Assembly: GCA_017544805.1 (NCBI GenBank) | Contig: JAFYDK010000124.1 | Coordinates: 1-34,592, forward strand | Source: Bacteroidales bacterium | GTDB taxonomy: Bacteria; Bacteroidota; Bacteroidia; Bacteroidales; UBA3824 | DNA: 34,592 nt | Direction: 5' to 3' | Part shown: positions 1 through 34,592 of the stretch, in pieces | How the letters are laid out: each line of letters begins with the position of its first letter | How positions within the stretch are numbered: position 1 is the first letter of the stretch | Notes under the pieces: model-generated | What the model was told of the DNA's origin: nothing | The model's input: only the letters and a program-made list of their open reading frames with translations | The model's database searches: none | Made by a program: the position numbers and the translations under genes

Positions 1-298
1 ATTGCCTGAAACAAAAGAACTATCCTGAATATTTGGACTACGATAGTTACGTTGACTGTGGTGTATTGTTCGCCATATCGTTTGACACATTAAAAAGCGG
101 AGAATATTACGGCACTCTAAATGCTAATGACACCGCGGCTATTTTTGATATACTTGAAACAACCAAGGCTATTTCAACCAAAGACAAAAAGAGATTCAAT
201 ATACGCCGAAGGTAATCTACCACACCGCTTTCATCGAAGCTTTCTGCGCAGTAGGAGTCGAGGGATTGAAGATCAAGAGTTGGCAGGAGTATGTGTAG
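1..298 (+). pseudogene. 3' end of an unrecognised gene, interrupted by a one-base frameshift
   Basis: The gene enters from outside the window. From base 3 the frame reads protein-like sequence (LDYDSYVDCGVLFAISFDTL) until a TAA at 213-215. The frame that is one base back carries on with equally protein-like sequence (KVIYHTAFIEAFCAVGVEGL) and stops at the TAG at 296-298. The switch falls at the A-run 186-190; one extra A there would join the two parts into a single chain of about 95 visible residues. A strong terminator starts 20 bases after this second stop, which supports 298 as the real gene end. I do not recognise the family. The break could be a true mutation, a sequencing or assembly error in a homopolymer, or (less likely, since no canonical A-AAA-AAG heptamer is present) a programmed -1 shift. 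Confidence 0.55.
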
Positions 299-318
299 GC
301 GAAATTTAAAATTGAAAA

Positions 319-354
319 GGGGCGAGAAATGAAGTTTTCTCGCCCCTTTTTTTT
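319..354 (+). terminator. Rho-independent terminator of the first gene
   Basis: A perfect 11-bp GC-rich stem, GGGGCGAGAAA (319-329) with TTTCTCGCCCC (336-346), is followed by eight T (347-354). It lies 20 bases after the stop at 296-298. Confidence 0.9.
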
Positions 355-403
355 GCTGCTTGGGGAAATACTAACTTTGTGGCAAAATAGGAAATAATTA
401 AAA

Positions 404-430
404 CACCGACAATTTGATAATTCATCGGTG
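404..430 (-). terminator. Possible weak terminator of the esterase gene
   Basis: CACCGA (404-409) pairs with TCGGTG (425-430). On the minus strand the stem is followed by TTTTAATTATTT. It sits 36 bases beyond the esterase stop. The stem is only 6 bp with a long loop, so this is tentative. Confidence 0.45.
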
Positions 431-465
431 ATTATCTTGTCGCTCTTTCAAAACCACTTGAACCA

Positions 466-1629
466 TTAGTCAGCCCAAGATGAAACTTCAAATATGTAAT
501 TTTTACGCTTATCGGTTTCAATACGAAGATTGCCGGGAATTGACGAATTTTTGATGTAAGCCTCTGTTTCCCAACTTCCCCGCGTGAATTTAAATTGCGC
601 CGGCAATTTTAACTTTAATTCTATACTAAAAATACTGTCGTTTTCAGCTTGTAATTTTACGCCCTTTGGATTCCAATTTTTTAAAGCTTCCTGGTTGCCA
701 GTAATGTAAATGTCTTTCATAAATTTATTTTTTGAGACGAGCGAAATTTTCACCTTATGCTCTTTTTGGGTAAGTATTTCGTCAACGGAATCACGATAAG
801 CAAAATACGTTTTGAAACCATCAATCAAAGCCGGCGGCACAGTTGTCATGTGATCCGATGTTGGGTATGTCTTGTGATAAAATGTGATTTGTTTTGGCTT
901 TTGTGTTTCAAAGAAATTGTAGACTTTTTCTCGGGCAGGTTTCCAATTTTGCCACTTTTCTAAAAGTTCTTCGTTAGCATCCGAGGCAAAAATAAAGTGA
1001 TTGTTTTTCAGCTTGTTATAATCGAAATTAACAAGATGTTCCGATACTGACCAATCTGTTAAAAACATATTTGGCGATACGGTAATATAATCGGTAAAAA
1101 GCTCGTAATCAAGTAACGCTTCAAGCGAAAACGAGCCGCCAAGAGAATGTCCGACAGCAATTTTTCTGTCCGTAATTCTATAATTTTTAGCGATATACGG
1201 CATCAACTCATTTTGAATAAAAAGACTAAAATTTTTATGATAACCACCGTGTCCGCTTGGATATTTTATTTTCAAAAAGTCATCTTGACGCGTATATTCT
1301 TTGTCTTGCGGTGAAAGCACACCCACCACAATAAATCTTGTTTCGTATTTTGTATCAATAAATACAGACAAAGAACGTACAAGATCAAAATAAGGACGGT
1401 CTTGGGCATCAAAAACATACATAACGTCATAATCCTGAGCCGTCATTCGATTATAATTGGGCGGCAATCCTATAATTATTTTTCTATTGAAATCAAAATA
1501 CTGAGATTTTAATTCTGTTTCAACCGTTATAAACTCGTTGTAATTTAGCACTTTCTGAGCATTCGCTATAAATGACGAAAAAATAAAAAATGCAATCAGA
1601 AAAAAATTTACATTTATCTTTTTGAACAT
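466..1629 (-). CDS. Secreted esterase-family alpha/beta hydrolase with a CBM-like C-terminal domain
   Basis: This 387-residue protein has a Sec signal peptide (residues 1-24, ending IANA before Q25). It then has an esterase D/Fes-type (PF00756-like) hydrolase fold. The nucleophile elbow GHSLGGS places the catalytic serine at about S162. The likely acid is D217 in FASDANE and the likely histidine H260 in SDHMTTVP. After about residue 290 a beta-rich module reads DIYITGNQEALKNWNPKGV and later LPAQFKFTRGSWE, which resembles starch-binding (CBM20/48-type) folds, although ligand residues cannot be assigned by eye. Family members cleave acyl esters of siderophores, sugars or small molecules; the substrate here is unknown. 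The gene stands alone, divergent from the lipoprotein gene at 1768, with its own promoter at 1656-1686. Confidence 0.85.
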   Translation of the reverse strand: MFKKINVNFFLIAFFIFSSFIANAQKVLNYNEFITVETELKSQYFDFNRKIIIGLPPNYNRMTAQDYDVMYVFDAQDRPYFDLVRSLSVFIDTKYETRFIVVGVLSPQDKEYTRQDDFLKIKYPSGHGGYHKNFSLFIQNELMPYIAKNYRITDRKIAVGHSLGGSFSLEALLDYELFTDYITVSPNMFLTDWSVSEHLVNFDYNKLKNNHFIFASDANEELLEKWQNWKPAREKVYNFFETQKPKQITFYHKTYPTSDHMTTVPPALIDGFKTYFAYRDSVDEILTQKEHKVKISLVSKNKFMKDIYITGNQEALKNWNPKGVKLQAENDSIFSIELKLKLPAQFKFTRGSWETEAYIKNSSIPGNLRIETDKRKNYIFEVSSWAD

Positions 1630-1655
1630 AATAATTTTTTAATTAATTTTAAGCA

Positions 1656-1686
1656 CAAAAATATAATTAAATAGGTACAATTCAAA
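1656..1686 (-). promoter_or_regulatory. Bacteroidota-type promoter of the esterase gene
   Basis: Read on the minus strand, TTTG (1683-1686) is followed after 19 bases by TATTTTTG (1656-1663). This matches the -33 TTTG and -7 TAnnTTTG pattern of the Bacteroidota primary sigma factor. The start codon lies 26 bases further on. Confidence 0.7.
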
Positions 1687-1727
1687 CAAATATTTTATTT
1701 TTTCGTGATAACTGTAAAAACTTTTTC

Positions 1728-1735
1728 TATATTTG
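1728..1735 (+). promoter_or_regulatory. -7 element of the 527-residue lipoprotein gene
   Basis: TATATTTG fits TAnnTTTG and ends 32 bases before the ATG at 1768. The -33 region (TTTCG near 1701) is a poor match. Confidence 0.55.
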
Positions 1736-1767
1736 TCCCATAAAAAAAATAAAAAAACAATACCAAT

Positions 1768-3351
1768 ATGAAAAAGATAACATCTTTACTCGCTGTTTTA
1801 CCTATTCTTGTCTCCTGTGGTGGCAGCTCTAATACCAACAATCAAAACACGCCTGAAGAACAACCCAAACAAGAAACTTCAGCGACAAACATCACTTCAC
1901 CGTCTTACAACATTGCATACGAAGCGGCTATGAAAATTAACGCAGAAAACAAGAAATTTCCCTCCGTTGATACTTCCGATCAAACTAAAGCTGTTTTTAC
2001 GGGGCTTACTTCCGAAGAATTCGATCTTGATAAAAGCACCACGGCAATCTATCAAAACATTTCTTCAGGCGGATATTTGATTGTTTATCAAACTGAAGAA
2101 AGCGGTGTTCTCGGCGACGGTTTTATAGAAAGCATCAAAGAATTTAAAGTTTTTTCCTATAAAGACGGCGTTTTAACCGAAAAAAACGACCTATTGCCAA
2201 AACCGTCGTTCAAAGATTTTTCTTCAGCTGACGAATTATTAGTCGCAAACACCGAAAACGATTTTTCTAACAACCTGAAAAACGGTTATAATTATAGAAT
2301 TAGCGGTGATAAAATTCTCGCCGGTTTTGAAGAATACGCTTGGATAGAATACGCTTGGGACGGTTCAAATTTCGTTATTAACGGTTCGCCCAAAAACTGC
2401 TCGATGAGTGTCCTTAGCGGTGAGGGCTTAGCATCGCTTAAACTCGGCGGTCTTGTTCCCGAAACTCTCGGCGGTTTCGACAAAAAACAAAACGGCAACA
2501 ACGTAGTTTTCAGTCAAAAAGGCGAAAAAGCATTTCAACTTGCTTTAAGCAAAGACAACAAAATAGATACGATAACAGTATTTTCCCCTAAGTACACTTA
2601 TTCGCTTTGTTGCACGGGCGGTTGCGTAAATTTCGGCGTTGGATATTCTCCCACTTACGATGTTATGGACTGCAAATATCAGTTTAATCCCGATCAAGCC
2701 GACGATTATTATGTTTGCAAAGACGGCGTTTTTGTCAGAACAATGGAATTTGAGAACGGTGTAATTGAATTTTACGGTTCAAAATCTACCGTTACAAATT
2801 TAAAATACGATATAGGAAAACGCATAACGATGGCTGACAAACCCAAATTTGCCGAATACGACAAAGACCCCGTAAAATTAATAAAATTGTACGCAAAAGG
2901 CGGATTCTGTCAATCATGCGAAAAAATGTCAGACAAAGAAAAAACCGATAAAATCCGTGAAATGTACAACTCTGTTGCCTTAGACAAAAACCTTAAAAAG
3001 AAAAATGCAGAAACTCAGGACGAAGAATCGGGCTATATAATTGAATATAATTATTACTATCAAGATGACCACCTTGTAATGGTAGAATGTTCTTGGGGCG
3101 ATAGCTGGATGCAAAATTACAAACTCTATTTAAGAGATAACTGTCTGTACTTCTGCCTTATACATCATAATTATCCTGACAACACAGAAGCCTTTGAACG
3201 CTATTATTTATGTAACGATAAGATTTTCAAAGCAATTGACAAGGACAAAAAAGAAACACTTAATCCCACAGGTGAGGATATAACTGACCTAAAAAAGCGT
3301 ATGAAAGAAATTTTAAGCGAAGCACTAAAATTAGAGGAAAAAGCAAAATAA
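1768..3351 (+). CDS. Cys-rich lipoprotein of unknown function
   Basis: A protein of 527 residues begins with a short SPII signal (MKKITSLLAVLPILVSC); LVSC with GG after C17 is a good lipobox. A low-complexity N/Q/E/T linker of about 25 residues follows, then a large soluble region. I recognise no family. Apart from C17 I count twelve cysteines, several close together (LCCTGGC, GGFCQSC, DNCLYFC), an even number compatible with disulfides in the periplasm. The two halves each contain Tyr- and acid-rich stretches followed by a Cys-containing strand (DDYYVCKDGVF; ERYYLCNDKIF), which hints at an internal repeat. The gene is monocistronic: divergent from the esterase, and gyrA has its own promoter downstream. 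Confidence 0.85.
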   Translation: MKKITSLLAVLPILVSCGGSSNTNNQNTPEEQPKQETSATNITSPSYNIAYEAAMKINAENKKFPSVDTSDQTKAVFTGLTSEEFDLDKSTTAIYQNISSGGYLIVYQTEESGVLGDGFIESIKEFKVFSYKDGVLTEKNDLLPKPSFKDFSSADELLVANTENDFSNNLKNGYNYRISGDKILAGFEEYAWIEYAWDGSNFVINGSPKNCSMSVLSGEGLASLKLGGLVPETLGGFDKKQNGNNVVFSQKGEKAFQLALSKDNKIDTITVFSPKYTYSLCCTGGCVNFGVGYSPTYDVMDCKYQFNPDQADDYYVCKDGVFVRTMEFENGVIEFYGSKSTVTNLKYDIGKRITMADKPKFAEYDKDPVKLIKLYAKGGFCQSCEKMSDKEKTDKIREMYNSVALDKNLKKKNAETQDEESGYIIEYNYYYQDDHLVMVECSWGDSWMQNYKLYLRDNCLYFCLIHHNYPDNTEAFERYYLCNDKIFKAIDKDKKETLNPTGEDITDLKKRMKEILSEALKLEEKAK

Positions 3352-3367
3352 AAATCTTCGATTTTTT
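3350..3367 (+). terminator. Possible weak AT-rich terminator overlapping the lipoprotein stop
   Basis: AAAAATC (3350-3356) pairs with GATTTTT (3360-3366) around a three-base TTC loop, with one more T after. It is nearly all A-T pairs, so strength is doubtful. Confidence 0.35.
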
Positions 3368-3378
3368 CCCCTTATTTT

Positions 3379-3409
3379 TTTGTTTTTTCACAAAAAAGCC
3401 GTACCTTTG
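3379..3409 (+). promoter_or_regulatory. Bacteroidota-type promoter of gyrA
   Basis: TTTG (3379-3382) is followed after 19 bases by TACCTTTG (3402-3409). The predicted leader before the gyrA ATG is about 30 bases. Confidence 0.8.
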
Positions 3410-3445
3410 CAGAGTTATATAGAAAGATAAAATTTAATTGAAAAA

Positions 3446-6031
3446 ATGTCAGAAGAGACAACAAACGAAATTAACGAGAGAATCGTTAAAGTAAACATAG
3501 ACAAAGAAATGCGCTCGGCGTATATCGACTATTCAATGTCGGTTATCGTTTCAAGAGCGTTGCCCGATGTCAGGGACGGTCTTAAACCCGTTCATCGTAG
3601 GGTACTTTTCGGTATGAACGAAATGGGCGTTTTCGCTAACCGTCCGACTAAAAAATCAGCAAGAATCGTTGGTGAAGTCATGGGTAAATTTCACCCGCAC
3701 GGCGACTCTTCGGTATATTTCACAATGGTCAGACTCGCTCAAGACTGGATTATGAGATATCCCCTCGTTGACGGTCAAGGTAACTTTGGTTCGGTGGACG
3801 GCGACTCACCCGCTGCTATGCGTTACACCGAGGCAAGGCTCAAAAAAATCGCCGAAGATACGCTTATCGACCTCGATAAAGACGCCGTAGATTTCGTGCC
3901 GAACTTCGATGAATCACTCAAAGAACCCGTCGTTTTGCCGACAAGAATACCGCTTTTGCTTGTTAACGGTGCGTCAGGAATCGCTGTCGGAATGGCTACA
4001 AATATGGCTCCACACAACCTTTCTGACACCATTGACGCGATCGTTGCTTATATCGACAACAACGACATCTCTATCGAAGAATTAATTCCGATTATAAAAG
4101 CTCCTGATTTTCCCACAGGCGGCATAATCTATGGTTATCAAGGCGTTAAAGATGCTTACATGACCGGTCGCGGAAGAATTGTTATCCGTTCTAAATACCA
4201 CATCGAAAATACTCACAGCGGCAAACCGCAAATCATTTTCGACGAAATTCCTTACATGGTTAACAAAGCTGAACAAATCAGCAAAATAGCCGACCTTGTT
4301 AACGACAAAAAAATCGAGGACATCGTTCACGCTAACGACGAGTCAGACCGCAAAGGTATGAGAATTGTCGTAACGCTTAAAAACGGTGCAATTCCGAATG
4401 TCGTTGTCAATAAGCTCTTTAAACTCACTCAATTACAGACTACTTTCAATGTCAATAACATTGCCTTAGTAAAAGGACGTCCGAGACTTTTGAATTTGAA
4501 AGATATTATTGAATGTTTCGTAGAACACCGTCAGGAAGTAGTTGTAAGGCGTAGTAAATACGAATTAGCACAAGCTCAAAAGCGTGCCCACATTTTGGAA
4601 GGTTTGTTAATTGCGCTTGACCATTTGGACGAAGTTATCGCTTTGATTCGTGCTTCAAGAACACCTGACGAGGCAAGGGTAGGATTGATTGAGAAATTCG
4701 GTTTGACTGATGCTCAGGCAAGGGCAATCCTTGAAATGAGGCTTCAAAAACTCACCGGCTTGGAACGTGAAAAGATTAAAGAGGAGTACGATGAAATTAT
4801 GAAATACATCGACTACTTAAACGAGGTTATCGGCAGCGTTGTAAAGCAAATGGAAGTTGTAAAAGAAGAACTTTTGCAGATAAAAGAAAAATATCACGAC
4901 GAGAGAAAAACTCACATCGAATATGCTGCCTCAGAGGACTTTAATCCTGAGGATTTCTATGCTGACGAAGACGTTGTTATCACGATTTCAAAATTAGGAT
5001 ACATCAAGCGTACGCCGCTTACCGAATTTAAAACGCAGAATAGGGGAGGAAAGGGCTCGAAAGGCTCTACGACTCGCGACGAAGACTTTATCAGCCATAT
5101 TTTCTCGGCAACAAACCACAACACAATGTTGTTTTTCACCGAAAAAGGCAAATGTTTCTGGCTCAAAGTTTACGAAATACCGGAAGGCAACAAGACCTCG
5201 AAAGGCCGTGCTATTCAGAACGTTTTGAACATCGAAAGCGACGACAGCGTGAAAGCATACATCAACGTTAAGTCTATTACCGACCCCGAATACGTAAATT
5301 CGCACTATATTATAATGTGTACTAAGAACGGTATCGTTAAGAAAACTCCGCTTTCTGAATATTCAAGACCGAGAACAAACGGTATCAACGCAATTAATAT
5401 CCGCGAAGGCGATATGCTTTTGGAGGCTAAATTAACTGACGGAACCAACGACATTTTAATCGGAATCCGAGGCGGAAAAGCAGTCCGTTTCAACGAGACC
5501 GATGCAAGACCTATCGGAAGAACAGGTACGGGCGTTCGCGGTATAACTGTCCCCGAAGGTGATGAAGTTATCGGTATGGTCGTTGCTAAATCAGACGGTT
5601 CTGACGGCGATATTTTGGTTGTTTCGGAAAACGGTTACGGCAAACGTTCAAAACTTGAAGATTACCGAATCACTTCGCGTGGCGGCAAAGGTGTTAAAAC
5701 GATTAATATCACCGACAAAACCGGTGAATTGATTGCAATTGATAAAATTACCGACAATGATGACTTGATGATTATCAACAAATCGGGTATAACAATAAGA
5801 CTAAAAGCCGAAATTATCAGAACGGCTTCACGTCTGACACAAGGTGTTAAATTAATTGAACTTAACACTAAGAAGAAAGATTCAATTGCCTCTATTGCCG
5901 TGGTTCCCAAGACCGAAGACGAAGAAGATGACGAAAACGCTGAAAATGCAGATGTTACGGTTATTAGCGGTGAAGAAAATTCTTCAAATCCGGAAGTAGA
6001 GAACAACAATACAGAAGAAAATAATCAATAA
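3446..6031 (+). CDS. gyrA: DNA gyrase subunit A
   Basis: This 861-residue protein is the breakage-reunion subunit of gyrase, which introduces negative supercoils together with GyrB. The winged-helix and tower region holds the catalytic tyrosine Y127 in AAMRYTEARL and the HPHGDSS motif (H83-S89). The C-terminal beta-pinwheel contains the GyrA box QNRGGKG (Q531-G537), which separates it from topoisomerase IV ParC. Repeated blades (RGGKGVKT, RTGTGVRG) follow, and then an acidic, Asn-rich tail of about 40 residues. Relative to E. coli numbering, S88 matches Ser83 and F92 matches Asp87; I think Phe there is usual in Bacteroidales, but this should be compared. The TPR gene starts 22 bases after the stop, so the two are probably co-transcribed. 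Confidence 0.98.
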   Translation: MSEETTNEINERIVKVNIDKEMRSAYIDYSMSVIVSRALPDVRDGLKPVHRRVLFGMNEMGVFANRPTKKSARIVGEVMGKFHPHGDSSVYFTMVRLAQDWIMRYPLVDGQGNFGSVDGDSPAAMRYTEARLKKIAEDTLIDLDKDAVDFVPNFDESLKEPVVLPTRIPLLLVNGASGIAVGMATNMAPHNLSDTIDAIVAYIDNNDISIEELIPIIKAPDFPTGGIIYGYQGVKDAYMTGRGRIVIRSKYHIENTHSGKPQIIFDEIPYMVNKAEQISKIADLVNDKKIEDIVHANDESDRKGMRIVVTLKNGAIPNVVVNKLFKLTQLQTTFNVNNIALVKGRPRLLNLKDIIECFVEHRQEVVVRRSKYELAQAQKRAHILEGLLIALDHLDEVIALIRASRTPDEARVGLIEKFGLTDAQARAILEMRLQKLTGLEREKIKEEYDEIMKYIDYLNEVIGSVVKQMEVVKEELLQIKEKYHDERKTHIEYAASEDFNPEDFYADEDVVITISKLGYIKRTPLTEFKTQNRGGKGSKGSTTRDEDFISHIFSATNHNTMLFFTEKGKCFWLKVYEIPEGNKTSKGRAIQNVLNIESDDSVKAYINVKSITDPEYVNSHYIIMCTKNGIVKKTPLSEYSRPRTNGINAINIREGDMLLEAKLTDGTNDILIGIRGGKAVRFNETDARPIGRTGTGVRGITVPEGDEVIGMVVAKSDGSDGDILVVSENGYGKRSKLEDYRITSRGGKGVKTINITDKTGELIAIDKITDNDDLMIINKSGITIRLKAEIIRTASRLTQGVKLIELNTKKKDSIASIAVVPKTEDEEDDENAENADVTVISGEENSSNPEVENNNTEENNQ

Positions 6032-6053
6032 AAAAATAAAATAATTAATCAAA

Positions 6054-7568
6054 ATGAAAAAAATATTTTTAACCTTAACTGTTGCTGCAATGGCGGCTAC
6101 TTCGGTTTTTTCACAGGCTCCTACGCCTCAAGATTCAAAAAAACTGATTGACAACGCAAAAGCAAAAATTGAAAACAGCGACAAAGACATTCAGGATGCT
6201 AAAAAAGGCAGTATTTCCAAAACGTGGGAAAGCCGTGGAAAATTGTTGCTTGAGTCAGCAAAAATAAATACCAAAGGTGTAAATCAAGGAATGTATGCTG
6301 CAAAATGCGACCAAAGTCCATTCTTCAACTTGGAGTTGATGATGGGAGCACCCACAGAGAAAAAAAGTGAGAAAATCGGTACTGAAGATTATGAAGTATG
6401 GGTTTATCCGACGATAAACTATTACATTCAAAACAATCAGGTAATGTTGTGGAAAGAGACTTATACAGTTGCAGACAACGCTCTTGACAAAGCTGTAGAG
6501 GCATACCGCAAAGCTGACGAATTGGATGCAAAAGGCAGTTTTAAGTCTAAAAAAACCACAATGGAGGCTGCAAAAGAACTCAGAACAGCATATTTCACAA
6601 ACGGTATCAACGCATATCAACTTTTGGATTATAAAACAGCTGCTAAAAACTTTGAAAGCGCATACAACTTGTCAGATTTTCCGCGTGATCCCAAAGATAC
6701 ATCTTTGAACGACGGACAAATTGCATATTACGCAGCTTTGTCAGCATATCAAGGTGATGAAAAGGTAAAAGCAGAAAAACTTTTCAAAGAGGCTGCTAAC
6801 AAAAACTATCAACCCGGCGGTTGCTACCATTACATTTATCAAATTAACATGGACAACGGCAAAGAGGCTGAAGCTTTGAAACTTATTACAACTGCATACG
6901 AAAAATATCCGCAAGAAGAGCAAATTCTTTACGATGTTATCAACTATTATTTAGGCAAAAAACAGACGGAAGAGGCAGAAAAATATCTTGATAAAGCTAT
7001 CGAAAAATATCCCTCAAATGCAAGCCTTTATAATGTAAAAGCAAGTATGTTTGTAACGCAGTGCAGCGATCTTTCAGCAAAATATGCTAACGAGCTCAAC
7101 GAATCAGATTCTTTGAGAAAATTGGCGTTCAGAAACCGTAACAATCCCAAAGAAGAAGCTCGCGTAAACGCTGAAAAAGAGAAAAAACAAGCAGATGCAG
7201 AGCAGACTAAAAAGGATTATCTTGCAAGCATGAACAAAGCAGTATCTATTTACAACCAAGCAATCTCAAAGGATGCAAAAAACTATGACGCACATTTTGC
7301 TCTCGGTATTGTTTATTATAGTGCAGCAGACTTGGTAAACAACGAGAAAAACTCAATTCCATTGTCAGAAGACAAAGACGGCAGCAAAACGGCGGCAAAA
7401 GAGAAAGAAATCACAAAATATTGGGAACAATCAGCAGAAGAATTTGAAAAAGCTTCAGCAATCCGTCCTACGGAGAAAGATTGTTTGCAAAACCTCAAAA
7501 CTCTTTACTACAAACTCCAGAATACAGCAAAATGGAAAGAAGTAAAAGAAAAATTAGAAAAATTGTAG
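6054..7568 (+). CDS. Secreted TPR-repeat protein co-transcribed with gyrA
   Basis: A protein of 504 residues has a Sec signal peptide (residues 1-21, cleavage after FSQ or one residue before). The mature part is alpha-helical with several tetratricopeptide repeats. Clear ones lie at about residues 185-330, for example DGQIAYYAALSAYQGDEKVK and EEAEKYLDKAIEKYPSNASL; another occurs near the C-terminus (NYDAHFALGIVYYSAAD). A highly charged K/E-rich helix lies between them. No enzymatic motif is seen, so it is probably a periplasmic scaffold. A TPR protein directly after gyrA is, from memory, a recurring arrangement in Bacteroidales. Its terminator follows at 7593-7631. Confidence 0.88.
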   Translation: MKKIFLTLTVAAMAATSVFSQAPTPQDSKKLIDNAKAKIENSDKDIQDAKKGSISKTWESRGKLLLESAKINTKGVNQGMYAAKCDQSPFFNLELMMGAPTEKKSEKIGTEDYEVWVYPTINYYIQNNQVMLWKETYTVADNALDKAVEAYRKADELDAKGSFKSKKTTMEAAKELRTAYFTNGINAYQLLDYKTAAKNFESAYNLSDFPRDPKDTSLNDGQIAYYAALSAYQGDEKVKAEKLFKEAANKNYQPGGCYHYIYQINMDNGKEAEALKLITTAYEKYPQEEQILYDVINYYLGKKQTEEAEKYLDKAIEKYPSNASLYNVKASMFVTQCSDLSAKYANELNESDSLRKLAFRNRNNPKEEARVNAEKEKKQADAEQTKKDYLASMNKAVSIYNQAISKDAKNYDAHFALGIVYYSAADLVNNEKNSIPLSEDKDGSKTAAKEKEITKYWEQSAEEFEKASAIRPTEKDCLQNLKTLYYKLQNTAKWKEVKEKLEKL

Positions 7569-7592
7569 AATTTTTCTCGCATAAATAATTTT

Positions 7593-7631
7593 AAAAAAAA
7601 CGGCGCGAAGAAATTTGCGCTGTTTTTTTTT
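7593..7631 (+). terminator. Terminator of the gyrA-TPR operon
   Basis: A run of eight A (7593-7600) and CGGCGC (7601-7606) pair with GCGCTG (7617-7622, one G-T pair) and a run of nine T (7623-7631). The symmetric A and T flanks would let it work in both directions. Confidence 0.88.
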
Positions 7632-8061
7632 GCATTCAAGACAAATTTCCGATAGTCCACACAGCGTTGTTGGATTTATTTTTGAAAAAGGGAAAGAAAA
7701 TTATTTTATACAATGTTTTGAAACTCTCAACGGCATAAAAATATATTTTACTTTTATTCCGTGTTTGATTAACGAAAAAAGATTAAAAACTTTTTATGTT
7801 AGAACAAATAAAGAGAGAAAGAAAAAAGATTTATATAAAATATATAAAGACGACGGTCTTCTAAAATATTGGGAAGACGTTACAGCTATCAACAGAGCTG
7901 ACCGCCGGGAAAACCATATTTTATTTGTTGATTGCCGCCTCTATTGTGGCAAAATTGGAAATAATTTTGCAGATAACCAAATTTTTGACGAAAAAAATTT
8001 AGGTACGGCAGGTGATTTATATCTCGTTAGGGATATGCGTACCTTTGTAAAAATGTTTTAA
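7615..8061 (+). CDS. Unrecognised basic protein without a credible start; possible gene remnant
   Basis: The open frame runs from about 7585 to the TAA at 8059-8061, but no in-frame ATG lies before its last 25 bases. The first usable codons, TTG at 7615 and TTG at 7630, fall inside the terminator hairpin and T-run. From about residue 18 onward the sequence looks protein-like (NYFIQCFETLNGIKIYFTF, then KDDGLLKYWEDVTAINRADR, ending GDLYLVRDMRTFVKMF). I do not recognise a family. The absence of a promoter, start codon and room for a leader suggests either a decayed gene that lost its 5' end or use of a rare start. It is followed by the MLNR repeat region. Confidence 0.4.
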   Translation: MRCFFLHSRQISDSPHSVVGFIFEKGKENYFIQCFETLNGIKIYFTFIPCLINEKRLKTFYVRTNKERKKKDLYKIYKDDGLLKYWEDVTAINRADRRENHILFVDCRLYCGKIGNNFADNQIFDEKNLGTAGDLYLVRDMRTFVKMF

Positions 8062-8130
8062 TTTTTTGCATGATTTTTTATTTTTTTGGGGGCTCCTTCT
8101 CCCCCGTTATTTTGTCCGATAATTAATATT

Positions 8131-8232
8131 ATGTTAAATAGAGTTCTTAAAAAAGCCATACAACGCTCAAAAGCCGTACAAATGCCTAATTCTAAAAAAG
8201 AATCTAAATCTTGCTCTTTCGTAGGATTTTAG
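8131..8232 (+). CDS. Micro-ORF 1 of the MLNR set (33 residues)
   Basis: ATG at 8131 opens a 33-residue reading frame beginning MLNRVLKKAIQ and ending CSFVGF. It is rich in Lys and Arg, with two cysteines or fewer and no signal peptide. It is listed because the same first four residues recur at 8354 and 8439 after a shared upstream block. Translation is not demonstrated; the repeat could be regulatory DNA that happens to contain an ATG. Confidence 0.3.
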   Translation: MLNRVLKKAIQRSKAVQMPNSKKESKSCSFVGF

Positions 8233-8353
8233 TGTACTAAAAAGATAATTCACAGAAAATAATATACGGCAATTATAACGAGTTAAAAACTACTTTAAGC
8301 CAAAAAATTTCTTTCACTCCTCCCCCGTAATAAAAAGCTCAGATAATAATATT

Positions 8354-8449
8354 ATGTTAAATAGAAAATTTAAAAAATATCAAAAAACTCCCCCTCGCGT
8401 CATTAAAAACCTAAAAAAATTATTCTGTATCAATGGTTATGTTAAATAG
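8354..8449 (+). CDS. Micro-ORF 2 of the MLNR set (31 residues)
   Basis: The frame starts MLNRKFKKYQK and ends INGYVK. It is strongly basic (about ten Lys or Arg). It shares the leader AATATTATG with micro-ORF 1, and its last codons overlap the start of micro-ORF 3 by 11 bases (8439-8449), so the three are arranged head to tail. Translation is not demonstrated. Confidence 0.3.
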   Translation: MLNRKFKKYQKTPPRVIKNLKKLFCINGYVK

Positions 8450-8507
8450 AGTATTTTTAACAGATTTTAAGATAATTATTAATAACAATAAAAAAGGAGA
8501 TGCATGA
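8439..8507 (+). CDS. Micro-ORF 3 of the MLNR set (22 residues)
   Basis: The frame starts MLNRVFLTDFK and ends NKKGDA with a TGA inside the terminator hairpin at 8496-8523. It overlaps the end of micro-ORF 2. It is the shortest and least convincing of the three as a peptide gene. Confidence 0.22.
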   Translation: MLNRVFLTDFKIIINNNKKGDA

Positions 8508-8523
8508 ATTTTACTGCATCTCC
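8490..8523 (-). terminator. Terminator of the SpoIIE-like/DUF721 pair
   Basis: A perfect 9-bp stem, GGAGATGCA (8496-8504) with TGCATCTCC (8515-8523), is followed on the minus strand by six T (complement of 8490-8495). It lies 30 bases after the DUF721 stop. Confidence 0.85.
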
Positions 8524-8552
8524 CCTATTTTATCTAAAAAAAAGGACTATAA

Positions 8553-8843
8553 CTATTTGATTTTTATCGAATTAACAGCCTCATAACCCAAAGATTCGTT
8601 AATGCGCTCTTGAATTATCGTTTTATGCATATTAACCTCATTGCGGATAAGCGGACTGCGAAATTTTAGAAATAAAACTCCATCTTTCAAATAAATGTCC
8701 GCAGTCTCTCGAGATATTGTTTTGCCGGCAATTTTCTCCCACTCGTTCAAGACGCGGATTTCGTTGAGTTTCTTGTCCGCCCCGAGAGCCGTTAAATATT
8801 GTTGTAAAACATCACCTAAGGTTTCAGCCTTTTTCATTTTCAT
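8553..8843 (-). CDS. DUF721 (DciA-like) protein
   Basis: The small protein (96 residues from the ATG at 8843; an ATG at 8837 and a TTG at 8849 are alternatives) matches the DUF721 pattern: an N-terminal helix (LGDVLQQYLTALGADKKL), the core VLNEWEKIAGKTIS, the strand LFLKFRSPLIRNEVNMHK and a C-terminal segment ending VNSIKIK. DciA-type DUF721 proteins help load the replicative helicase DnaB in many bacteria that lack DnaC. This one is only the short KH-like domain, as is usual in Bacteroidota. It overlaps the end of the SpoIIE-like gene by 20 bases, so translation is probably coupled. Confidence 0.8.
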   Translation of the reverse strand: MKMKKAETLGDVLQQYLTALGADKKLNEIRVLNEWEKIAGKTISRETADIYLKDGVLFLKFRSPLIRNEVNMHKTIIQERINESLGYEAVNSIKIK

Positions 8844-9894
8844 AGTCAACCTCCTTGTTTGAAATATTTTCTGACGAAGATTTTATTTTCAATGCGATGC
8901 CTATCAAAAGTACGTCGTTTGCCCGACATGATAAGCGGTACGACTCAAAATCCTCTTTAAACGAGTTTTTCTGCTGAATCATCGGCTCTGAAGAATGTTT
9001 CAAAAGCATCTGCATGAACGCCGAATCTCCGAATCGAACACCCTCCGGGTTGCGCTGAAGGGCAAAACCATCTGTTTTAAGATAAATTTTATCCTCTTTT
9101 TCAAGCAGAATTTTCTCAGTTGAATAGTTTTTACTACGTCCGAACGAAACAGCAAAATTCATTTTGTCCCCGACAAATTCATGAACATCAACCTCCTTGC
9201 GCGAGGTGCCCGGATAGGATTTTCTAATAAGACAAAGGCTTGAATAAGCTCCTGAAAATTCGAGAGTTTTCTCCTTTTTATCAATTATGCAAACCGTAAT
9301 ATTTACGGGTGGATTCTCCTCTGAAAATTCCCCAGAATCAGATAAATGCGCATATTTTCCTCTCAACATATCCAAAATCTGACCCGAAGAAATTTTCGAC
9401 AAATCGTTTTTCAAAGAAATCTCTTTCAAAAAAACAACATTCAAAAGACTTTTAACTAAACCGTTAATTCCGGTAGCACCACAATTCCCGCTGCAAATCA
9501 AAGAGATATTGTCTTTTGAATAAAAATAATAAAAATCCCCGCCCGCATTCTCTGAAGGCATATCCAAAACAAAAAAATCCGGAAAAACAGACTTTATATA
9601 ATTAATTTCCGGCAAAATTGTTTTCCTTAATACTAAAAGGTGTTTCATAATTCCGGAATTTTTCGCTTTTGAACGCTCCAACTGCTGACGCAATTCGTCC
9701 TCTATCCTACCCTTCTGCTCCAAAGATGCAGAAAAGATTTCATTATTTTTTTCTAATTCATTAATTTTCAAAGAATAAGCATTCAATTCAGACTTCAATT
9801 CTAACACTTTAGAATAATTATTCCGCCTTTGAACATACAACAATGCCGACAAGCCTGAGACCGCTAAAACAAGTATTATAATTGCAATTAACAT
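8824..9894 (-). CDS. Membrane-anchored SpoIIE/PP2C-like protein with a degenerate metal site
   Basis: This 356-residue protein starts with a single membrane helix (residues 2-20), then a coiled coil (about 25-80) and a SpoIIE-type PP2C domain (about 85-336). Alignment by eye to the intact copies at 10209 and 12622 shows the first Asp kept (AGGD120FYYF) and the third kept (LKTD275GF). The second, in DCTGHG, is replaced by N137 in GNCGATG. The paired acids near the end, DDI in the paralogues, read N326-D327 here. Loss of two of the metal-binding acids suggests weak or no phosphatase activity, so it may act as a binding or decoy protein. It is the first gene of a pair with the DUF721 gene and has a -7 element at 9941-9948. 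Confidence 0.8.
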   Translation of the reverse strand: MLIAIIILVLAVSGLSALLYVQRRNNYSKVLELKSELNAYSLKINELEKNNEIFSASLEQKGRIEDELRQQLERSKAKNSGIMKHLLVLRKTILPEINYIKSVFPDFFVLDMPSENAGGDFYYFYSKDNISLICSGNCGATGINGLVKSLLNVVFLKEISLKNDLSKISSGQILDMLRGKYAHLSDSGEFSEENPPVNITVCIIDKKEKTLEFSGAYSSLCLIRKSYPGTSRKEVDVHEFVGDKMNFAVSFGRSKNYSTEKILLEKEDKIYLKTDGFALQRNPEGVRFGDSAFMQMLLKHSSEPMIQQKNSFKEDFESYRLSCRANDVLLIGIALKIKSSSENISNKEVDYENEKG

Positions 9895-9940
9895 TATATC
9901 AATATTTTATATAAAAACCTAACTAAAAATTTCAGTGGCG

Positions 9941-9948
9941 CAAAGTTA
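9941..9948 (-). promoter_or_regulatory. -7 element of the degenerate SpoIIE gene
   Basis: Read on the minus strand this is TAACTTTG, matching TAnnTTTG, about 46 bases before the start codon. No good -33 element is seen upstream. Confidence 0.55.
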
Positions 9949-10134
9949 AAACAGAGTTTTCATAAAAAAAAATGATTATGTTTTTTTTGATTATTTTAAC
10001 GCTTTAAATGCTGATTTTCAATGGTTAAAAAAGCAATTATTTTTTACATTAATATTTTTTATAAAAATATTGTAGTTTTATACTTTACTAATTGAAAAAA
10101 AATATATAATTTAGCAAAAATTTATGAGGGTTAC

Positions 10135-10193
10135 TTCCCGTTTTTTTAACAAAGCAATATAAAATTGGCATGTATATTGTTTTCTAACGGGAA
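10135..10193 (+). promoter_or_regulatory. Long hairpin in the leader of the first YfiR-SpoIIE gene
   Basis: TTCCCGTT (10135-10142) pairs perfectly with AACGGGAA (10186-10193). Inside it AAAGCAATATA (10151-10161) pairs with TATATTGTTTT (10173-10183, one G-T pair) around an 11-base loop. The structure ends 15 bases before the ATG at 10209. A T7 run lies in the left arm between the two stems, so it is not a standard terminator. A regulatory role is inferred only from position and pairing. Confidence 0.5.
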
Positions 10194-10208
10194 AAATAGT
10201 TAATTCAG

Positions 10209-12611
10209 ATGCAACTTACTGCTCAAAATATAAAATATACTGCGCTTGAAGCCTTTTTGAAAAGGCTTAAGAAAGGAGTTCTTGTAGCCGCATTTTTCTT
10301 AACGGCAGAAGGAGTTTCCTACGGACAAGTTGCACCCGAAATCCTAAGGTCATATTGGATTGCATCGTGTGCCGAATATGTAGAATGGAAAAACTACAAA
10401 ACTACCGATGCTTTTACCATCGGTGTTTACGGAGCATTAGCCGAGGAATTGAACTCACTCAACGAATTGGCAAAAACACGTAAAATTAACGACAGAAAGT
10501 TGGTTATCAAACATTTCCGTCGTATAAAAGACATCACGCCTACTGATATTCTCTACGTTAATAATCATTACAACGAAGAACTTGAAACCGTATACGAGAT
10601 AGCTACGACGCAAAAATCACTGCTAATTACAGACCGTGCTCCATCGGATAAGTATTTTATGCTCAATTTGTTAGTAGACGGTAAAACCAGTCAGTTCGAG
10701 ATCAACACCAAAAACGCAAGACTCTCAGACGCTATTGTTACGGAAAAACTTTCAAATCAAGGCGGTTCGACCCTCGACTTAAAAGAGCAATACGCCAAAA
10801 AAGAAAGAGAGGTCAAAAACAAAGAGGAACAACTCAACAAATTAAAAGCACAGGTTGATGAAAAAGAAAGAGAACTTGTACATCAAACAAGAGAAAACAA
10901 AGTCATCACCGAACAAAACATCGAGTTGGCTAAACAGTTGGAAATCACCGAGCAAGAAATTGACCTTCAGAGAACTAAGGCTGCTATGTTGATGGAACAA
11001 GTTAGGGTTCAGCAAACTATGCTCGCCAAAAACAAACAAAAACTTGCCGAACAAGAGGTTGAAATCGACACCAAACAAGGTCAGTTGGATGATGCTAACA
11101 ACGAATTAAAAGATAAGGAAAAACAGTTGGCTCAACGTGAAAATAAAATCCGCGAACAAGAGTCAACGATCAAAGTCAGAAATACGAAAATCAACCAAAA
11201 CAGTACCGTTATCACAGGTATCATTATTTTCCTCGGACTTGTAATTTTCCTTGTCGTATTGATTATCAGAGCCATGAGAGCAAGAAAATTAGCTAATATC
11301 GCTCTAAGAAAAAAGAATTTGGAGCTCGTAAAACAGACCGAAGAAATCAATAATCAAGCTAAACAGTTGGAACATATCAACGTGGAACTCGAAAAACTTT
11401 CCATCGTTGCCGGTAAAACTCAAAACGCCATTATCATCATGGATAGAAACGGTTATTTTGAGTGGGTAAATGCCGGTTTTACAAGATATTACGGCTATAC
11501 TTTGCAACTTTTGAGAAACGAACGAGACGAAAATATCGTAAACGTAAGTGCTAACAAAAGTATCAGAAACATATTATTTAAATGTGTCAGCAACAAACAA
11601 ACCATCATTTTTGAATCGGAGGCTGTAACACGTTACGGCAAAAAAATCAACAGCCAAGTAACCCTCACGCCTATTCTTAACGACAAAAACGAAGTGGTTC
11701 AGTTGGTTGCAATTTATACCGACATCAACAAGCTTAAAGAGCAAGAGGCCGCTATCCGCAGTCAGAACGAAGAACTTTTGCAACAAAAAAATGCGCTTGA
11801 GATTCAAAAAACTCAAATCGAGGAACAAAACAAGCACATCAAAGCCGGTATTTACTATGCTCAGACAATTCAGCAGACAATTCTTCCGCCTCAAGAGCAA
11901 ATCGAAAAATATTTCGACTGTTTCGTTCTTTACAGACCAAAAGATATTGTCAGCGGCGACTTTTACTGGTTTTCGGAGGCTCAGGAAGACGGACACAATT
12001 ATCAATTTGTCGGAGACCTCGACTGCACGGGACACGGTGTTCCGGGTGCATTCATGAGCCTTATCGGTAACAGAATCTTGAACGAGGTTATCAACGTTAA
12101 AAGGACTTTCTCTCCAAGAGACATCATGGATCAACTCAATCAAAACGTTATCAAAGCCTTGAAACAAGATCAAAGTACCAACAACGACGGTATGGATACT
12201 TGTTTTTGCAGAGTTGAAAAAACCTCAGAAAAAGAGTACACTATAACATACTGCGGCGCAAAAAGACCGCTCTATTTTATTACGAAAGAAGATCCTGAAG
12301 TTCAGATACTTAAAGCCGACAGAAAATCTATCGGCGGTACCCAGCAAAAACGTGGTAAAATAGAATTCACAAATCAGGAAATTAAACTTCATTCGGGCGA
12401 CATCATGTATCTCTCGAGCGACGGTATTATCGACCAAAACGATTCGGAACGTAAACGTTTCGGTACGGATAATTTCTTGAATATGCTGAAAAAATACAAA
12501 GACGAACCAATGGAAAAACAAGGCGAATATTTCGCTATGACCTTGGATAATTACCGTAAATCTGAGGAACAAAGAGATGATATTTCCGTAATAGGAATTA
12601 AATTTAAATAA
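10209..12611 (+). CDS. Sensor phosphatase 1: YfiR, coiled coil, membrane helix, PAS, SpoIIE
   Basis: The 800-residue protein begins with a signal sequence (residues 1-39, after a long basic N-region). A YfiR/DUF4154 domain follows (about 41-185, with ASCAEYVEW, FTIGVYG, ILYVNNHY and FEINTKNARLSDAI). Next are a long coiled coil (190-330), one membrane helix (333-354), a cytoplasmic coil, a PAS domain (398-505; AIIIMDRNGYFEWVNAGF) and a SpoIIE-type PP2C domain (560-800). All metal acids are present: D584 in SGDFYWF, D605 in DCTGHG, D738 in SSDG and D790-D791. The expected role is to dephosphorylate a Ser/Thr-phosphorylated partner in response to an envelope signal sensed by YfiR. The paralogue starts 10 bases downstream, so both belong to one operon with the SiaB-like gene. 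Confidence 0.92.
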   Translation: MQLTAQNIKYTALEAFLKRLKKGVLVAAFFLTAEGVSYGQVAPEILRSYWIASCAEYVEWKNYKTTDAFTIGVYGALAEELNSLNELAKTRKINDRKLVIKHFRRIKDITPTDILYVNNHYNEELETVYEIATTQKSLLITDRAPSDKYFMLNLLVDGKTSQFEINTKNARLSDAIVTEKLSNQGGSTLDLKEQYAKKEREVKNKEEQLNKLKAQVDEKERELVHQTRENKVITEQNIELAKQLEITEQEIDLQRTKAAMLMEQVRVQQTMLAKNKQKLAEQEVEIDTKQGQLDDANNELKDKEKQLAQRENKIREQESTIKVRNTKINQNSTVITGIIIFLGLVIFLVVLIIRAMRARKLANIALRKKNLELVKQTEEINNQAKQLEHINVELEKLSIVAGKTQNAIIIMDRNGYFEWVNAGFTRYYGYTLQLLRNERDENIVNVSANKSIRNILFKCVSNKQTIIFESEAVTRYGKKINSQVTLTPILNDKNEVVQLVAIYTDINKLKEQEAAIRSQNEELLQQKNALEIQKTQIEEQNKHIKAGIYYAQTIQQTILPPQEQIEKYFDCFVLYRPKDIVSGDFYWFSEAQEDGHNYQFVGDLDCTGHGVPGAFMSLIGNRILNEVINVKRTFSPRDIMDQLNQNVIKALKQDQSTNNDGMDTCFCRVEKTSEKEYTITYCGAKRPLYFITKEDPEVQILKADRKSIGGTQQKRGKIEFTNQEIKLHSGDIMYLSSDGIIDQNDSERKRFGTDNFLNMLKKYKDEPMEKQGEYFAMTLDNYRKSEEQRDDISVIGIKFK

Positions 12612-12621
12612 AAAAAGGAAA

Positions 12622-15018
12622 ATGTTTAAGAAATCCGTCATATCATTTTTCCCGTCGTTAGCGGCGGTGATTTTAGCGGCAGTTTTTTTGACGGCGGCAC
12701 GGACTTCCTATGCCCAACAAGCCGGAGGAAACGAGGCGCAAAGGGCACAGTGGGTTTTAACACTTTCCGATTACGTAACTTGGCCGCAACATGAACAAAT
12801 TGACACTTTCTTGGTCGGTGTTTACGGCTATAACGTACCCGAACTCGCCGAACTTCAAAGGCAAAAAAATATTAGAACTATTAACAAAAAGCCTTTTAAA
12901 ATAGTTCATTTCAAAAAAACAAAGGAAATTACATACACTCATATCTTGTATGTGAATCCCAATTACAGCAACGATTTACCGCAAATTTGCACAAAACTTG
13001 ACAATCAAAGCACTTTAATTATTACAAGTTCTTTGTCGCAAAACAGCAACTTGAGAAATTTCTGTATGATAAACCTCTTGCTCAGAGGCCGCGGTGAACA
13101 ATTCGAGGTTAACTCTCAAAGAGCAGAAGATGCTAAAATTTCTATTTCAGAAAAAGTGTTAGCCCAAGGCGGTAGCAACATCGACCTCAAAAAACTTAAC
13201 TACGGTAAAGATAAAGAGTTGCAACAAAAAGAAAATATGTTAAAAATTCAAGAGCAACAATTAGAGCAAAAAAACAATGAGCTCACCGTTCAAACTCTTG
13301 ACAACGACATAAAACGCGAACAAATTCTTTTCACGAAGTTTGAACTCGAAAACAAAGAGAAAGAAATTGAAAGTCAAAAAATGCTTGCAGACAAACTTCT
13401 TAACGATGCTGAAAAATTAACGGCAGTATTGTTAGAAAACAATGTCGCATTAAAAAAACAAGAACAAGAAATCAAAGAAAAACAGCAGCAACTTGACGTT
13501 TCAGGCGATATTTTGAGCAGACAACAGGAGCGTATCAGAGAAAGGGAAAAACAAATCGGTGAACACGAAAAAATGCTGAACCAACAATCCGGACAAATTA
13601 ATGCCCAAAAACGTGTTATTTTCGTTGCGCTGATTTTCTCTGGAATCATTCTCGTTCTTGTAGTTATCACAACGATAAGCAGTATTTCAAGAAAACGCAA
13701 AAACCGCGAACTCGCACGTCTTAACGACGAGGTTGACCGTCAGAAAGACCACATTCAAGCACAAAGCCAACAGCTTTTGCAAATTAACAAAGAATTGGAA
13801 AAACTCTCAATCGTTGCCTCTCAAACCGATAACGCCGTTGTTATCATGGACAATCAAGGCAATGTAGAATGGATTAACAGAGGTTTTACCAATATGTCAG
13901 GTTTTACTTTTGAAGATTTACACACTCATAAAAGAGATAATTTGACATCGCTTTACGCAAGCAATAATGAAATTCAAGCAATCAAAGACGAATGTTTAAG
14001 TTCTTGTCAATCAAAGATTTTTGAATCGGAAATTAAGACAAAAGATGGTAAATATTTGTGGATTCAATCCACTCTTACACCGATTCTTAACGAAAACAAC
14101 GAAATCACAAGACTCGTTACCATTGATACCGACATCACTCAGATTAAAGAGCAAGAAAATGCAATTTTGGCTCAAGGTATGACTTTAGCGGCTCAAAGGG
14201 ACGAATTAGCTCAGCAAAAAGAACTTATTGAAGAGCAAAACGCTCATATCAACACAAGTTTGACTTACGCAAAAACCATTCAGGAAACCGTGATGCCGTT
14301 GGAGGTAAATATCACGAAATGTTATAAATATTTCGGTTTGTTTATTCCGCTTCAAATTGTCAGCGGCGACTTCTATTGGTTTACACGCGTGCCGGATAAT
14401 CCCGATATGACTTTTACGGCAGCCGTAGATTGTACAGGACACGGTGTTGCAGGTGCATTCATGTGTATGATTTCAACAAGACTTTTGAACGAAATCATCG
14501 TCGAACACAAAATTTACGACACCGAAAAAATCTTAACCTCGCTCGATGCCGGTCTTAAAACCGCCCTCAAACAGGACACGACCGACAACAACGATAGTTT
14601 GGAAATTTGCATTTGCAAGGTTTTAAGAAACGAAAACGAAAAATACACTATAACATATTCAGGCGCAAAACGTCCGCTTTATATCTATCACGAAGAAAGC
14701 GGCGATTTTGAAACCTTGAAAGCAGACAGCAAAACCATAGGTGGAATCATGTCAAGAAGAAACACTACCGAATTTACTTCTACGGAAAGAAATTTGGTAA
14801 GCGGTGACAAAATTTACATGACAACCGACGGTTTTATCAATCAGTTTGATCCGAATAACAAAAAATTCGGTTCAGACCGCTTTGTAAACTTACTCAAAAG
14901 TATATGTACCAAAGAGTTAAGCGAACAAAAAACAATTTTGGAACAAGAGTATTACAATTATAAAGGCGATGCCGAACAAAACGACGACATCACTATTTTT
15001 GCAATACAATTATTATAA
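12622..15018 (+). CDS. Sensor phosphatase 2: tandem paralogue of the preceding protein
   Basis: This 798-residue protein has the same order of domains as its neighbour: signal peptide (1-31, SYA before Q), YfiR/DUF4154 (about 38-182, with WVLTLSDYVTWPQ and FLVGVYGYN), coiled coil (190-330), membrane helix (333-352), coil, PAS (396-505; AVVIMDNQGNVEWINRGF) and SpoIIE domain (555-798). The catalytic acids are intact: D583 (SGDFYWF), D603 (DCTGHG), D736 (TTDG) and D788-D789. The C-terminal parts resemble the first copy much more closely than the YfiR parts do, as expected if the two sense different inputs and share an output. The SiaB-like gene begins 25 bases after the stop. Confidence 0.92.
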   Translation: MFKKSVISFFPSLAAVILAAVFLTAARTSYAQQAGGNEAQRAQWVLTLSDYVTWPQHEQIDTFLVGVYGYNVPELAELQRQKNIRTINKKPFKIVHFKKTKEITYTHILYVNPNYSNDLPQICTKLDNQSTLIITSSLSQNSNLRNFCMINLLLRGRGEQFEVNSQRAEDAKISISEKVLAQGGSNIDLKKLNYGKDKELQQKENMLKIQEQQLEQKNNELTVQTLDNDIKREQILFTKFELENKEKEIESQKMLADKLLNDAEKLTAVLLENNVALKKQEQEIKEKQQQLDVSGDILSRQQERIREREKQIGEHEKMLNQQSGQINAQKRVIFVALIFSGIILVLVVITTISSISRKRKNRELARLNDEVDRQKDHIQAQSQQLLQINKELEKLSIVASQTDNAVVIMDNQGNVEWINRGFTNMSGFTFEDLHTHKRDNLTSLYASNNEIQAIKDECLSSCQSKIFESEIKTKDGKYLWIQSTLTPILNENNEITRLVTIDTDITQIKEQENAILAQGMTLAAQRDELAQQKELIEEQNAHINTSLTYAKTIQETVMPLEVNITKCYKYFGLFIPLQIVSGDFYWFTRVPDNPDMTFTAAVDCTGHGVAGAFMCMISTRLLNEIIVEHKIYDTEKILTSLDAGLKTALKQDTTDNNDSLEICICKVLRNENEKYTITYSGAKRPLYIYHEESGDFETLKADSKTIGGIMSRRNTTEFTSTERNLVSGDKIYMTTDGFINQFDPNNKKFGSDRFVNLLKSICTKELSEQKTILEQEYYNYKGDAEQNDDITIFAIQLL

Positions 15019-15043
15019 AAGTATATCTAAAAAAGTCAAAAAT

Positions 15044-15589
15044 ATGGCATTAATTAACAGCAGAGAAATTTTCGACACGATGTTTGAAAACAACGTAGTG
15101 ATTTCATACATCGGTCCTTTTGATGGTCAAATACTATCATTGTTGGCCTCTAACATCGAGGACTCGCTTTGGGAGGATAAAAAACGAGGCAAAAAATTCT
15201 TTAAAATTTTTATAGAATTGAGCCAAAACATTTATCTGTACTCAAAAGAAAAATCCACAGGAATCGGTCTCGATAGGTCGGCCGGTGTAGGTCTGATGCT
15301 CATAAAAGAATATGACGACCATTTCCAATTCATTACGGGAAACCTCGTTGATCATACCGATTACGTAAAACTTACGGAAAAATGCGATTTAATAATCCAA
15401 AAATCAAAAGACGAACTGCGCGAATTTAAACGTCAGCAACGCTCATTACCGCAATCCGGTCCTAACGGCGGCGGCAATATCGGAATTATTCAATCAACCA
15501 TATTAAGCGGTTATCCGCCTTCGTATGCGTTCCATAAAATAGACGACGATAATTATTTCTACATACTCAGCATAAGAATTGATAAATAA
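15044..15589 (+). CDS. SiaB-like protein kinase 1 (DUF6272)
   Basis: A 181-residue protein; I chose the ATG at 15044 (MALINSREIF) because the longer frame would run into the phosphatase gene. It resembles the SiaB/DUF6272 kinases with a GHKL-like ATP fold. The N-box reads FIELSQNIYLYS (E58, Q61, N62), the central strand FQFITGNLVDHTDYVKL, and the glycine-rich turn GGGNIGIIQ lies near residues 142-150, after a flexible basic stretch with Gln and Pro. In Pseudomonas, SiaB phosphorylates SiaC and SiaA removes the phosphate. Here the gene follows two SpoIIE phosphatases in one operon, which supports the same kind of pair. A terminator follows at 15641-15675. Confidence 0.78.
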   Translation: MALINSREIFDTMFENNVVISYIGPFDGQILSLLASNIEDSLWEDKKRGKKFFKIFIELSQNIYLYSKEKSTGIGLDRSAGVGLMLIKEYDDHFQFITGNLVDHTDYVKLTEKCDLIIQKSKDELREFKRQQRSLPQSGPNGGGNIGIIQSTILSGYPPSYAFHKIDDDNYFYILSIRIDK

Positions 15590-15640
15590 AGTCAGCCGTA
15601 TTTAACTTTTTTAGAAAAAAATTAGCAAAAACTTTTTTTG

Positions 15641-15675
15641 AAAAAAAGAGCCGCAATTTTTACGGCTCTTTTTTT
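15641..15675. terminator. Bidirectional terminator between the kinase and the ABC-F gene
   Basis: A perfect 13-bp inverted repeat, AAAAAAAGAGCCG (15641-15653) with CGGCTCTTTTTTT (15663-15675), separates two convergent genes and has a T-run in each direction. Confidence 0.93.
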
Positions 15676-15681
15676 ATGTGA

Positions 15682-17559
15682 TTAATTGTTATCACTTTCT
15701 CTTATTTCATCTATTTCCAACCAACGCATCTCCTTTTCTTCAAGCAGATTTTCGATCTCGCCCATGCGCGAAGAAAGTTTTGTAATTTCTTCAATATCAG
15801 AGGTTAAGCCTGAAAGCTGAGCTTCAATTTGCTGCTTTTCCTCTTCCAATGCTGCAATTTCCTTTTCCAATTGCTGATATTCAAGATTCAATTTATACGT
15901 AAAATTTTTCCGTTTTTTTTCTCTAACTGGTTCTGAGGTTGTTTTCGGAACGTTTTTTTGTACCGCTAATGCCTTTTCTTCCTCTTTTTCAGTGAGATAA
16001 ACGGTATAATTTCCCGGGAAATTCCGAATTTTGCCGTCGCCTTCAAAAACGAAAAGCGATGTCGCAACCTTATCCAAAAAATATCTGTCATGCGAAACCA
16101 CTATCAAACAACCCGAAAACGAATCCAAATATTCTTCCAAAACATTCAACGTAATAATATCCAAATCATTTGTCGGCTCGTCAAGTATCAGAAAATTAGG
16201 GTTTTGCATTAAAACCGTCATCAAATATAATCTACGCCTCTCGCCACCACTGAGTTTTGAAACCGGGGCATATTGCATTTTGGGCGGGAAAAGAAAATAT
16301 TCCAAAAACTGCGATGCCGAAAGTTTGCGCCCGTCTGAAAGTTCAATGACTTCGGCAATTTTTTTTATAACGTCGATAACACGGCTTTCTGGGTCAGCCT
16401 CAATGCCGCTCTGACGATAATACGCCGTGCAAACAGTTTCACCGAAATCAGAAAATCCCGAATCCGGCTGAATATTTTTCATCAATATATTTAATAAAGT
16501 GGATTTGCCGCAACCATTACGTCCGACAATGCCGATTTTGTCGCCCTTTTGAAAAGAATACGAAAAATTTTCAATGAGTTTTTGCGAGCCGTAACTTTTA
16601 CTTATATTCTTGATTTCCAAGATTTTATTTCCAAGACGACGGGCTGAACCAGTTGCAATTTCAACTTTTTTGGTGTCGGATTTGTGCTTTGCAGCCTCTT
16701 TCAACTTATAAAAACTATCAATTCTATATTTTGCTTTTCCCGAACGGGCTTTCGGCATACGGGAAATCCATTCAGATTCCTTTCTCAAAAGATTTTCAGC
16801 ACGGTCGGCAGCCGCATTAAAAGCCTCCAAACGCTCTTTCCTTTTCTCCAAATAATAACTGTAATTGCCTGAATAGCTGTAAATTCTGTTGTCATCAATT
16901 TCAATTATACAATCGCAGACATTATCAAGAAAATATCTGTCGTGCGTTACCATCAAAAGAGTCGTGCGGGTTTCTTTCAAATACTTTTCCAACCACTCTA
17001 TCATATAAGTATCAAGATGGTTGGTAGGCTCGTCAAGTATCAGCATATCAGGCTGTTCGATAAGTGCATCAGCAAGTGCAATGCGCTTTTTCTGACCGCC
17101 GGAAAGCATTGAAATTTTCTTATCAAAATCATTAATATCAAGTTTGCCCAAAATCTGTTTCATCTGCACCTCATAATCCCAAGCATTAAACGCATCCATC
17201 TGATTTTGAGCCTCTTCTATCTTTTTATAATCGCCTGAAGACAATGCAGCTTCGTATCGCCCGACAACTTGAGCCAAACGGTTGGAAACCGAAAATATCT
17301 GCTCTCCCACCGTTAAATCCTCTTGTAAATCAGGCTCTTGCTTCAAATAACTGACCGAAATGCCACTTTTGAAAACCACTTCGCCCGAATCAGCACTCTC
17401 AAGACCCGATATAATATTAAGAAGCGTACTCTTTCCCGCTCCATTTTTTGCGATTAACGCTGCTTTTTGGTCTTTTAACACCGAAAAACTTATGTTTTCA
17501 AACAAAACGTTATCTGCAAAACTTTTTGACAAATTCTCTGTCTGAAGGTATGTTATCAT
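15682..17559 (-). CDS. uup: ABC-F family ATPase, Uup-like
   Basis: From the ATG at 17559 the protein has 625 residues (a TTG four codons upstream is less likely). It has two ATP-binding cassettes and no membrane segment. Cassette 1 has Walker A AKNGAGKSTLLN, signature LSGGQKKR and Walker B LILDEPTNHLD. Cassette 2 has GRNGCGKSTLLN, LSGGERRR and LILDEPTNDLD. The inter-domain linker is charged and helical, and the C-terminal 80 residues form a Glu/Lys-rich coiled coil as in Uup. ABC-F proteins act on the ribosome E site or, for Uup, also on branched DNA; which applies here cannot be told from sequence alone. Transcription is monocistronic, with a -7 element at 17615-17622. Confidence 0.9.
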   Translation of the reverse strand: MITYLQTENLSKSFADNVLFENISFSVLKDQKAALIAKNGAGKSTLLNIISGLESADSGEVVFKSGISVSYLKQEPDLQEDLTVGEQIFSVSNRLAQVVGRYEAALSSGDYKKIEEAQNQMDAFNAWDYEVQMKQILGKLDINDFDKKISMLSGGQKKRIALADALIEQPDMLILDEPTNHLDTYMIEWLEKYLKETRTTLLMVTHDRYFLDNVCDCIIEIDDNRIYSYSGNYSYYLEKRKERLEAFNAAADRAENLLRKESEWISRMPKARSGKAKYRIDSFYKLKEAAKHKSDTKKVEIATGSARRLGNKILEIKNISKSYGSQKLIENFSYSFQKGDKIGIVGRNGCGKSTLLNILMKNIQPDSGFSDFGETVCTAYYRQSGIEADPESRVIDVIKKIAEVIELSDGRKLSASQFLEYFLFPPKMQYAPVSKLSGGERRRLYLMTVLMQNPNFLILDEPTNDLDIITLNVLEEYLDSFSGCLIVVSHDRYFLDKVATSLFVFEGDGKIRNFPGNYTVYLTEKEEEKALAVQKNVPKTTSEPVREKKRKNFTYKLNLEYQQLEKEIAALEEEKQQIEAQLSGLTSDIEEITKLSSRMGEIENLLEEKEMRWLEIDEIRESDNN

Positions 17560-17614
17560 ACTTATTATCAAGTAATTAAATTAATTTCAACTCAATTTTT
17601 AACTATCCAAAGTA

Positions 17615-17622
17615 CAAAGGTA
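17615..17622 (-). promoter_or_regulatory. -7 element of the ABC-F gene
   Basis: On the minus strand this reads TACCTTTG, a full TAnnTTTG match, 55 bases before the ATG. A -33 TTTG at the usual spacing is not seen. Confidence 0.5.
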
Positions 17623-17780
17623 CATAAAAAATTAATCCTAAAAAAAATCAAAAAAAAATTATGTTATCATAATTTAGATAAATCACTGATTATAAGAGCA
17701 TTAAATCGCTAAAAAAAACATTTTAGAAAAAAAACTTCAATATAAGGGGAAAAAATATTTTTTTACAGAATTTTTTTTTC

Positions 17781-17788
17781 TAAATTTG
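17781..17788 (+). promoter_or_regulatory. -7 element of the DUF368 gene
   Basis: TAAATTTG matches TAnnTTTG and lies 48 bases before the ATG at 17837. The -33 position is a run of T rather than TTTG. Confidence 0.6.
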
Positions 17789-17836
17789 CACTTATAAAAG
17801 GCTGCTTTAAGTGGTCAAAAATAACATCAATTGTTT

Positions 17837-18838
17837 ATGTTAAAACACATTATATTGTTTTTCAAAGGTTTCTCGATGGGGCTTGCCAACGTTGTACCGG
17901 GTGTTTCCGGAGGTACGATAGCATTGCTTGCAGGTATTTTTGAAAGATTTGTCAATGCGCTCAAATCCTTCGATTTAGAGGCGCTGAAACTTTTGAAACA
18001 ATTAAAATTCAAAGAATTTGCCTTACATACTGATTTGTTATTCTTAACGGTTTTGTTTTTGGGCGAAGGTATCAGTATCCTTACCGCCGCAAAAGTCTTG
18101 GAATATTTGTTTAAATTCAATGACGGCATTTACGTTTGGGCATTCTTCTTCGGTCTTATTTTAGCATCAGTTTATTACATCGGAAAAACAATCGGAAAAT
18201 TTACTCCTCAATTAATATTGCTAACTCTCTTGGGTGCAAGCGTGGCATACGTTACTTCTATTCTGACTCCCGCAAGCGAAAACGACAATATTTTCTATTT
18301 GATTTTCTGCGGCGCAATTGCAATTTGCGATATGTTATTACCCGGAATTTCAGGAAGTTACACGCTAATTCTACTCGGAAACTACAAATTGGTGGTCGTA
18401 GATTCGATTTCACACCTTTTTGACAGCAGCGAAGCGTTGTGGCAAAATATGAGGATTCTTTTACCGTTTGCAATCGGTGCAGCGATAGGATTTTTGGCAT
18501 TCGCAAGATTTTTGTCGTGGCTGATGAAAAAATACGGAAAACAAACAACTGCTGTTTTAACAGGTTTTGTTTTCGGTTCATTAGGATTTATTTGGCCGTG
18601 GAAAGAAAAAATTTACCAAAAAGTAAACGGTCATGAAGTCTTCAACTCGCACGGCGAACCGATTGTAGAGGGCTACAACAAATATATGCCCGATCTAACC
18701 TCAGACACTTTTATCGCAATCGCATTGATGATTGTAGGTGTTGTAACGCTATGCGCTATTGAGGAAATATCAACAAGAAAATCTAAAAAGCAAAATACTA
18801 AAACCGCAGACAAAACATCTGCGGAGAATTTAAATTAA
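17837..18838 (+). CDS. DUF368 membrane protein, PopT-type undecaprenyl phosphate translocase
   Basis: A polytopic membrane protein of 333 residues, counted from the ATG at 17837 (a TTG two codons upstream is possible). The family hallmark near the N-terminus is GFSMGLANVVPGVSGGTIA, and a related half-site appears mid-protein as MLLPGISGSYTLILLGNY. This suggests an inverted-repeat topology with about eight or nine hydrophobic segments. Recent work assigns DUF368 proteins (PopT) to recycling of undecaprenyl phosphate across the inner membrane, which feeds peptidoglycan and LPS O-antigen synthesis. The C-terminus is a short Lys/Thr-rich cytoplasmic tail. The methyltransferase gene begins 55 bases later on the same strand, so they may share a transcript. 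Confidence 0.85.
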   Translation: MLKHIILFFKGFSMGLANVVPGVSGGTIALLAGIFERFVNALKSFDLEALKLLKQLKFKEFALHTDLLFLTVLFLGEGISILTAAKVLEYLFKFNDGIYVWAFFFGLILASVYYIGKTIGKFTPQLILLTLLGASVAYVTSILTPASENDNIFYLIFCGAIAICDMLLPGISGSYTLILLGNYKLVVVDSISHLFDSSEALWQNMRILLPFAIGAAIGFLAFARFLSWLMKKYGKQTTAVLTGFVFGSLGFIWPWKEKIYQKVNGHEVFNSHGEPIVEGYNKYMPDLTSDTFIAIALMIVGVVTLCAIEEISTRKSKKQNTKTADKTSAENLN

Positions 18839-18893
18839 AAAATTACGGACATAAATAAATACTTTTAAAAAAGTGGAAGTCGAAACTATTAAA

Positions 18894-20006
18894 ATGATTG
18901 CAACGACCTATGAAGGTCTTGAAGATGTGTTAGGACGCGAACTGATGCGTATGGGTGCAGAAGATGTAGATACCGATACGTGCAGAGTTACGTTTTCCGG
19001 CGACAAATACTTGTTGTATCAGGCAAATTACGAATTGCGTACCGCTTTGAAAATTTACAAAGAGGTTATGTGTTTTGATTTTACATCCAAAGAAGAGTTT
19101 TTGGCACAATTCAAAGACTACCGTTGGAGCAAAATACTCAACATCTACAAAAGTTTTAGAGTGGAGGCTTCTTCTAAATCGCCAATCATTAACGACAACG
19201 CCGAAATCAAAGCGGAAATTACCAAAATTATCACCGCTTATTTCAACGAAAAATCGCACAAAACACCTCCGCATGATACTCAGAACCCGTCGGTGGTAAT
19301 CGTTATCGAATTAACGGAAGATAATAAATGTAAATTCTTGCTCGACTCTTCGGTTGAAAGTCTCTCGCACAGAGGTTACAAAGTATCAAGCGTTAATGCA
19401 AAATACGATGAAGTTTACTCTGCCGGTCTTGTACAACTCTCTGGCTGGAAGGCTAACACCAATTTTATTGACCCGATGTGCGGTCAAGGTACTCTGCTTA
19501 TTGAGGCTGCAATGTTTGCATACAATATTCCCGCCCAAGTTTGTAGAGAAAACTTCGGATTTTTCACTTGGAGAGATTTCGATGCTGAAATGTGGCAGGA
19601 CATAAAATCTTCAACAAAAATCAGAATTAAACACAACGGTGAATTTGCATTCAAACTTTTAGGCTATGATTCTGACGAATTGAGCGTTAAAGCCGCTAAT
19701 CAGAACATCAAAAAAGCAATGTTGGACAAATACATAACCGTAGAAAAATCTGCCCCCGTAGACATCGATGCTCCGGACGGACAAAATACGGCTATCATTT
19801 TGGCTCCGAAAGTTGACGTTTACAAACAAGACGAAACTAAAGAACTGACGGCAACTCTCGAAAAATTGGCTAAAAAAGTGTTCAAAGGCGCAAAAGTTTG
19901 GATTCATTCTGACTATGAAGACCTTCCGAAAGCCATCGGAATACAACCGACTAAAGTCGCTGAGGTGAAATTCTCAAATAAAGACTTTAAACTCGGATTG
20001 TATTAA
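18894..20006 (+). CDS. RlmL-like THUMP RNA methyltransferase fold lacking the NPPY motif
   Basis: From the ATG at 18894 the protein has 370 residues (a GTG seven codons upstream is an alternative). It has an N-terminal ferredoxin-like/THUMP part (MIATTYEGLEDVLGRELMRM, then SFRVEAS and a SLSHRGYK motif) and a Rossmann domain with the SAM-binding loop FIDPMCGQGTLLIEAA starting near residue 191. The fourth strand, where this family has NPPYGER, reads IILAPKVDVYK (about 301-311), so the catalytic Asn-Pro-Pro-Tyr is missing while the rest of the fold continues to the usual C-terminus. The family methylates guanine N2 in 23S rRNA. This copy may bind RNA and SAM without methylating, or use different chemistry. 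Confidence 0.85.
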   Translation: MIATTYEGLEDVLGRELMRMGAEDVDTDTCRVTFSGDKYLLYQANYELRTALKIYKEVMCFDFTSKEEFLAQFKDYRWSKILNIYKSFRVEASSKSPIINDNAEIKAEITKIITAYFNEKSHKTPPHDTQNPSVVIVIELTEDNKCKFLLDSSVESLSHRGYKVSSVNAKYDEVYSAGLVQLSGWKANTNFIDPMCGQGTLLIEAAMFAYNIPAQVCRENFGFFTWRDFDAEMWQDIKSSTKIRIKHNGEFAFKLLGYDSDELSVKAANQNIKKAMLDKYITVEKSAPVDIDAPDGQNTAIILAPKVDVYKQDETKELTATLEKLAKKVFKGAKVWIHSDYEDLPKAIGIQPTKVAEVKFSNKDFKLGLY

Positions 20007-20111
20007 ACCTGATAACTATCAGGAAATTAACGCATTGTAACAGCAATACAAAGAATAAAAAAAAGTTAAACATAAAAAATACTGAAAAAATTAAATATTT
20101 TTGGTAAAAAA

Positions 20112-20144
20112 TTTGCAATTTTCAAAAATATATCTTTATATTTG
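20112..20144 (+). promoter_or_regulatory. Promoter of the siaB-siaC-like pair
   Basis: TTTG (20112-20115) is followed after 21 bases by TATATTTG (20137-20144). The start codon is 37 bases further on. The spacing is slightly longer than the usual 19. Confidence 0.6.
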
Positions 20145-20181
20145 TGTGTTGAAAATGCATGACTAAATTTGTAATCCATTT

Positions 20182-20745
20182 ATGAAGGCGGATATACATA
20201 GCATTTACTTGGAAGTAAAAAAAGGCAACCTTATAGCAGCTCATGAGGGTGAAATAACATCTGAGGTTATCACCGAGTTTCTAAGTAAGGTTGAGGATTC
20301 GCTTTTACAGAATGGTGAAGCGGTTAAAATAGTACGCAAACTATACAATATATTAGTTGAAGCATTGCAAAACTTATATCATCACTTGGAAATTCCTCCG
20401 AAAGATTATTCGGAAAGTCTTCATCTTGATGAAAATTGCCGTTACGCGTTTTGCACCTTAGTAAAAGAAGGAAAAGGTTCTTTCAAAATCACCACGGGCA
20501 ACTTTGTTAAGGGAAAAACTATTCAATTCTTAAAAGACAGAATTGAACAACTCAATTATCTCTCAACTTACGAGCTCAAGGAGCTTTACAAAAGAGTGCT
20601 AAACAACGATGAGTTTTCAGAAAAAGGCGGCGGCGGTCTCGGCTTTATAGAAATGGCGAGAATGTCCGGCAACAAATTAGGATACGATTTCATTAAATAC
20701 GATTCGCAATACAGTTTTTTCGTATTGGAAATACACATAAACTAA
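20182..20745 (+). CDS. SiaB-like protein kinase 2 (DUF6272)
   Basis: This 187-residue cytoplasmic protein is related to the one at 15044. The N-box is LVEALQNLYHHL (E60, Q63, N64, H67), the central strand FKITTGNFVKGKTIQFLKDR, and the glycine box GGGGLGFIEMAR (about 149-160) is better preserved than in copy 1. The final strand is FFVLEIHIN. These are the marks of SiaB-type GHKL-like kinases that phosphorylate SiaC. It has its own promoter and is followed after 51 bases by the DUF1987 gene, so this is the kinase most directly tied to that substrate. It is 5 kb from the first copy, with three unrelated housekeeping genes between. Confidence 0.85.
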   Translation: MKADIHSIYLEVKKGNLIAAHEGEITSEVITEFLSKVEDSLLQNGEAVKIVRKLYNILVEALQNLYHHLEIPPKDYSESLHLDENCRYAFCTLVKEGKGSFKITTGNFVKGKTIQFLKDRIEQLNYLSTYELKELYKRVLNNDEFSEKGGGGLGFIEMARMSGNKLGYDFIKYDSQYSFFVLEIHIN

Positions 20746-20796
20746 AGTGGCATGAAAAGCCCTAAGTAACTCAAAAGATATTATATTTTAAAAAAA

Positions 20797-21180
20797 ATGG
20801 ATTCAATAAACATAGAAGGCACACCAAAGACTCCAAGCATCTCTTTTGATGCGAAAACAGGTCAGATAGAAATTAAAGGACGTTCTATCCCTGAAAATTC
20901 TATCGAATTTTATAAACCTTTGGTTGAATGGCTTGACAAATACTCCGAAATTGCTCAAGGTACGGTAAACGTAATAATACAATTGGAATATTTTAATACA
21001 AGTTCGTCCAAATGTATACTTGACGTTTTCAAAAAATTGGAAAACCTGCACAGCAAAAGCAAAGCTGAGGTTGTTATCAATTGGTACTACGAAGAAGACG
21101 ATGAGGATATGTTAGAGGCCGGTGAAGATTATCAGTCAATCCTTAAAATACCGTTCAAAATGGTAGAGATTGCTGAATAA
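20797..21180 (+). CDS. SiaC-like regulatory phosphoprotein (DUF1987)
   Basis: A 127-residue protein with the DUF1987 layout: a first strand pair (PSISFDAKTGQIEIKGRSIP), helix IEFYKPLVEWLDKY, strand VNVIIQLEYFNTSSSK, helix CILDVFKKLENLHSK and strand VVINWYYEEDDEDMLEAG. In Pseudomonas SiaC the switch phosphosite is Thr68; here T68 lies in the NTSSS motif at the helix start, the place expected for it. When unphosphorylated, Pseudomonas SiaC binds and activates the diguanylate cyclase SiaD. No GGDEF gene is present here, so the output partner is unknown. It is the only SiaC-like gene in the window, against two kinases and two active-looking phosphatases. Confidence 0.88.
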   Translation: MDSINIEGTPKTPSISFDAKTGQIEIKGRSIPENSIEFYKPLVEWLDKYSEIAQGTVNVIIQLEYFNTSSSKCILDVFKKLENLHSKSKAEVVINWYYEEDDEDMLEAGEDYQSILKIPFKMVEIAE

Positions 21181-21222
21181 AACTTCGTGTAAAAAACAAA
21201 GTTTTATTCGGACTTAATTTGC

Positions 21223-21249
21223 GGTGCCATTTTTTATAAAAAAAGCACC
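21223..21249 (+). other. Strong hairpin after the SiaC-like gene
   Basis: GGTGC (21223-21227) pairs with GCACC (21245-21249), and the T-run between them can pair with the following A-run, giving an almost fully paired hairpin. There is no T-tail, so it may protect the 3' end of the mRNA rather than terminate it. A second weak AAAACTT/AAGTTTT pairing lies at 21180-21206. Confidence 0.4.
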
Positions 21250-21334
21250 ACATTATATTTAATTTTTATTGCCGTCCATTTTTTTTAGATAAAGATATTT
21301 TTATACACGAGATTAGAAAACAATAAATAACAAG

Positions 21335-21367
21335 AAAACGCCGGTCAATTTTTTGAGCGGCGTTTTT
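21335..21367 (+). terminator. Terminator after the siaB-siaC-like pair
   Basis: AAAACGCCG (21335-21343) pairs with CGGCGTTTT (21358-21366) and is followed by T and AT-rich sequence. It lies only 31 bases before the CAP gene start, so the CAP gene promoter is not evident downstream of it; part of the transcription may read through. Confidence 0.75.
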
Positions 21368-21398
21368 AATAATTAAAAACCCTAAAAATCACCAAATC

Positions 21399-22118
21399 AT
21401 GAAAACGAAAACTCTAATTTTTATGGTAAGTCTTTCTACAATCTGTTTCACTGGCTATGCGTGCGATTTAGAAGACCAAGACAAAACTGAAAACGTTGTT
21501 GTAGACAACAATTCTGAAACAACCGATGATAGTAACAACTCTCAAAACATAACGGTAGATAATTTTACAGAAGAAGAATTGGACAAAGCCGCAACCGCTA
21601 AAGGCACTACCCTATCTCAAGAAGAGCAAAAAGTAATTCAATTGTGCAATTTAGCACGTCTCGACGGTAACAAATTCATGGAATATTATGCAAAACCTTA
21701 TTTGAAAAACAAAACAAGCAATTACATTTCCTCTTTGTATTCAACATTAGCAACGACAAAAAATCTGCCGATGCTCTATCCCGAAGCCTCACTCTGTCAA
21801 ACCGCCGCCGCTCATGCCGAAGATATGGGAAGCAAAGGTCTAATCGGTCATAATTCCTCTGACGGAACTAATTGGAACGATAGAATTAACGAATTATACG
21901 ACAGTTACACTATAGCAGAAAATTGCAGTTACGGATATGCAAGAGCAATAGAAATCGTAATGCAACTTTTAGTAGACGAGGGAACTGCATCTTTAGGACA
22001 TAGAAAAAACATCCTAAGCAACAAATACAATGCAATAGGTGTTGCAATCCGCTCGCACAGACAATACGGAAACAACTGCGTTCAGGATTTCGGCGATAAA
22101 ATTATAACCAAACTTTAA
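21399..22118 (+). CDS. CAP/SCP-domain (YkwD-like) lipoprotein
   Basis: A 239-residue protein. The N-terminus is a signal with a probable but imperfect lipobox (FTGYAC, C22) followed by an acidic Asn/Thr/Glu linker. The C-terminal 160 residues form a CAP domain: an N-terminal helix EEQKVIQLCNLARLDGNKF, then LCQTAAAHAEDMGSKG, GHNSSDG, the AENCSYG motif and SLGHRKNILSNKYNAIGVA. The conserved His/Glu pairs of the CAP cavity are present. Bacterial CAP proteins are secreted or surface proteins, mostly of unknown function. The fbp gene begins two bases after the stop, so the two are translated from one mRNA. Confidence 0.88.
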   Translation: MKTKTLIFMVSLSTICFTGYACDLEDQDKTENVVVDNNSETTDDSNNSQNITVDNFTEEELDKAATAKGTTLSQEEQKVIQLCNLARLDGNKFMEYYAKPYLKNKTSNYISSLYSTLATTKNLPMLYPEASLCQTAAAHAEDMGSKGLIGHNSSDGTNWNDRINELYDSYTIAENCSYGYARAIEIVMQLLVDEGTASLGHRKNILSNKYNAIGVAIRSHRQYGNNCVQDFGDKIITKL

Positions 22119-22120
22119 AA

Positions 22121-24103
22121 ATGAATAATTACCCGATTGAAAAACTGATTGAAGACGAAAGGTATTTAAAACTTTTGTCAGAAAAATACCCAAATACATC
22201 GAGTTGTTCGACGGAAATAATTAACCTTGAGGCAATTATGAATCTGCCTAAAGGAACGGAGCATTTTTTGAGCGACCTTCACGGCGAAATTACCGCCTTT
22301 ACGCACGTCTTGAAAAATGCTTCGGGCGTTATCCGAAGAAAAGTAGACGACATTTTCGGAATGACAATGAGGCAAAGCGACAAAAACGCTTTGCTTTCAC
22401 TTATTTATTATCCGAGCGAAAAACTCGCCCTTATCAGAAATCAAGAAAAAGATATTGACGATTGGTACAGAACTACTCTGTATCAAGTAGTTGCAGTAGC
22501 AAAAACTGTCAGCTCCAAATATTCTCATTCCAAAGTCAGAAAACTTCTGCCCGAGGAATTTGCATACGTCATCGAGGAACTTCTTCACGAAGAAGAAAAC
22601 TCGCCCGACAAACAAAACTATTATTCACAAATTATCAACACTATCGTAGACATCGGCAGAAGTGAAAAAATCATAATAGCAATTTGCCGTTTAATTCATC
22701 GCTTAGTAATTGATACACTGCACGTTGTGGGCGATGTTTATGACCGCGGACCAGGAGCTTGCGATATTATGGAAACTCTTTGCGGCTATCATAATTTTGA
22801 TATTCAATGGGGAAACCACGATATTTCGTGGATGGGTGCAGCCGCCGGAAATTTGGCGTTGATTGCTAATGTTGTCAGAATTTCAATCCGTTATGCCAAC
22901 GTTGAAACATTGGAAGAAGGCTATTCGATTAACCTTTTGCCGCTTGCAACCTTTGCCCTTGATACTTACGGAGAAGACAAATGTTCTATCTTTCAGGCTT
23001 GTTGCGAATTTGAAGAAAATTCACGCATGAGCCGCTCAATGCAACTGATGGCAAAAATGCACAAAGCTATTTCGATTATTCAATTCAAACTTGAAGGACA
23101 AACCATAATGCGCCGTCCCGAATTTGGAATGAACGACCGCAAACTCTTGCATTTAATTGATTATGAGAAAGGTACGATAACAATTAACGGCAAAACTTAT
23201 GAATTAAAAGACAAAAATTTTCCGACCATCGACCCAAAAGACCCGTACAAACTAAGCGTTGAGGAAGAACAGCTGATGATTCAACTTTATCATTCTTTCA
23301 CCAGCAGCGAAAAACTTCAAAACCATTTGCGTTGCATTTACAAGCACGGAAGTTTGTTTTTGGTTCGTAACAACTGCCTTTTGTATCATGCCGCTATTCC
23401 GCTCAACGAGGACGGAACTTTCAAAGAGGTTACAATAAAAGGAAAAAAATACAAAGGCAAAGCCTTGATGGAACATTTTGACAAGATAATCCGTCAGGCA
23501 TATTTTTCACCGATTGAAACGGAGGAAAAACATCTCGCCTTAGATTATATGTGGTATCTTTGGTGCGGACCAGACTCGCCGCTTTATAATAAGGACAAAA
23601 TGACGACTTTTGAACGCTATTTTATTCAAGACCCTGAACTTTCAGTAGAAGAAAAAGGTCCTTATTATGAACTTGCAAACACTGCTCAAACTTGCGACTA
23701 TATTTTAAAAGAGTTCGGACTTGACCCCGAAAAGTCAAGAATAATTAACGGACATATTCCCGTTAAAACGACTTTAGGTGAATCACCATTAAGAGCGGGC
23801 GGCAAACGTTTGGTAATTGACGGAGGTTTTTCAAAACCGTATCACAAAACCACGGGCATAGCGGGTTACACTTTGATTTATAATTCTCACGGATTGCAAC
23901 TGGTTCAGCACGAGCCATTTGAAAGTAAGGAAAAAGCTGTTCAAGACGGAACGGACATTCATTCGAGGGTTCAACTTGAAGAATTTAAATACCACAGAAT
24001 GTTGGTTCGCGACACCGACAGAGGCAAAGAACTTCAAGTTCAAATTGACAATTTAAGGAAATTGTTAATGGCTTACCGACAAGGTATTATAAAAGAAAGG
24101 TAA
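22121..24103 (+). CDS. fbp: Class III fructose-1,6-bisphosphatase
   Basis: This 660-residue protein has the metallophosphatase signatures of the firmicute-type (class III) enzyme: SDLHGE (D52, H54), GDVYDRGPGACDIMETL (about 204-220) and WGNHDISWMGAAAG (about 229-242), with a later GHIPVKTT motif. Together these build a two-metal site. The enzyme hydrolyses fructose-1,6-bisphosphate to fructose-6-phosphate in gluconeogenesis, in the cytoplasm. The length is normal for the family and class III Fbp is common in Bacteroidales. The odd feature is the partner: it starts two bases after the stop of a surface-type CAP lipoprotein. Confidence 0.96.
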   Translation: MNNYPIEKLIEDERYLKLLSEKYPNTSSCSTEIINLEAIMNLPKGTEHFLSDLHGEITAFTHVLKNASGVIRRKVDDIFGMTMRQSDKNALLSLIYYPSEKLALIRNQEKDIDDWYRTTLYQVVAVAKTVSSKYSHSKVRKLLPEEFAYVIEELLHEEENSPDKQNYYSQIINTIVDIGRSEKIIIAICRLIHRLVIDTLHVVGDVYDRGPGACDIMETLCGYHNFDIQWGNHDISWMGAAAGNLALIANVVRISIRYANVETLEEGYSINLLPLATFALDTYGEDKCSIFQACCEFEENSRMSRSMQLMAKMHKAISIIQFKLEGQTIMRRPEFGMNDRKLLHLIDYEKGTITINGKTYELKDKNFPTIDPKDPYKLSVEEEQLMIQLYHSFTSSEKLQNHLRCIYKHGSLFLVRNNCLLYHAAIPLNEDGTFKEVTIKGKKYKGKALMEHFDKIIRQAYFSPIETEEKHLALDYMWYLWCGPDSPLYNKDKMTTFERYFIQDPELSVEEKGPYYELANTAQTCDYILKEFGLDPEKSRIINGHIPVKTTLGESPLRAGGKRLVIDGGFSKPYHKTTGIAGYTLIYNSHGLQLVQHEPFESKEKAVQDGTDIHSRVQLEEFKYHRMLVRDTDRGKELQVQIDNLRKLLMAYRQGIIKER

Positions 24104-24119
24104 AAAAAAACGAAAAATA

Positions 24120-24150
24120 TTTGCCAATAATATTAAAATGGCTATATTTG
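24120..24150 (+). promoter_or_regulatory. Promoter of the 217-residue lipoprotein gene
   Basis: TTTG (24120-24123) is followed after exactly 19 bases by TATATTTG (24143-24150), 43 bases before the ATG. Confidence 0.75.
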
Positions 24151-24193
24151 CAGTCGATAATTTTTATTACAAACAATTAATACATAAAACAAG

Positions 24194-24847
24194 ATGAAAA
24201 AAATAACATTAAGCTTTATGCTGTTCGTTTTAGCGGCAGCAACAATGTTCACGTCTTGCAAAAAAGACAAGGATGGTGATGACAATTGGTACGGTATTAA
24301 AGCAACGTTCTCAGGTAGTGTTTCTGATAATTTCAATGCCACGGCTGCCGGATTTAAACAAAGTGCGTCTGAGTCAGGTACTTCAGCATCTGCTTTGAAA
24401 TCAATTTTGGGTACCTCTGATGGTAATACAATAATTTACGGAACCAAAGATAAAAATCAGTTGCTTATAACACTTAAAGGCACTACCTCTGGTACATACA
24501 CGTTAAATACCTCTATTAAAGGTGTTTCCAATGCTACTGTTACAAATGCAATCATAAGTTTATTATCAGGAGAAGGCGTTGCAGAAACAGTAAAAGACGT
24601 GGCAACTGATGCTGTTGACGACATTGCTACCGATGCACTTATTATTTATAAAGCAAACGATGCAACCGAAGGATCTAATGGATATTGGTTCTCAACGTCC
24701 GCAACTGTTACGATAACAACATTGTCATTTTACTCAACGGGCTCGTTCTCTGCGACAATGATGAACAGCAACAAAGATACTTTCACAATTACGGACGGAA
24801 CGTTCAGTGTAGCAGGTCTTCCCGCTAAAACTACTTCATCGAAATAA
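24194..24847 (+). CDS. Small lipoprotein of unknown function
   Basis: A 217-residue protein with an SPII signal (lipobox FTSC, C22). The residues after the cysteine, KKDKDGDD, resemble the charged export signal that sends Bacteroidota lipoproteins to the cell surface. The mature part is rich in Ser, Thr, Ala and Gly with short predicted beta strands (TIIYGTKDKNQLLITLKGT; ATVTITTLSFYSTGSFSA), and a central helical segment with alternating Asp and Ala (VKDVATDAVDDIATDALI). No family is recognised. The gene has its own promoter and terminator. Confidence 0.8.
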   Translation: MKKITLSFMLFVLAAATMFTSCKKDKDGDDNWYGIKATFSGSVSDNFNATAAGFKQSASESGTSASALKSILGTSDGNTIIYGTKDKNQLLITLKGTTSGTYTLNTSIKGVSNATVTNAIISLLSGEGVAETVKDVATDAVDDIATDALIIYKANDATEGSNGYWFSTSATVTITTLSFYSTGSFSATMMNSNKDTFTITDGTFSVAGLPAKTTSSK

Positions 24848-24868
24848 TTAAAAGAAATAAAAAAGCAC

Positions 24869-24896
24869 ACGGGCGAAAAAGATTTCGCCCGTTTTT
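24869..24896. terminator. Bidirectional terminator between the lipoprotein and Kdo-type operons
   Basis: A perfect 10-bp stem, ACGGGCGAAA (24869-24878) with TTTCGCCCGT (24883-24892), has a T-run after it on the plus strand and GTGCTTTTTT on the minus strand. It serves two convergent genes. Confidence 0.88.
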
Positions 24897-24926
24897 ATTT
24901 TCGTATCTTTTCAGTCATTCCTTTTT

Positions 24927-25610
24927 TTAATAACTTGTATTCGGGGAATAAGTTTTCGGCTTTATTGAATTTCTCTCCGTTATGTATTTGGAATATTTTT
25001 CGTCGACATCCATGCGGGATTTTACAGCTTCAGGATATACATCAAGAGCGGCTAACAATAATTCTGTAACCTCTCTCACTGCAAACTCCTCTCCCGAAGA
25101 AAACGTTACGTAATCCGCTAAATGATTATCTTTTACATAATCGCTAAACATAGGAGCAGATTTGCGGTGAATTTGAAACCTTAAACCGCATTTTTCAGCA
25201 ACCGTCAAGTCCAAAATATCGTCGAAAACAAACGCAATTTCTTGAGGTTTCAACGAAAATTCTTTCATAACCTCTGTTAAGCCTTCAATCTTATTTTTAA
25301 AACCTAAACATTTGAAATTCAAGTGTTCACGGTTCACAAATTTTTCCGTTGAAGGGTTGTTTTCGCCGCTTATAATGCCAGAAATAAGAAGATTTCCACT
25401 AAACAAAGTATAACCGAAGCGCAAAATGTTAAGCCCCATGGAATCAACTTCCGAAAAGCCTGAATAAACATTGTCGCCCTTTACGCCAGAATTGAAAACT
25501 CCGTCCCAATCAAATATTATCGCCTTAATTTTCAAGGCTTTATTCTTAAAATCAGAAAGGGGAATTAAAAACTCCCCTCCCCTATCTTCAAATTTTTTTA
25601 AATTTCTCAT
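24927..25610 (-). CDS. KdsC-like HAD phosphatase with extended termini
   Basis: A 227-residue HAD-superfamily protein. Motif I is IIFDWDGVFN (D34, D36), an SGENN segment fits motif II, and FVFDDILDL (D130, D131, D134) fits motif IV. A short cap and the SEVDSMGLNILR segment after motif I match KdsC, which hydrolyses Kdo-8-phosphate to Kdo. It is longer than the usual 170-180 residues: 27 extra N-terminal residues before the first strand and about 35 at the C-terminus. Its ATG directly follows the stop of the transaldolase-CBS gene with no gap, so translation is coupled. Being the third gene after kdsA supports a Kdo or related ulosonic-acid phosphatase. Confidence 0.8.
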   Translation of the reverse strand: MRNLKKFEDRGGEFLIPLSDFKNKALKIKAIIFDWDGVFNSGVKGDNVYSGFSEVDSMGLNILRFGYTLFSGNLLISGIISGENNPSTEKFVNREHLNFKCLGFKNKIEGLTEVMKEFSLKPQEIAFVFDDILDLTVAEKCGLRFQIHRKSAPMFSDYVKDNHLADYVTFSSGEEFAVREVTELLLAALDVYPEAVKSRMDVDEKYSKYITERNSIKPKTYSPNTSY

Positions 25611-26618
25611 TTACAACAAATCTTGAATATCCAACATACCGCAAGGTTTGCCGTCAGAGGTTACGACCAAAGTGTCAATTTTGTACTGCTTGAAGAGTTT
25701 TGACGAATCAATCAAATAAGCCTCTTTATCAATCGTAACAGGTTGTTTTTCAGGAAGTTGAGAAAGTTTTTTCGTTAAAACTGAATCGCCTTCTTTTTCA
25801 ACCAAACGTCTTAAATCACCGTCAGTGAAAACACCGTAAATGTTTCCGTCTTCTTTTACAACCGTTACTGCACCGAGTTTTGATAGTGTCATTTTTACCA
25901 AAGCCTCGTTGATAGTGCTGTTGAAAGAAATACAAGCGTTTTCCGTACGGTAAACGTCTTTAACTTTCATTGTCATAAGTCTTGTATCTTCAAAGAACTG
26001 CTCTGTGCCGAGGGTCGTGAAATTGTTTTGCGGCAAAAGTTGAAGAACTTTCCACGGAACTGTTATCGTATGACAGCCGATATTCAAAGCGTTTCTTACG
26101 TGTTCGGGGTTACGAACCGAAGAAAACATAATTTTTGAAGGATAACCGTATTTATTAACAGCATTAACGCACTGTTCTACAAGCGATAAGGCATCGTGTC
26201 CCTGATCTTGAAGTCTGCCGACCAAAGGACAAACGTAGGTTGCACCGGCCTGCATTGCAATATAAGCCTGCTGAATCGTATAAATAAGGTGCATATTAAC
26301 CATATAACCCTCACTTCTAAGAATATGACAAGCCTTTGCGCCTTCCAATGAAACCGGAATTTTGTAAACGGTTTTATTCTTGTCAAGTCCTAAATCGTTC
26401 TGACGGTGAGCCTCGGAAATAATTTCATCAGAGGTTCTGCCCAATGCTTCAATCTGAAGGATAGGAACAATTTTTGAAAGTTTTAAAATTATGCTGTCAA
26501 CATCGTTGTAACCTTCACGGTGCATAAAAGTCGGAGTCGTTGTAAGACCCGTCAAAAAGCCTAATTTAAAGGCGTTTTCAATTTCAGGCAAATTAGCCGA
26601 ATCAAGATATAATTCCAT
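25611..26618 (-). CDS. Transaldolase/F6P-aldolase-like domain fused to a KdsD-like CBS pair
   Basis: This 335-residue protein joins two known modules. Residues 1-212 are a transaldolase (TalC/FSA-type) barrel: LYLDSANLPEIENAF, GLTTTPTF, the Schiff-base lysine K86 in VYKIPVSLEGAKA, and IMFSSVRNPEHV. Residues 217-335 are two CBS domains; GVFTDGDLRRLV and LVVTSDGKPCGMLDIQDLL closely resemble the C-terminus of KdsD/KpsF/GutQ arabinose-5-phosphate isomerases. The SIS isomerase domain of KdsD is absent. The gene lies between kdsA (14-base gap) and the KdsC-like gene (no gap). I infer a role in supplying or controlling a precursor for the KdsA reaction; the actual reaction is not proven. Confidence 0.9.
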   Translation of the reverse strand: MELYLDSANLPEIENAFKLGFLTGLTTTPTFMHREGYNDVDSIILKLSKIVPILQIEALGRTSDEIISEAHRQNDLGLDKNKTVYKIPVSLEGAKACHILRSEGYMVNMHLIYTIQQAYIAMQAGATYVCPLVGRLQDQGHDALSLVEQCVNAVNKYGYPSKIMFSSVRNPEHVRNALNIGCHTITVPWKVLQLLPQNNFTTLGTEQFFEDTRLMTMKVKDVYRTENACISFNSTINEALVKMTLSKLGAVTVVKEDGNIYGVFTDGDLRRLVEKEGDSVLTKKLSQLPEKQPVTIDKEAYLIDSSKLFKQYKIDTLVVTSDGKPCGMLDIQDLL

Positions 26619-26632
26619 TTTTATCTAAATTT

Positions 26633-27460
26633 TTATCTGTATTTAACTTCAATTTCGTGCAATTCGATAAGCGGTTTCAGGAACTCTTCCAATTCGGAAA
26701 GTTTCAACTGACTTGCCGCATCACATTTTGCTTTTTCAGGTTCCGGGTGTGCCTCAATAAAAATACCATCAACACCGCTTGATACGCCTGCTCTTGCAAG
26801 AGTTTTCAAATATTGTCTTGCTCCGCCGTTTGGATCAGCAGAAGGAATTCCGTATTTTCTGATAGAATGCGTAACGTCAAAAACTGTCGGATAACCCGTT
26901 TCGTTTAAATGATAAAAACTTCTCGGATCAACCACCAAATCATTATAACCAAAAGTATAACCCCGTTCGGTCAAAATGATTTTGTCGTTGCCGCAAGCTT
27001 CAATTTTTTTAACGGGTTTAATCATGTTTTCGGGTGCAAGAAACTGCCCGTGCTTGAGATTGATAACAGCTCCCGTTTTAGCAGCTTGAGTTACGAGTCC
27101 CGTCTGCATACAAAGGTATGCCGGAATCTGAATCACGTCAAGAACCTCTGCGGCAGGTTGTATATGTTCGGGATAATGAATGTCCGAGAGAACGGGCATT
27201 TGAAACTCTTTTTTTATCTTTGCTAACATTTCAAGACCTTTTTCTAAGCCCGGACCTAAATAATAATCCACACTCGAACGGTTGTCTTTCATAAACGAAG
27301 ACTTGAAAATCACAGGAAGTGAAAGTTTTTCCGCTGTTTTCTTAACGTGTTCAGCGGTTTTCATCATAATATCTTCGTCCTCAATAACGCACGGTCCGCA
27401 AATCAAAAACAATTTGTCTGAACCGCACTCAATATCAGATACTTTTACTATTTTTTTCAT
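26633..27460 (-). CDS. kdsA: 3-deoxy-8-phosphooctulonate synthase
   Basis: A 275-residue enzyme that condenses phosphoenolpyruvate with arabinose-5-phosphate to give Kdo-8-phosphate for LPS. Motifs are FLICGPCVIEDED near the start, VIFKSSFMKDNRSS, NLKHGQFLAP, TERGYTFGYNDLVVDPRSF, DVTHSIR and FIEAHPEPEKAKCDAASQL. C24 in GPC, the His of DVTH, the Glu of FIEAH and the Asp of CDAASQ form the metal site of class II (metal-dependent) KdsA; class I enzymes have Asn in place of that Cys. It is the first gene of a three-gene operon with the transaldolase-CBS and KdsC-like genes. Confidence 0.95.
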   Translation of the reverse strand: MKKIVKVSDIECGSDKLFLICGPCVIEDEDIMMKTAEHVKKTAEKLSLPVIFKSSFMKDNRSSVDYYLGPGLEKGLEMLAKIKKEFQMPVLSDIHYPEHIQPAAEVLDVIQIPAYLCMQTGLVTQAAKTGAVINLKHGQFLAPENMIKPVKKIEACGNDKIILTERGYTFGYNDLVVDPRSFYHLNETGYPTVFDVTHSIRKYGIPSADPNGGARQYLKTLARAGVSSGVDGIFIEAHPEPEKAKCDAASQLKLSELEEFLKPLIELHEIEVKYR

Positions 27461-27488
27461 AGAATTCTTATAATATAGTTCTAAGGTG

Positions 27489-27496
27489 CAAATTTA
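27489..27496 (-). promoter_or_regulatory. -7 element of the kdsA operon
   Basis: On the minus strand this is TAAATTTG (TAnnTTTG), 28 bases before the kdsA start. The -33 region is not a clear TTTG. Confidence 0.55.
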
Positions 27497-27613
27497 AAAA
27501 GTTTTTATGAACTAAAAAAGGCGTTTACTTTATTTTAATAGAAATTAACCGTGTTTTTTATCGGATACAAAGTTTAAAAGGATTATTTCAATCAATAAAT
27601 TAAAATAATCAAA

Positions 27614-28816
27614 TTATTTCTTACCGGGAAAACTAATTCTCGGATAACCGCCGCGGTGAATTTCAAATTCCTCTTTTATAGACTTTGAAAGCATATAATC
27701 ATAATCCGAAAAATACTCCCAATACATTATTCCTCCCAAATCATGGATAAAAATATAATCAACTTTCCTTTTAACAGACTGCATATCCTCGTATGAAAGA
27801 AAAATTTTGTCTTGCGGATTGTAAAGCGTAGGCGACAACGCAGACGAATCCCAACTCCTTATATATTTACCCGATTTCAAAAGCGGGGGAATCTGACGGA
27901 AAGCAACCGAGCCAACACCCGTTCCCTTACAAAAAAGTCCGCTATTTACAGCTTCAACATTTTTCCATTTGCGTCCGTAAAAAGCGGCACCTATTATAAT
28001 TTTTTCTTTCGGAATACCGGCTTTATAATAATTTTTGACCACTTTATCAACGCTGTGTCCGTTATGTTTTAAGGATGAAAAATAAAGATTCGTATGATGT
28101 CCCGTAGTCTTGTTCCATTGTCCGAAAAAATCGTATGTCATTACAAAGAAATAATCCGTCAAAGGCTCAATTTTACGTATCTCAGTGTAAGTCAGATACA
28201 TATCAAATGCTCCGGCTGCAACAGTCAAATAATATTTTTTGCCGTCCTGTTTTGAAGCTTTGTCGAATGCAGTGCGCAACTCTGTTAAAAGCGATGTAAA
28301 ATTTACTCTGTCGGTATCTCTGGTTTGAACGTTCATACCCGGAAATTCCCAATCAACATCCACTCCGTCAAGACCGTAATATCTAACAAAACGGATTGCA
28401 TCGTCTACAAAAACCGAACGCGAAGATGCGCTTAGACTCATGTCGGAAAAAACTTTAGAGGTCCCGTAACCGCCTACGGAAACCAAAATTTTCATTTTTG
28501 GGTACAATTTTTTGAGCTTTTTGGCAATCATAAAATTTTGAGCATCCTCAGGACGCAAAAGCCCAATACGATTGTTTGTAATCTTAGTAAAAGCAAGATT
28601 GAGTATATTAACCCCGTCAAGTCTCAAAGAGTTTAAGTCCAATTTACGGTTGCCGATATGCAAATATGCACATATTATAGGTGTCTGAAGTTTTGAAAAA
28701 TTACCCGTAGGTGCAGAATTCAACGCTAAATGCTCATCACCAGAATTAACAAGGCAAGAGACTAAAAATAACGCAGTCAAAACAAACAAAACGATTCTTT
28801 TAAACGGTACAAACAT
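27614..28816 (-). CDS. Glycoside hydrolase family 18 lipoprotein
   Basis: A 400-residue protein with an SPII signal (lipobox LVSC, C21) and a GH18 barrel. The catalytic motif DxxDxDxE is complete: D150, D153, D155 and the acid/base E157 in LDGVDVDWEFPG. Other barrel marks are KILVSVGGYG, LTVAAGAFDMY, YFFVMTYDFFGQW and a C-terminal GGIMYWEY. The family covers chitinases and endo-beta-N-acetylglucosaminidases, so the target is a GlcNAc-containing polymer such as chitin, peptidoglycan fragments or N-glycans; this cannot be decided here. No SusC/D genes are next to it. The promoter is at 28851-28880. Confidence 0.92.
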   Translation of the reverse strand: MFVPFKRIVLFVLTALFLVSCLVNSGDEHLALNSAPTGNFSKLQTPIICAYLHIGNRKLDLNSLRLDGVNILNLAFTKITNNRIGLLRPEDAQNFMIAKKLKKLYPKMKILVSVGGYGTSKVFSDMSLSASSRSVFVDDAIRFVRYYGLDGVDVDWEFPGMNVQTRDTDRVNFTSLLTELRTAFDKASKQDGKKYYLTVAAGAFDMYLTYTEIRKIEPLTDYFFVMTYDFFGQWNKTTGHHTNLYFSSLKHNGHSVDKVVKNYYKAGIPKEKIIIGAAFYGRKWKNVEAVNSGLFCKGTGVGSVAFRQIPPLLKSGKYIRSWDSSALSPTLYNPQDKIFLSYEDMQSVKRKVDYIFIHDLGGIMYWEYFSDYDYMLSKSIKEEFEIHRGGYPRISFPGKK

Positions 28817-28850
28817 TTTTTTAAAGTCATTACTTTTCTAAAACAAGGTG

Positions 28851-28880
28851 CAAAGGTAGGAAAATATTTTCATTTTCAAA
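28851..28880 (-). promoter_or_regulatory. Promoter of the GH18 gene
   Basis: On the minus strand TTTG (28877-28880) is followed after 18 bases by TACCTTTG (28851-28858), 34 bases before the start codon. Confidence 0.7.
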
Positions 28881-28990
28881 CCCTAAAACTTTTCGATGAA
28901 GTTAAATTGTATTATTAACACACTAAAAACCAACCTATTAGAAACGACAAATAAAAAATTACTTGAAAAACTATTTTTTTTGAAAAAAAA

Positions 28991-29022
28991 TTTGGCAAAT
29001 CAGAAAAAAGTCCGTAATATTG
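28991..29022 (+). promoter_or_regulatory. Promoter of rplS
   Basis: TTTG (28991-28994) is followed after 20 bases by TAATATTG (29015-29022), which has one mismatch to TAnnTTTG. The leader of about 43 bases shows no ribosomal-protein autoregulatory fold. Confidence 0.55.
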
Positions 29023-29071
29023 CACTCCGAAATTTTTAAAGAAATAACGTTAATAAATAAATAATAAGACC

Positions 29072-29419
29072 ATGGAATTATTAAAAGTAGTTGAAGAACA
29101 GTACTCTCAAAAAAGAGAATGGCCCAAATTCAACAGCGGCGATACAATCACCGTTAATTACAAAATCAAAGAAGGCAACAAAGAAAGAGTTCAGCAGTTT
29201 AGAGGCGTTGTCATTCAGAAAAAAGGTATGGGCATCAGCGCAACATTTACTGTAAGAAAAATGTCTGGTAGCGTAGGCGTTGAAAGAATTTTCCCCGTAG
29301 AATCTCCGTTTATCTCTTCAGTTGAAATCAACAAGAGAGGTTCGGTACGTAGGGCAAGAATTTTCTACGTAAGAGAACTTACCGGCAAAAAAGCACGCAT
29401 AAAAGAAAAAAGAATGTAA
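29072..29419 (+). CDS. rplS: 50S ribosomal protein L19
   Basis: A 115-residue basic protein with the L19 signature: FNSGDTITVNYKIKEGNKER, QFRGVVIQKKGMGI, FTVRKMSGSVGVERIFP and the C-terminal RGSVRRARIFYVRELTGKKA. L19 lies at the interface between the 30S and 50S subunits. Length is normal for the family. It stands alone here, not in the usual rpsP-rimM-trmD-rplS order of many other bacteria. Confidence 0.98.
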   Translation: MELLKVVEEQYSQKREWPKFNSGDTITVNYKIKEGNKERVQQFRGVVIQKKGMGISATFTVRKMSGSVGVERIFPVESPFISSVEINKRGSVRRARIFYVRELTGKKARIKEKRM

Positions 29420-29454
29420 GTTTTTCTTTTTCAAAAAAAGAGAAACTTCAAACA

Positions 29455-29490
29455 AATCCTCAAACAACTTACTGTTTGGGGATTTTTTTT
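29455..29490 (+). terminator. Terminator of rplS
   Basis: AATCCTCAAACA (29455-29466) pairs with TGTTTGGGGATT (29473-29484, one T-G pair), with eight T from 29483 to 29490. An additional AT-rich hairpin lies just before it at about 29418-29448. Confidence 0.88.
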
Positions 29491-29501
29491 GTAAAAAAAA
29501 T

Positions 29502-29532
29502 TTTGTTTATACAAACTAAAAATTTAATTTTG
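29502..29532 (+). promoter_or_regulatory. Promoter of the 234-residue TPR gene
   Basis: TTTG (29502-29505) is followed after 19 bases by TAATTTTG (29525-29532), 40 bases before the ATG. Confidence 0.75.
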
Positions 29533-29572
29533 CACCCGAAAAAATTATAAAAGAAATATTTTAAAACAAAAA

Positions 29573-30277
29573 ATGGCAAATACAGAAATTAACGAAAACG
29601 AGAATCAAGACCAGTTGGAAAACGTGGAACTCTCGTTAGGCAGGACAGAGCAATATATCGAAAAAAATAAAGAAAAAATCTTTATGGGAATCGGTATCGT
29701 TGTTGCTGTAATCTTAGGCATTATGGCCTATTCAAAATTAATCAAAACTCCGAGAGAAAACAAAGCCGCATCTCAAATGTTTATGGCAGAGCAGTATTTT
29801 GAAAGAGATTCATTCAATCTCGCACTCAACGGCGACAACAACGGCTATCCCGGATTTTTGGGAATTATCAAAGAGTATTCAGGTACCAAAGCCGCTAACA
29901 ACGCAAAATATTATGCCGGTGTTTGTTATATGAATCTCGGCGATTTTGACGGAGCAATCAGACAATTGGAAGATTTTTCAAGTTCCGACCCGATGTTGGA
30001 ACCCGTTTCAATAGGACTTTTAGGCGACGCTTACATGGAAAAAGGCATGGCTGACAAAGCTCAAGGTTATTATCAAAAAGCTATCGCTAAAGCTCAAAAC
30101 AACAATTTTATAGCTCCCGTTTATTTGCAAAAATTGGGTATTTCTTACGAAGCAGCTCAGAAATATCAAGACGCATTAAACGTTTATGAAAAAATCAAAG
30201 CCGATTATCCCGCATCAAACGAAGCAAGAACGGCAGATAAATTCATCGAAGCAATGAAATTAAAATTAGGAAAATAA
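29573..30277 (+). CDS. Membrane-anchored TPR protein, YfgM-like layout
   Basis: A 234-residue protein with an acidic N-terminal tail, an uncleaved membrane helix (about residues 36-54, FMGIGIVVAVILGIMAYSKL) and a TPR domain (about 60-230): AKYYAGVCYMNLGDFDGAI, GLLGDAYMEKGMADKAQGYY and LQKLGISYEAAQKYQDALNV. The order of cytoplasmic tail, membrane helix and extracytoplasmic TPRs resembles YfgM, the SecYEG-associated ancillary factor, but sequence similarity was not tested. It is expressed alone from its own promoter. Confidence 0.85.
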   Translation: MANTEINENENQDQLENVELSLGRTEQYIEKNKEKIFMGIGIVVAVILGIMAYSKLIKTPRENKAASQMFMAEQYFERDSFNLALNGDNNGYPGFLGIIKEYSGTKAANNAKYYAGVCYMNLGDFDGAIRQLEDFSSSDPMLEPVSIGLLGDAYMEKGMADKAQGYYQKAIAKAQNNNFIAPVYLQKLGISYEAAQKYQDALNVYEKIKADYPASNEARTADKFIEAMKLKLGK

Positions 30278-30299
30278 TTTTTCCATAACTATAAAATGA

Positions 30300-30351
30300 A
30301 ACGGGCGGTAAACTTGAAAAAAAACAAAAAAGTTACCGCCCGTTATTTTTT
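30300..30351. terminator. Terminator between the TPR and phosphorylase genes
   Basis: AACGGGCGGTAAACTT (30300-30315) pairs with AAGTTACCGCCCGTT (30330-30344) with one bulged A, followed by ATTTTTTTT. The two genes converge on it; on the minus strand the tail is TTTCATTTT, so it may also work that way. Confidence 0.88.
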
Positions 30352-30371
30352 TTAAAGGATTTCTTTCTTTT

Positions 30372-31241
30372 CTACTTGGTTAAAACATCAATAACCTGCT
30401 CCACAAGATTAGGCATTGCATTACGGTAACCGTCAGCAAATTTATGACAACGGCGGTTAGCTATCACAAGACAAACCGTTGCGGTATTATGCCCTAAAAG
30501 CCTTCCTAAACCGTTAATCGCCGAAGATTCCATCTCGTAATTATTAACTTTGAGGCCTTTGTACTCAAAAGTTTCGATTTTTGAATTAATATCCTCGTCA
30601 ATGATTCCGAGCCTTACCACACGCCCCTGCGGACCATAAAAACCGGGCGCAGAAAGTGTTATGCCTTGACGAAATTTTGAAAGTTTTTTCAAAATCTCCG
30701 GCGAGGATTCCACGAAATAAGGTCTCGCCAAAAGTTCGCTGCGTTTGGTATGCTCCTGAAAAAGTCTTTCAAGTTCCAAATCACAAACTTTGTTTCTATC
30801 TTTATAAAAATTAAGCAAACCGTCCAAACCTCCGGCAATAGCCGTTACAACAGGCTCTCCCACAGGAATATCCGCCTGAAGCGAACCGCAAGTACCAATT
30901 CTGACAATATTCAACGTCTTATGCTCTTCTTTGGGCAGTCTGGTTTTGAAATCAATATTTGCCAAAGCGTCCAACTCGGTCAAAACAATATCAATATTAT
31001 CCGTTCCGATACCCGTAGAAACAACGGTTATGCGTTTGCCGTTTTTATAACCCGTTACGGTTCTGAACTCCCTATTCTGAACCGTTAATTCGGTAGTGTC
31101 AAAAAATTTAGCAACAACATCGGTTCTGTTTTGGTCGCCAACCAAAATAATGTTGTCGGCAATATCTTCAGGCTTTAGGTGAAGGTGAAAAATCGAACCA
31201 TCACCGTTTATAATCAACTCTGAATCTTCAATAGGTTTCAT
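30372..31241 (-). CDS. Nucleoside phosphorylase (uridine phosphorylase-like)
   Basis: A 289-residue enzyme of the PNP/UDP phosphorylase superfamily, which splits nucleosides with phosphate into base and ribose-1-phosphate. Motifs are NIILVGDQNRTDVVA, the phosphate loop VSTGIGTDNIDIVLTEL, VRIGTCGSLQ, and the ribose-binding YEMESSAINGLGRLLGH near the C-terminus. It is longer than E. coli Udp (about 250 residues), with an insertion around FYKDRNKVCDLELERLFQEH. The base preference cannot be read from sequence by eye. It is monocistronic, with a promoter at 31275-31305. Confidence 0.88.
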   Translation of the reverse strand: MKPIEDSELIINGDGSIFHLHLKPEDIADNIILVGDQNRTDVVAKFFDTTELTVQNREFRTVTGYKNGKRITVVSTGIGTDNIDIVLTELDALANIDFKTRLPKEEHKTLNIVRIGTCGSLQADIPVGEPVVTAIAGGLDGLLNFYKDRNKVCDLELERLFQEHTKRSELLARPYFVESSPEILKKLSKFRQGITLSAPGFYGPQGRVVRLGIIDEDINSKIETFEYKGLKVNNYEMESSAINGLGRLLGHNTATVCLVIANRRCHKFADGYRNAMPNLVEQVIDVLTK

Positions 31242-31274
31242 GGTTAAAAAAAATATTTATATACTACAATTTGT

Positions 31275-31305
31275 CAAAGTTACGTAATTTTTTATAAAAA
31301 GCAAA
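31275..31305 (-). promoter_or_regulatory. Promoter of the nucleoside phosphorylase gene
   Basis: On the minus strand TTTG (31302-31305) is followed after 19 bases by TAACTTTG (31275-31282), 33 bases before the start codon. Confidence 0.75.
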
Positions 31306-31369
31306 ATTTTCGGTGCAAAATTTCAAAAATAAATATTGTTTTTTTTATACTATAATAAAAAATTGTTAT

Positions 31370-31377
31370 TACTTTTG
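31370..31377 (+). promoter_or_regulatory. -7 element of the arginine decarboxylase gene
   Basis: TACTTTTG fits TAnnTTTG and ends 23 bases before the ATG at 31401. No TTTG lies at the normal -33 spacing. Confidence 0.55.
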
Positions 31378-31400
31378 AGCCGTCATATTAAGGAATTAAA

Positions 31401-32867
31401 ATGAAAAATACATATTTTGATTTAATAGAGCAAAGTTACTATTTCCCGCAAGACGGGTTTGACATACATGACGGGTATCTAACTTTTCACGGTGTGTCGC
31501 TGAAATATTTAATCGAAAAGTACGGAACACCTTTCCGTCTTATGTACTTGCCGAGAATCGGTGAACAAATTAAACGCGCGAAAAATCTTTTCAACCGTTC
31601 AATCAAAAACAATAATTATTCCGGTAAATACGAGTATTGTTATTGTACAAAATGTTGCCACTTCTATCATGTTGTAAGTGAGGCTCTTAAATACAATGTA
31701 CAACTCGAAACCTCTTCATCTTTCGATATTGATTTGATTCGTTGCCTTTACAAAAACGGACAAATTGATTTTAAGACGAAAATCATTCACAACGGTTTCA
31801 AAACGGACGAATACGTTGAAAAAATCGTTAAACTTCAAAAAGACGGTTTTGAAAATTCCATCATCGTTCTTGACAGCAAAAGCGAGCTGACAAGAGTTTT
31901 GAAATATGCCGGAAAATCCAAAACGAAAATCAAAATCGGTTTAAGAATGGCAATTGACGAGGAATCTCAATCCGCTTATTATACCTCAAGACTTGGAATG
32001 AGAGCTTCGGAAATGGCAGAATTTTACGAAAAAGAAATCAAACCCAATGAAAATCTTGAACTTAAACTTTTCCATTTTTTCATTGATTCCGGTATAAAAG
32101 ACAGTTTTTACTATTGGACAGAGTTCGGTAAAGCGGTAAAAAAATACATCGAACTCAAAAAACTTTGCCCGACACTTGAAGATTTTGATTTAGGCGGCGG
32201 TTTCCCAATACGCAATCAACTCGGCTTTGAATACGATTATGAATACATCATCCGTGAAATTGTTAGGATTTTGAAAGAAACCTGCCTTGCGGAAGACGTT
32301 CAAGAGCCGAATATCATAACAGAATTCGGAAAATATACTGTCGGAGAGTCGGGCGCAGTGATTTTCAAGGTTTTAGACCAAAAACAACAAAACGACACCG
32401 AATTATGGTACATAATCGACAATAGTCTTATGACCACAATTCCCGATGCTTGGAGTGCTAACGAAAGATTTATACTTTTGCCTATCAACAAATGGAACCA
32501 CGAATGTACAAGAGTTAATATCGGCGGCATAAGTTGCGATCATTCAGATTATTATAACTCCGAAGATATGAATCAGCACGTTATTTTGCCTTCGTACAAA
32601 AACACCGAAACAGAGCCTTTGTATATAGGATTTTTCCATACAGGAGCTTATCAGGATTCGATAGCAGGTTACGGCGGAATAAAACATTGTCTTCTCCCCT
32701 CGCCTAAACATATCGTAGTTTACAGGGACGAAACAACGGGCAATTTCAAAGATTATTGTTACAGGGACGAGCAAACCGTGGACGATATGTTCCACATTTT
32801 AGGTTACGACCACCCGGAACAAAATCCAGTTTTAAGAAAGAAAAAACAAGACGAAGATGACTTCTAA
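31401..32867 (+). CDS. speA: Fold-type III PLP decarboxylase, flavobacterial-type arginine decarboxylase
   Basis: A 488-residue protein of the alanine racemase/ornithine decarboxylase-like fold. The PLP lysine is probably K84 in YCYCTKCCHFYHVV. Further marks are LETSSSFDIDL, YYTSRLGMRA, FHFFIDSGIKD, LGGGFPIRNQL, the phosphate-binding ITEFGKYTVGESGAV, and GYGGIKHCLLPSPKH near the end. The overall sequence matches, from memory, the shorter proteins (about 460 residues) annotated as arginine decarboxylase in Flavobacteria, not the 630-residue SpeA. Product would be agmatine for polyamine synthesis; lysine, ornithine or carboxynorspermidine as substrate is not excluded. The stop overlaps the start of the hemerythrin gene by 11 bases. 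Confidence 0.78.
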   Translation: MKNTYFDLIEQSYYFPQDGFDIHDGYLTFHGVSLKYLIEKYGTPFRLMYLPRIGEQIKRAKNLFNRSIKNNNYSGKYEYCYCTKCCHFYHVVSEALKYNVQLETSSSFDIDLIRCLYKNGQIDFKTKIIHNGFKTDEYVEKIVKLQKDGFENSIIVLDSKSELTRVLKYAGKSKTKIKIGLRMAIDEESQSAYYTSRLGMRASEMAEFYEKEIKPNENLELKLFHFFIDSGIKDSFYYWTEFGKAVKKYIELKKLCPTLEDFDLGGGFPIRNQLGFEYDYEYIIREIVRILKETCLAEDVQEPNIITEFGKYTVGESGAVIFKVLDQKQQNDTELWYIIDNSLMTTIPDAWSANERFILLPINKWNHECTRVNIGGISCDHSDYYNSEDMNQHVILPSYKNTETEPLYIGFFHTGAYQDSIAGYGGIKHCLLPSPKHIVVYRDETTGNFKDYCYRDEQTVDDMFHILGYDHPEQNPVLRKKKQDEDDF

Positions 32868-33528
32868 CATTATAACAGTCGGCACAATAACTCCGCAAAT
32901 GGAGTTACACGATTTGATTGAAAAAAACATTCGGATTCTATTGCTAATGGAACATTTCGGCACCGGTTTTACGGTTGCCGATTTGACTATTGAGGAATTA
33001 TGCCGTTTAAGAGGCATTAATCCCGAAATATTTGCTTGTTTTTGCAATCTTTATAACGGCAGCGAAAAAATCTGCTATGAACCAAAAACCATAGAGGACA
33101 TAAATCAAATCATTGATTTTCTGGAGAATGCGCACCGTTATTATTTGGACGAAATGTATCCAGAAATAAAATACTACATCAAAAAACTTTCAGAAATCAA
33201 CGAAACGGACGATATAAAAATGGTTGAAAAGTTTTTTGAATCGTATTTTTCGGAGGTAAAAAAACATTTGGACTACGAACAGAAAAAACTTTTTCCGCTT
33301 TTGCGCTCTGAAGACAACGCTCAAAAAGGTAAAACCAAAATCCATCACGGCGACATCGAAACCAAACTTGCCGACCTTAAAAACTTGTTATTAAAGCACA
33401 TACGCCTTATTGACAAAAACGGTTTAAAAAGAAAACTTCTTACGGCTTTGTTTGAATTTCAGTTCGATTTGAACATTCATTCGCTCATTGAAGACAAAAT
33501 TTTAATACCTATTGCTTTGAAAAAATAG
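32857..33528 (+). CDS. Hemerythrin-domain protein, RIC/ScdA-like
   Basis: A 223-residue protein. The N-terminal 60 residues form a small helical domain (LHDLIEKNIRILLLMEHFGT, then LTIEELCRLRGINPEIF) like the ScdA/RIC N-terminal domain. The rest is a four-helix hemerythrin-like di-iron domain with ligand motifs AHRYYLDEMYPEI, KHLDYEQKKLFPLL, KIHHGDIETKL and NIHSLIEDKILIP. RIC-type proteins repair iron-sulfur clusters damaged by nitric oxide or oxidants; other hemerythrins sense oxygen. The gene overlaps the decarboxylase gene by 11 bases, so they are translationally coupled. Its end overlaps the convergent HAD gene by 20 bases. Confidence 0.85.
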   Translation: MTSNIITVGTITPQMELHDLIEKNIRILLLMEHFGTGFTVADLTIEELCRLRGINPEIFACFCNLYNGSEKICYEPKTIEDINQIIDFLENAHRYYLDEMYPEIKYYIKKLSEINETDDIKMVEKFFESYFSEVKKHLDYEQKKLFPLLRSEDNAQKGKTKIHHGDIETKLADLKNLLLKHIRLIDKNGLKRKLLTALFEFQFDLNIHSLIEDKILIPIALKK

Positions 33529-34126
33529 TTATTAAATCATACAATTCTTGAGTATTTTTTGCTACGAAAGGATTGTTTTTTTTCAGGATTTCAAAGGAAT
33601 TGAAACCCCATGAAACGGAAATAATTTTCTTTTTGGCAGCGTTACAAGCCTCTATATCACGCAATTCGTCGCCGATGTAAAGAAAATCACCGCTCAACCT
33701 TGAAGCTTTTTTCAGAGCACGTTTTTTCCCAAAAAGCGAAACCTCTGTTTTAATAAACGAAAAATATTCTTCCAAACCATTGGTTTTAATAAAAGTATCA
33801 ATGGTTTGAGAAGAATTTGTTGTTATAATGCCTAATTTATAATTCTCTGATTTTAACTGCTTTATTAGGTCAATAATACCGCTGAAAGGTTTTATTTCAT
33901 CAGCTTTTTCTTGAGATTTTTTTCTAAAAAAACGCAAAAGATGAGGAATTTTCCAAAACCTCACACCCGAAAGTTTTATTAACTCCTTTGCGGAAGAATT
34001 TTTATGTTTTTCAAAATCAATTTTATTATAACCAAACTCCTGAGCGTATAAATTCAGAAGTTTAGAACCTAATTCAAACGTGTCGGCTAACGTACCGTCA
34101 AAATCGAAAACCACAAATTTATTCAT
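33509..34126 (-). CDS. HAD hydrolase, phosphoglycolate phosphatase-like
   Basis: A 205-residue HAD-superfamily phosphatase: motif I VVFDFDGTLADT (D8, D10), motif II GIITTNSS, motif III lysine in LFGKKRALKK and motif IV YIGDELRDIEA. A small helical cap (about residues 15-75) fits the Gph/PGP type. Substrate is unknown. Its 3' end overlaps the hemerythrin gene end by 20 bases and no terminator is seen between them. No clear promoter pattern was found in the 42 bases between its start and the hairpin at 34169-34211, so it may depend on read-through from the upstream glycosidase gene. Confidence 0.85.
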   Translation of the reverse strand: MNKFVVFDFDGTLADTFELGSKLLNLYAQEFGYNKIDFEKHKNSSAKELIKLSGVRFWKIPHLLRFFRKKSQEKADEIKPFSGIIDLIKQLKSENYKLGIITTNSSQTIDTFIKTNGLEEYFSFIKTEVSLFGKKRALKKASRLSGDFLYIGDELRDIEACNAAKKKIISVSWGFNSFEILKKNNPFVAKNTQELYDLITIFSKQ

Positions 34127-34168
34127 TTCTTGTTAATTGATTATTTCCTCAATTTTTAATATCTACAT

Positions 34169-34211
34169 AAAAAAAAAGTGGTGCGCAATCGGCTTGATTA
34201 CACACCGCTTT
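34169..34211 (-). terminator. Terminator of the glycosidase gene
   Basis: AAAGTGGTG (34175-34183) pairs with CACCGCTTT (34203-34211, one T-G pair), with an inner AATC/GATT pairing. On the minus strand a run of nine T (complement of 34169-34177) follows. Confidence 0.82.
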
Positions 34212-34219
34212 CTTAAAAT

Positions 34220-34592
34220 TTATTTTATCTGGATTTTTCCTTCTTTCAATCCGTCAGAAACGGCCTTCAAAACCACCTCGCCATGTTCGGGTTTGACTTT
34301 TAGAATAACTAACGCCTTACCGCTGAAAAGGTTGCGGGAATAATTTTTCGCAGGAATTTTTACGCCGACAACGCCGGGGTCTGTGTTCGGCTCGTCCCAT
34401 TGATAAGATTTTTTTATCTTTTTGCCGATGAAGAAAATCTCGTTTTTGCCGGTTTTCAAAAGTTTACTATCAAGGGTAAAACTCTGAGGTTCATCACGTT
34501 TTATGCCGGAAGCAATTTTTTCACCGTTAACATAAATGTCTTGAACCGCTAAAATACTTTTTGAAAACAGAGTATAAGTATTTTTGTTAGAA
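34220..34592 (-). CDS. C-terminal part of a probable GH2 glycosidase (beta-galactosidase-like), partial
   Basis: The reading frame is open from the window edge to the TAA at 34220-34222, giving 123 visible residues. It contains a beta-sandwich segment (VQDIYVNGEKIASG, then LLKTGKNEIFFIGKKI), then PGVVGVKIPAKNYSRNLFSG, and ends with ALVILKVKPEHGEVVLKAVS and DGLKEGKIQIK. The last part has the pattern of the C-terminal immunoglobulin-like domain of GH2 beta-galactosidases and related DUF4982 proteins. The catalytic domain lies outside the window, so the enzyme assignment is tentative. Confidence 0.6.
   Translation of the reverse strand, partial: SNKNTYTLFSKSILAVQDIYVNGEKIASGIKRDEPQSFTLDSKLLKTGKNEIFFIGKKIKKSYQWDEPNTDPGVVGVKIPAKNYSRNLFSGKALVILKVKPEHGEVVLKAVSDGLKEGKIQIK

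Follow-up and report, generated by a model that had tools for sequence, protein, structure and literature searches.

A protein that joins a transaldolase-fold domain to a KdsD-type CBS pair very probably takes the place of the isomerase KdsD in a Bacteroidales bacterium (UBA3824) and in many other Bacteroidota, and is predicted from sequence comparison to make arabinose 5-phosphate for KdsA by Schiff-base chemistry. Arabinose 5-phosphate is required for Kdo, and hence for lipopolysaccharide, and the established bacterial source, to our knowledge, is the SIS isomerase KdsD together with its paralogues. The gene was found in a window of 34,592 nucleotides, by which we mean the whole stretch of DNA that was analysed (contig JAFYDK010000124.1 of assembly GCA_017544805.1). 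A search of the open-access literature for transaldolase, arabinose 5-phosphate, CBS domain and Kdo together returned nothing, and no description of the transaldolase-CBS family was found there by title or start of abstract.

The fusion gene and its operon

The fusion gene lies on the minus strand at 25611..26618 and encodes 335 residues. Residues 1-212 (25983..26618, minus strand) form a catalytic domain of the transaldolase/FSA fold, and residues 213-335 (25614..25982, minus strand) form a CBS pair that is of the KdsD type by profile matching and by comparison of structure; for the latter the CBS part was folded alone, the structure matches of the whole model being filled by aldolase chains. 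A Pfam scan found no SIS domain in the protein, and the KdsD profile TIGR00393 covers the CBS part alone. Lys86 (codon 26361..26363, minus strand) is by alignment the Schiff-base lysine, corresponds to Lys85 of FSA and is present in 80/80 fusion loci, here and below the best 80 among the 466 that were confirmed. An artefactual origin of the fusion was considered and rejected.

The gene directly upstream, at a distance of 14 bases, is kdsA (26633..27460, minus strand), the product of which is Kdo-8-phosphate synthase, with 326.6 bits against the NCBIfam TIGR01362 cut-off of 314. Its KDNRSS corresponds by alignment to KANRSS in the E. coli enzyme, and in the KdsA alignment K60, N62, R63 and S64 of this KxNRSS stretch are kept in 45 of 46 rows, the remaining row being incomplete, and the last Ser in 43. 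Downstream, with a gap of 0 bases, follows the gene of a KdsC-like HAD phosphatase (24927..25610, minus strand), which keeps the HAD-motif aspartates, carries a DWDGV motif and has a C-terminal extension with conserved residues; it scores 47 bits, far under the KdsC family cut-off of 107. The sequence-only reading had described both the fusion of an aldolase domain bearing the Schiff-base lysine Lys86 with CBS domains like those of KdsD and its position between kdsA and a KdsC-like gene with gaps of 14 and 0 bases, and both descriptions were borne out. Next to kdsA on its upstream side lies a GH18 chitinase-type gene (27614-28816, minus strand; 249 bits), and such a gene was matched in 6/80 of the best loci.

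The genome to which the window belongs (3.05 Mb in 140 contigs, 90.8% complete) holds kdsB above cut-off (208.8 bits), and the HAD gene of the operon is its sole KdsC-type match (E<=1e-6). No KdsD match was found in it at E<=1e-25. Since kdsA, kdsB and a KdsC-type HAD are present and no kdsD was found, the arabinose-5-phosphate step is the only one of the four steps to CMP-Kdo for which the known enzyme is missing. The SIS domains found in this genome are the two halves of GlmS (613 aa), and the fusion is the sole TAL_FSA member found. A separate kdsD, which the sequence-only reading had named among the findings that would speak against its proposal, was thus looked for in this 90.8% complete genome and not found.

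Distribution of the fusion and of KdsD

The case for replacement is carried by 395 genomes of the class, in which KdsD was called by TIGR00393 at E<=1e-25. KdsD occurs in 225 of them, 202 being above the curated cut-off (the shorter calls of genomes G229 and G237 are 204-aa SIS-only forms under it), the transaldolase-CBS family occurs in 70/395 genomes and 28/197 genera, and kdsA occurs in 287/395. Among the 287 genomes with kdsA, 213 have KdsD only, 64 the transaldolase-CBS family only, four have both and six neither, an exclusion with a Fisher p of 1.2e-51 that overstates independence, the genomes being related; the 108 genomes without kdsA comprise two with the family, eight with KdsD and 98 with none. 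Eight taxonomic families (f4, f10, f12, f59, f62, f68, f91 and f103) each contain both fusion-only and KdsD-only genomes, which implies several events of swapping or of sorting. Three of the four genomes with both belong to a single genus (g269); the fourth is G641, in which kdsA was matched twice.

The six kdsA-bearing genomes with neither KdsD nor the family (G497, G570, G578, G592, G643 and G646) fall in taxonomic families in which the remaining genomes carry one of the two, and four of the six are 60-83% complete. In the two nearest to completeness, G578 (98%) and G592 (95%), there may be a third source of arabinose 5-phosphate, or the absence may stem from assembly gaps.

In a phylum sample the full fusion occurs in only 5/296 genomes, all of the same class (the genome of the window and four others), which counts against the replacement. 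The listing of that sample, short of its last five match-free rows, gave 75 genomes of the same class, the same order included, each at least 95% complete; kdsA is above the family cut-off in 74/75 and there are 70 KdsD matches, two of them 204-aa SIS-only forms under cut-off; the 5/75 genomes in which KdsD is missing are the four fusion genomes and the one without kdsA. From the genomes of the best 80 of 466 loci a further 50, with completeness not given, were chosen for spread before any KdsD result, and 48/50 lack a KdsD-level match. The two that carry a full KdsD as well as the fusion, and that count against replacement as do the four genomes with both in the larger sample, are Chryseolinea serpens and a Sphingobacteriales MAG, and in both KdsD adjoins a mannose-1-phosphate guanylyltransferase-like gene, so named from sequence.

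It is therefore well supported that the fusion replaces KdsD, as the sequence-only reading had proposed from the single operon, with no kdsD found in the genome of the window and a near-exclusion of the two across the class. The same near-exclusion points to arabinose 5-phosphate as the product.

Gene neighbourhoods of the fusion loci

Within fetched flanks of up to 4 kb around the best 80 of 466 loci, a KdsC-like gene was found in 72/80, kdsA in 46/80 and kdsB in 22/80. The other 34/80 have no kdsA within the fetched flanks, some being cut by contig ends, and 7/80 have none of the three genes. In one genome (G189) the fusion, kdsA and the KdsC-like gene are spread over three contigs, and the flanks of the fusion show no Kdo-gene match. 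On the other finding that the sequence-only reading had named as refuting, a fusion away from kdsA in many genomes, the outcome is mixed.

An iron-type dehydrogenase gene in 18/80 and a DegT-type aminotransferase gene in 17/80 of these best loci appear to be KdnB- and KdnA-like, KdnB and KdnA being enzymes for Kdo8N; neither has an NCBIfam equivalog above cut-off. They precede kdsA in L028, L044 and 15-16 further loci, and some Bacteroidota may thus make 8-amino-Kdo. According to PMC5125639, KdnB is a Kdo 8-oxidase catalysing the first step toward Kdo8N, from which it follows that Kdo8N derives from Kdo.

The operon can also be seen in its alternative state. Genome G248, with KdsD elsewhere, has the order aminotransferase, dehydrogenase, kdsA, HAD and kdsB, with 91 bases from kdsA to HAD and the slot of the fusion empty. 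In G090, which has no KdsD, these genes come in the same order, but the fusion is inserted after kdsA and ahead of HAD, and two small genes are added in front of kdsA. Between the dehydrogenase gene and kdsA of G090 (L144:5399-6024, minus strand) there is a putative PIN-type toxin-antitoxin pair. That the KdsC-like HAD is a partner of the fusion only was rejected, as the KdsD genome G248 has the HAD beside kdsA. A KdsC match above cut-off was also seen in 27/55 fusion genomes, in a comparison of 72 chosen genomes of which 55 have the fusion and 17 do not.

An altered active site

The catalytic half was compared with 25 plain transaldolases, those among 30 loci of the phylum nearest to the query. 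D6, E57, K86, N108, R135, S167 and R169 are the same in both groups. Five other positions, T28, H110, C130, L132 and S166, are fixed in 80/80 fusion loci (best 80 of 466), and the plain transaldolases have N, T, S, F and A at those columns in 25/25, so that the changes read Asn28 to Thr, Thr110 to His, Ser130 to Cys, Phe132 to Leu and Ala166 to Ser; in a joint alignment the plain-type Asn28/Thr110/Ser130/Phe132 columns occur in 0/5 fusions against 25/25 plain proteins. In the window, the codon of Thr28 is at 26535..26537, that of His110 at 26289..26291 and that of Cys130 at 26229..26231, all on the minus strand; the first two columns hold Asn and Thr in FSA and TalB as well as in the plain transaldolases, and the third holds Ala129 in FSA and Ser176 in TalB.

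The sequence-only reading had called the domain FSA-type, a label that does not fit. The fusion scores 162.6 bits on the FSA equivalog TIGR00875, under its cut-off of 245.95, and Gln59 and Tyr131, which we take to be the signature of FSA, are replaced at their columns by Glu57 and Leu132 in 80/80 fusions (best 80 of 466). Glu57 is a transaldolase-type Glu, as in 25/25 plain transaldolases. An automatic alignment sets TalB E96, presumably the catalytic Glu of transaldolase, two columns off; alignments with 1vpx, 3s0c and 3r8r and with the plain transaldolases make Glu57 its counterpart. The changed columns match neither FSA nor plain transaldolases, and judged by these residues the catalytic domain is neither an ordinary FSA nor an ordinary transaldolase. 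Of the first reading as a whole, the stand-in for KdsD survives and the FSA label does not.

The pattern of loss and retention is itself suggestive. In TalB, N35 and S176, whose columns are changed in the fusions, presumably hold the C1-hydroxyl of the ketose, there is presumably an E96-water-T156 arrangement, and other transaldolase B residues, which are kept, are taken to contact the hydroxyls at C3 and C4 and the phosphate group. Removal of C1 from fructose 6-phosphate would leave exactly the carbon chain and stereochemistry of D-arabinose 5-phosphate, its carbonyl at the position that Lys86 attacks. With the C1-hydroxyl columns changed and the rest kept, the pattern fits an aldopentose 5-phosphate as the ligand, and a covalent complex of transaldolase with arabinose 5-phosphate has been solved, by the title of 3upb.

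Phylogeny and the CBS pair

A tree was built with every third of the 80 fusions and 14 of 23 short proteins with an EQF-type tail, two of the 14 (P0146 and P0163) looking like cut fusions; the 23 come from 31 short proteins of 205-217 aa among 120 listed of 469. The proteins with the signature form a single clade (100/100), whose branch is very long at 5.8 changes per column. Among the same 120 listed of 469, 21 proteins of 212-214 aa (within P0212-P0239) have the full catalytic signature and no CBS pair, and 12 CBS-less rows form a clade (100/100) inside the fusions. This nesting suggests, on the tree, that the CBS pair was lost in that clade and is not needed for catalysis.

A proposed mechanism and its alternatives

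If the fusion does replace KdsD, an inversion of ribose 5-phosphate at C2 stands at about even chances. Lys86 would react with C1, the aldehyde carbon of ribose 5-phosphate, to give an imine. Either the proton on C2 would then be removed, or a retro-aldol step would split off glyceraldehyde 3-phosphate without letting it leave the enzyme; each would produce a C1-C2 enamine, and C2 would be rebuilt from the opposite face to give arabinose 5-phosphate. Glu57, His110 and Cys130 could serve as acid-base groups, Arg135, Ser167 and Arg169 could hold the phosphate, and the CBS pair may sense an end product of the pathway such as CMP-Kdo, which we take to be the ligand in 4o9k. According to PMC9947464, FsaA joins glycolaldehyde to glyceraldehyde 3-phosphate to give arabinose 5-phosphate and TalB F178Y also yields ribose 5-phosphate, so that one scaffold would reach both C2 epimers through a glycolaldehyde enamine. 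The inversion is favoured by this reach, by a substrate present in every cell, by a two-carbon piece that would stay bound, and by the transaldolase-type Glu together with the missing FSA Gln/Tyr. The fuller proposal, that a Schiff-base ribose-5-phosphate 2-epimerase arose from transaldolase as a new enzyme class, repeatedly displaced KdsD in Bacteroidota and kept the CBS sensor for feedback, is put forward tentatively and falls somewhat short of even. A Schiff-base isomerisation of ribulose 5-phosphate was rejected on chemical grounds, since the outcome of an imine at C2 would be an amino sugar or a break between C3 and C4.

The same role could be filled by another route, the one proposed in the sequence-only reading, in which the fusion joins glycolaldehyde to glyceraldehyde 3-phosphate. 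Free glycolaldehyde is scarce and toxic, and no gene making it was seen among the 16 largest neighbourhood clusters; the absence of FSA Gln59/Tyr131 and the transaldolase-type Glu57 also argue against this route. The Schiff-base lysine is kept, and FsaA of E. coli is reported in PMC9947464 to carry out just this reaction. Granted the KdsD-replacement role, such a condensation is distinctly less probable than not, and over all readings it is rather unlikely.

It is improbable that the fusion is a CBS-regulated true transaldolase or fructose-6-phosphate aldolase feeding the pentose pool, with arabinose 5-phosphate coming from an unseen enzyme such as GlmS acting on ribulose 5-phosphate. Fold and lysine would allow it, and on the genome of the window alone a transaldolase role is possible, the fusion being the sole TAL_FSA member found there; however, G090 and G189 carry a plain transaldolase-type match as well as the fusion, the family tends to occur where kdsD is lacking and kdsA is present, and five columns invariant in 25/25 plain transaldolases are altered. 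As for GlmS, the E. coli kdsD gutQ mutant is auxotrophic despite its own glmS, so that bacterial GlmS does not suffice in E. coli. GlmS is nevertheless the sole SIS protein found in the genome of the window, and PMC11301363 reports that eukaryotic GlmS-type enzymes are able to convert ribulose 5-phosphate into arabinose 5-phosphate by isomerisation, several eukaryotic GFATs rescuing an E. coli kdsD gutQ mutant.

That the fusion supplies some other aldose phosphate toward a ulosonic acid other than Kdo, KdsA having altered specificity, is very improbable: KdnA/KdnB-like genes upstream in 17-18/80 of the best loci indicate that the end sugar can be modified and the KdsA proteins of four fusion genomes have TIGR01362 scores near the bottom of the range (338.6-344.9 bits), but the KdsA of the window is above the Kdo8P-synthase cut-off with its KxNRSS stretch kept, the KdsD genome G248 shares the kdsA-HAD-kdsB operon with a KdsA of 338.8 bits, kdsB is present, and Kdo8N is made from Kdo with KdnB as Kdo 8-oxidase (PMC5125639).

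Implications

If the replacement of KdsD by the fusion is true, 22-24% of kdsA-bearing Bacteroidia (64/287 have only the family, and 68 when genomes that also have KdsD are counted) would use a different fold and chemistry, and so a new route, for a building block that the envelope of these bacteria cannot do without, and a protein now annotated as transaldolase or CBS protein would be an envelope enzyme. Inhibitors directed at KdsD would miss the bacteria that bear the fusion, and metabolic models in which they count as kdsD-deficient could be put right. A natural arabinose-5-phosphate aldolase or epimerase could also be leveraged for two-carbon assimilation, where FsaA is now used.

Comparison with known systems

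With KdsD, KpsF and GutQ, which combine SIS and a CBS pair, the fusion shares a KdsD-type CBS pair at the same end, the same slot in the pathway and a nearly exclusive distribution; unlike them it has no SIS domain, its other half being of the transaldolase fold with a Schiff-base lysine, and it is no aldose-ketose isomerase by descent. With the FSA/TalC/MipB (TIGR00875) and TAL (PF00923) types it shares the fold, the Schiff-base Lys, Asp6, Arg135 and Ser167, whereas it scores below the FSA cut-off, has T28, H110, C130, L132 and S166 in place of N, T, S/A, F/Y and A, and differs in its CBS pair, its Kdo operon and its separate clade (100/100) on a long branch. The eukaryotic GFATs with arabinose-5-phosphate isomerase activity, as presented in PMC11301363, are likewise a source other than KdsD, and unlike the fusion they are isomerases of the SIS fold with no aldolase fold. 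Finally, E. coli FsaA and TalB F178Y, which serve as an arabinose-5-phosphate aldolase in the synthetic pathways of PMC9947464, make arabinose 5-phosphate from glycolaldehyde and glyceraldehyde 3-phosphate with the same fold; theirs is an engineered or side use, whereas the fusion is predicted to be a natural and conserved family tied to Kdo synthesis.
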